A stretch of DNA of 64,000 bases from Rhodoplanes serenus. Its GTDB lineage: Bacteria; Pseudomonadota; Alphaproteobacteria; Rhizobiales; Xanthobacteraceae. The notes beneath the pieces were generated by a model. The model saw nothing but the letters and a program-made list of their open reading frames with translations. It ran no database searches and was not told the DNA's origin. The translations under genes were made by a program, and so were the position numbers. Below, piece by piece: positions 1 to 64,000 of the stretch. The stretch lies in the NCBI GenBank assembly GCA_009720755.1, contig WNKV01000004.1, positions 62,001 through 126,000 of the forward strand, in the 5' to 3' direction. The stretch's first letter is position 1. Every line of letters starts with the position of its first letter.

Positions 1-568
1 CGGCGCATCGCCCGCGCCGTCGCAGCCCTTCCGCCATATTTCGCTCTGCCACATTTTAGGCCGCGACCTCCCTCGCGAGGCTGGCCCGCCGCCATCGTCG
101 ATGATCGGGCGCGCCAATCGCCCAGTGACAGGTGTCGGCCGGCGCACTATGCGTCGATCAGGGTGCATTCGAAACCTCTTTGTCGACTGTTCGGACCGAG
201 GCGTCGCGTCGACGGCACGCAGATCGCCCGAATCGATCACAAGCGCACGACATCGCGGACGATTCCGGACACTGAGGACCCTGTGAACGGGCGCCGCAGC
301 AAATTGGTTGTCGCGGCGTCTTGATTCGCGGGGCGGGACCGGGCTTTTCTCCATCGCCGGCTCGAGGCACCGCCGGGTCCGACCGCGTTGCGGCGGCCCG
401 GCGGCCGCGAATCGCAACCGCCGCCTCGGGCGCGCCGTTTTCGGCGGCGCTCGGCGGTCCGGGCGACCCGGCCGGACGTATCGACGCAGGGCGCGGCCGC
501 CCGCGGCGGGACGACCGCAACGAGGACGACCGCAACGAGACGGATCACGAGTTCAGGAGAACGGCGTC
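1..568. other. Non-coding or unassigned left edge
   Basis: I see no convincing gene here. The frames open on both strands give Arg/Pro/Gly-rich translations without recognisable motifs, as expected from the base composition. A purine-rich AGGAG stretch near 554-559 belongs to the downstream oxidoreductase. The first 100 bases could be the upstream region of a gene lying outside the window. Confidence 0.5.
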
Positions 569-1207
569 ATGGCGCGTGTATTGATCATCGGAGCCAGCAA
601 GGGGATCGGCCTGGAGACGGTCCAGCGCGCCCTCGCGGCCGGCCACACGGTGCGGGCCTTCGCCCGCACCCCGGTGCGGCTGGTGGGCGCCGACACCTCC
701 CGGCTGGAGGTGGTGAAAGGCAACGCCCTCAAGACCGAGGACGTCGAGGCGGCGCTCGATCGCGTCGACGTGGTGATCCAGACGCTGGGGATCGGGCTCG
801 GCGACATGCTCGGCCCGGTGCAGCTCTTTTCCAAGTCGACCCGGGTCCTGCTCCCCGCCATGGAGGCGAAGCGGGTGCGGCGGCTGATCGCCGTCACCGG
901 CTTCGGGGCGGGCGACAGCAAGTCGAGCATCTCGTTCCTGCAATACATCCCGTTCCGGCTGGTGTTCGGCCGCGCCTACGACGACAAGGACATTCAGGAG
1001 AAGCTCATCAAGGCGAGCAGCCTGGACTGGACCATCGCGCGGCCCGGCATCCTGACCAACGGCCACCGGCTCGGCACCTATCGGGTGCTGACCGAGCCCC
1101 AGGACTGGCACAACGGCACCATCTCGCGCGCCGACGTGGCCGACTTCCTGGTGCAGCAGATCACCGACCGCAGCCACGTCCGCAAGACTCCGGTGCTGGT
1201 CTACTGA
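569..1207 (+). CDS. NAD(P)-binding oxidoreductase, NmrA/atypical SDR type
   Basis: This 212-residue protein opens with a Rossmann strand and the dinucleotide motif GASKGIG at residues 8-14. It is followed by the alternating strands of a short NAD(P)-binding domain and a late RPGIL element typical of NmrA/YwnB-like atypical short-chain dehydrogenases. The classical Tyr-x3-Lys catalytic pair is not evident, so it may be a flavin or NADPH-dependent reductase or a redox sensor. The chosen ATG has an AGGAG ribosome site about ten bases upstream; longer in-frame extensions have no such site and are low complexity. It stands alone ahead of fhs. The substrate is unknown. Confidence 0.85.
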
Positions 1208-1389
1208 GCCCTCGCGACCCGGCCGTCGGCGGCAGGCCGGCGGCCCGTGGCGCCGGCGGGAGCTTCGACCCGCGGCCCCGATTGTTGTACCACTCGGGGC
1301 CGTCCCCCGGTCCCGCACCGATGGGTCGCGTGGCGACGGTCCCGCCCGGGGTCCCGTCGCGCCAAGGCCCCGCATCCAGGCCGTCCGGA

Positions 1390-3087
1390 ATGCCCCCCTC
1401 CCAGCACGTCGCGCCGAAGTCCGACATCGACATCTCGCAGGACGCGCCCAAGCGCCCGATCGTCGATCTCGCGCGTGAAAAACTCGGCATCGCGGCCGAC
1501 GACCTCGAGCCCTATGGCCGCTACAAGGCCAAGCTCTCGCTCGACCTCGTCGACAGCCTGAAGGACCGGCCGCAGGGCCGGCTGATCCTGGTCTCCGCCA
1601 TCACCCCGACGCCGGCCGGCGAGGGCAAGACCACCACGACGGTGGGGCTCGCCGACGCGCTCGTCCATCTCGGCAAGAAGGCGATGGTGTGCCTGCGCGA
1701 GCCGAGCCTCGGCCCCTCCTTCGGGCAGAAGGGCGGCGCCACCGGCGGCGGCTATGCGCAGGTGGTGCCGATGGAGGACATCAACCTCCACTTCACCGGC
1801 GACTTTCACGCCATCGGGGCGGCCCACAACCTGCTCGCCGCGATGATCGACAACCACATCTACTGGGGCAACGCGCTCGGCATCGATTCGCGGCGGGTGA
1901 CCTGGCGGCGGGTGGTCGACATGAACGACCGCGCGCTGCGCGACATCGTGTGCTCGCTGGGGGGCGCCGCGAACGGGTTTCCGCGCGAAGCCGGGTTCGA
2001 CATCACGGTCGCCTCCGAGGTGATGGCGATCTTCTGCCTGGCCCGCGACCTCGCCGACCTCAAGGCCCGGCTCGGCGAGATCATCGTGGCGTCGACGCGC
2101 GACCGCGCGCCCATCCGCGCCCGCGACCTCGGCGCCGCCGGCGCCATGACGGCGCTGCTGAAGGAGGCGCTCGCCCCCAATTTGGTGCAGACGCTGGAAG
2201 GCATCCCGGCCTTCGTGCATGGCGGCCCGTTCGCCAACATCGCGCATGGCTGCAACTCGGTGATCGCCACCACGACGGCCCTCAAGCTCGCCGATTGGGT
2301 GGTCACCGAGGCGGGCTTCGGAGCCGACCTCGGGGCCGAGAAGTTCGTCGATATCAAATGCCGGATGACCGGGCTCGCCCCCGACTGCGTGGTGCTGGTG
2401 GCGACCGTCCGCGCCCTCAAAATGCACGGCGGAGCCAAGAAGGAGGACCTGCGGCACGAGAACCTCGCGGCCCTGGAAGAGGGGCTATCGAATCTGCGCC
2501 GCCACGTCGAGAACGTGCAGAAGCTCGGGCTCGTCCCGGTGGTGGCGATCAATCGCTTCAGCGCCGACACGCCGGCCGAGGTGGCGCTGGTGCGCGATGC
2601 CTGCGCGGCGCTCGGCGTCGCGGCCGTGGTGGCCGACCACTGGGCCGAGGGCGGCAAGGGCGCCGTCGATCTCGCCCGCGCCGTGGTGGCGGCGGCCGAG
2701 AGCGGCCGCAGCCGCATGACGCTGCTCTATCCCGACGACATGCCGCTGATCGAGAAGATCCGCACGGTGGCGCGCGAGATCTACCGGGCCAAGGACATCG
2801 CGCTCGACGCCCCGGTGGCCGAGCAGCTCGCCGCCTACCAGGCCGCGGGCTTCGGCCGGCTGCCGGTGTGCATCGCCAAGACGCAATACAGCTTCACCAC
2901 CAACCACGAGATCAAGGGCGCTCCCGCCGACCACATCGTGCACGTACGCGAGGTGCGGCTCGCCGCCGGCGCCGGCTTCGTGGTGGCGATCTGCGGAGAC
3001 ATCATGACGATGCCGGGCCTGCCGCGCCTGCCGGCCGCCGTCGGCATCGACGTCGGCCCGGACGGCCGCATCACCGGGCTGTTCTGA
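1390..3087 (+). CDS. fhs: Formate--tetrahydrofolate ligase
   Basis: This enzyme joins formate to tetrahydrofolate with ATP, giving 10-formyl-THF for one-carbon metabolism in the cytosol. The 565-residue length fits the family. The P-loop [11 protein letters not shown] lies near residues 74-84, and the following stretches [15 protein letters not shown] and [14 protein letters not shown] are family signatures; the C-terminus carries the usual [10 protein letters not shown] block. The frame is open far upstream, and an ATG at 1321 would add 23 residues, but the start at 1390 gives the normal N-terminus. No folD or other one-carbon gene sits next to it, so it seems to be monocistronic. Confidence 0.95.
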
Positions 3088-3141
3088 GCCGCGAGCGGCA
3101 CCGGGCGCCGTCTCCCGGCGGGCGCCCCGCGGGGCCGGCCG

Positions 3142-3726
3142 TCACAGCCCCTTCATCACCCGCGCCACCTTCTCCAGATGCGCGGTGCGGGTCGCGTCGG
3201 TCGAGACGTTCATGTGGTAGTGCGCCGTGTAGGTGATCTTGGCGCGGCCGCCGGTCAGCACCCGCAGATAGCGGGTGATCACCTTGCGGGGCGGATCGCC
3301 CATCAGGAGCGCGGTCCAGCGCGGCCGGCCATAGGTGGTCACCGCGGCGATGCGCCTCAGATGGGTGAGGGCCGGCCGGACGTTCGCCGGATCGCTGATG
3401 TCGAAGGCGACGCCCGGCATCAGCACCCGGTCGAACCAGCCCTTCAGGATTGCCGGCAGCCCGAAGCACCACACCGGGAACACCAGCACCAGCGCCTCGG
3501 CGGCGAGCAGCCGGTCGACATGGGCCTGGACGGGCCGCCGGTTCACCGCCGTGTCGTGATAGTCGATCCGCTCGCTGCGGCTCAGCACCGGGTCGAAGCC
3601 CTCCGCATAGAGGTCGCAGTCGTCGACCGTGTGGCCGGCCTCCCGCAGCGCCGCCACAGCCCTGGCGTGCACCGCCGCGTTGAAGCTCGTCTCCACCGGA
3701 TGGGCATAGATCACCAGCACGCGCAT
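3142..3726 (-). CDS. NAD(P)H:quinone oxidoreductase-like flavodoxin-fold protein
   Basis: The 194-residue product has the NQO1/KefF-type flavodoxin fold. It shows an N-terminal VIYAHPVETSFNAAV phosphate-binding segment and the FPVWCFGLPAILKGWFDRV block at residues 83-101, which packs around the flavin in this family. Such enzymes use NAD(P)H for two-electron reduction of quinones or serve as KefF-like potassium-efflux regulators. No kef gene is adjacent, so a detoxifying quinone reductase is more likely. The gene converges on fhs and is divergent from bioB, with about 210 bases between the two starts. Confidence 0.85.
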   Translation of the reverse strand: MRVLVIYAHPVETSFNAAVHARAVAALREAGHTVDDCDLYAEGFDPVLSRSERIDYHDTAVNRRPVQAHVDRLLAAEALVLVFPVWCFGLPAILKGWFDRVLMPGVAFDISDPANVRPALTHLRRIAAVTTYGRPRWTALLMGDPPRKVITRYLRVLTGGRAKITYTAHYHMNVSTDATRTAHLEKVARVMKGL

Positions 3727-3938
3727 ATCGCCTCCCCCTGTCCGCGAGCCACCCCGACGGATGACCCGCCCGGCTCCCCGGTCCCGGCCCTTCGCCGGCC
3801 CGCGCCCCGCGAGCCTGCACGATCCGGACCAGCGCGGCCCGGGGCCGTCGATCCGGCCCCGCCGCCAGCGCCGTGCGGCCCTGCGCTCCGGCGGAGCCTC
3901 TTGCATTTCGCCGGCCCGCTCGCCATGGTCGCGCCATC

Positions 3939-4940
3939 ATGGATGATCGCACCCGCCCCGTTTCCGAGGCCGCCGGCGCGCTGCTGCCGCCCGCGGGCCT
4001 GGTTCGTCACGACTGGACGCGCGAGGAGATTCGCGCGCTGTTCGACTTGCCGTTTCCCGAGCTGATGTTCACGGCACAGCGCGTCCACCGCGAGCGGTTC
4101 GACCCCCGCGAGGTGCAGATCTCGACGCTTCTGTCGGTGAAGACCGGCGGCTGCTCCGAGGATTGCGGCTACTGCCCGCAGAGCGCCCACCACGAGACCA
4201 CCGTCCAGCTCGAGAAGCTGATGCCGGTGGAGACCGTGCTGGCTGCCGCCCGGGACGCCAAGGCGGCCGGCGCCGGCCGCTTCTGCATGGGCGCCGCTTG
4301 GCGTGAGCTGAAGGATCGCGACCTCGACATGGTCTGCGCCATGGTCGAAGGCGTGCGCTCGCTCGGGCTCGAGACCTGCATGACGCTCGGCATGCTGACG
4401 CAGAAGCAGGCGAACCGCCTGAAGGATTCCGGCCTCGACTACTACAACCACAACCTCGACACCTCGCCGGAGTTCTACGGCAACATCATCACCACCCGGA
4501 CCTATCAGGACCGCCTCGACACCCTGGCGCATGTGCGCGACGCCGGCATCAATGTGTGCTGCGGCGGCATCGTCGGCATGGGCGAGTCGCGGGAGGACCG
4601 GGTCGGCATGGTGCATGCGCTCGCCACCCTGGCGGACCATCCCGAGTCGGTGCCGATCAACCTGCTGGTCCAGGTCGAGGGCACCCCGCTCGCCGGGGTG
4701 GCGCCGATCGACGGGCTGGAGTTCGTGCGCACCATCGCGGTCGCCCGCATCACCATGCCGGCCTCGATGGTCCGCCTGTCGGCCGGCCGCGAGGAGATGA
4801 GCGAGGAGATGCAGGCGCTGTGCTTCCTGGCCGGCGCCAACTCGATCTTCTACGGGCAGAAGCTGTTGACCACCCCGAACCCGGAGCCCGACCGGGACAT
4901 GCAGCTCCTGCACAAGCTCGGCATGCAGCCGATGCGCTGA
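3939..4940 (+). CDS. bioB: Biotin synthase
   Basis: This radical-SAM enzyme inserts sulfur into dethiobiotin, the last step of biotin synthesis. The 333-residue protein carries the radical-SAM iron-sulfur motif CSEDCGYC, with cysteines 72, 76 and 79. It also has the [13 protein letters not shown] and [12 protein letters not shown] blocks, and the sulfur-donor cluster ligands expected of BioB. The ATG at 3939 gives the ordinary N-terminus; an earlier in-frame start would add 22 unconserved residues. No bioA, bioD or bioF lies nearby, so biotin genes are scattered. Biotin is relevant to the carboxyltransferase encoded at 41.6-43.4 kb. Confidence 0.96.
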
Positions 4941-4990
4941 GGCGCCAGCCGCCCCTCCCGTTGGATCGGCCACAAACCCGGGCGCCGGCG

Positions 4991-5162
4991 CTCCCTCGCC
5001 CCGCGAAGCGGGGAGAGGGTGGCTCGCCTCGAAGAGGCGAGACGGGTGAGGGGTTGCAGCGGTTGCGGCCACCTCGGTGTCGTGATGAGCGGTGACGCCC
5101 CCTCACCCGGATCGTCGGCCTCGGCCTCCGATCCGACCTCTCCCCGCGGACGGGGAGAGGTG
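4991..5162. repeat. Long imperfect palindromic intergenic repeat
   Basis: The bioB-DUF190 gap contains two facing arms: CCCCGCGAAGCGGGGAGAGG near the left end and CCTCTCCCCGCGGACGGGG near the right. Between them are inner complementary blocks around GGTGAGGGG and CCCCTCACC. The whole stretch could fold into a long hairpin. Similar elements rich in CTCTCCCCGC are common between convergent genes in Hyphomicrobiales. It sits between two converging genes and could act as a bidirectional terminator or be a MITE remnant. Confidence 0.7.
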
Positions 5163-5192
5163 ACGCCGGGCGCTAACGCGATTGCATTGTCA

Positions 5193-5228
5193 ACGGCGAA
5201 CCGGCGTCCACTTCGCCGGAAAATGCTC
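5193..5228 (+). repeat. 36-bp interspersed repeat, family A, copy 1
   Basis: This block is identical to 38427-38462 and nearly identical, in inverted orientation, to 9857-9892. It contains the short dyad GGCGAA...TTCGCC. All copies lie between genes. The core resembles an intergenic repeat that is widespread in Hyphomicrobiales genomes. Confidence 0.85.
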
Positions 5229-5240
5229 AACCGGCGCCGG

Positions 5241-5588
5241 TCACGCCTTGCCGTTGCGCGTCTCGCCGTATTGCAGGACCTGCACCTTCTCCAGCGTGAC
5301 GAGGCCCGACGTCATGATGGTGTCGAGCACCGGCAAGAAGGCCTCGATCTTCTCGGGCGTGTCGACGATCTCGATCACCATCGGCAGGTCGGCCGACAGG
5401 CGCAGGATCTTGGTGGTGTGCAGCCGCGACGAATGGCCGAAGCCGAGCGGCCCGCGCAGCACCGTGGCGCCGGCGAGCCCATGCTCGCGCGCCTTCAGCA
5501 CGATCGCCTCGTAGAGCGGGCGGCGTTCGGTCTTGTCGTCCTCACCGACGAAGATCCGCAGCAGCACGGCGTCGCGCGGCAGCGTCAT
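5241..5588 (-). CDS. DUF190 domain protein
   Basis: The 115-residue protein is a small ferredoxin-like, PII-like DUF190 domain. It has the family's LRIFVGEDDK opening, the GLAGATVLRGPLGFG central loop and a VEIVD-like strand near residues 71-75. Members are commonly encoded beside crcB fluoride channels and are thought to modulate them. Here the start codon lies 11 bases beyond the crcB stop, so the two genes form a transcription unit behind the fluoride riboswitch. The biochemical role is not established. Confidence 0.9.
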   Translation of the reverse strand: MTLPRDAVLLRIFVGEDDKTERRPLYEAIVLKAREHGLAGATVLRGPLGFGHSSRLHTTKILRLSADLPMVIEIVDTPEKIEAFLPVLDTIMTSGLVTLEKVQVLQYGETRNGKA

Positions 5589-5599
5589 CACACCCTCCC

Positions 5600-5998
5600 T
5601 CACACCCAGCGCATGGTGTTGACGGCCGTCGCCGCGGCGGCGCCGGCCCACACGGCGACGAGGCACAGCACCACGGAGAGGACCACGTTGCCGCCCGCCT
5701 GGAGCCACTGGCCGTCGCGCATCAGCTCCAGCGTCTGGATGCTGAAGGACGAGAACGTGGTGTAGCCGCCGCACAGGCCGATCATCACGAACTGGCGCAC
5801 CGGCGTGCCGACCAGGAGCCGCCCGTCCGGTCCGCTGATCACGGCGAAGAAGCCGATGATGAAGGAGCCCACCACGTTGACGGTCAGGGTGCCCCACGGA
5901 AAGGTCTCGCCGACGAGGCGCGCCACCACGCCCGAGCACCAGAAGCGCGCCATGCCGCCGAGCGCGCTGCCGATCGCGATCCAGAGATAAGCCGTCAT
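5600..5998 (-). CDS. crcB: Fluoride ion channel/transporter CrcB (Fluc)
   Basis: The 132-residue inner-membrane protein has four hydrophobic segments. It carries the Fluc signatures GGMARF near residues 14-19, TLTVNVVGSF near 37-46, and GLCGGYTTFSSFS in the third helix, which forms the fluoride pore. Fluc proteins work as antiparallel dimers that let toxic fluoride leave the cytoplasm. The gene is first in an operon with DUF190 and is preceded by a fluoride riboswitch about 77 bases upstream, which fixes both function and regulation. Confidence 0.95.
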   Translation of the reverse strand: MTAYLWIAIGSALGGMARFWCSGVVARLVGETFPWGTLTVNVVGSFIIGFFAVISGPDGRLLVGTPVRQFVMIGLCGGYTTFSSFSIQTLELMRDGQWLQAGGNVVLSVVLCLVAVWAGAAAATAVNTMRWV

Positions 5999-6069
5999 CC
6001 GCCTCGTTCCCGAACGATGTCCGCCATGGCGCGGCTCGGGACGGACTCCCGCCGCGTGCACGGCGGGCG

Positions 6070-6155
6070 TGCGCAGCAGGAGTCATCAGCCGGTCGGTCG
6101 AACCTGGCGGGTCGGCCCGGCGCGGCGGTTTCGGGGGAACCCCATCCCCATCGCT
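6070..6155 (-). promoter_or_regulatory. Fluoride riboswitch (crcB motif RNA)
   Basis: Read on the minus strand, the leader contains GGGGATGGGGTTCCCC, which fits the conserved first stem and loop GGnGAUGGnnUUCnCC. It is followed by AAACCGCC, a variable hairpin, and GGCTGATGACTCCTGC, matching the GCUGAUGRCYYCU block. The order and spacing reproduce the known fluoride aptamer with its pseudoknot. It lies upstream of crcB in the same orientation, so fluoride binding should raise crcB-DUF190 expression. Confidence 0.92.
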
Positions 6156-6274
6156 CGCACGCTAGCCAGAATGCTGGCGCGCCGCAACCAACCCGAGGCG
6201 CCTAGGGTGGAGCAGCAGGGTGCCGCGCCCCGGAACGATGACGAACGGATTACCCGGAACCACTTCCATACCGT

Positions 6275-6417
6275 GGCCGCTGATGCTGACTCGTCATGCC
6301 CGGCCTTCGTGCCGGGCATCCACGACGTCAAGCCGAGCATCAGCAAAGACGTGGATGGCCGGGACAAAGCCCGGCCATGACGGAGGATGCAGTCCGAGAG
6401 GTCTGCCGTTGGTATCA
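6275..6417 (-). repeat. About 141-bp interspersed repeat, family B, copy 1
   Basis: On the minus strand this begins TGATACCAACGGCAG. It then holds two hairpins built on CATGGCCGGG/CCCGGCCATC and GGATGCCCGGC/GCCGGGCATGAC, separated by a short spacer. It matches 51825-51965 in opposite window orientation with only scattered changes. The TGA at its left end is the stop codon of the L,D-transpeptidase gene. The GC-rich hairpins could end or slow transcription, and the sequence resembles a repeat common in Bradyrhizobium-like genomes. Confidence 0.85.
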
Positions 6418-7407
6418 CTCGATGAACTCGACCGTGGCGCCCTTCTGCACCATGGCGGCGAGCGCCTGGACGTCCCAGTTGGTCAGCCGCACGCAGCCAT
6501 GCGAGTCGGCGACCCCGACCTCTTCGGGCAGGGCGGTGCCGTGGATGCCGTAGCTCGGCGCCGTCAGGCCGATCCACACGGTGCCGAGCGGGCTGTTGGG
6601 TCCCGCCGCCACGTTGAAGGCGCGGCCGCCCTTCACCTCCTTGAAGGCGAAGCGCGGGTTGTAGCGCCACACCGGCAGACGGGCCACCTTGGTGATGGTG
6701 AAGAGACCGGACGGGGTCGGCTTGTCGCCGCTGCCGATCGACGCCGGATAGGACGCGACCAGGCGCCCATCGGGATCGAAGGCGAGGACACGGCGCTGCT
6801 GCTTCTCGACCGCGATGCGAGCCACCTTCTGGGCGGACGCGGCCGGGCGCGCGATCCGCGGCACCACGATGCGGGTGCCGGGCCCATCGAACGAGACGCC
6901 GGGATTGAGCAGCACCAGGAGCCGCGCATCGATGTGGAACCTCTCGGCCAGGCGCTCGCGCGGCCCCGTGTAGGCGAGGCGGCGGAGCCGCGCCATCGCC
7001 TCCAGCTCGGACGGGATGTCGGGCACGAACGGCCCCGCCGTGTCGGCGCGGGTGATCTCGTAGTCGCCGAGCACCGGCCAGTCGTCGGTCTCGATCAGCG
7101 CCGCGAAGGTGGCCTCGTCCAGCTCGCCGTGATCGTCGAGCTCGTGGCGACGCTGGGCCATCACCAACGCCCGGCGCAGATTGTCCGACACGACACCGTC
7201 GATCGCCCCAGGCGAGAAGCCGGCGCGATCGAGGAGAATCTGGGCTCGCAGCACCACCGGCGAGAGGCCGCCCAGGGCCGCGGCATCGTAGCGGGCGGTG
7301 TTCACGGCATCGGCCGTGAGCGCGGTCGCAGCGACGGCCGGGGCGGCGGCCGGCAGCAGGCCGGCCCCGAGCAGGGCGAAGACGAGGCGAGCGAGGCGCG
7401 ACGACAA
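6415..7407 (-). CDS. L,D-transpeptidase with peptidoglycan-binding domain
   Basis: This exported enzyme cross-links peptidoglycan or attaches proteins to it through a cysteine thioester. From a TTG start it is 330 residues: an N-terminal signal peptide ending near AAPAVAA, a peptidoglycan-binding-1-like helical domain (about 50-105) and a C-terminal YkuD domain. The YkuD domain has His289 in IHG and the SHGCVRLTN motif with Cys305. I chose TTG at 7407 because a GGAG ribosome site lies seven bases upstream and the protein then begins at the signal peptide; a GTG at 7497 would add 30 Arg-rich residues. Its stop codon is supplied by the family B repeat. Confidence 0.88.
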   Translation of the reverse strand: MSSRLARLVFALLGAGLLPAAAPAVAATALTADAVNTARYDAAALGGLSPVVLRAQILLDRAGFSPGAIDGVVSDNLRRALVMAQRRHELDDHGELDEATFAALIETDDWPVLGDYEITRADTAGPFVPDIPSELEAMARLRRLAYTGPRERLAERFHIDARLLVLLNPGVSFDGPGTRIVVPRIARPAASAQKVARIAVEKQQRRVLAFDPDGRLVASYPASIGSGDKPTPSGLFTITKVARLPVWRYNPRFAFKEVKGGRAFNVAAGPNSPLGTVWIGLTAPSYGIHGTALPEEVGVADSHGCVRLTNWDVQALAAMVQKGATVEFIE

Positions 7408-7656
7408 GCGGACACTCCGGCGGAACGACGGAAGGCGGGCAGGCGCCGAGCACCTGACGGAGTGTCGGCCCCGAAGACAATTCCGGAACCGCCGCACGGT
7501 TCACCGAGTCTGACGAAAGAGTACCAGCGGGCGCGACTCGGTTCGATCACCGCAACAGGCGGACCGCCCGCACAACCCCTGTGATCAGCCGGACCGCTTT
7601 TGCACGGACCGCGATCTCTCTATGCTCGGTCATAACGACAACACGCCCGAGGACCC

Positions 7657-8904
7657 ATGCCCGATCCCCATCTGACCGAGGAGCAGCGCCTGATGCGCAG
7701 CTCCTGCCGCGCCTTCGTGGACGACGTGGTGCTGCCCTTCATCCGCCGCGAGTGGCAGCGCGAATGGGATCTGCGGCCGGAGGCGCGGCTGCCGGCCGCG
7801 ATCCTCGAAGGCGCCGAGCGCGTCGGCATCCGCACCCTCGGCGTCCCGGAGCAGTACGGCGGCGTCGAGCTCGATCCCGCCGCCGAGGTGGCGACCTTCG
7901 CGCTGATCGCCGAGGAGATCGCCCGCGGCGACTCGGGGCTCGCCGACAAGCTGGTGCAGAACTGGAAGGTGGCGGTGCTGCTGCGCAACGTGGCGCCGGC
8001 GCATCTCCAGAAGCAGTGGTTCGGCCGGTTGATGGAGGACCCGCAGTTCCTCCTGGCCCATTGCCTCACCGAGCCGCGCGGCGCCTCCGACCGCTGGCTG
8101 CCCTACAACGTGCCGGAGGCCGCCATGCACACCCGGGCGGTGCGCCGGAACGGCGGCTGGCTGATCAACGGCCGCAAGCAGTTCATCTCCAACGGCTTCG
8201 ATGCCGGCCTCTATGTGGTCTACGCCAACACCGATCCGTCGGTCGGCATGCTGCAAGGGACGTCGAGCTTCCTGGTGCCGCGCGACACGCCAGGACTCAC
8301 CGTCGCCCGCTGCAACGAGACCCTGGGCTGCCGCTTCATGAACAACGGCGAGCTGGTGTTCGAGGACCTGTGGGTGCCGGACGATCATCTGCTCGTCGAG
8401 AACGACGCGCTCGGCCGCGCCGGCATCTATTTTCGGCCTGGCAAGATCATCCAGGCGGCCAAGAATCTCGGCGTCGGCATGCGCGCCTTCGAGATGACGG
8501 CCGACTACGTGCAGAGCTACGTGCAGGGCGGCCAGATCCTTATCAAGCATCAGGCGGTGGCGCTGCGGCTCGCCGACATGGCGACGCGATTGGAGGCGGT
8601 GCGCGCCCTGCTCGGCCGCGCAGCCCGCGCGGTCGACGACAAGGACCCCGACGCCGACGCCCTGTGCAACATGGCCAAGGTCTACGCCTCGGAGGAGATC
8701 TTCAAGGTCGCCCAGCACGCCCTGGAGCTGCACGGCGGCAACGGCGTGATGCTCGACTTCGGCGTCGAGAAGCTGTTTCGTGACGCGACGATCTTCCTGC
8801 ACATGGACGCCACCGTCGACATCTCCAAGCTGAAGATCGTCAAGGCGCTGTTTCCCCACACGGCCGGCCGCTATGCCGGCCCCGAAAGCCGAGCCCCGTC
8901 ATGA
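7657..8904 (+). CDS. Acyl-CoA dehydrogenase family protein
   Basis: The 415-residue flavoprotein has the three-part acyl-CoA dehydrogenase fold. An N-terminal helical domain opens with LTEEQRLMRSSCRAF, a middle beta domain carries LAHCLTEPRGASD and GRKQFISNG, and a C-terminal domain contains ALELHGGNGV. It should oxidise an acyl-CoA at C2-C3 and pass electrons to ETF. The segment aligned by eye with the catalytic YEGT glutamate of medium-chain enzymes reads HMDAT, so the base may be Asp or lie elsewhere. The stop overlaps the next start (ATGA), suggesting translational coupling to the sugar kinase. The substrate is unknown. Confidence 0.88.
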   Translation: MPDPHLTEEQRLMRSSCRAFVDDVVLPFIRREWQREWDLRPEARLPAAILEGAERVGIRTLGVPEQYGGVELDPAAEVATFALIAEEIARGDSGLADKLVQNWKVAVLLRNVAPAHLQKQWFGRLMEDPQFLLAHCLTEPRGASDRWLPYNVPEAAMHTRAVRRNGGWLINGRKQFISNGFDAGLYVVYANTDPSVGMLQGTSSFLVPRDTPGLTVARCNETLGCRFMNNGELVFEDLWVPDDHLLVENDALGRAGIYFRPGKIIQAAKNLGVGMRAFEMTADYVQSYVQGGQILIKHQAVALRLADMATRLEAVRALLGRAARAVDDKDPDADALCNMAKVYASEEIFKVAQHALELHGGNGVMLDFGVEKLFRDATIFLHMDATVDISKLKIVKALFPHTAGRYAGPESRAPS

Positions 8905-9857
8905 ACCCCACCCGCACCCGCGTCGTCACCGTCGGCGAGGTCATGATCGAGCTGGCGCGCGGCGCGGACGGACGCTTCGCCCTGTCGTGTGGCGGCGACA
9001 CCTTCTCGACCGCGATCTATCTGGCGCGCGCCGGCGTGCCGGTGGCACACGCCACCGCGCTCGGCGACGACATCTATTCCGACCGCATCCTGGCGCTCGC
9101 GTCCGCCGAGGGGGTCGGCTGCGACCTGATGCTGCGGGTGCCGGGCCGGCTGCCGGGCCTCTATCTGGCCGACGGCGAGCCCGGCACGACGCCCCTGTTC
9201 CACTATTGGCGCGACAGCGCGCCCGCCCGCGCGCTGTTCGAGCTTCCCGACTGGGGCCGCGTCGCCGAGGGACTGTTGACGGCGCGGCTGATCTACTTCT
9301 CGGGCATCACGCTGTCGCTCTTCGCCAACGAGGGGGTCGGGCGGTTCCTGGCCGTCGTCGAGCTCGCTCGTCAGCACGGCGCCAAGGTGGCGTTCGACGG
9401 CAACTTCCGGCCGCGCGGCTGGACCGCCGACGCCGGTCGCACCCGCGCCGTCTACATGGAGGCGCTCAAGCGCGTCGACATCGCGCTGCCCACCTTCGAG
9501 GACGAGGCGCTGCTGTGGGGCGATCCCAGCCCGGAGGCGACGGTGGCCCGGCTCCAGGCGTTCGGCATCGGCGAGATCGTCGTGAAGAATGGCGCCAAGG
9601 GGGCGCTGCTCGCCGTCGGCGGACACCAGACGACGCAGACCCACGCCCAGCAGACCCACGCCTACGTGCCGGTGCCCGAGGTGGTGGTGCCGGTCGACCC
9701 GACCGCGGCGGGCGACGGCTTCAACGCCGGCTATCTGGCGGCGCGGCTCGCCGGGGAGGCCCCGCCCGAGGCCGCCGGCGTGGCCCATCGGCTGGCCGCG
9801 CGCGTCATCCGCCACCGCGGCGCCATCGTGCCGCGCACCGATGCCGCCGTGCATTAG
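8901..9857 (+). CDS. kdgK: PfkB-family sugar kinase, 2-dehydro-3-deoxygluconokinase-like
   Basis: The 318-residue protein begins with VTVGEVMIELARG and has the early GGDTFSTAIYLARAG substrate loop of KDG kinases. It ends with the PfkB signature DPTAAGDGFNAGYL, whose Asp is the catalytic base. Such enzymes phosphorylate 2-keto-3-deoxygluconate for the Entner-Doudoroff route. Two short near-repeats (QTH) interrupt the strand before the signature and look like a local insertion. It overlaps the acyl-CoA dehydrogenase by four bases, an odd pairing because the two have no obvious common pathway. Ribokinase-type alternatives cannot be excluded. Confidence 0.82.
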   Translation: MNPTRTRVVTVGEVMIELARGADGRFALSCGGDTFSTAIYLARAGVPVAHATALGDDIYSDRILALASAEGVGCDLMLRVPGRLPGLYLADGEPGTTPLFHYWRDSAPARALFELPDWGRVAEGLLTARLIYFSGITLSLFANEGVGRFLAVVELARQHGAKVAFDGNFRPRGWTADAGRTRAVYMEALKRVDIALPTFEDEALLWGDPSPEATVARLQAFGIGEIVVKNGAKGALLAVGGHQTTQTHAQQTHAYVPVPEVVVPVDPTAAGDGFNAGYLAARLAGEAPPEAAGVAHRLAARVIRHRGAIVPRTDAAVH

Positions 9858-9892
9858 AGCATTGTCCGGCGAAGAGGACGCCGGTTCGCCGT
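9857..9892 (-). repeat. 36-bp interspersed repeat, family A, copy 2 (inverted)
   Basis: This copy begins GAGCATTGTCCGGCGAAG and is the reverse complement of the copies at 5193 and 38427 with two substitutions. It starts at the base that ends the kdgK reading frame. The sequence that follows, with AAAATGCGATCATGC, fits the longer form of this Hyphomicrobiales repeat. Confidence 0.8.
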
Positions 9893-10008
9893 CGAAAATG
9901 CGATCATGCAAAGACATCCGGAGCGGAACACGAGCCAGTTGGATCGGATTCCGCTCCAGGATGCCCGACGCGGCCCGCGCCGCGCCGGCCTGGCACGCTC
10001 GCGCCGCG

Positions 10009-11190
10009 CTACGCCGCCTTGCGGTTGGCCAGGAACTCGCCCATGCGGTCGAGCGCCTTGACGATGTTCTCGGTCGAGTTGGCGTAGGAGAGACGAATGT
10101 AGCCCTCGCCGCAGACGCCGAAGTCCGGCCCGCCGATCACCGCGACGCCGGCCTCGTCGAGCAGCGCCGAGGCGAGCGGCTTGGCCTTCCAGCCGGTGCG
10201 GCCGACGTTCGGGAAGGCGTAGAAGGCACCCTTCGGGGTCGCGCAGGAGACGCCGGGGAGCCGGTTGAGGCCCTCCACCACCACCTTCCGGCGGCGATCG
10301 AACTCGGCCACCATCGCGGCGGCGGCATCCTGCGGGCCGGTGAGCGCCGCCAGCCCCGCATACTGGGCCGCCGCGTTGACGCAGGAGTGAAGGTTCACGG
10401 CGAGCTTGCGGGCATTGTCGTAGAGCTTGCCGGGCCACACCGCGTAGCCGAGCCGCCAGCCGGTCATCGCGTAGGTCTTCGACCAGCCGTTGAGGAGGAT
10501 GAGACGATCGCGGATCTCCGGATAGCCGAGCAGGCACACATGGGTCTCGCCGTCGTAGACCATGTGGTCGTAGATCTCGTCCGACATCACCGCGACCTTC
10601 GGCCACTTGGCGAGACCGGCCACCAGCTTGTCGACCTCGGACTTGGGCGTCACGCCGCCGGTCGGGTTGGCGGGCGAGTTGACGATCAGCAGACGGGTCT
10701 GCGGCGTGATCAGCGACAGCGTCTCCTCGGCCGAGAAGGCGAAGCCGTTCTCCTCGCGGATCGGCACCGGCACCGGGCGGGCGCCGGTGAACTCGATCAT
10801 CGAGCGGTAGATCGGGAAGCCCGGATCGGGGTAGAGGATGTCGACACCCGGCTCGCCGAACATGAGGATCGACATGAACATCGTGGGCTTGCCGCCCGGC
10901 ATGATCATGACTTCGGCGGGCGACACATTGACGCCGTACCGCGCGTTCAGGTCGGCCGCCACCGCCTCGCGCAGCGGCAGGATGCCGATCGCCGGAGTGT
11001 AGCCGTGATGCCCGTCCCGCAGCGCCTTGACGGCGGCCTCGACGATGTGGTCGGGCGTGCGGAAGTCCGGCTGGCCGATGCCGAGATTGATGATGTCGCG
11101 CCCGCGCGCGGCAAGCTCGGTGGCCCGGGCCAGCACCGCGAACGCATTCTCCTCGCCGATGCGGTCGAAGCTCGCGACGGTCTCGAGCAT
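10009..11190 (-). CDS. Pyridoxal phosphate-dependent aminotransferase (class I/II, aspartate aminotransferase-like)
   Basis: The 393-residue cytosolic enzyme has the fold-type I aminotransferase layout. NLGIGQPDF near residue 35 begins the small domain, NSPANPTGG at 171-179 binds the cofactor, and Lys238 in NGWSKTYAMTGWRLGY forms the Schiff base. A conserved Arg in GYIRLSYA near the C-terminus binds the substrate carboxylate. The HGYTPAIGILPLREAVA block is like those of alpha-subfamily aspartate or aromatic aminotransferases. A GGAG ribosome site precedes the ATG. The amino donor cannot be fixed from sequence alone. Confidence 0.9.
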   Translation of the reverse strand: MLETVASFDRIGEENAFAVLARATELAARGRDIINLGIGQPDFRTPDHIVEAAVKALRDGHHGYTPAIGILPLREAVAADLNARYGVNVSPAEVMIMPGGKPTMFMSILMFGEPGVDILYPDPGFPIYRSMIEFTGARPVPVPIREENGFAFSAEETLSLITPQTRLLIVNSPANPTGGVTPKSEVDKLVAGLAKWPKVAVMSDEIYDHMVYDGETHVCLLGYPEIRDRLILLNGWSKTYAMTGWRLGYAVWPGKLYDNARKLAVNLHSCVNAAAQYAGLAALTGPQDAAAAMVAEFDRRRKVVVEGLNRLPGVSCATPKGAFYAFPNVGRTGWKAKPLASALLDEAGVAVIGGPDFGVCGEGYIRLSYANSTENIVKALDRMGEFLANRKAA

Positions 11191-11349
11191 CCTCTTCTCC
11201 TGTCGATTGTCTTCGAAAATCTGAGGCGGGGGTCGCGGGATGCGATCTCGAACCAGATCATGTGGCGAATCGCTGCGAAAGATCAAACCGTCCATGCGCG
11301 GCACGAAACTCTGATTTTCTTTCGATCCTAGGGGCTCTAACTTAGGGAA

Positions 11350-12660
11350 ATGGACGTAGTTCTGGAAATTGCCGTTCTGATCGCGCTCTTCCTCGTCAAC
11401 GGCTTCTTCGCCATGGCGGAACTCGCCGTGGTGTCGTCGCGGCGGTTGCGGTTGCAGCAGATGGCCGACGACGGCCGCCCCGGCGCCGCCCAGGCGCTGC
11501 TGCTCGCTGACAATCCGGGCCGCTTCCTCTCCGCCGTGCAGGTCGGCATCACGCTGATCGGCATCCTGTCGGGTGCCTTCGGCGGCGCCACGCTGGGCCA
11601 GCGGCTCGGTCCGGTGCTCGACTCCATCCCGTCGGTGGCGCCCTACGGCAACGAGCTCGCCGTGGTGCTCGTCGTGGTGGCCATCACGGCGCTGTCGGTG
11701 GTGCTCGGCGAGCTGGTGCCGAAGCAGATCGCCCTGTCGGCGCCGGAGGCCATCGCGGCCCGCATCACCCGGCCGCTATTCGTGGTCGGCTATCTGTTCC
11801 GACCGTTCGTCTGGCTGCTCGAACGATCATCGGCCGGCCTGCTCGCCTTGCTCGGGGTCGAGCGGCGCTCGGCCGCCGTCGTCACCGAGGAGGAGGTGCG
11901 CTTCACCATCGCGGAAGGCACCGAGGCCGGCGTCATCGAGAAGGTCGAGGAGCAGATGATCCACGGCGTGCTGGCGCTCGCCGACCGGCCCGTCGTCGCC
12001 GTGATGACGCCGCGGCCCGATGTCTACTGGATCGATCTCGACGACGATCCCGCCCAGGTGTCACGCGAGGTGGCGGAGTGCCCCTATTCGCGCCTCGTGG
12101 TGGCGCGCGGCGGCGATCTCGGTCGGCCGCTCGGCGTGATGCAGAAGAAGGACCTGGTGGAAGGGCTCCTGGCCGGCCGCGGCCTCCAGCTCGAGGCGCA
12201 TCTGCGCGAGCCCGTCTACGTGCCCGAGAACGTCAGCGTGCTGCGCATGCTGGAGATGTTCCGCAAGGTGCCGGTGCACATCGCCTTCGTGGTCGACGAG
12301 TACGGCGACTTTCTCGGCCTGGTCACCCTCACCGACATCCTCTCGGAGATCGCCGGCGACCTGCCGGAGGAGCACGAGCCGATGCCGGAGGACATCACGC
12401 CGCGGCCCGACGGCACCTATCTGGTCGACGGCCGGGTGGCGATCGACGAGCTGGCCAACAAGCTCGGGCTGCCCAGCGCGGGCGGCGAGTTCCACACCGC
12501 CGCCGGCCTCGCGCTCGAGCGCCTCGCCCGCATCCCGATCGAGGGCGACACCTTCGCGGTCGGCGACTGGCGGGTCGAGGTGATCGACATGGACGGCCGC
12601 CGTATCGACAAGCTTCTGTTCGTGCCGCCGTCCGCCGGAGGCGAGAACGCCCGCGCCTGA
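11350..12660 (+). CDS. CNNM/HlyC-CorC family membrane protein with CBS pair
   Basis: The 436-residue protein has an N-terminal DUF21 (CNNM) membrane domain with about four hydrophobic segments (roughly 1-160). A linker VTEEEVRFTIAEG leads to two CBS domains (about 200-330), and a C-terminal CorC_HlyC domain contains the DGRVAID motif. Such proteins are linked to magnesium or cobalt efflux or homeostasis; the older name hemolysin is misleading. It is separated from the divergent aminotransferase by about 160 bases and appears to be a single gene. Confidence 0.9.
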   Translation: MDVVLEIAVLIALFLVNGFFAMAELAVVSSRRLRLQQMADDGRPGAAQALLLADNPGRFLSAVQVGITLIGILSGAFGGATLGQRLGPVLDSIPSVAPYGNELAVVLVVVAITALSVVLGELVPKQIALSAPEAIAARITRPLFVVGYLFRPFVWLLERSSAGLLALLGVERRSAAVVTEEEVRFTIAEGTEAGVIEKVEEQMIHGVLALADRPVVAVMTPRPDVYWIDLDDDPAQVSREVAECPYSRLVVARGGDLGRPLGVMQKKDLVEGLLAGRGLQLEAHLREPVYVPENVSVLRMLEMFRKVPVHIAFVVDEYGDFLGLVTLTDILSEIAGDLPEEHEPMPEDITPRPDGTYLVDGRVAIDELANKLGLPSAGGEFHTAAGLALERLARIPIEGDTFAVGDWRVEVIDMDGRRIDKLLFVPPSAGGENARA

Positions 12661-12699
12661 TGTCCAGCGTCGGCGCGGCCCGCCGGCGGCGCCGCGTGA

Positions 12700-13602
12700 T
12701 CACGACCGCAGCGCTCGGCGCATGGCAGCGATGCAGGCATCGCGGAACGCCAGCGAGGCGGGCGGCAGCGTCCGGCCCTTCTTCTTCACCAGCACCACCG
12801 GCCGCGCGAAGGCGGGATCGTCAATCGCGCGCGCCCGGATGCCGCGCTCCACCCGGGTCTCGCGCGCCGAGCGCGGCAGCACCGTGACGCCGAGCCCCGC
12901 CCGCACCATGGCGACCGCCGACATCATGTAGGTCACCTCGCAGGCGACCGTCGGGGTGCGGCCGATGGTCATCAGGGCGGCGTCGATCACGTCGCGCACG
13001 CTGGTCCCCGGATTGGTGAGGACCAGCGGCAGGTCGACGAGATCCCGCAGGCCGATCCGACGCTTGCGGCCGATCGGATGGGCCTCCTGAAAGACCAGGC
13101 AGAGCTGATCGGTGGTCTCGTGCAGCACGTCCAGCTCGGCATCGGCGACCACGCCGCCGGTGATGCCGAGATCGACGTCCTCACTGCGCACCATCGCGAC
13201 CACCTGGCTGGCGATGGCGTCGCGCACCACAAAGGCGAGCGCCGGGTTGGCGCGCCGGCAGGTGACGATCACCTCGGGCAACAGCGAGGCCGCGAAGCTC
13301 GGCAGCGCCGCCACCCGCACGGTGCCGCGGCGGCCAGCGCCGATCTCGCGCAGGTCGACCAGTGCGGCATCGAGATCCCCGATGGTGCGTTGCAGGACGG
13401 GCACCAACTCCAACCCGACGCGCGTGACCTCGACCGCACGATTGTCGCGATCGAGCAGCCTGACACCGAGCGCCGCCTCCAGATTGCGGATCTGCACCGT
13501 CAGGGCCGGCTGCGAGAGGTGCAGCATCGCGGCCGCCCGGGTGAAGCTGCGCAACTGCACGATAGCCAGGAAGGCGCGGATCTGGCGGAGGGTGATCTCC
13601 AT
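12700..13602 (-). CDS. LysR-type transcriptional regulator
   Basis: The 300-residue protein has an N-terminal winged helix-turn-helix (about 1-60, with LRQIRAFLAIVQLRSFTRAA and LHLSQPALTVQIRNLEAALG). The periplasmic-binding-protein-like effector domain follows, with the expected SFAASLLPEV and LGVTVLPRSA blocks. It is divergent from the CitMHS transporter gene across a 267-base gap with two dyad sites, so it probably controls the transporter-AtuA operon and itself, perhaps sensing a tricarboxylate or a pathway intermediate. Confidence 0.93.
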   Translation of the reverse strand: MEITLRQIRAFLAIVQLRSFTRAAAMLHLSQPALTVQIRNLEAALGVRLLDRDNRAVEVTRVGLELVPVLQRTIGDLDAALVDLREIGAGRRGTVRVAALPSFAASLLPEVIVTCRRANPALAFVVRDAIASQVVAMVRSEDVDLGITGGVVADAELDVLHETTDQLCLVFQEAHPIGRKRRIGLRDLVDLPLVLTNPGTSVRDVIDAALMTIGRTPTVACEVTYMMSAVAMVRAGLGVTVLPRSARETRVERGIRARAIDDPAFARPVVLVKKKGRTLPPASLAFRDACIAAMRRALRS

Positions 13603-13612
13603 AAAGCCGCTC

Positions 13613-13646
13613 TATCGCGGCGATAAAGCAATTTCAATTGTGTTAT
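13613..13646. promoter_or_regulatory. Putative LysR operator dyads
   Basis: Two adjoining inverted repeats lie just upstream of the LysR start. The first is TATCG-CGG-CGATA. The second is a longer dyad with ATAA, CAATTTCAATTG in the centre, and TTAT. Both are AT-rich against a GC-rich background and contain T-N11-A arrangements as used by LysR proteins. This is inferred from symmetry and position only. Confidence 0.55.
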
Positions 13647-13869
13647 TCGAGGGTCAGCGTAGTGCTGGCCGTACCCCCGGAGAAGAAGCGACGTCCCGAC
13701 CGTCGCCGGCCGCCCGGCCGGGGCCGGCGGCCGGTCATCGACCAGACATACACACCGGCGACCGCATCGCGTCCGCTCGCGCGGACGCGCCGGCCGGTCG
13801 CGTCCCTGTCCTCCGGACCGCGGGCCTGCCCGCCGCGCCCCGCGCTCCGACGAACCCAAGGGGTCCGTC

Positions 13870-15183
13870 ATGCTCGCCCTGATCGGCCTGCTGGTCATCC
13901 TCGTGGTGCTGGCCGGCATCCTCACCAAGAAACTCTCGCCGATGGCGGCGCTGATCATCGTGCCGATGGCCGGCGCGCTGCTCGCCGGCTTCTCGGTCGC
14001 CGACACCGGCAAGTTCGCGGTCGCTGGCGTCCGCGGCATCGCGCCCGTCGTCGGCATGTTCGTGTTCGCCATCCTGTTCTTCGGCGTGATCAAGGACGCC
14101 GGAACGCTCGACCCGATCATCAACGGCATTCTCCGTGTCGTCGGCGTGCGGCCGTCGCGCATCGTGCTCGGCGCCGCGGTGCTGGCCGCCATCGTGCATC
14201 TCGACGGGTCGGGGGCGGTGACGTTTCTTGTCACCATCCCGGCCATGCTGCCGCTGTTCGATCGCCTCAAGATGGACAAGCGGGTGCTCGCCTGCGTGGT
14301 CGCCATGGCGGCCGGCACCGCCAACATGCTGCCGTGGGGCGGCCCGACGCTGCGCGCCGCAACCTCGCTCCAGGTCCCGATCGGCGAGCTGTTCATGCCG
14401 GTCCTGCCGGTGCAGATCGCCGGTCTGCTGTTCGTCTTCGCGTTCGCCTGGTTCCTCGGCCTGCGCGAGGAGCGGCGCCTCACCGCGGCCGGCACGATCG
14501 GCGGCGACATCGGCGCCCTCGACACCCGGCCGACCCTCACCGAAGCCGAGAAGAATCTCGCTCGTCCGAAGCTGTTCCTCGTCAACGTCGTCCTGGTGCT
14601 CGCGGTGCTCGGCGCGATGATCACCGAGGTGGCGCAGCCGGTCGTCTGCTTCATGGTCGGCACCGTGGTGGCGCTGCTGATCAACTATCCGAACGTCAAG
14701 GATCAGCGCGAGCGCGTCGACGCGCATGCCAAGGCGGCGCTGATGATGGCCTCGATCCTGCTCGCCGCCGGCGTCTTCACGGGCATCATGAAGGACACCA
14801 AGATGCTCACCGAGATGGCGCGGTTCGCGGCCGGCCACGTCCCGACCGAGTTCGCCGCCCACATGCCGGCGGTGCTCGGCCTGATCTCGATGCCGCTGAG
14901 CCTGCTGTTCGATCCGGACTCCTTCTACTTCGGCGTCCTGCCGGTGCTGGCCGAGGCCGGCAAGGTGCTCGGCGTGCCGCCGGTGCAGATGGGCCAGGCC
15001 GCCATCATGGGCCAGATGACGGTCGGCTTCCCGATCAGCCCGCTGACGCCCGCCACCTTCCTGCTCGTCGGCCTGTGCGGCATCGAGCTCGGCGAGCACC
15101 AGAAGTTCAGCTTCCTGCCGCTGTGGGCCGTGTCGGTCGTGATGACCGTGACGGCGGTCGTGCTCGGCATCCTGCCGCTCTGA
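13870..15183 (+). CDS. CitMHS-family citrate-metal:proton symporter
   Basis: The 437-residue inner-membrane protein is hydrophobic throughout with about twelve segments. It shows CitMHS family blocks: an N-terminal [15 protein letters not shown], the [17 protein letters not shown] region and [13 protein letters not shown]. Characterised members import citrate complexed with magnesium or calcium in symport with protons. Beside AtuA-type genes the cargo may be another polycarboxylate. It heads a plus-strand operon (34-base gap to the next gene) divergent from the LysR regulator. Confidence 0.92.
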
Positions 15184-15216
15184 CCCGGCTTCGACATCAT
15201 CCGTAGGACACGCATC

Positions 15217-16557
15217 ATGAGAACCATCCGCATCGGCGCCGGCGCCGGCTATTCCGGCGACCGCATCGAGCCTGCCGTCGAGCTCGCCGAGAGGGGCGAC
15301 ATCGACTACCTGGTCTTCGAATGCCTGGCGGAGCGCACCATCGCGCTCGCCCAGCAGGCCAAGATGAAGAACCCGGCTGCCGGCTACGATCCGCTGCTCG
15401 CCGCCCGCATGACGGCGGTGCTGCCGATCTGCCGGGCCAAGCGCATCAAGATCGTCACCAACATGGGCGCCGCCAACCCCGAGGCCGCCGCCGAGAAGAC
15501 CGTCGAGATCGCCCGCAAGCTCGGCCTCGCCGGCCTCAAGGTCGCAGCCGTGACGGGCGACGACGTGGTCGCGGCGATCCGCGAGACGCCACGCCGGCTG
15601 GAGGAGACCGGGACCTCGACCACCGATCTCGGCAACCGTCTCGTCTCCGCCAACGCCTATGTGGGCGCCGCCCCGATCGTCGAGGCGCTGGCGAAAGGCG
15701 CCGACGTGGTGATCACCGGCCGCGCCGCCGACCCGGCGCTGTTCATGGCGCCGCTGATCCGCGAGTTCGGCTGGGCGATGGACGACTGGGACAGGCTCGG
15801 CAAGGGCACCGTGGTGGGCCATCTGCTCGAATGCGCCGGGCAGGTGACGGGCGGCTACTTCGCCGATCCGGGCGTCAAGGACGTCGGCGGGCTCGGCCGG
15901 CTCGGCTTCCCGATCGGCGAGGTGTCGGAGGACGGCACCCTCGTGGTCACCAAGGTCGGCGGCTCGGGCGGCCAGGTGACGGCACAGACCGTCAAGGAGC
16001 AGCTCCTCTACGAGCTGCACGACCCCGCGACTTACTTCCAGCCCGACGTGATCGCCGACTTCTCGCAGGTCGAGGTCGCCGAGATCGGACCCGACCGCGT
16101 GCGGGTCACCGGCGGCACCGGACGCGCCCGATCGGACACCCTCAAGGTCTCGGTCGGCTATATCGACAGCTACATCGGCGAAGGCCAGATCTCCTACGCC
16201 GGGCCGGGCGCCGTGGCGCGCGGCCGCCTCGCCCTCGACATCGTGCGCGAGCGCCTAGCGCTGATGGCGGTGAAGACCAGCGAGCTGCGCTTCGACCTGA
16301 TCGGCATCGACGCGCTGCACGGCGCGGCGCGGTCCGCCGGCGCCGGCGAGCCCTGGGAGGTGCGCGCCCGCATCGCCGGCCGCACCGACACGCTCGCCGA
16401 AGCCGTGCGGATCGGCAACGAGGTGGAGACGCTCTACACCAACGGTCCCGCCGGCGGCGGCGGCGCCGTCAAGTCGGCCCGCGAGATCGTCGCGGTGCAG
16501 TCGGTGCTGCTGCCGCGCGCCCTCGTCGGCGCGTCGGTCCAGATCCTGGAGGCGTGA
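15217..16557 (+). CDS. AtuA-family (DUF1446) protein, N-terminal part
   Basis: The 446-residue protein matches the large domain of AtuA, a protein required for acyclic terpene (citronellol/geranate) catabolism in Pseudomonas but of unproven chemistry. It begins with IRIGAGAGYSGDRIEPA, and later has KIVTNMGAANPEAA, VVITGRAADPALF and EGQISYAGPGA blocks. An AGGA site precedes the ATG. The small C-terminal domain of AtuA is encoded separately by the next gene, three bases on. The citrate-type transporter neighbour suggests a polycarboxylic rather than terpenoid substrate. Confidence 0.85.
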   Translation: MRTIRIGAGAGYSGDRIEPAVELAERGDIDYLVFECLAERTIALAQQAKMKNPAAGYDPLLAARMTAVLPICRAKRIKIVTNMGAANPEAAAEKTVEIARKLGLAGLKVAAVTGDDVVAAIRETPRRLEETGTSTTDLGNRLVSANAYVGAAPIVEALAKGADVVITGRAADPALFMAPLIREFGWAMDDWDRLGKGTVVGHLLECAGQVTGGYFADPGVKDVGGLGRLGFPIGEVSEDGTLVVTKVGGSGGQVTAQTVKEQLLYELHDPATYFQPDVIADFSQVEVAEIGPDRVRVTGGTGRARSDTLKVSVGYIDSYIGEGQISYAGPGAVARGRLALDIVRERLALMAVKTSELRFDLIGIDALHGAARSAGAGEPWEVRARIAGRTDTLAEAVRIGNEVETLYTNGPAGGGGAVKSAREIVAVQSVLLPRALVGASVQILEA

Positions 16558-16559
16558 TC

Positions 16560-16877
16560 ATGAAGCTGCGCGAACTCGCCCATTCCCGCACGGGAGACAA
16601 GGGCAACATCTCGAACATCTCGGTGATCGCCTTCGATCCGGCGAACTACGAGAGGCTGCGCCGCTCCGTCACGGTGGAGCGCGTCAAGGCGCATTTCGTC
16701 GACATCGTGAAAGGCGAGGTGGTGCGCTACGAGCTGCCGCGGATCGCGGCGCTCAACTTCGTGATGCACGATGCGCTCGGCGGCGGCGTCACCCGCTCGC
16801 TGGCGCTCGATGCCCACGGCAAGTCGCTGAGCTCGGCGCTGCTCGATCTCGACATCCCCGACGACGAGCCGGCGTGA
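16560..16877 (+). CDS. AtuA-associated small protein (ferredoxin-like C-terminal domain)
   Basis: The 105-residue product corresponds to the short domain fused to the C-terminus of many AtuA proteins. It keeps the blocks LAHSRTGDKGNISNISVI near the start, YELPRIAALNFVMHDALGGG (about 60-79) and a final Ser/Leu-rich helix. Its ATG follows the stop of the large subunit by two bases, so the two are translated together and probably form one complex. Its function is unknown. Confidence 0.85.
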   Translation: MKLRELAHSRTGDKGNISNISVIAFDPANYERLRRSVTVERVKAHFVDIVKGEVVRYELPRIAALNFVMHDALGGGVTRSLALDAHGKSLSSALLDLDIPDDEPA

Positions 16878-16958
16878 CGGGGACGTCGCGGCGCCGCGGA
16901 TCGTGCGGGTCGGACCGAACGGGTCCGGCCCGCGCGGTTCGCTCGCTCGGCTCCGCCG

Positions 16959-18785
16959 TCAGCGCGGCCAGGTCGTGGACCCGAGCGGCGTGCGCGCCAC
17001 CGGAGCCGCCGGCCCGGGCGAGGGAGCGAGCGGCTTCTTCAGGATCTTGAAGCGATCGGGATCGAGGCCGTGGTTGCCGGCGAGCGCCGCCGCCTCGTCG
17101 GCGGCGGGCAGGAGATCCTCCAGCCGGACATTGCCCGCCGTGGTGGCGGCGCGCCAACGCTCCAACACCGAGGCGACGAAGCCGACATCGCGGCGGCTCG
17201 CGACATCGAGGCGGGCGGGCCCGGCCGCTTCGCTGCGTGGCAGCAGATGCGCCGGCACCTCGCCGAAGCGCATCCGCGTCGGCAGCGCCACACCCTCGCC
17301 GAACGCCAGCACCTCGCGGGTGCCGAGCGACGGCACGAAGCCGAGCAGATTGGCGGCGGCGTCCGGCACCGCCGCGCGCAGCAGCGCCTGATCGCGGTCG
17401 CTGCCCATCCGCATGGCGAACAGCGTCGAGCACTGCGACAGGATGGTGGCGTCGAGCTCGGCCGGACGCTGGCTGACCAGGGCCAGATAGACGCCGTATT
17501 TGCGCCCCTCCTTGGCGATGCGCGACAGCGCCTTGCGGGTGGGGCCGAAGCCGATCGAGCGGTCGGCCGAGGCGTAGCGGTGGGCCTCCTCGCAGACGAA
17601 CAGCAGCGGCTCGGCGCCATCGCTCCACAGGCCGAAGTCGAAGGCCAGCCGGCACAGCACCGACACCAGCGAGTCGACCACCTCGGCCGGAAAGCCGGCG
17701 AGCTGCATGATGGTCATCGGCCGGCCGTTGGCGGGCAGGCGGAACAGCGTCGAGATCACCTCCGCCATGGTGTCGCCGCCGACATTGGCGTTCTCGAACA
17801 TGAAGGCGTAGCGCGGATCGTTGGCGACCGCTTCGATGCGCCCGATCAGCTTGTGATAGACCATGCGGCTGGTGCGGTTCTCCAGCCGGCCCATGCGCTC
17901 GTCGATCAGGCCGATCAGGTCGGCGAGCCGATAGGGCACCGGCGTCTCCGCCGTGAAGCCGGCGCTGCGCGGATCGAGCCGCTTGAGCGCCGGGCGTTCT
18001 CCACCGCGATACTGGAGGTAGTTGACCTTGGCGATCGGGATCACCTCGGCCAGGATCGCGGTCTCCTCCTCGACGCCGGGGCGGGCGCCGAAGAAGACGT
18101 CGACGATCTCCTCGAAGTTGAACAGCCAGAACGGCAGCTTGAGATTGCGCGGATTGAGGACCTGGGCGTGATCGGGGAAGCAGCGGCCGTACTCGTTGTG
18201 GACATCGAGCAGGAAGACGCGCAGGTCCGGACGCCGCGCCAGCGTCTGCTGAAGGATCAGCGCGACGCCGCTCGACTTGCCGACCCCGGTGGTGCCGAGC
18301 ACCGCGAAATGCTTGCTCAGCATGTCGTCGACGTCGATGCGGGCGCGGATCGAGGGGTCCTGCTGAAGCTCGCCGATCTCGATGGTGTCGCGACCGATGT
18401 CGTAGACGATGCACAGCTCGTCGTGGCCGATCAGCGCGACCGGATCGCCGATCGTCGGGTAACGGTCGATGCCGCGCCGAAAACGACGTCGCCCCCCGCC
18501 GTCGGCGGCGATCTCGCCCATCAGGTCGAGACGCGCGGTGGCGATCACGTCGGGCTCGTGCACCAGGCTGTGCGTCATCCGCGTCACCTCGGTGACGACA
18601 CCGATCAGCACGGCCGGTCCGCTGCGGATCACCAGGAAGCGGCCCACGGTGGCGCGCAGGGCGCCGACGTCGTGATGGCAGAAGCCGATGGTCGCCTGCG
18701 AGCCGCGCACCGAAACGACCCGGCCGAGCTGCGGTCCGGCCACGCGCATGGCGCCGGCCTGCGGTTCTCGATCGTCATCCGGCAT
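16959..18785 (-). CDS. HerA-like ATP-binding protein (DUF87)
   Basis: The 608-residue protein has an N-terminal beta-barrel-like region (about 15-130), then the Walker A motif GTTGVGKS at residues 164-171 and LLDVHNEYG, a long insert, and a Walker B-like LLFVCEEAHRY followed by a sensor VSQRPAELD. This is the HerA/FtsK-type hexameric ATPase architecture used in DNA translocation or end processing. No nurA nuclease gene is adjacent, so its partner is unknown. The start at MPDDDRE is supported by the conserved domain beginning soon after; the frame stays open upstream without conservation. It is convergent with the AtuA operon. Confidence 0.85.
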   Translation of the reverse strand: MPDDDREPQAGAMRVAGPQLGRVVSVRGSQATIGFCHHDVGALRATVGRFLVIRSGPAVLIGVVTEVTRMTHSLVHEPDVIATARLDLMGEIAADGGGRRRFRRGIDRYPTIGDPVALIGHDELCIVYDIGRDTIEIGELQQDPSIRARIDVDDMLSKHFAVLGTTGVGKSSGVALILQQTLARRPDLRVFLLDVHNEYGRCFPDHAQVLNPRNLKLPFWLFNFEEIVDVFFGARPGVEEETAILAEVIPIAKVNYLQYRGGERPALKRLDPRSAGFTAETPVPYRLADLIGLIDERMGRLENRTSRMVYHKLIGRIEAVANDPRYAFMFENANVGGDTMAEVISTLFRLPANGRPMTIMQLAGFPAEVVDSLVSVLCRLAFDFGLWSDGAEPLLFVCEEAHRYASADRSIGFGPTRKALSRIAKEGRKYGVYLALVSQRPAELDATILSQCSTLFAMRMGSDRDQALLRAAVPDAAANLLGFVPSLGTREVLAFGEGVALPTRMRFGEVPAHLLPRSEAAGPARLDVASRRDVGFVASVLERWRAATTAGNVRLEDLLPAADEAAALAGNHGLDPDRFKILKKPLAPSPGPAAPVARTPLGSTTWPR

Positions 18786-18903
18786 GATGGCCTCTGGGCG
18801 CGCCGCGGAACCACGATGGCGCAGGGTCGAGCTTATTCGGTAGCCACCTGAGGATTGGTTAATCCGAAAGCCCGAGTTGCAGAAATCGGCAAAAGCACGC
18901 CAC

Positions 18904-20340
18904 TCAGAACGGCCAGCTCGGTGGCGCGGGTGGCCGGGCCGGGGCCGGCCGGGACCGCGGCTTGCGGGGCGCCTCGCGGGCCGGCTCGCCAGCCGAGCGT
19001 GGCGTGGTGATGTAGCCGAGCTTGCGCATCGCCGCCTCGGCGGCGCGCTCTCCCGACAGCCAGGCGCCGGCGACCGTTCCCCACTGGGTCTCGTGGGTGG
19101 CCTCGCCGGCGAACCAGACGCGATCGCGCACCGGCTCGGCGAGCGCCGCACGCGCCCCGTAGCCGCCGATCGCCGCCGCCGAGGCCGAGCCCATCACGAA
19201 CGGGGCCTGGCTCCAGCGGGTCGCGTGGGTGCGTCGCACCGCCTTGCGGATATCGGCGCCGTACAGCTTGGCGAGCCACTCCTGGGCGTAGTCGACCAGC
19301 GCCGCCTCGCCCTGCCCGGCGAGGTCGCGACCGAGCCGGCCGCCGAGCTGGACCATGCACAGCGGCGTGTCGCCCATGTTGGCGAGCAGGGCGGCCGAGC
19401 GGGGTCCGTCGGCCTTCTCGTAGATCAGATCGTCGCGCTGGAGGCCGAGCGGATTGCCGGCCAGCTCCAGCACCACCTGCTCCTGGCTGCCGAGGCCGAG
19501 CCGGGCGAAGGCGTCGACATGGCGCTTGGGCAGCTCGGGGTCGAAGCGGATTTTCCCGGCCGCCATCACGCCCGTGGAGGCGGTCACGATGGCGGCGCGC
19601 GCCACCAGGGTGCCGCGCGGCGTCTCCACCTCGACCTTGCCGCGCACCCAGGTGTTGATGCGGGTGACCGGGGTCGACAGCCGCACCGTGACGCCACCGG
19701 CGAGCCGCTCGATCAGGGCCCCGACGCCCTGCCGGCAGAAGGCGCCCTGGTCGCGCTCCGCCGCCTTGGAGACGTCGACGGCCGACAGCTCGCGCAGGTC
19801 CTTGCCGTAGAGCAGCGGGCCGAAGATGAACTCGACGCTGGCCCGCCAGTCGAGCAGGTCCTTGGGCAGCGCCTGGAGGCACGACACGTCGGCCTTGCCG
19901 CGGGCCGCCTCGGTGATCGCCCGGTGGGCCCGCACGACGATGGCCAGGAAGTCTTCCAGCTCGCTTTCGCGGGCGTAACGGCGACCGATACGCACCCGCT
20001 GGCCCGGCGGCGCCGCATAGACGTCGAGGCCGGTGCCGGCCGCGAGCTTCACCACCGGGTTGATGTCGGCGCCATAGAGCCAGTGGGCGCCACGGTCGAA
20101 CGGGACGCCGAAGATCGCCGTGTCGGTGGAGCAGCGGCCGCCGATCCGGTCGGTCGCCTCGACCACGACGCAGCGGCGGCCGGCGGCGGCGATGCGGCGG
20201 GCCGCCGCGATGCCGGCGGCGCCCGCCCCGACCACCACGATGTCGGGCTCGCCCGAGCCCTGCGCCGCAGCGATGCCGGGCCAGGCGAGCGCGGTGGCGC
20301 CCGCGCCGGCGAGAAAGCTGCGGCGGTCGAGTGGTGGCAT
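18904..20340 (-). CDS. Tat-exported FAD-dependent amine oxidase
   Basis: The 478-residue protein starts with a twin-arginine signal (DRRSFLAGAGATAL, then AAAQG), so it should be folded in the cytoplasm and exported. It then has the FAD dinucleotide motif VVVGAGAAGIAAAR, the RIGGRC loop and a C-terminal FAGEATHETQWGTVAGA block, all typical of flavin monoamine oxidases (polyamine, tyramine and related oxidases). The C-terminus ends in a Pro/Arg-rich tail. It stands alone and its substrate is undetermined. Confidence 0.9.
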   Translation of the reverse strand: MPPLDRRSFLAGAGATALAWPGIAAAQGSGEPDIVVVGAGAAGIAAARRIAAAGRRCVVVEATDRIGGRCSTDTAIFGVPFDRGAHWLYGADINPVVKLAAGTGLDVYAAPPGQRVRIGRRYARESELEDFLAIVVRAHRAITEAARGKADVSCLQALPKDLLDWRASVEFIFGPLLYGKDLRELSAVDVSKAAERDQGAFCRQGVGALIERLAGGVTVRLSTPVTRINTWVRGKVEVETPRGTLVARAAIVTASTGVMAAGKIRFDPELPKRHVDAFARLGLGSQEQVVLELAGNPLGLQRDDLIYEKADGPRSAALLANMGDTPLCMVQLGGRLGRDLAGQGEAALVDYAQEWLAKLYGADIRKAVRRTHATRWSQAPFVMGSASAAAIGGYGARAALAEPVRDRVWFAGEATHETQWGTVAGAWLSGERAAEAAMRKLGYITTPRSAGEPAREAPRKPRSRPAPARPPAPPSWPF

Positions 20341-20599
20341 GGCTTGTCCCCCTCCGGGCGCCAACTTGCCCCAAGCGGGCAGGCGCCGCAAACACCGCGC
20401 GCCGGCCACCGACCGGCAGGGCCGGGGCGACACGATCTTGCCGCCGCAGGCCCCGATCTCTACGTGAAGGTCCGTCGCGTCGCGACCGGGGCACCCCGGC
20501 CGTCACGCGGACGCCCGACGACGAGCTTCGAGGCGCGGGTTTGCCGGGCCGCGACGAGCCCGGCGGCCGGACAGGTCGCTTCCGACGAAGGTTGGTCCC

Positions 20600-21403
20600 A
20601 TGCTGCATGCCGCCTATCTGGCGCTCGCCCAGATGCTGTCGCCGCCGTTCCGCTCGGTGCTGCTGAAGTCGGCCGGGCTCGCCCTTCTGCTGCTCGCCGT
20701 GCTGATGGTCGGCCTCTATCAGCTCGTCGCCTGGCTGGGCGGCGCCGGCGGCGCCTGGATGGAGACCACCCTGGGCCCGGCCGCCCAGAACCCGCTGGCG
20801 GTGCTCGGCTGGATTCTGGCGATCGCGCTCGGCGCCGGGCTGTTCGCCGGCGCCGTGTTCCTGATGCCGGCCGTCACCTCGCTGGTGGCGAGCTTCTATG
20901 CCGACGACGTCGCCGCCGAGGTGGAGCGCGTCCACTATCCGGACGACCCGCCCGGCATCGCGCCGCCGATCGGCTACGCCGTGCTGGAAGGCACCAAGAC
21001 CGCCCTGCTGGCCTTGGTGATCTATCTGTGCGCGGCGCCGTTCCTGCTGGTCGCCGGCGCCGGCGCCGTGGTGTTCTTCCTGGCCACCGCCTATCTGCTC
21101 GGCCGCGAGTACTTCCTGATCGCGGCGGTGCGGCTCCAGCCGATCCGCGACGCCAAGGCGATGTGGCGCGACAACCGCACCCGGGTGGTCACCGGCGGCC
21201 TGCTGATCGCCGCCTTCGTGCTGATCCCCATCGTCAACTTCGCCACGCCGCTGTTCGCCACTGCCCTCATGGTGCATCTGCACAAGCGCATGGCGGCCGA
21301 GCGGGCCGCCGAGCGGCGGCGCGAGCGCGAGCGGATCGCGGCCGACCCCAACGACTTCTCGGTGCAGCCGCCCGACCCCCGCGACCGGCTGGCGCGCCAC
21401 TGA
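20600..21403 (+). CDS. EI24 domain membrane protein (CysZ-like)
   Basis: The 267-residue protein has about four to six hydrophobic segments with the EI24/CysZ layout, including the SFYADDVAAEVE loop near the middle and LLGREYFLIAAVRL. A charged C-terminal tail of Arg/Glu follows (AERAAERRRERER). CysZ proteins are linked to sulfate uptake, but EI24 proteins of alphaproteobacteria have not been assigned a cargo. It converges on nth with 18 bases between the stops. Confidence 0.82.
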   Translation: MLHAAYLALAQMLSPPFRSVLLKSAGLALLLLAVLMVGLYQLVAWLGGAGGAWMETTLGPAAQNPLAVLGWILAIALGAGLFAGAVFLMPAVTSLVASFYADDVAAEVERVHYPDDPPGIAPPIGYAVLEGTKTALLALVIYLCAAPFLLVAGAGAVVFFLATAYLLGREYFLIAAVRLQPIRDAKAMWRDNRTRVVTGGLLIAAFVLIPIVNFATPLFATALMVHLHKRMAAERAAERRRERERIAADPNDFSVQPPDPRDRLARH

Positions 21404-21421
21404 GCGGCGGCCGGCCGCGCT

Positions 21422-22300
21422 TCAGTCCGCCGCCCGGTCGGGCGGCGCCGAGGCGGTCTTGTCGGGCCAGCCGCACAGATCGGCGATCGGGCAGGCGGGA
21501 CAGCGCGGCTTCAGCGCCGTGCAGATGTAGCGGCCGTGCAGGATCAGCCAATGGTGGGCGTGCAGCCGGTAGGGCTTCGGCACCACCGCCTCGAGCCGCG
21601 TCTCCACCTCCAGCGGCGTCTTGCCGGGGGCGAGGCCGGTGCGGTTGCCGACCCGGAAGATATGGGTGTCGACCGCCATGGTCTCCTGCCCGAAGGCGAT
21701 GTTGAGCACCACATTGGCGGTCTTGCGGCCGACGCCGGGCAGCGCCTCCAGCGCCTCGCGGGTCGCCGGCACCATGCCGCCGTGCTCGGCGATCAGCTTC
21801 TCCGACAGCGCGATGACGTTCTTGGCCTTGGTGTTGAACAGGCCGATGGTCTTGATGTGCTCGCGCAGCCGCGCCTCGCCGAGCGCCACCATCTTGGCCG
21901 GCGTGTCGGCCACCGCGAACAGGCCGCGGGTCGCCTTGTTGACGCCTGCGTCGGTCGCCTGCGCCGACAGCACCACGGCAACCAAGAGCGTGTAGGGGTT
22001 GACGTGCTCGAGCTCGCCCTTGGGCTCCGGATTGGCGGCCGCGAAGCGGCGGAACGCAGCCTCGATCTCGGCCGCGGTCCACGGCCGCGCCGCGGCCGCC
22101 CGCACCGGGCGCGGCGCCCGACGCGCCGCGGGGCTGGTGCGAGCGGTCGCCGGTGGCGCCGACGGCTGGGGTGCAGCGTCCGGCGCCGGAGCGGGCGCCG
22201 CCTTGCGGCGGCGGGCGGCCCCCTTGACCGGAGCGGCCGGCGTGCGGCTTGCTCGGCCGCCGCGTTGCGTGGTCCCGCCGGCAGACGGCTTGCGGATCAT
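21422..22300 (-). CDS. nth: Endonuclease III
   Basis: This DNA glycosylase/AP lyase removes oxidised pyrimidines in base excision repair. Of the 292 residues the first 70 or so form a low-complexity Ala/Pro/Arg tail; the enzyme core follows. It has the helix-hairpin-helix LPGVGRKTANVV with the catalytic Lys, the Asp in VDTHIFRVGNR, and the 4Fe-4S ligands CTALKPRCPACPIADLC near the end. I chose the ATG giving MIRKPS; an upstream in-frame start would lengthen the disordered tail. It is divergent from the DUF2244 gene. Confidence 0.93.
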   Translation of the reverse strand: MIRKPSAGGTTQRGGRASRTPAAPVKGAARRRKAAPAPAPDAAPQPSAPPATARTSPAARRAPRPVRAAAARPWTAAEIEAAFRRFAAANPEPKGELEHVNPYTLLVAVVLSAQATDAGVNKATRGLFAVADTPAKMVALGEARLREHIKTIGLFNTKAKNVIALSEKLIAEHGGMVPATREALEALPGVGRKTANVVLNIAFGQETMAVDTHIFRVGNRTGLAPGKTPLEVETRLEAVVPKPYRLHAHHWLILHGRYICTALKPRCPACPIADLCGWPDKTASAPPDRAAD

Positions 22301-22375
22301 CGTCGCCTCACCCGTGTTGTCGTCGCATCGCCGCCGCCACGACCTCCGCAACCCCCGTCGGAGTCCGCCGCCGCC

Positions 22376-22921
22376 ATGACCGCCGGTTTTTCCCGCGAGC
22401 CGACCCTGTTCTCGGCCGTCGTCACCCCGCACCGCTCGCTCGACCCGGGCGGAGTGCGCGTTGTGCTGCTGGTGATCGGCGGCTGCGGGCTGCTGCTGGG
22501 GGCGGTGTTCCTGGCGGCCGGAGCGTGGCCGGTCACCGGCTTTCTAGGGCTCGACGTCGCCCTCGTCTATTGGGCGCTGCGGGTCAACGGACGGCGCGCG
22601 GCCGCCCGCGAGGAGATCGTCGTCACGGCCTCGTGCCTCACGGTGCGGCGGACCGCGGCGACCGGACGGGTCGCCGAATGGACCCTCAACCCCGTGTGGG
22701 CACGGCTCGACCGCGAGACCGACCCGGATTTCGGCCTCGTGCGCCTCGCCCTGGTGTCGCACGGCCGGCGGCTGGTGGTCGGCCACTGGCTGTCGCCGGC
22801 CGAGCGGGCCGGGTTCGCGGACGCGCTCGCCGCCGCCCTGTGGCAGGCGCGGCGGGGTCCGACGCGAGCGCCGGCGGCGGTGCTCGGAAATCGGGTGGAC
22901 CCCTGCGGTGGGTCTGCTTAG
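22376..22921 (+). CDS. DUF2244 integral membrane protein
   Basis: The 181-residue protein opens with a proline-containing FSAVVTPHRSLDPGG block, followed by two transmembrane segments (about 27-47 and 50-66). A cytoplasmic beta-rich half carries EIVVTASCLTVRR and NPVWARLDRE, which are conserved in DUF2244. Family members have no proven function and often neighbour nth or cytochrome oxidase genes in alphaproteobacteria. It lies ten bases before the alkyltransferase gene and may be cotranscribed with it. Confidence 0.82.
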   Translation: MTAGFSREPTLFSAVVTPHRSLDPGGVRVVLLVIGGCGLLLGAVFLAAGAWPVTGFLGLDVALVYWALRVNGRRAAAREEIVVTASCLTVRRTAATGRVAEWTLNPVWARLDRETDPDFGLVRLALVSHGRRLVVGHWLSPAERAGFADALAAALWQARRGPTRAPAAVLGNRVDPCGGSA

Positions 22922-22930
22922 ATCCGGACC

Positions 22931-23848
22931 ATGAGCACCATGACCCTGACCAATCCCGTCGCGGTGCGGCCGCCGGAGCGCGCCGACCGTCCGCCCCTCG
23001 CCCGCGCCGCCGAGGACTACGATCGGGTGCGCCGGGCCATCGCGTTCATGTCCGAGCACTGGCGCGAGCAGCCCGACATTCCGGCGGTGGCGCATGCCGC
23101 CGGGCTGTCCACCGACGGCCTGACGGCACTGTTCCGCCGCTGGGCCGGGCTAACCCCGAAGGCCTTCCTCCAAGCCCTGACGCTGGACCATGCGCGAAAA
23201 CTGCTGCGCGAGTCGGCGAGCGTGCTGGATGCCGCCTACGAGGTCGGCCTGTCGGGGCCGGGCCGGCTGCACGACCTGTTCGTCACCCACGAGGCGATGT
23301 CGCCGGGCGAGTGGAAGGCGGGCGGCGCCGGGCTGGTGCTCACCTACGGGTTCCATCCGTCGCCGTTCGGCACCGCCCTGGTGATGGCGACCCCGCGCGG
23401 CCTCGCCGGCGTCGCCTTCGCGGACCCCGAGCAGGGCGGCGAGCAGGCGGCCTTCGCCGACATGCAGCGGCGCTGGCCCAATGCCGGCTATGTGCGCGAT
23501 CAGGACGGCACCGCGGCGCTCGCCCGCCGGGTGTTCGACCCGCAGACCTGGCGGCCGGACCGGCCGCTCCGCATCGTCATGATCGGCACCGATTTTGAGG
23601 TGCGGGTGTGGGAGACCCTGCTGCGGGTGCCGCTCGGCCGGCTCACCACCTACTCGGACGTCGCCGGCACCGTCTGCTCGCCCAAGGCGGCCCGCGCGGT
23701 CGGCGCCGCCATCGGCCGCAATCCGCTGTGCTTCGTGGTGCCTTGCCACCGTGTGATCGCCAAGAGCGGCGACCTCACCGGCTACCACTGGGGCCTCACC
23801 CGCAAACGGGCCATCATCGGCTGGGAGACCGGCCAGCGGATCGCCTGA
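22931..23848 (+). CDS. AraC-type HTH / methylated-DNA-protein-cysteine methyltransferase (Ada-like)
   Basis: The 305-residue fusion has an AraC-type helix-turn-helix half (about 30-115) and an O6-alkylguanine-DNA alkyltransferase half ending with PCHRVIAKSGDLTGYHWGLTRK, where the Cys accepts the alkyl group. It therefore repairs O6-alkylguanine and may also activate transcription. The N-terminal zinc domain that in Ada takes methyl from phosphotriesters and switches on activation is missing, so regulation must differ or be absent. Its position beside nth gives a small DNA repair cluster. Confidence 0.9.
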   Translation: MSTMTLTNPVAVRPPERADRPPLARAAEDYDRVRRAIAFMSEHWREQPDIPAVAHAAGLSTDGLTALFRRWAGLTPKAFLQALTLDHARKLLRESASVLDAAYEVGLSGPGRLHDLFVTHEAMSPGEWKAGGAGLVLTYGFHPSPFGTALVMATPRGLAGVAFADPEQGGEQAAFADMQRRWPNAGYVRDQDGTAALARRVFDPQTWRPDRPLRIVMIGTDFEVRVWETLLRVPLGRLTTYSDVAGTVCSPKAARAVGAAIGRNPLCFVVPCHRVIAKSGDLTGYHWGLTRKRAIIGWETGQRIA

Positions 23849-23998
23849 CCGGCACCGAAGCGGGACGACGGCCGCGCCATCCCCGGGCGGTGGCGCGTCA
23901 CCGGCGGATTGACGCGGCGGACGGCCGGTTCCAATAGTCGGTGCGCCGCGCCACGGCGGTGCGGCATGGCTCGCCATGGCTCGCCCGGAGGCACCGAC

Positions 23999-25516
23999 AT
24001 GCAGAAGCGTCGTCCCGTCATGCTGGTGATCCTGGACGGTTGGGGCTGGCGCGAGGAGAGCGCCGACAATGCCGTCCGGCAGGCCCGCACCCCGACCTTC
24101 GACGCGCTGTGGGCGACCTGCCCGCACGCCTTCCTGCGCACCTCCGGCAAGGATGTCGGCCTGCCCGACGGTCAGATGGGCAATTCCGAGGTCGGCCATC
24201 TCAACATCGGCGCCGGCCGGGTGGTGATGCAGGACCTGCCGCGCATCGGCGACGCCATCGCGACCGGCGCCATCGAGACCGCGCCGGCGCTGACCGGCCT
24301 GATCGACAAGCTGCGCGAGACCGGCGGCACCTGCCACCTGATCGGCCTCGTTTCGCCCGGCGGCGTCCACTCGCACCAGGACCACGGCGCCGCGCTCGCC
24401 GGCATCCTGGCGCTGGCCGGCATCCCGACCGTGATGCATGTCCTCACCGACGGCCGCGACACGCCGCCCCGCTCGGGCGCCGAGTTCGTCGAGAAGCTGG
24501 TTGCCGATCTGCCGGCGACGGTGCCGGTCGCCACCGTCTGCGGCCGCTACTTCGCCATGGACCGCGACAAGCGGTGGGACCGGGTCGAGAAGGCGTATGC
24601 GGCGATCGCGGCCGGCGAGGGCCCCCACCACGAGGACGCCGCCGCCGCCATCGCGGCTGCCTATGCGGCCGGCACCGGCGACGAGTTCATTCTGCCGTCG
24701 GTGATCGGCGACTATGCCGGCATGCGCGACGGCGACGGCATCCTGTGCTTCAACTTCCGCGCCGACCGAGTGCGCGAGATCCTCGGCGCCCTGCTCGATC
24801 CGGCCTTCGACGGCTTCCCGCGCCCGCGCCGGCCGAAGATCGCCATCGCGGTCGGCATGACCCAGTACAGCGAGAAGCTCGACGCCTTCATGGGCACGAT
24901 CTTCCCACCCGAAAGCCTCGCCAACGGGCTGGGCGCCGTGACGGCGGCGGCCGGCCGCACGCAACTGCGCATGGCCGAGACCGAGAAGTATCCGCACGTC
25001 ACCTACTTCCTCAACGGCGGCGAGGAGCAGCAGTATCCGGGCGAGGACCGCATCCTGGTGCCGTCCCCCAAGGTCGCGACCTATGATCTCCAGCCGGAGA
25101 TGTCGGCGCCCGAGCTGACCGACAAGGCCGTCGAGGCGATCCGCTCCGGCCGCTACGACCTGATCGTGCTGAACTACGCCAATCCCGACATGGTCGGCCA
25201 CACCGGCAGCCTGCCGGCGGCCATCCAGGCGGTGGAGACGGTCGACGGCGGGCTCGGCCGTATCGTGGCGGCGATCCGCGACATGGGCGGCGCCCTGCTG
25301 GTCACGGCCGACCACGGCAATTGCGAGCTGATGCGCGATCCGACCACCGGCGGCCCGCACACCGCCCACACCACCAATCCGGTGCCGGTGATCCTGGTCG
25401 GCGGTGACGCCACGGGGCTCGCCGACGGCCGCCTTGCCGATCTGGCGCCGACGCTGCTCGCCCTGATGGAGCTGCCGCAGCCCAAGGAGATGACCGGCAC
25501 CCCGCTGATGCGCTGA
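23999..25516 (+). CDS. gpmI: 2,3-bisphosphoglycerate-independent phosphoglycerate mutase
   Basis: This enzyme interconverts 3- and 2-phosphoglycerate in glycolysis and gluconeogenesis with two manganese ions. The 505-residue protein has the alkaline-phosphatase-like core with VMLVILDGWGW at the start and Ser63 in GNSEVGHLNIGAG as the phosphorylated residue. It also has the mobile phosphotransferase domain (VLTDGRDTPP, FNFRADR), and metal ligands in NPDMVGHTG and TADHGNCE. The length is standard. It appears to be a single gene, convergent with the TonB-like gene. Confidence 0.96.
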   Translation: MQKRRPVMLVILDGWGWREESADNAVRQARTPTFDALWATCPHAFLRTSGKDVGLPDGQMGNSEVGHLNIGAGRVVMQDLPRIGDAIATGAIETAPALTGLIDKLRETGGTCHLIGLVSPGGVHSHQDHGAALAGILALAGIPTVMHVLTDGRDTPPRSGAEFVEKLVADLPATVPVATVCGRYFAMDRDKRWDRVEKAYAAIAAGEGPHHEDAAAAIAAAYAAGTGDEFILPSVIGDYAGMRDGDGILCFNFRADRVREILGALLDPAFDGFPRPRRPKIAIAVGMTQYSEKLDAFMGTIFPPESLANGLGAVTAAAGRTQLRMAETEKYPHVTYFLNGGEEQQYPGEDRILVPSPKVATYDLQPEMSAPELTDKAVEAIRSGRYDLIVLNYANPDMVGHTGSLPAAIQAVETVDGGLGRIVAAIRDMGGALLVTADHGNCELMRDPTTGGPHTAHTTNPVPVILVGGDATGLADGRLADLAPTLLALMELPQPKEMTGTPLMR

Positions 25517-25563
25517 TGCTGCGCTGATGCAGGCCCGACGACGGCGGCCGGAGCCGCTGTCCG

Positions 25564-26466
25564 TCACAGCTTCGGCAGGCCGGTCAGGCCGGACGGCGCG
25601 AAGGCGAGGTCGAGCAGCCGCCATTCCTTGTACTTGGTGGCGGGCAGCAGGCCGACCGGCGGGCAGCTCCGCAGCGCCTGCATGGCGGTCTGGAGCAGCA
25701 CAGCGCCCTTGGGCGACGCCGAGGCGGCCAAGAGGCTCGGATCGCCGGCGAGCGAGCCGTCCGGGCGCAGCGCCACCCGCAGCACCACGGCGAGGCGCGC
25801 CGGTGCATCGGCCAGCGCCGGCGACGGCCGCCAGCAGCTCGCCAGGCGGGCCTTGACGGCGGCGATCTCGCGATCCGTGAGCTTGGCCTTGCGGTCGGTG
25901 GTCTCGTAGCCGACCGCCACGTTCATCAGCGGCGAGTCGAACCAGGTGCCGCCGCCTTCGCCGGCCGGCGGCTCGGCCGAGGAGGGCGCAGCGGCCGCGG
26001 CGGTCGCCGGATCGACGGCGGCGAGCTGCGGCGGGGTCGACGGTGGCGGCTGGTCGGGCCGCGGCAGGTCCGGGGGCGCGGCGGCCTGGGCGGAGGCGGA
26101 CGAAGGCGGCACCGGCTCGGCACGCGCTGGCTGTTCGGGCGCCGTCTCGGCCGCGGCTTTCTCCGGCTGGGCCGGCTCGGCCGCGGCTTTCTCCGGCTGG
26201 GCCGGCTCGGCCGCGGCCTTGTCGAGCTCGGCGGGAGCCTGGGTTTCGGGCGGCTGCGGCGCCTGGGCCTGCTCCGGCGGCGCCTCCTCCGGACGCACCA
26301 GCTCGATCTCCATGGCGGCCATGCCGGGCCCGGCGGCCGGCACATGCGCCAGCCATCCCGCCAGTCCCCACAGGACGGCGTGAACGGCGACCGAGATGGC
26401 AAGTGCGACCCGCACGGTTCCCTCAGCCCTCCGCGCCGGCCCGGACGCGGGCCAGTCTCCCCTCAT
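25564..26466 (-). CDS. TonB/TolA-like energy-coupling protein
   Basis: The 300-residue protein has one N-terminal transmembrane helix (about 19-41). A long Pro/Ala/Glu-rich periplasmic spacer (about 50-170) follows, then a small C-terminal domain with the TonB/TolA-type KARLASCWRPSP and VVLRVALRPDGSL strands. Such proteins reach across the periplasm to couple the proton gradient to outer-membrane processes. No exbB/exbD or tolQ/R is adjacent. A tandem 30-base unit in the spacer (two full copies) encodes repeated PAQPEKAAAE. Confidence 0.75.
   Translation of the reverse strand: MRGDWPASGPARRAEGTVRVALAISVAVHAVLWGLAGWLAHVPAAGPGMAAMEIELVRPEEAPPEQAQAPQPPETQAPAELDKAAAEPAQPEKAAAEPAQPEKAAAETAPEQPARAEPVPPSSASAQAAAPPDLPRPDQPPPSTPPQLAAVDPATAAAAAPSSAEPPAGEGGGTWFDSPLMNVAVGYETTDRKAKLTDREIAAVKARLASCWRPSPALADAPARLAVVLRVALRPDGSLAGDPSLLAASASPKGAVLLQTAMQALRSCPPVGLLPATKYKEWRLLDLAFAPSGLTGLPKL
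26146..26219 (-). repeat. Tandem 30-bp repeat in the TonB-like spacer
   Basis: Two perfect copies (26146-26175 and 26176-26205) and a third partial copy lie in the Pro/Ala-rich region. Each full copy adds ten residues, so the array can change spacer length without a frameshift. Confidence 0.9.
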
Positions 26467-26557
26467 GCGCCGATCCTAGAGGCCGCGCATGTCGACGGCG
26501 GGGCGGCCCGGCGTTTTATCGCCCGCTGTGGCCGATCGGCCACCCTCCCGTCCCGGC

Positions 26558-26950
26558 CTATTCGGGCGTGTGGCAGACGCAGCAGAGCTTGTTGCCGTCG
26601 AGGTCGCGGCCATAAGCGCCGTAGAAGTCGGGGTGGAAATGGGGGCGCAGCCCGGGGGCGCCTTCGTCGGTGCCGCCCTGGGCGAGCAGGGCGGCATGGA
26701 AGGCATCGACGGCGGCGCGGGTCTTCGCCTCGAACGCCACCATGCAGCCATTGCCGACCGTCGGCGGCTGGCGGTTCTGCGGGCGCAGCACCCAGAACGG
26801 TGGCTCGACGCCGTGGAAGCCTTCGGGCGCGTAGCCGGCGCCGATCTTGACGGTCTTGGCGCGGGCGAGGCCGAGCGTCGCCAGCACGGCGTCGTAGAAC
26901 TGCGTCGCGCGGGAGACGTCGGCGGTGCCGACGGTGACATGGCTGATCAT
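26558..26950 (-). CDS. VOC family (glyoxalase-like) protein
   Basis: The 130-residue single-domain protein begins MISHVTVGTADVSRATQFYD, with the first metal-ligand His and the paired beta-alpha-beta-beta-beta modules of the vicinal oxygen chelate fold. A later HFHPDFYGAYGRDLDGNKL block holds further ligands. Close relatives include glyoxalase/bleomycin-resistance/dioxygenase-type proteins, with no substrate assignable here. It lies between the TonB-like gene and HigA on the same strand. Confidence 0.85.
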   Translation of the reverse strand: MISHVTVGTADVSRATQFYDAVLATLGLARAKTVKIGAGYAPEGFHGVEPPFWVLRPQNRQPPTVGNGCMVAFEAKTRAAVDAFHAALLAQGGTDEGAPGLRPHFHPDFYGAYGRDLDGNKLCCVCHTPE

Positions 26951-27153
26951 GGGGGGTCTCCGGGGGGTGTTTCGGCCGGCAGCGTAGCCGAGCGGCCGCC
27001 GCCGTGACAGCGGCGCCGCGCTTCGTGCTTGCGTCGGCGCAAGCAGGGCAGACGAGCCCGGGCGACGCCATAAACGTCGCTCCATTGAAGCAACGACAAT
27101 ACGCGGCACGCGGCTCCATTCACGAGAGCCCGGGCCGCTCGGGCGTTGCCCCG

Positions 27154-27540
27154 TCAGGCAGCGGTCTGCTTGCGCCGGGGGCGGCGGACCGGCGCCTTGG
27201 CTGCCTTCGTCTTGACCCGCCGGGGCTTGTTGAGCACCCCGAGGCCGTTGAGTTCGACCGGCGGACGGCCCTCGAATTCCACCACGAGGCGCATGGTGCC
27301 GCCGATGGCGGCGATGTAGTCGCGCAACGTGGAGATCAGCATGTCGCTGCGCTGCTCCAGGCGGGATACGCTGTCCTGGCCGATGCCGAGCGCCCGGGCG
27401 ACCTTCGCCTGGGTCTTGGCATGGGCCTCGCGCAGCTCCCGCAGGGCCATTTCCTCGGCCACCAGCGCGTCCGCCCGGGCCTTGATCTTCGCCTGCCGTG
27501 CCTTGGGCAAGGAGGCGATCTTCTGTTCGAGCGTCGTCAT
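27154..27540 (-). CDS. higA: HigA-type XRE antitoxin
   Basis: The 128-residue protein has an N-terminal charged helix and a helix-turn-helix with KTQAKVARALGIGQDSVSRLEQRSD (about 42-66). A segment DYIAAIGGTMRLVVEF follows, typical of the HTH_37/XRE antitoxins paired with Gp49-like toxins. A Lys/Arg-rich tail follows (about 105-128). Its start codon overlaps the toxin stop by four bases, so the pair is one operon with the toxin first. It should neutralise the toxin and repress the promoter through the upstream dyad. Confidence 0.88.
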   Translation of the reverse strand: MTTLEQKIASLPKARQAKIKARADALVAEEMALRELREAHAKTQAKVARALGIGQDSVSRLEQRSDMLISTLRDYIAAIGGTMRLVVEFEGRPPVELNGLGVLNKPRRVKTKAAKAPVRRPRRKQTAA

Positions 27541-27905
27541 TCTCTCCTCCTTTCCTTCTTGAGCCGGGCGAGGTGGTCGGAAAACCGCGCATCGGCCTTG
27601 GCGATCAGCTGTCTGTAGAAGCGCTTTTCGCTCGTCCCGCTCTTGTCCCCGGCGACCAGCAAAATGGCCTGCCGCTCGGGATCGAAGGCGAAAGCCACGC
27701 GCCACACCCCTCCGCCCGCGTCGAACCGCAGCTCCTTGAGGTTGGCGTGCCGGGAGCCCTTGAGGGTGTCCACGCGCGGCCGCCCGAGCGACGGCCCGAG
27801 ACGCCCCAGCGCATCGGCCTGCGCCAGCAGCTCGTCCTGAATCTCCGCGCCGAGCCCGTCGAATTCAGGCTCGAACAGCGGATGAAACAGAACGGGCCAC
27901 GACAT
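27537..27905 (-). CDS. higB: HigB-type toxin (Gp49-like, RelE/ParE fold)
   Basis: The 122-residue protein shows the phage-derived Gp49-like signature: ELRFDAGGGVWRVAFAFDPERQAILLVAGDKSG in the middle, then the FYRQLIAKADARFSDHL helix. Such toxins cut mRNA at the ribosome. I use ATG at 27905; a TTG directly before it is also in frame. The pair lies in the gap between rpoN and the VOC gene. Confidence 0.88.
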   Translation of the reverse strand: MSWPVLFHPLFEPEFDGLGAEIQDELLAQADALGRLGPSLGRPRVDTLKGSRHANLKELRFDAGGGVWRVAFAFDPERQAILLVAGDKSGTSEKRFYRQLIAKADARFSDHLARLKKERRRE

Positions 27906-27915
27906 CAACCATCCT

Positions 27916-27933
27916 TATGGTACGGAAGCCATA
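27916..27933. promoter_or_regulatory. Putative HigBA operator
   Basis: The inverted repeat TATGG-N8-CCATA lies 11 bases upstream of the toxin ATG, and an adjoining CCATATGG palindrome overlaps its right arm. Position and symmetry fit autorepression by the antitoxin-toxin complex. Confidence 0.55.
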
Positions 27934-28078
27934 TGGATTCAAGTCCATGTCGTGCCGCGACGTCCGACCTGCTTCTGTGTGCAGGGGAGCTGTGGCTGCC
28001 ACAAGGGTGGCATTTGCGGTTACACCGCCTTTCAAACCACTCGCACCGAACTCGATGCGGTCACCCGCCCGGCGCGCC

Positions 28079-29620
28079 CTACACCACCGCGGCCTTCATC
28101 TGCTTGTCGCGGCGGCGCTGCACCGAGGAGGGGATGCGCATCGCCTCGCGATACTTCGCGACAGTGCGCCGCGCGATGTCGATGCCGGCGGCGCGCAGCT
28201 TCTCGACGATGGTGTCGTCCGAGAGCACGTCGTCGGGCCGCTCGGCGTCGATCATCTGCTTGATGCGGTGGCGCACCGCCTCGGCCGAGTGCGCCTCGCC
28301 GCCGTCGGCGGCGGCGATCGCCGAGGTGAAGAAGAACTTCAGCTCGAAGGTGCCGCGATGGGTCGCCATGTACTTGTTGGCGGTGACCCGCGACACCGTC
28401 GACTCGTGCATCCCGATGGCATCGGCCACGGTCTTCAGGTTCAGCGGCCGCAGGTGCTCGACCCCGTGGATCAGGAAGGCGTCCTGCTGACGGACGATCT
28501 CGCTCGCCACCTTGAGGATGGTCTTGGCCCGCTGGTCGAGGGCGCGCACCAGCCAGGCGGCGCTCTGCATGCAGTCGGAGAGATAGGACTTGTCGGTGTC
28601 CTTCTTGGTGCGACCGGCGATGCGCGCATAGTAGGTCTGGTTGACCAGCACCTTGGGCAGGGTGTCGCTGTTCAGCTCGACGATGAAGGTGCCGTCCGGG
28701 GCCTGGCGGACGAACACGTCCGGCACCACCGGCTGCACCACGGCGGAGCCGAAGCGCAGCCCCGGCTTGGGATCGAGCCGCCGGATCTCGGCGATCATGT
28801 CGGCGATGTCCTCGTCGGAGACGCCGCATTTGCGCTTGAGGCCGGCGATGTCGCGCTTGGCCAGGAGGTCGAGATGGGCGACCAGCGCCTGCATGGCGGG
28901 GTCGAAGCGATCCCGCTCGCGCAGCTGGATCGCCAGGCACTCGGCGAGCGTGCGGGCGCAGACGCCGGACGGGTTGAAGGTCTGGAGCTTGGCCAGCACC
29001 GCCTCGACCTTGGCGAGCGGGCAGCCGAGCTTGTCGGCGACCTCGGCGGGATCGCCGGCGAGGTAGCCGGCCTCGTTGACCATGTCGAGCAGGTAGTGGG
29101 CGATCATCCGCTCGGCCGGATCGACGACCGTGAGGGCGAGCTGCTCGGCCAAATGGTCGGCGAGCGTCGGCTCCGCCGCCACGAAGGCTTCGAGATTGTA
29201 GTCGTCGCCGTCGTGACCGCCGCCCCCGACGCCGGACCATTCCGAGTAGGCACCGGGCCGCTCCTCGGCGCGGGCCGGACCGGGCGCCGCCTCGTCGGGG
29301 AAGACGTTCTCGAAGTCGGTGTCGAGCCGCGCCTCGATGGAAGCGGGGCTGGTGTCGAGATTGTCGGCCAGCCATTCGTCGGCCGCGTCGCGGGGGCCGG
29401 CGGCGGGCTCGGGCGGCCCGGGCTCGATGTCGGCCTCGGACGGTCCACCCGCCTCCTCGCCGGTGTCGCGCTCCAGCAGCGGGTTGCGCTCCAGCTCGCC
29501 TTCGACATAGGCGCCGAGATCGAGATGCGAGAGCTGCAACAGCTTGATGGCTTGCAGAAGCTGGGGGGTCATCACCAGCGACTGGGTCTGCCGAAGCTGC
29601 AACCGTTGCGACAGGGCCAT
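28079..29620 (-). CDS. rpoN: RNA polymerase sigma-54 factor
   Basis: This factor directs RNA polymerase to -24/-12 promoters that need enhancer-binding activators. The 513-residue protein has region I (LSQRLQLRQTQSLVMTPQLLQAIKLLQLS) and an acidic region II (about 50-140). Region III follows, with the core-binding part, a HTH (HESTVSRVTANKYM) and the RpoN box ARRTVAKYRE near the C-terminus. The start at MALSQRL is the family N-terminus; 42 further residues open upstream are unconserved. It follows lptB on the same strand. The hpf and ptsN genes often found behind rpoN are not here. Confidence 0.96.
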   Translation of the reverse strand: MALSQRLQLRQTQSLVMTPQLLQAIKLLQLSHLDLGAYVEGELERNPLLERDTGEEAGGPSEADIEPGPPEPAAGPRDAADEWLADNLDTSPASIEARLDTDFENVFPDEAAPGPARAEERPGAYSEWSGVGGGGHDGDDYNLEAFVAAEPTLADHLAEQLALTVVDPAERMIAHYLLDMVNEAGYLAGDPAEVADKLGCPLAKVEAVLAKLQTFNPSGVCARTLAECLAIQLRERDRFDPAMQALVAHLDLLAKRDIAGLKRKCGVSDEDIADMIAEIRRLDPKPGLRFGSAVVQPVVPDVFVRQAPDGTFIVELNSDTLPKVLVNQTYYARIAGRTKKDTDKSYLSDCMQSAAWLVRALDQRAKTILKVASEIVRQQDAFLIHGVEHLRPLNLKTVADAIGMHESTVSRVTANKYMATHRGTFELKFFFTSAIAAADGGEAHSAEAVRHRIKQMIDAERPDDVLSDDTIVEKLRAAGIDIARRTVAKYREAMRIPSSVQRRRDKQMKAAVV

Positions 29621-29873
29621 GATACACCGAAGCCTGGTCCGGTTCTTGCTTATCCTCTTTGTCGGCGGCTGTATATCCGAATTTCTGCGGGCTTTCGGAG
29701 GCGCCGCCATCGTGCCTGGGGATGTCCCGGAGCGGATCGGTGCCACCTAGGCGGCAACGTCCGGCGACCTGCGGCGCGCTCGGCCGCGGCAGGAGTTCAC
29801 AATGTCGTGAGCAAGGTCGTGAGCAGGTGGGAGCGATAAGGCTGGACAGGCGCGCCAGGAGCGGGCGGGCCGC

Positions 29874-30707
29874 CTACATCCGGAACCCTTCGCCGAGATA
29901 GAGCCGGCGCACGTCGGGATTGTTGACGACATCGTCGGTGCGGCCCTCGGTCAGCACCTCGCCCGAGTAGATGATGTAGGCGCGGTCGGTGAGGCCGAGC
30001 GTCTCGCGGACATTGTGGTCGGTGATGAGGACGCCGATGCCGCGCTGGGTCAGGTGGCGGACCAGCGCCTGGATGTCGCCGACCGCGATCGGGTCAATGC
30101 CGGCGAACGGCTCGTCGAGCAGCATGTAGCTCGGGCGGCTCGCCAGGGCGCGGGCGATTTCGACGCGGCGCCGCTCGCCGCCCGACAGCGCGATCGACGG
30201 CGACTTGCGCAGCCGCCCGATGTTGAACTCGTCCAGCAGCGCGTCGAGATCGTGCTCGCGCCGCTTCTTGTTCGGCTCGACGATCTCCAGCACGGCGCGG
30301 ATGTTGTCCTCGACGTTGAGGCCGCGGAAGATCGACGGCTCCTGCGCCAGATAGCCGATTCCGAGGCGGGCGCGCTGATACATCGGCAGTGCCGTGACGT
30401 CGTAGCCGTCGAGCTCGATGCGGCCGCGGTCCGCCTTGATCAGCCCGGTGATCATGTAGAACACCGTGGTCTTGCCGGCACCGTTCGGCCCGAGCAGGCC
30501 GACCGCCTCGCCGCGGCGGACATAGAGGCTCACGCCCTTCACCACCTTGCGGCCCACGAAAGTCTTCTCGACGCCGTGGATCGCCAGATAGCCGTGCGCG
30601 GCGGCGCGCCGGGCCTCCGCATCGGCGGCGGCGGAGCGGCGTGGAAGACGGCGGCTCTCGCCGGGATCGGCCGTGCGTGGATCGTGACCGCGGGTGTCGA
30701 GGCTCAT
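29874..30707 (-). CDS. lptB: LPS export ABC transporter ATP-binding protein
   Basis: LptB powers extraction of lipopolysaccharide from the inner membrane by the LptBFGC complex. The protein (277 residues from this ATG) has Walker A GPNGAGKTT, the Q-loop LAQEPSIF, the signature ALSGGERRR, Walker B MLLDEPFAGID and the switch His in ITDHNV. About 40 Arg/Ala-rich residues precede the usual LptB start, so the true start may be a little different; no strong ribosome site marks it. It sits downstream of lptC and lptA. Confidence 0.95.
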   Translation of the reverse strand: MSLDTRGHDPRTADPGESRRLPRRSAAADAEARRAAAHGYLAIHGVEKTFVGRKVVKGVSLYVRRGEAVGLLGPNGAGKTTVFYMITGLIKADRGRIELDGYDVTALPMYQRARLGIGYLAQEPSIFRGLNVEDNIRAVLEIVEPNKKRREHDLDALLDEFNIGRLRKSPSIALSGGERRRVEIARALASRPSYMLLDEPFAGIDPIAVGDIQALVRHLTQRGIGVLITDHNVRETLGLTDRAYIIYSGEVLTEGRTDDVVNNPDVRRLYLGEGFRM

Positions 30708-30915
30708 GGAGGGTGATCCGGTCGGCATCATCGGCTCGTCGAACCAACCGGCCGAGGCGATGTCGCGGCCGCGGGGCTTCGGCGCCCGGGGTCTGAACCT
30801 GGCGAAAAATCCGGCCACGCGCGCCTCGACGCCTCCGAGCTCATGGCCGGTTCGCAGGGCCGGCCCGGGGCGGACCATAGCGGGTTGTCGGACCGGCGCA
30901 ACCGAGCGGCCCGGC

Positions 30916-31698
30916 TCAGTAGAGGCCGCTGGGGCCGGCGGGCCGCGGCCGCGGCGCCTCGCGGCTGGGCTCACGGCTGCCGCCGGGCGGGGCCGGCGTC
31001 GCTCCGGGGGCGTCCGGGCGGCTCTGGCTGCCGGGCTGGAGCACCGCGGAGACACGGCAGGAGCCGTTGGTCTTGCCGCACTCGACGCGTGACACCCCGG
31101 TGCCGATATCGACCACCAGGCGGTCGCCCTTCACGGCGTTCGGCCCCTGCGAGATGACGACGTTGCCGAGCAGCGTCACCGTGTTGGCCTTCATGTCGAA
31201 GATGCCGGCGTCGCCGGCCGCGATCTGGTCCTTCTGGGTGACCACCACGCTGCCGCGCGCCTCGATGCGCTTGATCTGCTGCGACCCGGCCGGCCCGGCG
31301 GTGGCGGGCGCCGCGGCGGCCGGCTTGGCGCCCGGCTTGGGATCGCTGCTCTTGGCGTCGGGCTCGTAGAACACCACGAGGCTCTGGCACTTCAAGGTGA
31401 CGTCGCCCTGCACCAGATGCACGTCGCCCGCGAAGGTGGCCATCTTCTCCTTGTCGCGCACCTCGAGCGAGGCCGACTCGATCTTCACCGGCTTGTCGCG
31501 GTTCTGGGAAAAGCCCTGGAGGGCGTTGGGTGGTCCGCTCGCCGGCTGGGCGGCCGCGACACCCGCGAGCGGCGGCCCGAGCGCCAGGACGGCGGCGACG
31601 AGCGCCGCCCGGCCCCACGCGGGAAGGCCCGTTGCCGGGAGGCCCGGGCGCCCGCCACGGCGGCGCGGCGAGCCGGAATGCGCAACCGGAGGGCTCAT
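30916..31698 (-). CDS. lptA: LPS transport periplasmic protein LptA
   Basis: LptA forms the periplasmic bridge that carries lipopolysaccharide to the outer membrane. The 260-residue precursor has a signal peptide (about 30-50), then an OstA domain of repeated beta strands (KIESASLEVRDKEKMATFAGDVHLVQGDVTLKC and later IFDMKANTVTLLGNVVISQG). A Pro/Arg-rich tail follows. An Ala/Pro-rich loop interrupts the domain near residues 115-140. Its start overlaps the lptC stop by four bases. Confidence 0.92.
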   Translation of the reverse strand: MSPPVAHSGSPRRRGGRPGLPATGLPAWGRAALVAAVLALGPPLAGVAAAQPASGPPNALQGFSQNRDKPVKIESASLEVRDKEKMATFAGDVHLVQGDVTLKCQSLVVFYEPDAKSSDPKPGAKPAAAAPATAGPAGSQQIKRIEARGSVVVTQKDQIAAGDAGIFDMKANTVTLLGNVVISQGPNAVKGDRLVVDIGTGVSRVECGKTNGSCRVSAVLQPGSQSRPDAPGATPAPPGGSREPSREAPRPRPAGPSGLY

Positions 31699-32333
31699 CG
31701 CAGGCCCGCCCGGCCGGGGGCGCCTACGCTGCCGACCGGCCCGGTGGCGTCCGCCTCGCGGGTCGGCGCCATGGCCTTGTCGTCGCCGAAGAACAGGTTG
31801 GTCTGCACGCCGTTGCTGAAGCGCACCACCTTGCCGCCGTCCGAGATGTCGAGCCGGTTGGCGTCGACGGTGCCGTTGGGCAGCCGCACCACCACCGGCG
31901 ACTCCGACACGATGGTGCCCTTCTTGACGTCGAGCACCGCCTCCTGGAGGTCGGCCTCGAAGCCCTTGCCGGTGCGCACCACGATCCGCTCGGTCAGCCG
32001 CAGGTTGTCCTGCTTGGTGTCGTAGAGGCCGTTCACCGCCGTCACCGTGATGGCGCCCTGGTCATCGGTCTGCACCTGCGCCTTCAAATCCTTCAGCTCC
32101 AGGAGGCCCGGATTGGCGAGGTCCTGGGCGGCGGCCCGGGCGGTCAGCTCGTAGGGCTTCTGGTCGTTGGTGAAGCCGGCGAGGCGCGGCAGCTCCATGG
32201 TGATCTTGGTGCCGCTGACCACCAGCTTGCCGGGATCGATGGCGGCGTCGGCCTGCTGGAACGGGTTGAAGAATACCGCGACCACCAGCACCCCGCAGGT
32301 CGCCACGATGCCGACCGGGATCGCCACCCGCAT
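31695..32333 (-). CDS. lptC: LPS export protein LptC
   Basis: LptC is the inner-membrane-anchored link between LptBFG and LptA. From the first available ATG it is 212 residues, with one N-terminal helix (IPVGIVATCGVLVVAVFF) and a periplasmic jelly-roll domain (VVSGTKITMELPRLAGF onwards, with GLYDTKQDNLRL). The sequence stays in frame upstream and encodes RRAARHSRFIRA directly before this Met, which looks like the conserved cytoplasmic lead of rhizobial LptC, so the real start is probably upstream and not ATG, GTG or TTG. A CTG at 32444 with GGGGA seven bases before it is a candidate. Confidence 0.88.
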   Translation of the reverse strand: MRVAIPVGIVATCGVLVVAVFFNPFQQADAAIDPGKLVVSGTKITMELPRLAGFTNDQKPYELTARAAAQDLANPGLLELKDLKAQVQTDDQGAITVTAVNGLYDTKQDNLRLTERIVVRTGKGFEADLQEAVLDVKKGTIVSESPVVVRLPNGTVDANRLDISDGGKVVRFSNGVQTNLFFGDDKAMAPTREADATGPVGSVGAPGRAGLR

Positions 32334-32576
32334 GGCCCGGATGAAGCGGCTGTGGCGCGCGGCCCGGCGGAACCGGCGATCGCCGTCGTTCGCCGGCAGG
32401 AACCGGGCGCGGGCGTCCTCGTGATACGAAGCGGCGGCGGTCAGGTGACTGTCCCCAGCATCTCGGTCGCGGACCGGGCGGTGCCGGCGCGCGCGACTCT
32501 CGGCGCGATCCGACCGGAGCGAACCAGCCCCGACAAGGTCGCTGTCGAATATGGCCGTCCCGCGGCGGACTCGCCA

Positions 32577-33191
32577 TCACGAGTGGGCGAAGATGTCCTC
32601 CTCGGCCCAGCCGGCGAGGTCCAGCATGGCCCGAACCGGCAAAAAGGAGAAGCAGGCGGCGGCGAACTCGGTGCGGCCCTCGCGGGCCAGCATCTCGTCG
32701 AGCCGCGTCTTGAGGGCGTGCAGGTGGAGGACGTCGGAGGCCGCATAGGCGACCTGCGCGTCGGTCAGCTCGGCGGCGCCCCAGTCGGAGGACTGCTGCT
32801 GCTTCGACAAATCGACCCCCAGCACCTCCTTGGAGAGGTCCTTCAGGCCGTGCTTGTCGGTATAGGTGCGGGTGAGGCGCGAGGCGATCTTGGTGCAGTA
32901 GACCGGCCCCGGCATCACCCCGAAGGTCTTGAACAGCACGGCGAGATCGAAGCGGGCGAAGTGGAAGATCTTGAGCCGCCGCTCGTCGGCGAGCAGCGCC
33001 TTCAGGTTGGGGGCGTCGCGGCTGCCGGGCGGAATCTGCACCACGTCGGCGGAGCCGTCGCCGGGCGAGAGCTGCACCACGCAGAGCCGGTCACGGCCGG
33101 GGACGAGCCCCATGGTCTCGGTGTCGATGGCGACGGCCCCCTGGTAGCGGGCGAGGTCGGGCAGGTCGCCGCGATGCAGGCGGATCGTCAT
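32577..33191 (-). CDS. rnd: Ribonuclease D-like 3'-5' exonuclease
   Basis: The 204-residue protein is a single DEDD exonuclease domain. It has VAIDTETMG (Exo I), FHFARFDLAVL (Exo II) and AYAASDVLHLHAL (Exo III), the residues that bind the two metal ions. It lacks the HRDC domains of E. coli RNase D, as is usual for the short alphaproteobacterial form. It should trim structured RNAs or small oligonucleotides. It lies upstream of lptC with a 243-base gap. Confidence 0.9.
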   Translation of the reverse strand: MTIRLHRGDLPDLARYQGAVAIDTETMGLVPGRDRLCVVQLSPGDGSADVVQIPPGSRDAPNLKALLADERRLKIFHFARFDLAVLFKTFGVMPGPVYCTKIASRLTRTYTDKHGLKDLSKEVLGVDLSKQQQSSDWGAAELTDAQVAYAASDVLHLHALKTRLDEMLAREGRTEFAAACFSFLPVRAMLDLAGWAEEDIFAHS

Positions 33192-33457
33192 GGTTCCTTC
33201 CGGCGGCTCATGGCCGGTTGATCGCCGCCGGTGTGCCCGACAGGGCGCGGACTCGGGGGCGGGGGGCCGGGGCCGTCGTCCAATCGACTGATCGGCAAGC
33301 GGATTTCGGCCTCAATTCGGCCACCTGTGTAGCACACGGGGAACGCGGGTCAACGGCAGCCGCCGCGCCATGGGGGTGCCCGGGGGCGATCCACCGCGTG
33401 TGGATCGTGGCATCGGAAGCGGCCCCAGGACCCGAGTGTCGGCAGGGGGAGGTCGGC

Positions 33458-34171
33458 ATGCGCAAGCTGATGGTCGGAGCGGCCGCCTGGACCGCTTTCG
33501 CGGCCGGGCTCGTCGGCCCGTCGGGGCTGCCGGTCGCGGCGGCGCGCGAGCGCCCGCCGGTGCAGCCGGCCCAGCCGCTGAACCCGCCGGCCCGGCTCGC
33601 TACCGCCGATCCGAGCGCCGCCGATCTCGCCGGGGCCGGCCCGTCGGCCGCCGTGCCGCTGCCGCGCCCCCGCCCGTCCGCCCAGACGTCGGCCCCCGTC
33701 CAGAGAACCGCCGCCCTGCTGCCGGCCGCCGGAGGACCTGCCGTGCCGATGCCGCGCCCGCGGCCGCTGGCCCTCGCGACCCTGACCCCGCCGGCGCCTG
33801 CACCGGCGGTGGCCGCCGTGCCGTCTGTCCCGGCCGCGAAGCCGGAGGGGACTGTGCGAACCGCCGCCCTGACGGCCGGCACCGTCGACCCGCGCTGCGA
33901 GGGCCGCGGCCGGCTGGTGCGCTCGGCCTTCTACTGGCAGGGCACCCGCACCGCGAGCGGCGCCCGCTTCGATCCCGATGGGCTCTCGGCGGCGCACCGC
34001 ACCCTGCCGTTCGGCACCCGCCTGACCGTCACCAATCCGCGCAACGGCCGCTCGGTCGAGGTGGTGGTCAACGACCGCGGCCCCTATACGGCCGGGCTGC
34101 ACATCGACATCAGCCGCGGCGCCGCCCGCGCCATCGGGCTCAAGGGCACCGGCACCGTCTGCCTGATGTGA
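33458..34171 (+). CDS. RlpA-family septal ring lytic transglycosylase-like lipoprotein relative
   Basis: The 237-residue exported protein has a signal peptide (1-30, ending VAAAR), a long Pro/Arg/Ala spacer with repeated P-(L/M)-PRPRP motifs, and a C-terminal double-psi beta-barrel (about 150-237). The barrel carries ASGARFDPDGLSAAHRTLPFGTRLTV and VVVNDRGPYTAGLHIDIS, characteristic of RlpA. RlpA cleaves peptide-free glycan at the division septum. No lipobox is evident and the SPOR domain is absent, so binding to glycan must differ. The chosen ATG follows a GGGGGAGG site. Confidence 0.88.
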   Translation: MRKLMVGAAAWTAFAAGLVGPSGLPVAAARERPPVQPAQPLNPPARLATADPSAADLAGAGPSAAVPLPRPRPSAQTSAPVQRTAALLPAAGGPAVPMPRPRPLALATLTPPAPAPAVAAVPSVPAAKPEGTVRTAALTAGTVDPRCEGRGRLVRSAFYWQGTRTASGARFDPDGLSAAHRTLPFGTRLTVTNPRNGRSVEVVVNDRGPYTAGLHIDISRGAARAIGLKGTGTVCLM

Positions 34172-34186
34172 CGGCCGCGCTCCGCG

Positions 34187-35122
34187 TCAGGAAGCGGACG
34201 GCGGCGGCTCGGCTGCCGGATCGTCGCGGGCGATCGCCCGGATGATGCGGGCGAAGCGGGCCGCCGGCGGCGACAGCGGCTCGTCGCGCCGCCACACCAG
34301 CCCGACCGGCCGCCGGGAGCCGACATCGGCGAGCCGGATCACCGCGAGCCGGCCGGCCGCCGCCTCGACCTCGACCAGCCGCGACGACACCACCGAGACG
34401 CAACCGGCATTCATCACCATCGACTTGATGGCGAGGATCGAGTTGGTGCTGATGCTGCGCACCGGCCAATCGAGCCCGGCGGCCGTGAACACCACCTCCA
34501 TCTGCTGCCGGAAGGCGCTGCCGCCGGCCGGCAGCACCCAGCGCATGTCGCCGAGATCGGACAGCCGCACCGCGCCCCGCCCGGCGAGCGGATGATCGGG
34601 CGCGGTGATCAGCGCCCAGTCGACGCCGAGCAGCGCCTCCTCCTCGGTGTCGGGATGCTGGGCGGCGGCCCCGAGCCGGCGCACCAGCAGGTCGAGCTTG
34701 CGGGTGCGCAGCATCTCGGTGATCTCCTGATCGAGCCCGTCGACCACCGACACCGCGATGCCCGGCGTCTCGCGCATCAGCACCTCGATGCAGCGGGGCA
34801 CCAGATCGACCGCGGTGATCGGCGTGATGCCGATTGCCAGCGTGCCTTCGAGCCCGAGCGCCCGCATCCGCACGTCCTCGGCGGCCCGCGCCAGCAGCGC
34901 CTCCAGCGCCTCGGCATGGAACATCAGCGCGTCGCCGAAGCCGTTGAGCCGCGCGCCCTGGCGGCCGCGCTCCATCACCCGCACGCCGACCTCGCGCTCC
35001 AGCAGCGCGATGCTCTGCGACAGCGCCGGCTGCGACAGGCCGAGCGCCTCGGCGGCGCCGCTGATCGAGCCGTGCCGCGCCACGGCCAGCAGCTCCAGCA
35101 GGCGGCGCGGTTCGATCTTCAT
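34187..35122 (-). CDS. LysR-type transcriptional regulator
   Basis: The 311-residue protein carries an N-terminal helix-turn-helix (RRLLELLAVARHGSISGAAEALGLSQPALSQSI, about 6-38) and the LysR effector-binding domain with GITPITAVDLVPRCIEVL and RWVLPAGGSAFRQQ. It is divergent from the FAH-family gene heading the large catabolic cluster, 268 bases apart, and is the likely regulator of that cluster. Confidence 0.92.
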   Translation of the reverse strand: MKIEPRRLLELLAVARHGSISGAAEALGLSQPALSQSIALLEREVGVRVMERGRQGARLNGFGDALMFHAEALEALLARAAEDVRMRALGLEGTLAIGITPITAVDLVPRCIEVLMRETPGIAVSVVDGLDQEITEMLRTRKLDLLVRRLGAAAQHPDTEEEALLGVDWALITAPDHPLAGRGAVRLSDLGDMRWVLPAGGSAFRQQMEVVFTAAGLDWPVRSISTNSILAIKSMVMNAGCVSVVSSRLVEVEAAAGRLAVIRLADVGSRRPVGLVWRRDEPLSPPAARFARIIRAIARDDPAAEPPPSAS

Positions 35123-35268
35123 CGGATGTCCCGGACGGTTGGCGCCCCGCCGCGCGGCTTTCGCACGGCTCCGGCGCTCGTGCGGCCGAGCCTATCACCC
35201 TTCGGCGCCGCCGCGGAAGCCGCCCCGGCGGCCGCGCACCGCCGCCATAACCCGAGCCGATGGCCTTC

Positions 35269-35285
35269 CCAATTTTCAGTATTGG
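35269..35285. promoter_or_regulatory. Putative LysR operator CCAAT-N7-ATTGG
   Basis: This AT-rich inverted repeat lies about 106 bases upstream of the catabolic cluster's first ATG and in the gap shared with the LysR gene. Its T-N11-A geometry is suitable for a LysR recognition site. It is assigned by symmetry and position only. Confidence 0.5.
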
Positions 35286-35390
35286 ACCGTGCTCTCCGGC
35301 GCTTCGTAAGCTCCGCCCCGACCGCCGCTCCGGCGCCCCCGCGGGGTGCAGGCCGGGACACGAGACCGCGAGACGCGAGGAGACGAGAGC

Positions 35391-36287
35391 ATGAAGCTGG
35401 CCACCTTCGAGGTCGGAACCGAAAAGCTGGTCGGCGCCGTCGACGGCGACGCCATCGTCGTGATCGACGTGCCCGACATGCGCACGCTGTTCGCCCTCGG
35501 CACGCCCGTGACGGCGCAGGCCGAGCAGCGCATGACCAGCCGCCGCTTCAAGCTCGCCGATGTCAAGCTGTGCGCCCCGATCATCCCGAAGAAGATCTTC
35601 CACTCGGCCGGCAACTACGCCGAGCACGCCCACGAGGGCGACCGCTCCAACTGGGTCGCCGCCATCAAGCCGTGGATCGTGTTCTTCCAGAACGTCGACG
35701 CCATCATCGGGCCGGACGACCCGGTGGTGTATCCCGAGCACCTGACCCGCGAGCTCGACTACGAGCTGGAGCTGTGCGTCGTGCTCGCCAAGGACGGCAA
35801 GTTCTTCGACGAGAAGGAGGCGGCCGACTATATCGGCGGCTACGTCATCTTCAACGACATCACGGCGCGCGACATCCAGCGCCGCGAGATGGAGTCGGCC
35901 AACTTCTGCTTCTCGAAGTCGATCGACACCTTCTGCCCGTTCGGTCCGTGGATCGTCACGCCGGACGAGATCCCGGACCCCTACAATCTCGCGCTGGAGC
36001 TGCGGGTCAACGGCGAGAAGCGCCAGATCTCCAACTCCAGCCACATGTCGGTGACGATCCCGCAGCTCCTCGCCAAGTTCTCGCCGCTCGGCTTCAACGC
36101 CGGCGACATTCTCACCACCGGCACCGTGTCGGGCGTGGCGGCGTTCAGCGCCGATCCGCAAGCCTGGTATCTCAAGCCCGGCGACCTGATGGAGGCCGAG
36201 ATCGAGAAGATCGGCGTGCTGCGCAACCGGGTGATCTCGTGGAAGGACGCCTACGGGGTCGAGCCGCCGGCGTTCCAGAAATTCTGA
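35391..36287 (+). CDS. Fumarylacetoacetate hydrolase-family protein
   Basis: The 298-residue protein has the FAH C-terminal fold. It includes FHSAGNYAEHAHEG, the acidic metal-binding region LDYELELCVVLAKDG, FNDITARDIQRREM, and the late HMSVTIPQLLAKFS...GDILTTGTVSGV block. The family includes C-C bond hydrolases, oxaloacetate or hydratase-decarboxylase enzymes and isomerases of homoprotocatechuate degradation. It is the first gene of a seven-gene cluster and has a GAGGAG site before its ATG. Cleavage of a beta-diketone or acylpyruvate-like intermediate is a reasonable guess. Confidence 0.88.
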   Translation: MKLATFEVGTEKLVGAVDGDAIVVIDVPDMRTLFALGTPVTAQAEQRMTSRRFKLADVKLCAPIIPKKIFHSAGNYAEHAHEGDRSNWVAAIKPWIVFFQNVDAIIGPDDPVVYPEHLTRELDYELELCVVLAKDGKFFDEKEAADYIGGYVIFNDITARDIQRREMESANFCFSKSIDTFCPFGPWIVTPDEIPDPYNLALELRVNGEKRQISNSSHMSVTIPQLLAKFSPLGFNAGDILTTGTVSGVAAFSADPQAWYLKPGDLMEAEIEKIGVLRNRVISWKDAYGVEPPAFQKF

Positions 36288-36300
36288 CCGGGAGGCCGTG

Positions 36301-37479
36301 ATGATCGACCGAACCAAGGTGTGGGCCGGCACCCTCAACGAGGTGGCGCTCGGCGGCCGCGCCAAGCGCAGCGTCGGCTTCTACGACACCACGTTGCGTG
36401 ACGGCGAGCAGGCGGTGGGCGCCGCCTTCGATCCCGCCCAGAAGCTGGAGATCGCCAAGCTGGTCGACGGGCTCGGCGTCGGCCGCATCGAGGCGGGCTT
36501 TCCGCGCGTCTCCGAGGAGGACCGCGAGGCGATCCGCGCCATCACCCAGGCGGGCCTGAAGGCCGAGATCTGGGGCTTCTCGCGCGCGCTCGTCGATGAT
36601 GTCGAGGCGGTGGTCGATCTCGGCCTGCGCTTCTGCGTCATCGAGGCGCCGATCTCCGATCCCAAGCTCGCGGCGCTCGGCGTCACCCGCGAGCAGGTGC
36701 TGGGCCGCATCGAGAAGGCGGTCGCCTTCGCGGTCAGGAACGACGTGCGGGTCGCCTTCTTCGGGGTCGATTCGACGCGCGCCGATCTCGGCTTCTTCGA
36801 GCGCGTCTATCGCGCCGCCCTCGACGTCGGTGCCGCCGAGATCGCCATCGTCGACACGCTCGGCATCGCGACGCCCGAGGCGGTCACCTTCCTGATCGGC
36901 CGCACCCGCGAATGGGTCGGCGACGGCGTGCCGATCCACTTCCACGGCCACAACGACTTCGGCCTCGCCACCGCCAGCGCGATCGCCGCCGTCTATGCGG
37001 GCGCATCGTGGATTCACGGCACCGTCGACGGCATCGGCGAGCGCGGCGGCAACGCCAACCTGCCGGAGATCGCGCTGGCGCTCGAACTGCTCTACGGGGT
37101 GGAGACGGGCCTGCGGCTCGATCGCGCCCGCAAGGCATCCGAGCGCCTGCGCGAGATCGGACGTTATCAGCTCGAACCGTGGAAGCCGGTCACCGGCGAG
37201 AACCTGTTCGTGCGCGAGACCGGCGCCGTGGCGGCCCAGTTCCACATTCCCGAGGCGATCGAGCCCTATGCGGCCTCGCTGCTCGACACGCCGCGCGGCA
37301 TCGTGCTGGGCAAGAAGAGCGGCGCCGCCTCGATCACCCTGAAATGCGAGGAGCTGGGGCTGCCGGCGCGGCCCGAGAAGGTCGCGACGCTGCTCGCCGC
37401 CGTCAAGTCGCTCGCTCTCGAAAAGCGCGGCCTCGTCACCGACGAGGAGTTCGCCGCCATCGTCCACCGTCACGGCTGA
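36301..37479 (+). CDS. HMGL-family acyltransferase, homocitrate/isopropylmalate synthase-like
   Basis: The 392-residue protein is a TIM-barrel HMGL-like enzyme. It has FYDTTLRDGEQAVG (about 21-34) with the catalytic Arg-Asp, IEAGFPRVSEEDREA, the metal ligands HFHGHNDFG, and GIGERGGNANL. The motif set is that of homocitrate (NifV-type), isopropylmalate and re-citrate synthases rather than HMG-CoA lyase. It is short, without the LeuA regulatory domain. No nif or leu genes are near, so it probably condenses acetyl-CoA with, or cleaves, an intermediate of the surrounding pathway. A GTG just before the ATG is an alternative start. Confidence 0.88.
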   Translation: MIDRTKVWAGTLNEVALGGRAKRSVGFYDTTLRDGEQAVGAAFDPAQKLEIAKLVDGLGVGRIEAGFPRVSEEDREAIRAITQAGLKAEIWGFSRALVDDVEAVVDLGLRFCVIEAPISDPKLAALGVTREQVLGRIEKAVAFAVRNDVRVAFFGVDSTRADLGFFERVYRAALDVGAAEIAIVDTLGIATPEAVTFLIGRTREWVGDGVPIHFHGHNDFGLATASAIAAVYAGASWIHGTVDGIGERGGNANLPEIALALELLYGVETGLRLDRARKASERLREIGRYQLEPWKPVTGENLFVRETGAVAAQFHIPEAIEPYAASLLDTPRGIVLGKKSGAASITLKCEELGLPARPEKVATLLAAVKSLALEKRGLVTDEEFAAIVHRHG

Positions 37480-37574
37480 GATCGTCCGGCGTCGGTGGTC
37501 GCGGTCGGGCCGGGACCTCCCGGCCGCGCGCCGCCGGCGCCGTGACGTCCGCCTCGGACCAAAGGAAATCCGTC

Positions 37575-38345
37575 ATGGGTCGATTCCAGGACAAGAAGGT
37601 GCTGGTCACCGGATCGGGGCGCGGCTTCGGCGCCGTGCTGGCGCTCGCCTTCGCGGACGAGGGCGCCGACGTCGTCGTCCACTACAACTCGTCCGCCAAC
37701 GGCGCCGAGGAGGTCGCGGCCGAGATCCGCAGGCGCGGACGGAAGGCCATCACGGTCAAGGGCGACATCGCCTCCCATGCCGACGTGGTGCGGATCGCCG
37801 AGACCTGCTTCGGCACGTTCGGCGGCTGCGACGTGCTGGTCAACAATGTCGGCGACATGGCGATCGAGCAGACGTCGTGGCGCGAGTTCGACGAGAAGGT
37901 GATCGATCACACGCTGGCGGTCGACATCAAGGGCACGATGTTCATGATCCACGAGATCGGCATCCGCATGCTGGACGGCGGCCTGGGTGGCGTCATCGTC
38001 AACATCGGCTCGCAGGTGGTGATCGCCGGTTCTCCGCGCGCCCCCCAGTATGCCGCGGCGAAGTACGGCGTCATCGGCCTGACCAAGTCGTATGCACGCG
38101 CGCTCGCCCCCAAGGTGCGGGTCAACACGCTGGGCGCCGCCTTCATGGAGACCGAGGCGCTGAAGAACCGCCACGACTGGAAGACCGGCCGTCGCGAGGA
38201 GGTGCTGCGCCAGACGCCGCTCGCCCGCATCGCCACCCCGGACGACATGGTCGGCCCGACCCTGTTCCTGGCCGGCGACGACTCCCGCCACATGACCGGG
38301 CAGTTCCTCCTGGCCAATGGCGGCCTCGCCATGGTGGGCGCCTGA
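37575..38345 (+). CDS. Short-chain dehydrogenase/reductase
   Basis: The 256-residue classical SDR has the cofactor motif TGSGRGFG (about 13-20), NNVGD in place of NNAG, and Ser-N12-Tyr-x3-Lys with QYAAAKYG. A C-terminal GQFLLANGGLAMVG completes the fold. An AGGAAA site lies just before the ATG. Within the cluster it could oxidise a hydroxyl on a ring or acyl-CoA, as BadH does in cyclohexanecarboxylate degradation, but the substrate is not readable from sequence. Confidence 0.9.
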   Translation: MGRFQDKKVLVTGSGRGFGAVLALAFADEGADVVVHYNSSANGAEEVAAEIRRRGRKAITVKGDIASHADVVRIAETCFGTFGGCDVLVNNVGDMAIEQTSWREFDEKVIDHTLAVDIKGTMFMIHEIGIRMLDGGLGGVIVNIGSQVVIAGSPRAPQYAAAKYGVIGLTKSYARALAPKVRVNTLGAAFMETEALKNRHDWKTGRREEVLRQTPLARIATPDDMVGPTLFLAGDDSRHMTGQFLLANGGLAMVGA

Positions 38346-38426
38346 CCGGGACGGCCGCGATGCCGGGCATCGGGCCGGCCGCCAACCGGCGCGCATCCGC
38401 CACCGGACCGAGGGAGGCGCCGGCTG

Positions 38427-38462
38427 ACGGCGAACCGGCGTCCACTTCGCCGGAAAATGCTC
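38427..38462 (+). repeat. 36-bp interspersed repeat, family A, copy 3
   Basis: This copy is identical to 5193-5228. It lies in the 206-base gap between the SDR and the first crotonase gene, dividing the catabolic cluster. The gap may therefore contain a terminator or promoter and split the cluster into two transcripts. Confidence 0.85.
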
Positions 38463-38551
38463 TAGGTTGCGTGCGCCGGTTGCGGTCTCGGGGGCGAAGC
38501 GATCCGGCTTCGCCCGGACGCGCGTTCCGGCTGCACAGGAACGACGCGACC

Positions 38552-39352
38552 ATGGGTGCCACGCTGCACGTCTCCCGCCGGGACCACGTGATGCTGCTGG
38601 AGATCGCCGACCCGGCGACCCGCAACGCGCTGGGGGGCGACAAGTTCTTCCGGTCGATCGAGGAGGCGATCCGGATCGCCAACGACGACATGGACATCCG
38701 GGTGGTGATCGTCACCGGACAGGGCGAGGCGTTCTCGTCCGGCGGCAATGTGCGCGAGATGCACGGCCGCAAGGGCATGTTCGGCGGCACCCCGGAGCAG
38801 ATCGCCGAGCAGTACCGAACCGGCATCCAGCGCATCCCGATGGCGTTCTGGAAGCTCGACGTGCCGGCGATCGCCGCCGTCAACGGCGCCGCCATCGGGG
38901 CCGGCTGCGATCTCGCCTGCATGTGCGACATCCGCATCGCCTCCGAGCGCGCCGTGTTCGCCGAGAGCTTCGTCAAGGTCGGCATCGTGGCGGGCGACGG
39001 CGGCTCGTGGCTGCTGCCGCGCGCCATCGGCCATTCGCGCGCCGCCGAGATGGCGTTCACCGGCGACACCATCGATGCCGCGACGGCGCGCGAGATCGGC
39101 CTGGTGTCGCGCGTGGTGCCGCACGACGAGCTGATGACGGCGGCGTTCGAGCTGGCCGGCCGCATCGCCGCCAACCCGCCACACGCGCTGCGCTGGAACA
39201 AGCGGCTCCTGCGCGAGTCGCAGATCGCCCGGCTCGACACCGTGCTGGAGATGGCGGCCGCCTATCAGGCGCTCGCCCATCGCACCGAGGACCACACCGA
39301 GGCGGTGACGGCGCTTCTGGAGAAGCGCCGCCCCGTGTTCAAGGGACGCTGA
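38552..39352 (+). CDS. Enoyl-CoA hydratase/isomerase (crotonase) family protein, atypical active site
   Basis: The 266-residue protein has the crotonase fold with oxyanion-hole segments GEAFSSGGNVREM and AAVNGAAIGAGCDLACMCDIRIAS. The two catalytic glutamates of a normal hydratase are not both present: the first position reads Asp (GCDL), and the second region reads AESFVKVGIVAGDGGSWLLPR. It may thus be a dienoyl-CoA isomerase, a ring-cleaving hydrolase such as BadI, or another crotonase. A CAGGA ribosome site is present. It is followed by a standard hydratase. Confidence 0.9.
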   Translation: MGATLHVSRRDHVMLLEIADPATRNALGGDKFFRSIEEAIRIANDDMDIRVVIVTGQGEAFSSGGNVREMHGRKGMFGGTPEQIAEQYRTGIQRIPMAFWKLDVPAIAAVNGAAIGAGCDLACMCDIRIASERAVFAESFVKVGIVAGDGGSWLLPRAIGHSRAAEMAFTGDTIDAATAREIGLVSRVVPHDELMTAAFELAGRIAANPPHALRWNKRLLRESQIARLDTVLEMAAAYQALAHRTEDHTEAVTALLEKRRPVFKGR

Positions 39353-39402
39353 CGGTCGCGGGCGCGGCCGGCGGCCGGCCGCGTCTGCGGGAGGACGACG
39401 CC

Positions 39403-40218
39403 ATGACGACGGACGGTGAGCCGCCGCTTCTGAGGATCGAGCGGCCCGAGGACGGCATCGCGGTCGTCCGCGTCGATCGGCCGGAGGTGCGCAACGCCCT
39501 CAACCTGGCGCTGCGGCGGGCGCTCGCCGCCGCGTTCCGGGAGCTCGGCGCCGATCCGGCCCTGCGCGCCATCGTGCTCACCGGCGACGAGCGTGCCTTC
39601 TGCGCCGGCGCCGATCTCGCCGAGTATGTCGACGCCTCGCCGATCGACATCTTGGAGCGCGACATGGGTCCGCTGTGGGACGCCATCGCCGACTGTCCGG
39701 TGCCGGTGATCGCCGCCGTCAACGGCTTCGCCATCGGGGGCGGCTGCGAGCTGGCCATGCTGGCCGACATCATCGTGGCGGGGCGCTCGGCGAAGTTCGG
39801 CCAGCCCGAGGTGCAGATCGGCATCACGCCGGGCGGCGGCGCCACCCAGCGGCTGACGCGGGCGGTCGGCAAGTTCGCGGCGATGCGGCTGATGCTGACC
39901 GGCGAGATCATCGACGCCGCGGAGGCGCACGCCATCGGCCTCGTCAGCCGCCTGGTCGACGACGACGCGGTGATGCCGGAGGCGCTGCGCCTCGCCCGGC
40001 TGATCGCCCAGGCGGCGCCGCTCGCGGTGCGGAAGACCAAGGAGCTGGTGCTGGAGAGCATGACGGTGCCGCTCGCCGCCGGCCTGCGGGCCGAGCGCGC
40101 CGCCTTTCAGCTCATGTTCGCGACGCGCGACAAGAGCGAGCGCATGCGGGCCTTTCTCGAACGACGTAAATCCCGGCCGCGCGCCGACGCGGACGGCGAA
40201 CCCGGACGACGATCATGA
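39403..40218 (+). CDS. Enoyl-CoA hydratase
   Basis: The 271-residue crotonase has both oxyanion-hole loops (ERAFCAGADLAEY and AAVNGFAIGGGCELAML). It also has the two expected glutamates, in GGGCEL and in KFGQPEVQIGITPGGGATQRL, so hydration of a trans-2-enoyl-CoA is likely. The strong GGGAGG site precedes the ATG. Its stop overlaps the start of the hydroxyacyl-CoA dehydrogenase by four bases, consistent with two consecutive beta-oxidation steps. The C-terminus carries a short Arg-rich extension. Confidence 0.92.
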   Translation: MTTDGEPPLLRIERPEDGIAVVRVDRPEVRNALNLALRRALAAAFRELGADPALRAIVLTGDERAFCAGADLAEYVDASPIDILERDMGPLWDAIADCPVPVIAAVNGFAIGGGCELAMLADIIVAGRSAKFGQPEVQIGITPGGGATQRLTRAVGKFAAMRLMLTGEIIDAAEAHAIGLVSRLVDDDAVMPEALRLARLIAQAAPLAVRKTKELVLESMTVPLAAGLRAERAAFQLMFATRDKSERMRAFLERRKSRPRADADGEPGRRS

Positions 40219-41525
40219 CATCCGACATTCGATCCGTGGCGGTGATCGGCGGCGGCACCATGGGCAGCGGCATCGCCGCCGCCTGCGTGGCCGCGGGCCG
40301 CGACGTGCTGCTTCTCGAAGCCGATGCGGCGCTCGCCGACAAGGCCCGCGCCCGCGTCGCGAGCCTCGCGGCGGACGACGCCGAGGCGGCGCTGTTCCGC
40401 GACAAGCTCACGGTCGGCACGCTGGCGGCGGATGCGCCGCGGCTGGCGGCGTGCGACTGGATCTGCGAGGCGGTGATCGAGACGCTCGACGCCAAGCGCG
40501 CCGTGCTCGAAGCCGTCGAACCGATCCGTCGCGACGGCTCCATCGTCTCGACCAACACCTCGGGCATTCCGCTCCGCGCCCTCGTCGACGGCATGCCGGC
40601 GCGCCTCGCGCGCGACATGCTGGTCACGCACTTCTTCAACCCGGTGCGGGTGATGCGGCTGGTCGAGATCGTCACCGGCCCGGACACGCGGGCGGAGGTG
40701 CGCGACGCGATCACCGGCTTCCTCGGCGGCGTCCTCGGCAAGGGACTCGTCGCCGCCAAGGACACGCCGAACTTCATCGCCAATCGCATCGGCCTGTTCT
40801 TCATCCTCACGGGCCTGCACGGCGGCGCCGCGGCGCGCGCCGGAGGTCTCGGGCTCGCCCGCGCCGACGCGCTGCTCGGCGCCCCGATCGGCCTGCCGGC
40901 GACCGCTCTCTACGGCCTCGTCGATCTGATCGGCCTCGACGTGATCGATGCGATCGCAGCAAATCTCGCGGCGACGCTGCCGGTGGGCGACGCCGGCCGC
41001 GCGGTCGCCTCGCTGCCACCGGCCGAGCGCGCGATGGTCGAGCGCGGCCAGCTCGGGCGCAAGAGCGGCGGCGGCTACTGGCGCGTGCGCAAGACCGCCG
41101 ACGGCGCCAAGCTCAAGGAGGTGTTCGATCCCGATGCCGCCACCTGGAGCGCCGCGCCGCCCGTGGCGCTCGGCGCCGCGGCGGCCGATCTCGCCACGCT
41201 GTTCTTCGCCGAGACTCCCGATGGTGCGCTGGTGCGCGACGTGCTCGGCGCCACCCTGCTCTATGCCGCCGATCTGGTCCCCGACATCGCCGACGACGTG
41301 GTCGCGGTCGATCGCGCCATGCGCTGGGGCTACGCCTGGGGCGCCGGACCGTTCGAGCTGATCGACCGGATCGGGCCGGCGCGGCTGACCGCCCATCTGC
41401 GTCGCGACGGCCGGCCGCTGCCGCGCATGCTCGCGGTGCTCGAGCACGCCGGCGCGGCCCGCTTCTACGACGACGACGGCGTGCTCGGCCCCGATGGCCG
41501 CCGGCATCCGCTGCCGCCGGCGTGA
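40215..41525 (+). CDS. 3-hydroxyacyl-CoA dehydrogenase
   Basis: The 436-residue enzyme oxidises 3-hydroxyacyl-CoA to 3-ketoacyl-CoA with NAD. It has the Rossmann motif VIGGGTMGSGIA (about 9-20), NTSGIPLRAL, the catalytic His in VTHFFNPVRVMRLVEIV, and two 3HCDH C-terminal domains, the second (about 320-430) with WGYAWGAGPFELIDRIG. This is the stand-alone form with a duplicated C-terminal domain. It is translationally coupled to the preceding hydratase gene. Confidence 0.93.
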   Translation: MTSDIRSVAVIGGGTMGSGIAAACVAAGRDVLLLEADAALADKARARVASLAADDAEAALFRDKLTVGTLAADAPRLAACDWICEAVIETLDAKRAVLEAVEPIRRDGSIVSTNTSGIPLRALVDGMPARLARDMLVTHFFNPVRVMRLVEIVTGPDTRAEVRDAITGFLGGVLGKGLVAAKDTPNFIANRIGLFFILTGLHGGAAARAGGLGLARADALLGAPIGLPATALYGLVDLIGLDVIDAIAANLAATLPVGDAGRAVASLPPAERAMVERGQLGRKSGGGYWRVRKTADGAKLKEVFDPDAATWSAAPPVALGAAAADLATLFFAETPDGALVRDVLGATLLYAADLVPDIADDVVAVDRAMRWGYAWGAGPFELIDRIGPARLTAHLRRDGRPLPRMLAVLEHAGAARFYDDDGVLGPDGRRHPLPPA

Positions 41526-41627
41526 CGGCGGAGCGGATCGCTTGACGCCCGCATCGAAGACGCGATTGCATCGACGGGCGGCCGGGGCGCGTGGCGCGGC
41601 GGTCGTCGGACAGGTCAGGAGTGCAGC

Positions 41628-43361
41628 ATGCGACCCTATTTCGAGCGGATGCCGGCGTTCGGGAAGGCTCTCAAGGAGAGCCGGATCGCCCGCACGCTGG
41701 CGAGCCGGCAGGGCCTCGAAGGCGTCGAGGCGGAGATCGCCCGGCTCGCCGCAGCGCGCCGCGAGGTCGGCCTGCCCGATGCCGAGATCAACAAGCGCGG
41801 CGCCCTGACGGTGTGGCAGCGGCTCGGCTATCTGGTCGATCCCGGCACCTGGCACCCGCTGCACAGCCTGTACGATCCGGAGGAGAACGCCGAGGGCACC
41901 ACCAATGTGGTGGACGGCCTCGCCCGTATCGCCGGCCGCTGGGCGGTGGTCATCGGCTTCGACAACAAGGTGCTGGCCGGCGCCTGGATTCCCGGCCAGT
42001 CGGAGAACATCCTGCGGGTCACCGACATCGCGCAGCGGCTGCGCCTGCCGCTGGTCTGGCTGGTCAATTGCAGCGGCGTGAAGCTGCCCGAGCAGGAGCG
42101 TTTCTACGGCGGCCGGCGCGGCGGCGGCACGCCGTTCTATCGTCACGCCGAGCTTCAGCAGCTCGGCATTCCGGTGCTGGCCGGCATCTACGGCACCAAT
42201 CCGGCGGGCGGCGGCTATCAGGCCATCAGCCCGACCATCCTGATCGCCCACAAGGACGCCAACATCGCGGTCGGCGGCGTCGGCATCGTGTCCGGCATGG
42301 CGCCCAAGGGCGGCTTCGACGCCGCCGTGCTGGAGGATCTGATCGCCAGGACGCGCGACATGCGCGAGCGGCCGCCGGGCTCGGTGGCGACGCATTTCGA
42401 GCACACCGGCTTCTTCACCCGCGTCTACGACGAGGAGATCGGCGTCCTCGACGGCATCAAGGACTACATGCGGGCGCTGCCCGCCTACGATCCCATGATG
42501 TTCCGCGTCGCGGCGCCGGCCGAGCCGCTCTATCCGGCGTCCGATCTCTATCATCTGCTGCCGTTCGATCAGGGCGAGACCTACTCGTTCGACGACGTGC
42601 TGGCGCGCCTGGTCGACGGCAGCGAGGCGATGGAGTTCCGCCCCGACTACGGCCCCGAGGTGTTCACCGGCCTCGTCAAGATCGACGGCTTCCTGGTCGG
42701 CGTCATCGGCAACCGACAGGGCGTGCTGCCGCGCGGCTATCCCGAGTATGCGGACTATCCCGGCATCGGCGGCAAGCTGTACCGCCAGGGCCTGATCAAG
42801 ATGAGCGAGTTCGTCACCCATTGCGGGCGCGACCGGGTGCCGATCGTCTGGTTCCAGGACACGACGGGCATCGACGTCGGCGAGATCGCCGAGCGAGCCG
42901 AGCTCTTGGGCCTCGGCCAATCGCTGATCTACTCGATCCAGTCGACCGACGTGCCGATGATGCTGGCGGTGCTGCGCAAGGGCTCGGCGGCGGCCCACTA
43001 CATCATGGGCGGGCCGACGGCGAACCGGCACAACGCCTTCACGGTCGGCACCGCCGCCACCGAGATCTACGTCATGCACGGCGAGACCGCGGCGGTCGCC
43101 ACCTATGCGCGTCGCGCCGTCAAGGACAAGGACGCCGGCAAGCCGCTCGGCCCGATCACCGACAAGATGAACGAGATGGCGCGCTCCTATCACGAGCGCT
43201 CGCGCCCGGCCTGGTGCGCCCGCCACGGCCTGGTCGACGAGATCGTCGCGCTGACCAGCCTGCGCGGCTACCTGGCCGCCTTCGCGGGGGCCGCCTACCA
43301 GAACCCCGGCTCGCTGTGCGCGCGCCATCAGATGCTGCTGCCGCGACTCATCCGGGGTTGA
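41628..43361 (+). CDS. Carboxyltransferase, glutaconyl-CoA decarboxylase alpha-like
   Basis: The 577-residue protein has two crotonase-like carboxyltransferase halves. It matches the alpha subunit of glutaconyl-CoA decarboxylase in length and in blocks such as GTTNVVDGLARI, AGAWIPGQSENILR, NCSGVKLPEQERF, RRGGGTPF and GTNPAGGGY. In anaerobes this subunit moves CO2 from glutaconyl-CoA to a biotin carrier coupled to a sodium pump (GcdB-D). No carrier or pump genes are near, so it may instead act with a biotin carboxylase elsewhere or decarboxylate without energy coupling. It ends the cluster, and an AGGAG site precedes its ATG. Confidence 0.9.
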   Translation: MRPYFERMPAFGKALKESRIARTLASRQGLEGVEAEIARLAAARREVGLPDAEINKRGALTVWQRLGYLVDPGTWHPLHSLYDPEENAEGTTNVVDGLARIAGRWAVVIGFDNKVLAGAWIPGQSENILRVTDIAQRLRLPLVWLVNCSGVKLPEQERFYGGRRGGGTPFYRHAELQQLGIPVLAGIYGTNPAGGGYQAISPTILIAHKDANIAVGGVGIVSGMAPKGGFDAAVLEDLIARTRDMRERPPGSVATHFEHTGFFTRVYDEEIGVLDGIKDYMRALPAYDPMMFRVAAPAEPLYPASDLYHLLPFDQGETYSFDDVLARLVDGSEAMEFRPDYGPEVFTGLVKIDGFLVGVIGNRQGVLPRGYPEYADYPGIGGKLYRQGLIKMSEFVTHCGRDRVPIVWFQDTTGIDVGEIAERAELLGLGQSLIYSIQSTDVPMMLAVLRKGSAAAHYIMGGPTANRHNAFTVGTAATEIYVMHGETAAVATYARRAVKDKDAGKPLGPITDKMNEMARSYHERSRPAWCARHGLVDEIVALTSLRGYLAAFAGAAYQNPGSLCARHQMLLPRLIRG

Positions 43362-43693
43362 TCGGAGCGGCGGCGAGACCGATCGTCGCGGGGGCCTGCG
43401 TGCAGCGCAGCACAGGCCCTCGCGGCGACGCGAGCGGCGCCGCCCGGCCCCTTGAATTATCCGTCGAATCCGGTGCTGCGGCGCGTTCTCCCCAAGACCG
43501 CGGCGCCGCGAGTCCACAGCCTCTGGGCGCATGATAACTTTTCATTAACCATAAGAATTTAAGTCCGGTCCGGTAATGTGTTAAGCATGGTTCCTGATGT
43601 GATTCGTCAGGAAATTCACTGTCCGGGCAAGGGAGTGTCTCCCGCTCCGGGCGGACCCGTACGGTAGGTTCCTTTTTATCTGGAGACAGACCC
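43362..43693 (+). promoter_or_regulatory. Upstream region with CtrA-like half-site and structured leader
   Basis: There is no gene in this 332-base gap. An AT-rich island (about 43531-43590) contains TTAACCAT at 43545-43552, the alphaproteobacterial CtrA half-site. It is followed by the perfect hairpin TTCCTGA-N9-TCAGGAA (43591-43613) and a nested stem GTCCG...GGGAG-TGT-CTCCC...CGGAC (43621-43656). A GGAG ribosome site precedes the next ATG. The hairpins look like a structured 5' leader or small RNA; I do not recognise the family. Confidence 0.6.
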
Positions 43694-44404
43694 ATGCCCT
43701 TCGAGTCGGCAACCCGCGGTTTCGGTCGAACGTTCTGGGCGCGCGCGCTCGGCGCCGCCGTGCTCGTGACCATCGCGGCCGGCAGCACCGCCGCCATGGC
43801 GGCTCCGGCCGATCCGTCCCTCGTCGAGGGATCGCAGCGGCTGCTGATCGCGAGCGTGCTGGTGTTCGCGGCGATCGGCTTCGTCGGCTACCGCATCGCC
43901 GGCGATTACGTCGAGTCGCTCACGCGCCACGACGTCGAGGTCCCGCCGGCCGCCAACGACGACGCCCCCAAGGCGCGCGCCACCGAGCCGGTCCGCACGA
44001 TCGTCGCCCCGGTCACCCCGGTGGTCAGCAGCGTCGTCAGCCCGGTCCGCGGCCGCCTCGCGCCGGAGCGCTTCGCCCAGCCGATCCGGGTGGCCCCCAA
44101 GATGCCGGAGCCGCAGCCCGTCCGCGGCGTGGTCGCCACGGTGACGCCGCGCTCCGGGGTGTCGAGCCCGGTGGTCGCCCGCAGCGGCCGCACCAGCCCG
44201 GTGACGGGCCGCAGCGGCGGCGTGGTCAGCCCGGTTCAGGCCCGCCAGCCCGAGCGCGTGACGGCGCGGACGGTCGCCCCGGCCCGCAGCGAGGCACCCC
44301 GCAGCGAGGCGGTGCGGGCGGCCGCTCCCCAGGCCCGGGGCGGCGTGACGCGGGTGGCGAGCCCGGTGCGCGGCCGCGAGTCGGCGGTGCGCGCCCGCGC
44401 CTGA
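43694..44404 (+). CDS. Unrecognised membrane protein with Arg/Ser-Pro-Val repeat tail
   Basis: I do not recognise this 236-residue protein. It has an N-terminal hydrophobic segment (about 17-37, ending AAMAAPAD, signal-peptide-like) and a transmembrane helix LLIASVLVFAAIGFVGYRIA (50-69). A long basic, low-complexity tail follows, rich in Val, Arg, Ala, Pro and Ser but nearly free of Lys. The tail repeats SPVRGR, SPVVAR, SPVTGR and SPVQAR, five in all. The tail could bind anionic polymers or nucleic acid. Its strong, structured upstream region and a terminator after it suggest a well-expressed monocistronic gene. Confidence 0.8.
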   Translation: MPFESATRGFGRTFWARALGAAVLVTIAAGSTAAMAAPADPSLVEGSQRLLIASVLVFAAIGFVGYRIAGDYVESLTRHDVEVPPAANDDAPKARATEPVRTIVAPVTPVVSSVVSPVRGRLAPERFAQPIRVAPKMPEPQPVRGVVATVTPRSGVSSPVVARSGRTSPVTGRSGGVVSPVQARQPERVTARTVAPARSEAPRSEAVRAAAPQARGGVTRVASPVRGRESAVRARA

Positions 44405-44468
44405 CGCAGGCCGGACCGCCACGGCCGCACAGCGGCGGCCGATGCGGCTTCGAGGATGAACGACCGAG

Positions 44469-44490
44469 CGCCCGGCCGAGAGGCCGGGCG
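44469..44490 (+). terminator. Rho-independent terminator-like hairpin
   Basis: A perfect nine-base-pair stem CGCCCGGCC/GGCCGGGCG closes on a GAGA loop and is followed by a T-rich run (TTCGTGTTTC). It lies 65 bases after the Arg/SPV repeat gene and should end its transcript. Confidence 0.75.
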
Positions 44491-44664
44491 TTCGTGTTTC
44501 GAAGACCCTCGTGTGGTGTTCCGAGGGCGCGGCGAGTCTCGCGAGCCGGCCCGCGATGGCGGAATTTCTGCCGACCCGGCTTGGCAGACCCAGGCTAAAA
44601 TTCCTATACTGATTCGATTCCGGTCCCGACACCGCCGCCGGCCCGGACTTCCGCGGGAGGTCAG

Positions 44665-45291
44665 ATGCTGACCCACGCCCAGATCTGGAACGCCCTCGAC
44701 CGCCTGGCGGCGCGCGCCGGCCTGTCCGCCTCGGGACTCGCCAAGCGGGCCGGTCTCGATCCCACCACCTTCAACAGGTCGAAGCGGATCACGGCGGACG
44801 GCCGGGCGCGCTGGCCGTCGACCGAGTCGGTCGCCAAGTCGCTCGCCGCCACCGGGACCAGCATCGAGGAGTTCGTCAAGCTGATCACCGACGGCACGCC
44901 GGCCGAGCAGGCGGTGCCGCTGATCGGCTTCGCCGAGGCGGGCTCGGGCGGCTATTTCGACGACGGCGGCTTCCCGGTCGGCAAGGGCTGGGACGAGATC
45001 GCCTTCCCGGCCGTCGAGGACGAGCACGCCTATGCGCTGGAGATCTCCGGCGACTCGATGCAGCCCGCCTATCGAGACGGTGCCGTCATCATCGTGTCGC
45101 CCGCCGCCCCGATCCGCCGCGGCGACCGCGTCGTGGTGAAGACCCGTGACGGCGAGGTGATGGCCAAGGAGCTGCGCCGCAAGACCACCAAGACCCTGGA
45201 GCTGCGCTCGCTCAACCCCGAGCACGAGGACCGGGTCCTGGCCGCCGAGGAGGTGCTGTGGGTCGCCCGCATCATCTGGGCGAGCCAGTAG
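44665..45291 (+). CDS. XRE/S24 LexA-like transcriptional regulator
   Basis: The 208-residue protein joins an N-terminal helix-turn-helix (LSASGLAKRAGLDPTTFNRSKR, about 20-41) to a C-terminal S24 peptidase-like domain. That domain has the nucleophile Ser in ISGDSMQPAYRDG and the Lys in VVVKTRDGEVMAKEL, as in phage repressors and LexA. It could autocleave in response to stress, though many chromosomal members act as simple regulators. No phage genes surround it. A GGGAGG site precedes the ATG. Confidence 0.88.
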   Translation: MLTHAQIWNALDRLAARAGLSASGLAKRAGLDPTTFNRSKRITADGRARWPSTESVAKSLAATGTSIEEFVKLITDGTPAEQAVPLIGFAEAGSGGYFDDGGFPVGKGWDEIAFPAVEDEHAYALEISGDSMQPAYRDGAVIIVSPAAPIRRGDRVVVKTRDGEVMAKELRRKTTKTLELRSLNPEHEDRVLAAEEVLWVARIIWASQ

Positions 45292-45338
45292 AGCGGCCGC
45301 CGTCGTGACTGCCGTGGCCGCGGCCCGCGGCCACGGGC

Positions 45339-46439
45339 TCACTGGTCCCCGTCGGCCTCCGGCGGCACCGCCAGCACCGAGCGGTTGATCGGGAACCGAT
45401 CGGCCAGCAGGGCCGCCTCGAACCGCCCGGCATACTCCGACCACGAGATCCCCTGCTGGTGGCGCAGCGCCGCCTCGTGCTGACGCCGCCACAGCGCGTC
45501 GTCCGTGAGCAGCGCCACCGCCCGCTCGGCGAAGCGGTCGGGATCGGCCTCGTGAAAGCCGGTGATGCCGTCCAGCACCCGCTCCGGCACCGCCGCCACC
45601 GGCGCCACCACGGCCGGCACGCCGAGCGCCTGCGCCTCGGCCACCGCCAGGCAGAACGCCTCGACCTTGTGGCCGAGATAGAGCATCACGCGCGATCCCC
45701 GCATCGCCTCGATCAGGCCGGTGCGGGTCGCCGTCGGGTGCATCCGCACCGAGGCGCGGACGTGATCGGGCTGGCCGGCGGGCAGCAGCGAGCCGCCCCA
45801 GGCGGCCCAGAAGTCGGCGTCCGCCGGCATCTCGTGCACGCCGTAGACGTCGAGCACCGCGTCGGGCACCCGCGGCAGCACCTTCTCGGCCCAGATCTCG
45901 ACCAGGCGCTTGAGGTTGCGCTGCGGATTGGAGGCGAAGATGGCGCGCCGGGGCGGCGGTGCCGCAAGCGGGGCCTGGCCGCGCACGTCCTCGGGCAGCC
46001 CGAGCGGGATCAGGATGTGCGGATCGCGCCGCGGCAGGAACGGCGAGTAGATGTGGACCTGGTGCAGGCTCTGGAGCACCGGCACCGGACGATACCACCA
46101 CACCCGGCCGATCTGCTTGTAGTGCTTGAGGTGGTTCGGCTGCCACAGCACCCAGATGGCGCGCCGCCGCGGCCGCCGCACGAAGCGCAGGAGCCGCGGA
46201 TGCTGGCAGGCGACGTAGAGGTCGCAGGTCTCCGGGCGGGCGCCCGCGATGGGTCGCCACTGCACGCCGTGGTCTTCGACGGGGGCGTCGCAGTTGCTGT
46301 AGACGGTGACGGCGTGGCGGCGGCGCACCAGCTCGCGGGCGAGCCGGATCACCGACGATTCGGTGCCGCCGAGCGGATGCGTCTCCAAGTGACGCCCGTC
46401 GTAGCGGCGCGTGGTGTCGGCGATGACGATGTCGGCCAT
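45339..46439 (-). CDS. Glycosyltransferase, GT4-like
   Basis: The 366-residue protein has the two-domain GT-B fold. An N-terminal GGTESSVIRLARELVRRRHAVTVYSN block is followed by a C-terminal donor-binding half with EAFCLAVAEAQALGVPAVVAPVAAVPE, containing the conserved Glu-x7-Glu. It should transfer a nucleotide-activated sugar to a glycan or lipid. No other polysaccharide gene is near. It is divergent from the hydroxyacid dehydrogenase gene. Confidence 0.85.
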   Translation of the reverse strand: MADIVIADTTRRYDGRHLETHPLGGTESSVIRLARELVRRRHAVTVYSNCDAPVEDHGVQWRPIAGARPETCDLYVACQHPRLLRFVRRPRRRAIWVLWQPNHLKHYKQIGRVWWYRPVPVLQSLHQVHIYSPFLPRRDPHILIPLGLPEDVRGQAPLAAPPPRRAIFASNPQRNLKRLVEIWAEKVLPRVPDAVLDVYGVHEMPADADFWAAWGGSLLPAGQPDHVRASVRMHPTATRTGLIEAMRGSRVMLYLGHKVEAFCLAVAEAQALGVPAVVAPVAAVPERVLDGITGFHEADPDRFAERAVALLTDDALWRRQHEAALRHQQGISWSEYAGRFEAALLADRFPINRSVLAVPPEADGDQ

Positions 46440-46600
46440 GGCGGGATCGGCGGTGATGCTGGGGTGATGGAGCGCTTGCGTTTCGGCGCCGGGACGGCTG
46501 TGATACCGCAAGCGCCTTCCTTCCCCAACCTCTCCCACCGCACACTCCCCCCAACACACTCCCCCAACGACGAAAAACCGAATCCGAGGAGACCATCAGG

Positions 46601-47557
46601 ATGGCCAACAACACGCTCAGGGTCGGCTGGATCGGCATGGGTCGGATGGGCTACGCCATGGCCGAGCGGCTGGTGAAGTCCGGCCACGACGTCTCGATCT
46701 GGAACCGCACGCGGTCCAAGGCGGAGCCGCTCGCCAAGCTGGGCGGCAAGGTGGTCGACCGGCCCAGCGATCTCGGCGGCGTCGACGTGCTGTTCTCGAT
46801 CGTGTCGACCGGCAAGGACCTCGAGGAGGTCTATTTCGGTCCGAACGGCGCTATCACCGGGAGCGCGGTGCCATCCGTGCTGGTCGACTGCTCCACCATC
46901 GCGGTCGACGCCTCGGCCGCGATCCGGGCGAAGCTCGCCGATCGCGGCGCCGATTTCGTCGCCTGCCCGGTCTCCGGCAACGCCAAGGTGATCAAGGCCG
47001 GCAAGCTGTCGGCGGTCGCCTCCGGTCCCGAGGCGGCGTTCCGCAAGGTCGAGGATGTGATCCGGGTGGTGGCGCCACACGGCGTCTCCTATGTGGGCGA
47101 CGGCGAGCTGGCCCGTGTCTGCAAGATCGCCCACAACGTGCTGCTCGGCGTCGTCATCGAGAACCTGATCGAGATCACCCTCCTGGTGAACAAGCTCGGG
47201 GTGCCGCGCCACGCCTTCCTGGCGTTCCTCAACAACAGCGTGATGGGCTCCACCTTCACGGCCTACAAGTCGCCGGCGCTGGTCAATCTCGACTGGACCA
47301 CGACGTTCACGCCCGAGCTGATGCGCAAGGATCTCGACCTCGGCCTGGAGCTCGGCCGCGAGCAGGACGTGCCGATGCCGGTGACGGCGGCGGCCCGCGA
47401 GATGCTCCAGGCCCATTTCGGCGCCGCCATGCTGAAATCCGATCCGGACGCCTATCTGGAGAAGGACTTCGCGGCGCTGATGGAGACCATGGCGCTGCTG
47501 TCCGGGATGACGCTCGAGCCCGAGAACGTCGCGGTGCCGACCGGGCTGGAGCACTGA
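46601..47557 (+). CDS. Beta-hydroxyacid dehydrogenase, 3-hydroxyisobutyrate dehydrogenase family
   Basis: The 318-residue protein has the N-terminal NAD(P) motif GWIGMGRMGYAMAERL, the substrate loop VACPVSGNAKVIKAGKL, and the catalytic Lys in CKIAHNVLLGVV. A helical C-terminal domain includes FTPELMRKDLDLGLE. Members oxidise 3-hydroxyisobutyrate, tartronate semialdehyde or related acids. The substrate is unclear and no valine pathway gene is adjacent. A GAGGAG site lies about ten bases upstream of the ATG. Confidence 0.9.
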   Translation: MANNTLRVGWIGMGRMGYAMAERLVKSGHDVSIWNRTRSKAEPLAKLGGKVVDRPSDLGGVDVLFSIVSTGKDLEEVYFGPNGAITGSAVPSVLVDCSTIAVDASAAIRAKLADRGADFVACPVSGNAKVIKAGKLSAVASGPEAAFRKVEDVIRVVAPHGVSYVGDGELARVCKIAHNVLLGVVIENLIEITLLVNKLGVPRHAFLAFLNNSVMGSTFTAYKSPALVNLDWTTTFTPELMRKDLDLGLELGREQDVPMPVTAAAREMLQAHFGAAMLKSDPDAYLEKDFAALMETMALLSGMTLEPENVAVPTGLEH

Positions 47558-47587
47558 CCGGCCGCCCGTCCACGGACAGGCGCCGCG

Positions 47588-48172
47588 TCAGCGCGGCCGC
47601 CTGATCCGCACATAGAGGGCGCCGGCACCGCCGTGGCCGGCGGCGGCGTCGAAGCCCACCACATAGGCGCGGAACTCGGGGAGCTGGAGCCACAGCGGCA
47701 CCTGCCGGCGCAGGATGCCGCGGCCCTGGTGGTGGAGATGGCCGCCGCGAGAATGCTCGCGGCCTGGACCGGCTTCGCCGTCGCCCCCCTTGCCGGTGAT
47801 CACCAGCACGAAGCGGGCGCCGCGCGCCTGCGCGGCCGCCACGAAGCGGCGCAGCGCCGCGTGCGCCTCTGCCTGGGTCATGCCGTGCAGGTCGAGGCGG
47901 GCATCGATCTCGGTGTGGCCGCGGGTCAGCCGCTTGGTGTCGCGGCGGCCGAGGGGGGCGAGCGACGGAGGCGAGGGCGGCGTGTCGGGTCCGGCGGTCC
48001 GGGGGCCGGCGCTGCGCGACGCCGCGGTCGGCCGCGGCTCCGCCGCCGGCGGACCAGCGTTCTCGGACGACAGCGACGCCATCGCGGCCGCCTGGGCCGG
48101 ACGCAAGGGCCGCACCGAGCGCACCACCCCGGCCCACAGCCGGCGCTCCTCCTCGTTCAGCCTGCGGATCAT
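47588..48172 (-). CDS. Smr domain protein
   Basis: The 194-residue protein has a disordered Pro/Ala/Arg N-terminal half. Its C-terminal Smr domain has the LDLHGMTQAEAHAALRRFV motif (about 93-111) and VLVITGKGG, the loop linked to nuclease activity. Stand-alone Smr proteins act as endonucleases in ribosome rescue or DNA transactions. It is the last gene of a three-gene minus-strand set with the Tim44-like gene and mltA, an order common in Hyphomicrobiales. Confidence 0.9.
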   Translation of the reverse strand: MIRRLNEEERRLWAGVVRSVRPLRPAQAAAMASLSSENAGPPAAEPRPTAASRSAGPRTAGPDTPPSPPSLAPLGRRDTKRLTRGHTEIDARLDLHGMTQAEAHAALRRFVAAAQARGARFVLVITGKGGDGEAGPGREHSRGGHLHHQGRGILRRQVPLWLQLPEFRAYVVGFDAAAGHGGAGALYVRIRRPR

Positions 48173-48194
48173 GGCGAATGCTCCCGGCCCCGCC

Positions 48195-49586
48195 TCAACG
48201 GCCGCGGTGGCGACGGACGGCGCGCGGCTCGCCGCGGCCCGGGCGGCGCTTGACCGCCGGCTTCTCGGGCTCCGGAGCCGGACGGGCGAGCGGCAGCGGC
48301 ATGCGGGCGCCGACCGCCACCGGATCGATCTCGCGCGGTACCAGCAGGGCGAAACGGCCCGCCTGGCGGATGCGGCCGGCGATGCGGCCGGCCTCGTCGC
48401 CGGCGCCGAAATAGAGATCGGCCCGCGCCGGCCCGACGATCGCCGACCCGGTGTCCTGGGCGATCATGGTGCGGCGGAACGGGTCCGCGCTGCGCGGCCC
48501 GGTGATCGGCAGGTCGGCCCAGATGAAGAACGGCGTGCCGTAGACGTGGATACGGTCGACCGCGATGGAGCGGCCGGCGGTGAGCGGCACCCCCTGGGCG
48601 CCGGCCGGCTCGCGCTCGTCGTTCAGCCCGGTGACGCGGAAGAACACATAGGAGCGGTTCTGCCGGCGGACGTCGTTCGCCTCCTCGGGGTTGGCCAGCA
48701 TCCAGTCGCGGATGCGCGCCATCGACATCTCCTCGCGGGGAATGTGGCCACGCTCGATCAGCACCCGGCCGACCGGCGTGTAGGGATAGCCGTTGTGGCC
48801 GTCGTAGTTGACCCGCAGGAGCGTGCCGTCTTCGAGCCGCACCCGGGCCGAGCCCTGGATCTGGATGGTGAGCAGCTCGGCCGGATCCTTGAGCCAGGCG
48901 AGCTCCAGATGGCGGCCGCCGAGCGCCCCGTCCTCGATCTCGCCGCGGTCCCAGTAGGGCACCCGCTCGCCGTCGAGCGTGATGCGCAGCGCCTGGCCGC
49001 GGTTGGGGAAAGGCTGGCCGGGCTTCTGGCCGGGCGCGACGAGGTCCGGCGGCCGGCGGTGGAGCGGCACCTTGAAGGTCGGGCTGGCGAAGCGGGAGCC
49101 GTCGACGATCGGCTCGTAATAGCCGGTCAGGAAGCCGGCACTCTCGCCCAGCCGGGTGATGGCCAGGGGCCGGAAGTGATCCTCGAAGAAGTGCCGGGCG
49201 GCATCGCCGCCGCGCAGCCGGACGGCGAGTGCCCGCCGGCAGGGAGGCACCAGGGCGCGCCGGATCGGGCGCGGATCGGCCGCCGCATCGCCGCGCACGA
49301 TCGGGCCGCAGCTGATGCGGAACGCCGCGAAAGCGGCCGCGTGGTCGTCCTCGGCCCAGCCCGGCAGGTCGGTCCAGTCGATCGGATCGAGCTGAGCGTC
49401 GTCGAACTGGAGCGGCACCTCGGCCGAGTGGGTGGGTCGCGGCGGCGGCAAAGGCGGCGTCTCGCCCCGGCGCGCCTCGGCGTCATTCGTCCCGAGCCAC
49501 ACGCCCGCCGTGAGGGCCGCCGCCAGGCCGAACAGGCTCGCCACCGCCGAGGCGGTGCGCCGTCGCGGCAGGGCGGCGGCCGACAT
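48195..49586 (-). CDS. mltA: Membrane-bound lytic murein transglycosylase A
   Basis: This periplasmic enzyme cleaves glycan strands to 1,6-anhydromuropeptides. The 463-residue precursor has an N-terminal hydrophobic segment (about 13-30) and the MltA barrel with HFFEDHFRPLAI and FLTGYYEPIVDGS. The 3D domain near the end contains VDRIHVYGTPFFIWADLP and AQDTGSAIVGPARADLYFGAGDEAG, where the catalytic Asp lies. No lipobox is obvious. It starts 11 bases downstream of the Tim44-like stop. Confidence 0.93.
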   Translation of the reverse strand: MSAAALPRRRTASAVASLFGLAAALTAGVWLGTNDAEARRGETPPLPPPRPTHSAEVPLQFDDAQLDPIDWTDLPGWAEDDHAAAFAAFRISCGPIVRGDAAADPRPIRRALVPPCRRALAVRLRGGDAARHFFEDHFRPLAITRLGESAGFLTGYYEPIVDGSRFASPTFKVPLHRRPPDLVAPGQKPGQPFPNRGQALRITLDGERVPYWDRGEIEDGALGGRHLELAWLKDPAELLTIQIQGSARVRLEDGTLLRVNYDGHNGYPYTPVGRVLIERGHIPREEMSMARIRDWMLANPEEANDVRRQNRSYVFFRVTGLNDEREPAGAQGVPLTAGRSIAVDRIHVYGTPFFIWADLPITGPRSADPFRRTMIAQDTGSAIVGPARADLYFGAGDEAGRIAGRIRQAGRFALLVPREIDPVAVGARMPLPLARPAPEPEKPAVKRRPGRGEPRAVRRHRGR

Positions 49587-49596
49587 CGCGGCGACG

Positions 49597-50328
49597 CTAG
49601 TGGCCGGCCTCGGTGGCGACCAGCTTCCAGTTGGGGTCGCGGGACGACACGTCGCGGGCGAAGGTCCAGACGTCGGTCACCTCGGTGACCTTCTCGTCGC
49701 TGCCGTCGACGACGGCGCCGGTGCGGTCGCGGGTGACCGAGATGAGCTGCGAGACGAAGCGCAGGGTGACCTGGGCGATGCGGCCGCGCAGCTCGGCCGA
49801 CGAGATCTCGGCCGTGTCGATCGACACGAACTTGGTCTCGGCGGTCTCGCCCCGGCTCTCGCGGTCGCGGATGGCGGCGTCGAAACCCTCGAACACCTCC
49901 TTGGAGAGCAGGTTGCGCAGCGACCGGCGATCACCTTCCGCGAAGGCGGTGACGATCATCTCGTAGGCGGCCCGCGCACCGGCCAGGAAGTGCTGCGGAT
50001 CGAAGCTGCTGTCGGCCTCGGCGATGGCCTGGAGTCCGGATGCGACGGCCGATCCCGGCACCGCGATGCCCTTCAGCCGCTCGCCGACGGCGGCGGCCGG
50101 CTCGGCCGCGACCTCGGCGGGGCGGGCGGCGGCATCGCCGCGCGGCGGCAGGGTCACCACCTTGTCGTTGGCATTGGCGCTGCCGCGCACGCCGTCGCGG
50201 CCGGAGAACGGGTCATAAGGCGGACGCTCGCGGCCGGTCCGCTGGCCGAGCACGCTGCGCAGCCGCAGGAAAATGAACACCGCGAGCGCCAGGAAGATGA
50301 TGGTATAGATGTCAAACACGTCCCGCAC
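49597..50328 (-). CDS. Tim44/TimA-like membrane-associated protein
   Basis: The 243-residue protein has one N-terminal membrane helix (FDIYTIIFLALAVFIFLRLRSVLGQRTGRERPPYDPF), a linker, and a Tim44-like domain (about 110-243) with FLAGARAAYEMIVTAFAEGDRRSLRNLLS. The bacterial relatives are linked to inner-membrane protein biogenesis. There is no ATG at the start; GTG at 50328 or a GTG three codons later would serve, the latter giving the N-terminus seen in relatives. It faces fxsA-secB across a 320-base gap. Confidence 0.88.
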   Translation of the reverse strand: MRDVFDIYTIIFLALAVFIFLRLRSVLGQRTGRERPPYDPFSGRDGVRGSANANDKVVTLPPRGDAAARPAEVAAEPAAAVGERLKGIAVPGSAVASGLQAIAEADSSFDPQHFLAGARAAYEMIVTAFAEGDRRSLRNLLSKEVFEGFDAAIRDRESRGETAETKFVSIDTAEISSAELRGRIAQVTLRFVSQLISVTRDRTGAVVDGSDEKVTEVTDVWTFARDVSSRDPNWKLVATEAGH

Positions 50329-50648
50329 GCTCTCGCAGACGTTGATGGGAACAGAATGGCCAGCTTCGGGCTAACACGGGGTCGATAGGCGGGTTCCGGC
50401 ACCGTGGTGGCCATGATCCCTGGTTGACATGATCTAGGTATGGTCGTGTCGTCGGTCCAGGGGGGTGCGGCTCCAAGCTGCGGCGTCGGACCCGTGCTCC
50501 GGATAGGATCTACTCCGGATTTGGTCTGCTCCGGACGAAGCCGGCATCCGCTGGATACCGCATCGGACGGGCGGTGAACAGACGCCGTCGCGACGTCGGG
50601 CGCACGGGCCTAGCGTGGTATTTGTGACCGCTTCCGGATGCGAGATCA
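50329..50648. other. Divergent intergenic region with a 16-bp tandem repeat
   Basis: This gap separates the Tim44-like and fxsA genes and holds the promoters of both. At 50497-50535 there are three tandem copies of a 16-base unit starting CTCCGGA (units at 50497, 50513 and a partial unit at 50529), which could be an iterated operator. I see no gene or RNA structure beyond that. Confidence 0.6.
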
Positions 50649-51173
50649 ATGAAAATCGGCAAGTGGCTGCTCCCCGGTCTGCTCCTCCTGCCGCTGGCCG
50701 AGCTTCTGGTTTTCGTCGCGGTGGCGGCGGTGATCGGGCTTGGCGGCGCCACCGTCCTGCTGATCGCCGGCTCGGGAATCGGCGTGCTGGTGCTGCACCG
50801 GCACGGCCCGTCCTGGCTGCGAGAGGTCCGCGATCTCATCACCGGCCGTACCGTGGCCCGCGATCCCGATCGGCCGGTCCCCGCCATCCCGGCGCTGGCG
50901 GCCGTGCTGCTGGCCGTCCCGGGCTTCCTCACCGACGCCGCAGCGGCCCTGCTGCTGGTGCCGGCGGTGCGCCAGCGGCTCGACGCGCTGCTCGGGACCG
51001 GGTCGCCACGCGGTGCGCCGGGACCCGGCTTCGCCCGCCGGCATCCCGGACGCGGACCGATCGTCGATCTCGCGCCCGACGAGTGGCAGGACGTGCCCGA
51101 CCCGCCGCCCCGGCGACGCCGGCGCCGGCCACCCGCCGAGCACCCGCCCGCCGGACGCCCGCCCGGCGGGTGA
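50649..51173 (+). CDS. fxsA: FxsA family membrane protein
   Basis: The 174-residue protein has the FxsA layout. Two hydrophobic hairpins occupy the first 60 residues (LLLLPLAELLVFVAVAAVIGLG and LIAGSGIGVLVLHRHG), a third pair spans IPALAAVLLAVPGFLTDAAAALLLVPAVR with the conserved PGF(L/I)TD motif, and a charged Pro/Arg tail follows. E. coli FxsA relieves phage T7 exclusion; the normal role is unknown. It precedes secB on the same strand. Confidence 0.9.
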   Translation: MKIGKWLLPGLLLLPLAELLVFVAVAAVIGLGGATVLLIAGSGIGVLVLHRHGPSWLREVRDLITGRTVARDPDRPVPAIPALAAVLLAVPGFLTDAAAALLLVPAVRQRLDALLGTGSPRGAPGPGFARRHPGRGPIVDLAPDEWQDVPDPPPRRRRRRPPAEHPPAGRPPGG

Positions 51174-51329
51174 GCAGCAGGCCGGGGGGCGGACCCCGCG
51201 GGGGTGCGCTTGTCGGTCCCCGACGGCTGTGTTAGCCACTCGACGCCGCGCCGGCCGCCGCCGGACGGACCGAATTCGTATCGCACACGCCCGGTTTGCA
51301 CGGGCGCCCGATCTGCTCGAGGAGAGCCC

Positions 51330-51827
51330 ATGGCCACGACCACCAACGGGGGCGACGCGGCAGCCGCCCAGGCGCAGCCCTCGGGGCCGTCGCTCAACGT
51401 GCTCGCTCAGTACGTCAAGGATTTCTCGTTCGAGAATCCGAACGCTCCGCGCAGCCTGATGCAGTCGCCCAAGCAGCCGACCATCAGCGTGCAGATCAAC
51501 GTCAACACCAACGCGCTGTCGGACACCGACTACGAGGTCGAGCTGAAGCTCGACGGCAAGGCGGAGATCGACGGCAACACGCTGTTCGGCTTCGACCTGC
51601 TCTATGCGGGCGTGTTCCGTCTCCAGAACATCCCGCAGGACAACCTGCCGCCGTTGCTGATGATCGAGTGCCCGCGGCTCCTCTTCCCGTTCGCCCGCGA
51701 GATCGTCGCGAACGCCGTGATCCACGGCGGCTTCCCGCCCCTGCTGCTCGATCCGATCGACTTCGTTTCGCTGTTCCAGCAGCGGATCGCCAATCTTCAG
51801 GCGCAGCAGCCGTCCGCGCAGGCCTGA
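51330..51827 (+). CDS. secB: Protein-export chaperone SecB
   Basis: SecB is a tetrameric chaperone that keeps secretory proteins unfolded and hands them to SecA. The 165-residue protein has the conserved core [37 protein letters not shown] and the SecA-binding stretch [20 protein letters not shown], ending with [20 protein letters not shown] site precedes the ATG. Its TGA stop is the first triplet of the family B repeat, and a strong terminator lies about 200 bases further. Confidence 0.95.
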
Positions 51828-51965
51828 TACCAACGGCAGGACTCTCGGACTGTATCCTCCGTCATGGCCGGGCTTGTCCCGGCCATCCACGTCTTTGTTG
51901 CTGTCGGCCTAACGTCGTGGATGCCCGGCACAAAGGCCGGGCATGACGACTCAGCATCAGCGGCC
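51825..51965 (+). repeat. About 141-bp interspersed repeat, family B, copy 2
   Basis: This copy starts TGATACCAACGGCAG at the secB stop codon and holds the same two GC-rich hairpins as 6275-6417. The similarity ends near CAGCATCAGCGGCC. In both copies the gene upstream ends exactly at the repeat's first triplet. Confidence 0.85.
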
Positions 51966-52023
51966 GTTGGCATGACGCCGGTCGGCACGCCGCCGCGTCG
52001 AGACACGCGATCGAGACACACGA

Positions 52024-52051
52024 AGGCCGGGCCACACGCCTGGCCTTTTTT
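52024..52051 (+). terminator. Rho-independent terminator after secB
   Basis: The nine-pair stem AGGCCGGGC/GCCTGGCCT, with one G-T pair, closes on a CACAC loop and runs into six T residues. The T run follows the stem only on the plus strand, so it serves fxsA-secB and not the converging dnaQ. Confidence 0.88.
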
Positions 52052-52086
52052 CTTGGGTGAAGACGGCGCGCGGCCGGATGACGGGA

Positions 52087-52815
52087 TCAGCCGGCCGAAC
52101 GGGCCGCGGCGGGCGCCGGCTCGGCCGCGGCCAGATAGTCGCGCCAGATCGCCTGATCGCCGAGGCTGTCGACGAAGGCGCGGTGAGCCGCGATTTCGTC
52201 GGCGGACAACCGCGGCGCCAGCGGCGTCGGTCGCGGCCGCGCCCGGCCCGATGTCGCCACCACCACGGACGCGCTCGCGGTCTCCAGCCCGAGCTGCGCC
52301 TGGCGGGCCTCGATCAGCTCCAGATAGACCTCGGCCAAGAGCTCGGCATCGAGCAGCGCGCCATGCTTGACGCGCCGCGACGTGTCGATGCGGAAGCGGG
52401 CGCACAGATCGTCGAGACGGTTCTGGCCGCCCGGATACTTGCGGCGGGCGAGCAGCAGCGTGTCGACGAGACGGGCGCGCGGGATCACCGGCAGGCCGCA
52501 GCGCTCCAGCTCCGCATTGATGAAGCCGAGATCGAAGCTCGCATTGTGGGCGACCAGCGGGGCGTCGCCCACGAAGGCGATGAAAGCCTCCGCCACATCG
52601 GCGAACAGCGGCTTGTCGGCGAGGAACTCGGCCGACAGGCCGTGCACCGCGAAGGCTTCGGCGGGCACGTCGCGCTGCGGGTTGAGATAGTAGTGGAAGG
52701 TCTGGCCGGACGGGATGCGGTTGAGCAGCTCGATGCAGCCGATCTCGATCAGCCGGTGACCCTGATAGGGATCGAGGCCGGTGGTCTCGGTGTCGAAGAC
52801 GATCTCACGCATCAT
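52087..52815 (-). CDS. dnaQ: DNA polymerase III epsilon subunit (proofreading exonuclease)
   Basis: This 3'-5' exonuclease proofreads the replicative polymerase. The 242-residue protein has Exo[13 protein letters not shown], Exo[16 protein letters not shown], and ExoIIIe [19 protein letters not shown] with the catalytic His, plus a C-terminal tail for the polymerase alpha subunit. Two ATGs stand in tandem at the start. It overlaps the end of coaE by 11 bases, the last gene of a four-gene minus-strand operon running away from the proposed origin. Confidence 0.95.
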
Positions 52816-53467
52816 GGCTCGTGGCCGGGCTCCCGCTGTCGCCGGGCGGCGAGCCGTCCGGCGCGGCGGACGAGCGGCGCGGCTCCCGGCACGCGACGGC
52901 GCGGAGAATGGCACGAACCTGGGTGCGGGCGGAATCGAAGCCGCCGGAGCTGTCCACGATAAAATCGGCGCGCCGGCGCTTCTCGGCATCCGGGAGCTGC
53001 TTGGCCAGGATGGCAGCGAACTTCTCCTCGGTCATGCCGGGCCGGCGCAGCACGCGGGCGCGTTGCACGGCGGCGGGGGCCGACACCACCACCACGAAGT
53101 CGACGCGGCGGTCGGCGCCGGTCTCGAACAGAAGGGGAATGTCGAGCACCGCGACGGCCGCCCCGTCCGCGGCGGCGCGCGCCAGGAACGCCTCCTCCTC
53201 CCGCCGCACCAGCGGATGCACGATCGCCTCCAGCCGGGCGAGGGCGGCGGCATCGTTCATCACCAGCGGCCCCAGGCGGGTGCGGTCGACCTTGCCGTCC
53301 ACCACGGCGTCGGGAAACGCCGCCGCGATCGGGGCCACCGCGGCCCCCTCGTAGAGACGGTGGACGGCCGCATCGGCATCGTGCACCGGCACGCCGGCCT
53401 CGGCGAACAGCCGTGCCGTCACCGACTTGCCCATGCCGATCGACCCGGTGAGGCCGATGATCCGCAT
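52805..53467 (-). CDS. coaE: Dephospho-CoA kinase
   Basis: CoaE phosphorylates dephospho-CoA in the last step of coenzyme A synthesis. The 220-residue protein has the P-loop [11 protein letters not shown] at residues 5-15, the substrate-binding [10 protein letters not shown], and [21 protein letters not shown]. The last 25 or so residues form a Ser/Pro/Gly-rich tail that overlaps the dnaQ start. In many relatives aroE precedes coaE; here maf does, 33 bases away. Confidence 0.95.
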
Positions 53468-53500
53468 GCTCGATCTCCATCGGGCGCACCGCGCGCCCGC

Positions 53501-54106
53501 TCAGCCGACCAGGCAGCCTTCGCGGCGCAGGAAGCCGAGCAATGGCAGCAGCGGCAGCCCCAGAATGGTGAAGTGATCGCCGTCGATGCGCTCGAACAGA
53601 TGAATGCCGAGCCGTTCGAGCTGATAGGCACCGACGCTCGCCGTGACGGCGTCGCCGGCGCTGTCCAGATAGGCATCGAGAAAACGATCGGTGAGGCGGC
53701 GCATGGTGAGCTGCGCCGTCTCGACATGGCCGAAGATCACCCGCCCGTCCTTGGCGACCGCGACGGCCGAGTGCAGCGCATGGGTGCGGCCGCTCATCGC
53801 CTTGAGCTGCTCGCGGGCGGCATCCCGGTCGGCCGGCTTGTTGAAGCGGCGGTCGCCGAGCGCCAGCGTCTGGTCGGCACCGACCACGTAGCAGCCGGAG
53901 CGTTGCACCGCCACCACCCGGGCCTTCTCGCGCGCCAGCACGAGAGCCGCCTGGGCGGGCGACACCGGGCCGGCGCGAACCTCGACTTGGCGCTCGTCGA
54001 TATCGGCCTCGGTCGGCTCGATCGGAATGCCGGACGCCTCCAGCATGGCGCGGCGGGCGGCGCTGCGCGAGGCGACCACCAGGGGGTGCGGAGCGAGCCA
54101 GAGCAC
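53501..54106 (-). CDS. maf: Maf-family nucleotide pyrophosphatase
   Basis: Maf/YhdE proteins hydrolyse non-canonical or canonical nucleoside triphosphates and affect septum formation. The 201-residue protein has the N-terminal LVVASRSAARRAMLEASGIP substrate loop, the catalytic GADQTLALGDRRFNKP block and SVGAYQLERLGIHLFERIDGDHFTILGLPL near the C-terminus. The start codon is GTG, separated by one base from the stop of the dikinase regulator, so translation is coupled. Confidence 0.92.
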   Translation of the reverse strand: MLWLAPHPLVVASRSAARRAMLEASGIPIEPTEADIDERQVEVRAGPVSPAQAALVLAREKARVVAVQRSGCYVVGADQTLALGDRRFNKPADRDAAREQLKAMSGRTHALHSAVAVAKDGRVIFGHVETAQLTMRRLTDRFLDAYLDSAGDAVTASVGAYQLERLGIHLFERIDGDHFTILGLPLLPLLGFLRREGCLVG

Positions 54107-54107
54107 C

Positions 54108-54947
54108 TCAGCGGCCCTCCGGCTGACGGCGCCGCTCGGCCAGCAGCGCCAGCACGGCGGCGGCGGTCTCCTCGATGGAACGGCGCGTCACGTCGATCAG
54201 CGGCCAGCCGCGGCGGGCACACAGGCGGCGCGAGTAGGCGATTTCCTCGGTCACCGCCTCGCGGTCGATGTACTGGTCGTCCTCGTTGTGGGCCTTGAGC
54301 CCGAGCAGACGGTTCTGGCGGATGGCCACGATGCGCTCCGGGCTGGCGAACAGGCCGACCACCAGAGGCTTCTGGAGGGTCTCCAGGGCGGGCGGCGGCG
54401 GCACGCCGGGAACCAGCGGGATGTTGGCGGTCTTGACGCCGCGGTTGGCGAGATAGATCGAGGTCGGGGTCTTGGACGTGCGGGAGACGCCGACCAGCAC
54501 CACGTCGGCGCGCTCGAGATCGTCGGCGAGCTGTCCGTCGTCGTGCATCATGGTGTAGTTCAGGGCGTCGATCCGCTTGAAGTACTCGGCATTGAGGACG
54601 TGCTGGGCGCCGACCTTGGGGGTCGATTCGTGGCCGAGATGGGATTCGAACAGGCGCAGCACCGGGCCGAGGATCGACAGGCAGGGCAGGCCGAGATCAC
54701 GGCAGGTGGTTTCCAGCCTCTCGATCAACGCCTCGTCGAGCAGGGTGTAGAGCACCACCCCGGGCTCCTGCTCGATCTCGGCCAGCACATGATCGAGCTG
54801 CTTGGCGGTGCGCACCGCCGGATAGACGTGCTCGACCGCCGAGACCTGGGTGTACTGCGCGGTGGCGGCCCGGGCGACCGTGATGAGGGTTTCGCCGGTC
54901 GAGTCGGAGACGAGATGCAGGTGGAAGAAGCTGGTCGGTTTCGTCAT
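54108..54947 (-). CDS. Pyruvate, phosphate/water dikinase regulatory protein (bifunctional kinase/pyrophosphorylase)
   Basis: The 279-residue DUF299 protein switches a dikinase off by ADP-dependent phosphorylation and on by phosphate-dependent dephosphorylation. It has the opening [13 protein letters not shown], the MMHDDGQ segment and the P-loop [18 protein letters not shown] (about 155-172), followed by IPLVPG and RQNRL. It is the first gene of the operon to maf, coaE and dnaQ and flanks the proposed origin, opposite hemE, as in other alphaproteobacteria. Confidence 0.93.
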
Positions 54948-55411
54948 CGGCCCCACGGAATCGCGCCCCCCGGAATTGTGCCGCCGAAATCGTGCTGCCG
55001 GAATCATGTCCCAGTATCGGGTCCTCCCAGTCACGCCCCGCTGCTTCACGCTCTGAGGACAGCTGTGGACGGCTGGGGAGAACACCGCGCGGGCGCCGCC
55101 TCCGCGGGACGGGCCGGTGGTCCCGCGGCACCCCGGATCACAAATTCACAGGACGGGACGACGAGTCGAGGATTTATACTCCTTCATTGTGAAGAGCGGC
55201 AATGGTATCAGGCGGGCCGAGCAGGGCGGTCACCAACCGCTGCGGCACAGGCGGTCGCAGTGCAGTCGACAGGATCGCTCGACACACAGGACGGTGGACC
55301 ATGCTGTGGATGACGTTGCGGCTGGTGTGGACGGGGGAGTCGTGAGTCTTTTCCCGCCCCCAATAGACTCAACAATGAAGATTCTCTTAATCTTTTGATT
55401 TGATAGAGCCG
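54948..55411. other. oriC: Probable chromosomal replication origin (oriC)
   Basis: This 464-base non-coding gap lies between the dikinase regulator and hemE, the known origin position in Caulobacter and relatives. It holds TGTGGATGA (55305-55313; one mismatch to the DnaA box complement) and TGTGGACGG twice (55064-55072, 55326-55334), all in one orientation. An AT-rich tract at 55377-55407 abuts hemE and could be the unwinding element. Genes leave it in both directions, and parS is about 8 kb away. The boxes apart from the first are weak matches. Confidence 0.7.
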
Positions 55412-56467
55412 ATGAACAATCCTGCTGTCTCTCCGAACACTCCCACCCGTGCGGTCCTCGACGTCCTCGCCGGCAAGCGGCAGGCGACACCGCCGGTCTG
55501 GATGATGCGTCAGGCCGGACGCTACCTCCCCGAGTACCGCGCCACCCGCGAGCAGGCCGGCAGCTTCCTCGACCTGTGCTTCAATCCAAAGCTCGCCGCC
55601 GAGGTTACGTTCCAGCCGATCCGTCGGTTCGGCTTCGATGCCGCGATCCTGTTCTCCGACATCCTGGTGGTGCCGCACGCCCTCGGCCAGACGGTGAGCT
55701 TCGCGGCCGGCGAAGGGCCGCGCCTCGCACCGCGGGTCGACCGGGACAATGTCGGCCGGTTCTCCGGCAGCTTCGACCAGGCGAAGCTCGCGGCGGTGTT
55801 CGAGGCGGTGCGGCTGATCCGGGCCGGGCTGCCGGCGGAGACGACGTTCCTCGGCTTCTGCGGGGCGCCGTGGACGGTGGCGACCTACATGGTGGCGGGG
55901 GAAGGAACCTCGGACCAGGGGCCGGCGCGCTCGTTGGCCTATCGTGATCCGGAGACTATGCAGCGGCTGATCGATGGGCTGGTCGATGCGTCGATCGCCT
56001 ATCTGATCGAGCAGTTCCGGGCGGGGGTGGACGCCGTGCAGGTGTTCGACACCTGGGCCGGCATCCTGCCGCCGGCGGAGTTCGACCGCTGGGTGATCGC
56101 CCCGACGGCGCGCATCGTCGCCGGCGTGCGGGCCGCGGTGCCGGATGCCAAGATCATCGCCTTTCCGCGTGGAGCCGGAACGCAACTCGAGCGTTTCATC
56201 GACAAGGTGCCGGTGAACGCCGTGGGGCTCGACTGGACGATGGATCTCACCTTCGCGCGCGAGCGAATCCAGAGCCGGGTGGCCGTGCAGGGCAATCTCG
56301 ACCCGCTGCTGCTGGTGGCCGGTGGCGACGCGCTCGACCGCGGCGTCGACGCCGTCATGGAAGCGTTCCGCGACGGTCCGTTCATCTTCAACCTCGGCCA
56401 CGGCATCACGCCGGAGGCGCCGATTGCCAATGTGGAGCGCATGCTGGCGCGGGTCAGGGGCGGTTGA
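55412..56467 (+). CDS. hemE: Uroporphyrinogen decarboxylase
   Basis: HemE removes four carboxyl groups from uroporphyrinogen III to give coproporphyrinogen in heme and bacteriochlorophyll synthesis. The 351-residue protein has the signatures [17 protein letters not shown] and [12 protein letters not shown] with the catalytic Asp, [21 protein letters not shown] and [11 protein letters not shown]. The ATG at 55412 follows the AT-rich tract of the origin; a TTG four codons earlier is possible. It overlaps the hemJ start. Confidence 0.96.
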
Positions 56468-57024
56468 CGGAAGACCCCCGGGGCGCGCCGGCGGACGATC
56501 GGCGGGGCGAGATCGCCTCGCCGGCACGTCGGCTCCTGCGGGCGGCGGTGGGGCTCGTGGCGCCGCTCGGCCTGGCGGTCGGGCTCGTCGTCGTGGTGCC
56601 GGTCGGGGCCTATCTGTGGATGCGGGCCGTCCATCTGGTCGCGGTGGCGTGCTGGGTGGGGGGCATGCTGGTGCTGCCGCCGCTGTTCGCCCGGCATGTC
56701 CGGGTCGCCTCCGGGCCGGCGGCCGACCTGCTCGGCGAGATCGAGCACCGGGTGATGCGTCATCTGGTCAACCCGGCCATGGTGGTGACCTGGGGAGTCG
56801 GCGGCTGGCTGCTGTGGAACGGCGGTTGGTGGTCGAGCGGCTGGTTTCATGCGAAGCTGGCCCTCGTCATCGTGCTGTCGGGCCTGCACGGCATGCTGTC
56901 GGCGGAAATCCGGCGGCTGGCACAAGGGTCGCCGCGCTACGCCCGATTCTATATTCCGCTCGGCGTGATCGGCGGCATTCTGGCAGTCGGAACGGTGCTG
57001 CTGGCAGTGGTCAAGCCGCTCTGA
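56464..57024 (+). CDS. hemJ: HemJ-like protoporphyrinogen oxidase (CopD family)
   Basis: HemJ oxidises protoporphyrinogen IX at the inner membrane. The 186-residue protein has about five hydrophobic segments and the HemJ pattern [19 protein letters not shown] with the conserved His, [19 protein letters not shown], and [17 protein letters not shown] with the conserved Lys and His. The start shown is a TTG overlapping the hemE stop; the first helix (about 27-48) is additional to the core, so an inner GTG is also possible. Position right after hemE supports the assignment. Confidence 0.85.
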
Positions 57025-57251
57025 TCGGCAGTGGCCGCCCACGGTTTGGGCAGGGTTCGCTCTTGCGTGGTCGGCGCTCTTTACCTATGTTGGCCCCATC
57101 TCCCCGAACGCAGGCAGATGCAGTCGAACGAGGCTTCCAACGAGCCGAGTCGCAGCATCGGGGCCAGAGGCGACAAGCCCGTTTGCCCTGAGACCTGTGA
57201 ATTCCCCTTCCAGCGTCGATCGGCCCTCCATCGACACACAGGATTACCCGC

Positions 57252-58517
57252 ATGCGGGAAATGAAGCTTCAGGACCTCAAGTCCAAGACTCCGACCGAAT
57301 TGCTGGCCTTCGCCGACGAGCACGAGGTGGAAAACGCCTCGACGATGCGCAAGCAGGAGCTGATGTTCGCGATCCTCAAGCAGCTCGCGCAGAAGGACGT
57401 GGAGATCATCGGCGAGGGTGTGGTCGAGGTGCTGCAAGACGGCTTCGGCTTCCTGCGGTCGCCGGAGGCCAACTATCTGCCGGGGCCGGACGACATCTAC
57501 GTGTCGCCGTCGCAGATCCGCCGCTTCGGCCTGCGCACCGGCGACACCATCGAGGGGCAGATCCGCAGCCCCAAGGAAGGCGAGCGCTATTTCGCGCTGC
57601 TCAAGGTCAACACGATCAATTTCGAAGACCCCGATAAGGCGCGCCACAAGATCAACTTCGACAACCTGACGCCGCTCTATCCGGACGAGCGGCTCAAGAT
57701 GGAGGTCGAGGACCCGACCCGGAAGGATCTGTCGGCGCGGGTGATCGACATCGTGGCGCCGATCGGCAAGGGCCAGCGCGCCTTGATCGTGTCGCCGCCG
57801 CGCACCGGCAAGACGGTGCTGCTCCAGAACATCGCCCACGCCATCACGGCCAATCACCCCGAGTGCTACCTGATCGTGCTGCTCATCGACGAGCGGCCCG
57901 AGGAGGTGACCGACATGCAGCGCTCGGTGAAGGGCGAGGTGATCTCCTCGACCTTCGACGAGCCGGCGGCACGCCACGTGCAGGTCGCCGAGATGGTGAT
58001 CGAGAAGGCCAAGCGGCTGGTCGAGCACGGCCGTGACGTGGTCATCCTGCTCGACTCGATCACCCGACTCGGTCGCGCCTACAACACGGTGGTGCCGTCC
58101 TCCGGCAAGGTGTTGACCGGCGGCGTCGACGCCAATGCGCTCCAGCGCCCGAAGCGGTTCTTCGGCGCCGCCCGCAACATCGAGGAGGGCGGCTCGCTCA
58201 CCATCATCGCGACCGCGCTGATCGAGACCGGCAGCCGCATGGACGAGGTGATCTTCGAAGAGTTCAAGGGCACCGGCAACTCCGAGATCATTCTCGACCG
58301 CAAGGTGGCCGACAAGCGGACCTTCCCGGCGATCGACATCACCCGCTCGGGAACCCGCAAGGAAGAGCTGCTCACCGAGAACCAGACCCTCAAGAAGATC
58401 TACGTCCTGCGCCGCATCCTCAATCCGATGGGCACCATGGATGCGATCGACTTCCTTCTCGACAAGCTCCGCAATACCAAGAACAACGGCGAATTCTTCG
58501 ACTCCATGAACACGTGA
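57252..58517 (+). CDS. rho: Transcription termination factor Rho
   Basis: Rho is the hexameric RNA helicase that ends untranslated transcripts. The 421-residue protein has the N-terminal Rho_N helices ([18 protein letters not shown]), the RNA-binding cold-shock-like domain with [23 protein letters not shown], and Walker A SPPRTGKT. It also has [13 protein letters not shown] and the Q-loop/R-loop region [28 protein letters not shown]. The hemE-hemJ-rho order is typical of the group. Confidence 0.97.
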
Positions 58518-58521
58518 GGCG

Positions 58522-59052
58522 ATGCGCGACCCTCCCCAGCGGCTGGCAGTCGGACAGGCACGCTGGCCGCAGGACCGGGCGCTGGTGGAGGGGCTGATTC
58601 GCGACTTCGCCGCCTGGGCGGGACCCAGAGCGGGCACGGGTGGGCCGCAGGTGCCGCTCGCCCGGCTGCCGGGTCGCTATCGGATGCCGCATGGCTGCAT
58701 CCTGGTCGCGCATGCGGGGTCCGATCCGGTCGGGGTGGCGGCGTTCCGCCGGCGTCGGGTCGGCGTGTGCGAGATCGACCAGCTATTCGTGCGGGAGGCG
58801 TTCCGGGGGCTCAGCATCGCCGGCGTGCTGCTCGACGGGTTGATCGCGACGGCGCTGGCGGTCGGCTATCGCCGCATGATGGTCGAGGTCGGGGACGGCT
58901 GCCGGGCCGCGCACGAGGTCTACCGGAAGGGCGGCTTCCAGGTGGTGCGCTCACGGGCGCCGCGGCCGGGGGTGGTGACCCTCGGCCTCGATCTGCGCGC
59001 CGCGCTGCCGGTCGGTCCGGCCGGGATCGGGTCTCCCGCAGGCATCGGCTGA
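58522..59052 (+). CDS. GNAT-family N-acetyltransferase
   Basis: The 176-residue protein has the GNAT fold. Strand 4 EIDQLFVREAFRGLSIAGVLLDGLI (about 88-112) includes the acetyl-CoA pyrophosphate loop R-x-x-(G/S)-I-A, and the VYRKGGFQVV motif follows near the end. The acceptor cannot be read from sequence. It starts five bases after the rho stop and may be cotranscribed with it. The last 20 residues repeat PAGIGSPAGIG, a small tandem duplication. Confidence 0.8.
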   Translation: MRDPPQRLAVGQARWPQDRALVEGLIRDFAAWAGPRAGTGGPQVPLARLPGRYRMPHGCILVAHAGSDPVGVAAFRRRRVGVCEIDQLFVREAFRGLSIAGVLLDGLIATALAVGYRRMMVEVGDGCRAAHEVYRKGGFQVVRSRAPRPGVVTLGLDLRAALPVGPAGIGSPAGIG

Positions 59053-59059
59053 CCCGTGA

Positions 59060-61201
59060 TCAGGCGCCGGGCCCGAGGGCCGCCAGGGTGGCGGCCAGGG
59101 CTGCCGGGGTGTCGATCGGACGCGAGCAGCGCCCGGCGGTGCACACGAAGACGGCGCCCGCCGTCGCTGCGGCGTGGCCGCGGGCCGGGTGGTCGGTCGG
59201 CAACCGATCCGGCTGCGGGGCCCATAGGACCGTCCGCTCGGTGAACGGAACGTGCTGCACCGCGTCAATGAGCGCAGCATTGTGCGCGGCCTGGCCGCTG
59301 ACGACCAGCTCCACACCGCGCAGGCGCAGGTCGAGGGCATTCAGCAGGCCGAGATGGCCGAACACATTGCTGGCCGCCATCGGCAGCACCCCGTCGAACA
59401 GGCGGTCGGCGCGTTCGCGCCAGGTGTCGGCGCCGGTGAGCACCGCCAGGCGAATCAGATTTTGCGCCGCAACAGCGTGCGGATTGGGGGTCGCGTCGTC
59501 CTGGGTTGAGGCCGGACGGATCACCAGGCCCTCGGCATCGTCGGCGGTGAGAAAGTAACCCCCGGTGGTCGGGTCAGCGTGGTGACGCTCCAGAGCGGCC
59601 TGCCAAATCAAGGCTTTATCGATGAAATCCCGGTCCCCCGTGGCCTCGTGCAGGGCCACGGCGGCGCGCCCCATGGCGGCGAAGTCGCTGGCCAGACCGG
59701 GCATCAGCAGGCGGCCGTCGCGCCACGAGTGACCGAGACGGTCGCCGCGGGTCATGTGCGTTGCAACAAACTCGAAAGCGCGGCGGGCGCGGGCCACCCA
59801 ATCGGATTCCCCGAGCAGGGTTCCCGCATTCGCCAGGGCCGCGATCATCAGCCCGTTCCAGTCGGCCAGCACCTTGTCGTCGAGGCCGGGGCGGATTCGA
59901 CCGGCGCGCGCCTCCAGCAGCTTGTTGCGCAGTGCAACAAGGTGGGTCTCCAGATCCGGGTCGTCGGGCCGTAGCGAGGGGCCTGATCCGGTACGGGCAC
60001 GCGCATGCTCGTCGAGGGCGGCGAGGCGGTTGAGGATCGTCTGGCCCTCGAAATTGCCGCCCGGGGTCACGTCGTAATGGCGGGCGAACAGGTCGGCATC
60101 GTCGGGACCGAGCACGGCCGCGATCTCGTCCGGGGTCCAGACGTAGAACTTGCCCTCGTGGCCTTCGGAATCGGCATCGAGAGAGGCACAGAAGGCCCCC
60201 TCGGGGGTGGTCATCTCGCGGGCCAGCCAGGCGACCGTCTCGGCGGCGCGCCGGCGGAACAGCGGGTGGCCGGTGCGTGCATGGGCGAGCGCCAGCAGCT
60301 CGAGGAGCTGGGCGTTGTCGTACAGCATCTTCTCGAAATGCGGCACCAGCCAGCGCTCGTCGACGGAGTAGCGGGCGAAGCCGCCGCCGAGATGATCGTA
60401 GATGCCGCCCTCGCACAGGCGTTCGAGCGAGTGGGCGACGAGATCGACATAGAGGTTGGGGCTCGGCGGCTGGGGAGTGGCGCGGTCGGCGCGCTGGCCG
60501 GCCCGCCACAGCAGCTCCAGCATGGCCGGCTGCGGGAACTTGGGAGCGCCGCGGAGCCCGCCATGGGTGAGGTCGATCAGGCCGGCGACCTGCTGGGCGA
60601 CGCGGTCGAGCTCGGCGACCCCGATGGTCACCGGGCCGGCGGCCTCGGCGCGGGCCGCGAGGCGGCCCATCAGGGCGTCGCGGTTCTGGGTGATGCGATC
60701 GGGCTCCTCGCGGAACAGGCGCGCGACCTCCTCCAGCACGTCGACGAACGAGGGGCGGCCGTAACGGGAGGTCTTGGGGAAGTAGGTGCCGCCCCACACC
60801 GGCTCGCCCTCCGGCGTCAGGAACATGGTGAGCGGCCAGCCGCCCTGCTGGCCGAGATGATGCAGCGCCGCCATGTAGATCTGGTCGATGTCGGGGCGCT
60901 CCTCGCGGTCGACCTTGATGTTCACGAACAGCCTGTTCATCACGGCCGCGGTGTCGCGGTCCTCGAAGCTCTCGTGCGCCATCACATGGCACCAGTGGCA
61001 GGCCGCGTAGCCGACCGACAGCAGGATCGGCCGGCCGGTCCGCTTGGCCTCGGCGAGGGCGTCCGGCCCCCAGGGCCACCAGTCGACCGGATTGGCGGCA
61101 TGCTGAAGCAGATAGGGGCTCGTCTCACCGGCGAGGCGGTTGGCGGGTGAGGGCGCGGCAGGGCTGGGGCTGTCCATGGGTCTCCCGGGGGTTTCGGTCA
61201 T
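59060..61201 (-). CDS. Thioredoxin-domain protein of the YyaL/SSP411 (DUF255) family
   Basis: The 713-residue protein starts with an N-terminal thioredoxin-like DUF255 domain (about 18-180) with [25 protein letters not shown] and the CHWCHVM motif. A long alpha/alpha six-hairpin region related to N-acylglucosamine epimerases follows, with [35 protein letters not shown]. Function is unproven; a redox or sugar-processing role is suspected. It is convergent with the GNAT gene by seven bases. Confidence 0.9.
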
Positions 61202-61356
61202 TATCAGGGAGAACCGGCCAAACCGACAGGGGTGCCGGGCGCGACAGGACAGCCGATCGATGACGGGGTGGTCGACGTTGAGGTTAATGAGGGGTAAATG
61301 GTGGAGGATTCGGGACCGGGTGTATCGTGAGGGGCGTCCTGGTAGCGAGGTGAGCG

Positions 61357-61644
61357 ATGCGACTGTTGTCGACCTGCGCCATGATGCTGCTGCTGGCGAG
61401 CCCGGCGGCGGCCCAGACCTTCACGACCGGCTGTGGATGGGGCTCGCGCAGCGTGTTCTGCCAGTCCAAATGGCTCAGTGGTCCGGTCGCCGTGGCGGGC
61501 CAGCTCGACTATGTCGAGATGCGCAAGGTCAGCGCCGACGAGCGTGCCGTCTGGCAGACGCGGTGCCGCCCGCGGGACGTCACCGATCGGTATGGTGTGG
61601 TGCACGTCGTCTATGCGGCGGCAGGGTGCCAGTACGGTCCCTGA
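61357..61644 (+). CDS. Small secreted cysteine-containing protein, unknown
   Basis: I do not recognise the family of this 95-residue protein. It has a clear signal peptide (1-20, ending SPAAAQ). The mature part has four cysteines (26, 35, 70, 91), enough for two disulfides in the periplasm, and ends in CQYGP. It lies 62 bases before mnmE on the same strand but has no evident link to it. The small, Cys-paired mature domain suggests a periplasmic or extracellular role. Confidence 0.7.
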
Positions 61645-61703
61645 GCGCGTGGGCTGTCGCCGGCGGCCGGCCGGCATTCTCCTGAGACGGTCCAGTCGGC
61701 AGC

Positions 61704-63041
61704 ATGGCTGACACTATTTTTGCTCTCTCGTCGGGGCGGCCGCCGGCCGCCATCGCGGTCGTTCGGGTGTCCGGCCCACAAGCCGGCGAGGCCGTGCGGC
61801 GGCTCGTCGGCCGAGTGCCGGAGGCGCGGCGGGCCACGCTGGCGGTCCTGCGCGAGCCGGCGACGGGTGAGCCGATCGACCAGGCGCTGGTGCTGTGGTT
61901 TCCGGGGCCGGCGAGCGAGACCGGCGACGACACCGTCGAGTTCCAGGTGCATGGCGGGCGGGCCGTCATCGCGGCGGTGCTGGCGGCGCTCGGCCGCGTG
62001 CCGGGTTGCCGGCCCGCCGAGGCGGGCGAGTTCACCCGGCGGGCCTTCGACAATGGCCGCCTCGATCTCACTCGGGTGGAGGGGCTCGCCGACCTGATCG
62101 GCGCCGACACCGAGGCGCAGCGGCGGCAGGCGCTGGCGCAGCTCGGCGGGCTGCTGGGCGACAAGGCCGAGGCGTGGCGGCAGCGGCTGATCGGCGCTCA
62201 GGCGCTGATCGAGGCCGGGATCGACTTCTCCGACGAGGCGGACGTGCCGGGCGAGTTGGTCGGGCCGGCACTGGCCGAGGCGGCGGCCCTGCGGGCCGAG
62301 ATCGTCGCGGCGCTGGCCGACGGCCGCCGCGGCGAGCGGCTGCGGGACGGCCTGGTGGTCGCGCTAGCGGGCCCGCCAAACGCCGGAAAATCGAGCTTGC
62401 TCAATAGGATGGTGCGACGCGAGGCGGCCATCGTGTCGGCCTTGCCGGGCACCACGAGGGACGCCATCGAGGTGCATCTCGATCTCGGCGGCCAGCCGGT
62501 CACGCTGGTGGACACGGCGGGCCTGCGCGAGACCGACGATCCGGTGGAGCGCGAGGGGGTGCGGCGGGCGCGGGATCGGGCGGCCGCGGCCGATCTGCTG
62601 CTGTGGCTTCAGGACGGGGCCGAGCCGCACGGGGCAGTGCCACCCGACGGGCTGGCCGGACGGGTGTGGCGGGTGGTGACCAAGGCCGACCTGCTGGACG
62701 AGGCGGCGCGGACCCGATGGGCCGGGGCCGGTACCGACACTCACCTCACCTCGGCGCGGACCGGGGAGGGCATCGCGGCGCTGATGGAAGCGCTGGAGCG
62801 AGCGGCCGCGACCCTCATCGGGGCCGGCGATCCGGCACTGGTGACGCGAGCCCGGCACCGGGCGGCGCTGGAGGAGACGGTGGCGGCGCTCGACCGGGCG
62901 GCGGCCGGGGCGGGCGGCCCGGAGGAGATCGTGGCCGAGGAGCTGCGGCTGGCCGGGCGGGCGCTGGGCCGCCTGGTCGGGCGGGTGGATGTCGAGGACG
63001 TGCTCGATGTCATCTTTCGTGATTTCTGCATCGGCAAGTGA
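61704..63041 (+). CDS. mnmE: tRNA modification GTPase MnmE
   Basis: MnmE, with MnmG, places the 5-carboxymethylaminomethyl group on wobble uridine 34 of certain tRNAs. The 445-residue protein has the folate-binding N-domain, beginning [22 protein letters not shown]. It has a helical domain with an inserted G domain carrying G1 [13 protein letters not shown]3 DTAGLRET and G4 TKAD, and the C-terminal CIGK motif with the catalytic Cys. It is followed by mnmG after a 102-base gap containing parS. Confidence 0.97.
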
Positions 63042-63101
63042 TAGAGGCAGCGGCGGTCGTCCGTGGGCGACCTGACCGCGGCGGCCGCGCGCCGGGCGCG
63101 G

Positions 63102-63117
63102 TGTTTCATGTGAAACA
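63102..63117. other. parS: parS centromere site
   Basis: The 16-base palindrome TGTTTCATGTGAAACA differs from the ParB consensus TGTTTCACGTGAAACA by one central base. It lies between mnmE and mnmG, near where alphaproteobacterial parS sites and the parAB genes are usually found. ParB bound here would organise and segregate the origin region. Confidence 0.88.
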
Positions 63118-63143
63118 TGGTCTCCAAACCCCCGGCATCGCAC

Positions 63144-64000
63144 ATGGACCAGCGTTACGACGTGATCGTCATCGGGGGCGGCCATGCGGGCTGCGAGGCG
63201 GCGGCGGCCGCCGCCCGGATGGGCGCTCGCACCGCTCTGGTGACGCATCGCTTCGCCACCGTCGGGGCGATGTCGTGCAACCCGGCGATCGGCGGGCTCG
63301 GCAAGGGCCATCTGGTGCGCGAGATCGATGCCCTCGATGGCCTCATGGGCCGGGTTGCGGACCAGGGGGGAATCCAGTTTCGGGTGCTGAACCGCCGTAA
63401 GGGGCCGGCAGTGCGGGGGCCGCGCTGCCAGGCGGACCGCAGGCTCTATGCGGCCGCCATGCAGGCGGCAATTCGCGCCACGGCCGGGCTCACCGTCGTC
63501 GAGGGCGAGGCGGACGACCTCGTCGTCGCGGATGGCCGGGTGATGGCGGTACGGATGCAGGACGGCCGGGTGCTCGGGGCCGGCGCCGTGGCGCTCACCA
63601 CCGGCACCTTCCTCCGCGGCCTCATCCATATCGGCGAGCGGCAGATCCCGGCCGGCCGGGTGGGCGAGGCTCCCGCGCTCGGTCTGTCGACGACTCTGGA
63701 GCGTCTGGGCTTCCAGCTCGCCCGCCTGAAGACCGGAACGCCGCCCCGGCTCGACGGACGCACCATCGATTGGGCCGCGGTGGAGCGGCAGGCGGGCGAC
63801 GACCCGCCCGAGCCGTTCTCGCCGATGACCGGCCGGATCACCACCCCGCAGGTCGACTGTGGCATCACCCGCACGGTGGCGGCGACCCATGCGGTGATCC
63901 GCGCCAATGTCCACCGCTCGCCGATGTATTCGGGACAGATCGCCAGCCGCGGCCCGCGCTATTGTCCGTCGATCGAGGACAAGATCGTCCGCTTCGGCGA
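63144..64000 (+). CDS. mnmG: tRNA uridine-5-carboxymethylaminomethyl modification enzyme MnmG (partial)
   Basis: The first 285 residues are present and the gene continues past the window edge. The FAD-binding motif [20 protein letters not shown] is at residues 7-26. The family blocks [42 protein letters not shown] and [13 protein letters not shown] follow, then [11 protein letters not shown]. It pairs with mnmE just upstream. In relatives rsmG, parA and parB come next, but none can be seen here. Confidence 0.96.

Follow-up and report, generated by a model that had tools for sequence, protein, structure and literature searches.

In many bacteria outside the Alphaproteobacteria, the chromosomal origin of replication lies beside dnaA. 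The boundary genes of the Caulobacter origin are described as COG1806 and hemE (PMC1914354), and the same source supplies the criteria that we used for membership of the hemE/COG1806 type of alphaproteobacterial oriC: flanking genes that are homologues of those in close relatives (a), an intergenic length of 200-1000 bp (b), protein-binding sites, mainly for DnaA and IHF (c), in greater number than in other intergenic regions (d), raised AT content (e), raised similarity to relatives (f), and a shift in GC skew (g). The Caulobacter origin is reported to contain GANTC motifs (PMC3973325), and TCCCCA is given as the consensus of the Caulobacter W-box (PMC4285127). A review presents CcrM in Caulobacter as dispensable for initiation, yet essential for normal chromosomal replication (PMC6090056). 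As for CtrA, a second review states that CtrA sites in origins are unseen beyond Caulobacter and possibly Rickettsia (PMC4468827). The Sinorhizobium meliloti origin is reported to have no CtrA motif and to be unbound by CtrA (PMC4433202), and the Brucella abortus origin is likewise reported as not bound (PMC2877005). A later report describes CtrA binding beside the Hyphomonas origin (PMC7200025), and CtrA sites have been predicted in the origins of Ehrlichia, Anaplasma, and Wolbachia (PMC1914354). For the order studied here, our searches of the open-licence literature found no paper that deals with CtrA sites in the origin.

We analysed a 64,000-nucleotide stretch of Rhodoplanes serenus DNA (the window; G000:C44:62001-126000), which is part of the 336,041-base contig C44 in a 5.5-Mb draft genome of 51 contigs. 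hemE similarity, which reaches 65% to Bradyrhizobium and relatives, is the basis on which we assign the organism's order and family. Its sequence content and comparison with relatives indicate that the gap between the PPSR gene and hemE, at 54948-55411, is very probably the chromosomal oriC, one of the hemE/COG1806 type, as in Caulobacter. An origin is thereby placed within a draft genome.

Flanking genes and composition of the gap

The candidate oriC is a 464-bp gap between divergent genes (criterion b), with 62.5% GC compared with 71.25% for the contig. To its left, the gene for PPSR (pyruvate, phosphate dikinase regulator; COG1806/DUF299) occupies 54108-54947 on the minus strand, with its start at 54947; scanned as the longer frame 54108-55085, it matches NF003742 at 343.8 bits (cut-off 225). 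To its right, hemE occupies 55412-56467 on the plus strand, with its start at 55412, and matches TIGR01464 at 392.6 bits (cut-off 302.95). Both boundary genes are homologous to those of close relatives (criterion a), and both point outward from the gap, as a first-pass annotation made from the letters alone had described. The gap is 37.5% AT against 28.75% for contig C44, the contig rather than a genome-wide value being the comparison here (criterion e). The AT-rich tract that the annotation had seen directly before hemE, and that we propose as the unwinding element, spans 55372-55411 and is 67.5% AT. This value is reached in 58 of the 336,002 40-base windows on the contig, which fall into just five distinct places, the tract included.

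DnaA-box-like sites

The boxes named in the first-pass annotation are all present. TGTGGATGA lies at 55305-55313, its complement TCATCCACA matching TTATCCACA at 8/9 positions, and two TGTGGACGG sites at 55064-55072 and 55326-55334 share its orientation. Among the five same-genus genomes, the minus-strand box TCATCCACA at 55305-55313 is the least secure, with its TGTGGA core kept in four and broken in G004, whereas TGTGGAC of the minus-strand box CCGTCCACA at 55326-55334 is present in all five. Beyond these sites, TTCACA cores occur at 55145 and, in complement, at 55188.

Counted by the six-base core TYCACA, which was picked post hoc after the gap had been inspected, the gap holds five sites against 0.16 expected, the maximum of the 336-kb contig. 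Together with one IHF-consensus site, these are the binding sites that the gap carries under criterion c. The gap also holds more sites than any other intergenic region on this contig (criterion d), while a cluster on contig C22 is denser. The core recurs in relatives. We collected 102 gaps, G017 included and L222 (G034) dropped as it has no upstream sequence, and kept 95 after removing near-duplicates; these contain 314 TYCACA cores, against a mean of 40 and a highest value of 54 in 200 shuffles. In a motif-free count over 88 gaps, the most enriched 7-mers include CTGTGGA, GTCCACA, and ATCCACA, as well as AGACTCT, TCTAAGA, and AAGATTC.

Other patterns gave no signal. For the enteric consensus TTWTNCACA with up to one mismatch, the window has 6 matches against 7.76 expected and hence no excess, and the gap contains no exact copy of TTATNCACA, the DnaA consensus of PMC1914354. 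TGTGGA cores paired 3-33 bases apart occur at 11 places in the whole genome, compared with 18 for the reversed control pattern.

GANTC, CtrA, and IHF sites

Seven GANTC (CcrM) sites lie in the gap, where 0.69 are expected; this too is the contig maximum. Four of them, at 55337, 55344, 55366, and 55380, fall within 60 bp, an arrangement found nowhere else on the contig. The last overlaps a degenerate plus-strand CtrA site, TGAA-N7-TTAA at 55376-55390 with GATTC inside it, which is the sole TGAA-N7-TTAA on the contig. At the aligned place, G003 and G004 carry a perfect TTAA-N7-TTAA, and the first half is TGAA in the other three same-genus genomes. The intact motif is absent from the whole of contig C44, and with no intact site in the gap we do not class it as a CtrA-gated origin, the subtype of Caulobacter Cori. 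An IHF-consensus site, TAATCTTTTGATT, lies at 55388-55400 on the plus strand and matches YAANNNNTTGATW, which we take to be the IHF consensus; it is one of four on the 336-kb contig. The first-pass annotation does not contain the GANTC cluster, the IHF-consensus site, the CtrA-like site, or the second of two parS copies (see below).

The genome encodes DnaA, CtrA (C12:60915; 424.4 bits, cut-off 350), GcrA-family proteins, and a CcrM-like protein with a RAMA domain, which we take as the mark of CcrM. Four proteins score above the GcrA family cut-off, on G000:C2, C16, C24, and C25 (189.7, 131.9, 44.8, and 45.9 bits); one would be expected, and some copies may be phage-borne or duplicated. Two short proteins, at G000:C16:22156-22425 and C51:25616-25882, match the DnaA model only over its final ~90 positions, which form the DNA-binding domain.

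Conservation within the genus

We aligned the gap through five same-genus genomes (G000-G004); a sixth, G005, which is 58% complete, gave no match. Over the whole gap, 177 of 464 columns (38%) are invariant. Invariance is raised in five blocks, where it reaches 65-79% of columns, compared with 42% at hemE third codon positions, our control. The raised similarity to relatives asked for by criterion f is thus confined to these blocks and does not extend to the gap overall.

Block 1 (55062-55085, minus strand; 18/24 columns invariant) joins a DnaA-like box CCGTCCACA (55064-55072, complement) to an adjoining TCCCCA (55074-55079, complement). Block 2 (55138-55159, plus strand; 16/22) holds a DnaA-like box AAATTCACA at 55142-55150; of the four same-genus relatives, three have ATATTCACA there and one has ATGTTCACA. 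Block 3 (55168-55213; 35/46) includes a TTCACA core in complement (55188-55193) and an invariant GGCAATGGTATCA; none of the other motifs that we tested matched there. In block 4 (55287-55303; 11/17), GGTGGA at 55293-55298 is a box-like core with one mismatch, and ACGGTGGA is present in all five genomes. Block 5 (55336-55398; 50/63) contains the four clustered GANTC sites and extends into the AT-rich tract. Its first three GANTC sites are kept in all five genomes, the single difference in G001 falling on the free base N.

Skew, strand-biased motifs, and parS

On contig C44, the excess of G over C per kb changes from -2.74 left of the gap to +10.58 right of it (block-permutation p 0.005). The turn is diffuse: the cumulative minimum lies at 87.5 kb of the contig and the best single break at 108 kb, with the gap at 117 kb, so that the skew shift named in criterion g is found within about 10-30 kb of the gap. 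Skew was drawn per contig, as 51 contigs preclude a whole-chromosome curve. Counts of GGGNAGGG, which we take to be the KOPS motif, are 7:7 to the left and 19:6 to the right (p 0.098), a bias that is only suggestive.

A parS site about 8 kb away had been noted before, and it is borne out: parS TGTTTCATGTGAAACA lies at 63102-63117 on the plus strand, 7.7 kb from the gap. A second, identical copy lies just beyond the window end (G000:C44:127086), 9.7 kb from the gap. Allowing up to one mismatch to TGTTTCAYGTGAAACA, taken here as the parS consensus, these are the only two parS sites in 5.5 Mb, both on C44 at 125.1 and 127.1 kb.

For three relatives assembled as single contigs, we sampled 20 stretches of 20 kb each and asked which origin position best fits the orientation of KOPS-like motifs. 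In G031, the best fit is 720-780 kb with the gap at 784 kb (27/33 motifs agreeing at best, 26/33 at the gap), and in G054 it is 3.78-3.82 Mb with the gap at 3.77 Mb (106/124 and 104/124). The strand-bias motifs of both genomes thus put the origin at most about 65 kb from the gap, which sits just off the best fit. In G028, from whose gap hemE has departed to 7.09 Mb, the best fit is 720-960 kb (32/39 motifs), a range that includes both PPSR at 957 kb and dnaA at 738 kb.

Relatives in which hemE and PPSR are separated

Among hemE upstream stretches from 108 of 109 loci (L089, with only 110 bp upstream, was dropped), at least two GANTC and at least two TYCACA sites occur together in 69 of 76 that are linked to a divergent PPSR beside them, compared with 6 of 32 that have no PPSR in the locus (Mann-Whitney p 6e-12, uncorrected for relatedness). 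Seven of the 76 linked gaps are without this double signal, and four of those have no TYCACA core at all. Upstream of PPSR genes that have no hemE within about 1.5 kb, a GANTC/TYCACA cluster is present in 11/11; this set was reduced from 12 when G017, whose record begins inside hemE, was moved to the linked cases. The contrast holds within genomes: for eight of these 11, the hemE stretch of the same genome was also compared, and the cluster is found at PPSR in 8/8 pairs and at hemE in 0/8. PPSR itself was searched for in 28 genomes and matched in 27, with no match in the whole genome of G040; there (L128), hemE still has the origin-like motif cluster upstream of it. Since the cluster stays with PPSR in the eight pairs and with hemE in G040, it marks a place and neither gene. 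The relatives show an origin tied to that place rather than to hemE.

hemE has gone from the origin in L213, L218, L219, and other relatives (G029, G028, G030). In L218 and L219, the gap is followed by an open frame that looks like hemJ, which would fit the removal of hemE by itself.

Alternative explanations

The gap might be merely the divergent promoter region of PPSR and hemE under CcrM, GcrA, and CtrA, with the true origin some tens of kb off. Cell-cycle promoters typically carry GANTC and CtrA sites, and the skew break and minimum do lie about 9 and 30 kb left of the gap. DnaA-box cores, however, need not cluster at a promoter, yet they number 314 in the 95 gaps against 40 in shuffled ones, and the cluster neither follows a departed hemE (8/8) nor is lost from hemE in G040, which has no PPSR match. 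We consider this explanation very improbable and reject a plain promoter region as the sole explanation, since the cluster belongs to the place and not to hemE or PPSR. An origin adjoining dnaA would follow the general rule outside this class, but the dnaA contig C6 shows positive skew in 13/16 10-kb bins and KOPS-like motifs at 19 to 0 with no turn; the one-sided skew and motifs therefore put dnaA inside a replication arm. TYCACA is absent from C6:63600-64800, upstream of the dnaA match, and dnaA lies 512 kb (G031) and 729 kb (G054) from the gap, outside the best-fit region, although inside it in G028. With no turn of skew or motif on C6, an origin at dnaA was rejected as having almost no chance of being right.

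The denser cluster on contig C22 (G000:C22:404466-404872) has eight TYCACA cores, all in one direction, and its boxes are more numerous and better than those of the gap, two of them being TTGTCCACA. Its surroundings speak against an origin: skew is positive in 12/13 sampled stretches, KOPS-like motifs stand at 37 to 2 with no turn, the contig has no parS, and GANTC sites are not clustered, numbering 3 in 1.4 kb. On these grounds an origin at C22 was rejected, its likelihood being negligible; the cluster is a candidate DnaA-titrating site, which is likelier than an origin. The reading of the PPSR-hemE gap as oriC is helped by the rejection of both the dnaA contig and the C22 cluster, and by a cluster in relatives that stays unmoved when hemE leaves. 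These add to the flanking genes, the density of boxes and GANTC sites, conservation, the skew turn, and the clustering of parS, all of which favour the origin that the first-pass annotation had proposed between PPSR and hemE.

Within the C22 cluster (L242:4466-4872), we counted nine DnaA-box-like sites in a single orientation, eight TYCACA and one TGCACA; it sits between prmA-like and PaaX-like genes, names given by eye from the translations. The C22 query partly consists of dispersed repeat sequence, which confounds the conservation of the C22 boxes. In the window, a dispersed repeat of ~140 bp with the look of an inverted repeat, GTCATGGCCGGG..., has two copies, at 6270-6414 and 51828-51965. 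A query holding the dispersed repeat gave, at E ≤1, at least 51 matches in this genome, at least 58-59 in three same-genus genomes, and at least 12 in two others.

DnaA binding preference

The boxes of the gap depart from the enteric consensus, and it had been suggested that DnaA of this lineage may prefer other sequences. This suggestion was not supported. The genus and most of the family members compared do not vary in the stretches of DnaA domain IV that presumably touch DNA (the RPRQ and RDHTT regions): SSRRTANVVRPRQ and GGRDHTTVLHA are identical in the five same-genus genomes and in 8/9 other family members compared. The DnaA of G017 reads SQRRTANVVKPRQ, with SQRR and KPRQ replacing SSRR and RPRQ. 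The annotation had also called for a comparison of boxes with related genomes. We ran it and found GTCCACA and ATCCACA about equally often in the relatives' gaps (90 and 91, G054 being counted twice); within the genus, GTCCACA occurs 13 times and ATCCACA once. Boxes with G at the third position are described from Streptomyces, Mycobacterium, and the like, in which GC is high (PMC4285127). Changed DnaA specificity was thus rejected on the unchanged contact stretches and on the parity of GTCCACA and ATCCACA in relatives, and a special preference would not be needed to account for these boxes.

CtrA sites in the gaps of relatives

GANTC occurs 425 times in the 95 gaps, against a mean of 168 and a highest value of 209 in 200 shuffles, and seven further five-base patterns built in the same way have counts of 74-231; the enrichment is judged by the shuffles, the pattern counts having no background of their own. 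TTAA-N7-TTAA is present in 22 of the 95 gaps (shuffle mean 0.8, highest 3), while TTAA pairs at every other spacing from 0 to 20 are found in 0 to 4 gaps each. The sequence around the gaps, 1.29 Mb in all, has 11 occurrences of the N7 motif, or 0.004 per 510 bases. N7 is the commonest TTAA spacing there too (0 to 5 occurrences for the others), a pattern that CtrA-regulated promoters would give.

Linked gaps with TTAA-N7-TTAA come from Cohaesibacter, Pleomorphomonas, Enterovirga, Bartonella apis, Stappia, one Nitratireductor assembly, and two further assemblies. The motif is also present in 6 of the 32 hemE upstreams without PPSR, an Aurantimonas and a Rhizobiaceae assembly included. None was found in Mesorhizobium, Ochrobactrum, Shinella, Sphingomonas-type, or Rhizobium-titled gaps; this absence fits the reports on S. 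meliloti (PMC4433202) and Brucella abortus (PMC2877005). The presence of the motif in relatives goes beyond the review statement cited above (PMC4468827).

It is quite possible, though we put the chance slightly below even, that CtrA control of the origin is not restricted to Caulobacter, with many lineages of this order having genuine sites and others having lost them. The genus of the window would then be in the midst of losing its site, which is intact in two of five species and damaged in three, with an overlapping CcrM site in four. For Rhodoplanes itself, the perfect site in 2/5 same-genus genomes and the damaged copy in the window suggest that CtrA may once have gated the origin. Through the spacing signal, species can be picked for testing whether CtrA controls initiation directly.

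A model for initiation, and comparison with known origins

By analogy with known origins, the left and middle parts of the gap would offer DnaA several weak boxes, from which it would assemble toward the AT-rich tract; blocks 1, 2, and 4, plus the boxes at 55305 and 55326, are candidate seeding sites. The AT-rich tract beside hemE would open and the helicase would load there, with IHF presumably aiding the opening by bending DNA at its predicted site in the tract. After passage of the fork, the GANTC cluster would stay hemimethylated until late in the cycle, when CcrM acts; it could in this way mark a newly fired origin. This marking step is the least certain because CcrM, according to the review cited above (PMC6090056), is not required for initiation, yet is essential for normal replication. 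Movement of the new origin to the pole would follow, driven by ParB at the two parS sites.

This type of oriC is already known, and the Rhodoplanes gap is a further example, placed as in Caulobacter. Similar to the gap, Caulobacter crescentus Cori is described as lying between hemE and COG1806, spanning about 400 bp, and containing weak non-consensus DnaA boxes, TCCCCA (the W-box), an IHF site, GANTC sites, and an AT-rich stretch (PMC1914354, PMC4285127, PMC4468827, PMC3973325). The two differ in that Cori is reported to have five CtrA sites, compared with one damaged site in the Rhodoplanes gap, and moderate-affinity boxes TGATCCACA, where the gap has boxes of the CCGTCCACA, TCATCCACA, and TTCACA types. 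The origin of S. meliloti, a bacterium that we take to belong to the same order, resembles the gap in having no intact CtrA site; it is reported as unbound by CtrA (PMC4433202), whereas the genus Rhodoplanes has intact CtrA sites in 2/5 genomes. In Wolbachia, Ehrlichia, and Anaplasma, where hemE is paired with COG1253, one boundary gene has likewise been exchanged while the origin stayed (PMC1914354). The predicted Wolbachia origin lies beside hemE and not COG1806 (PMC1914354), whereas in the eight paired relatives examined here it is the PPSR side, not hemE, that keeps the cluster.
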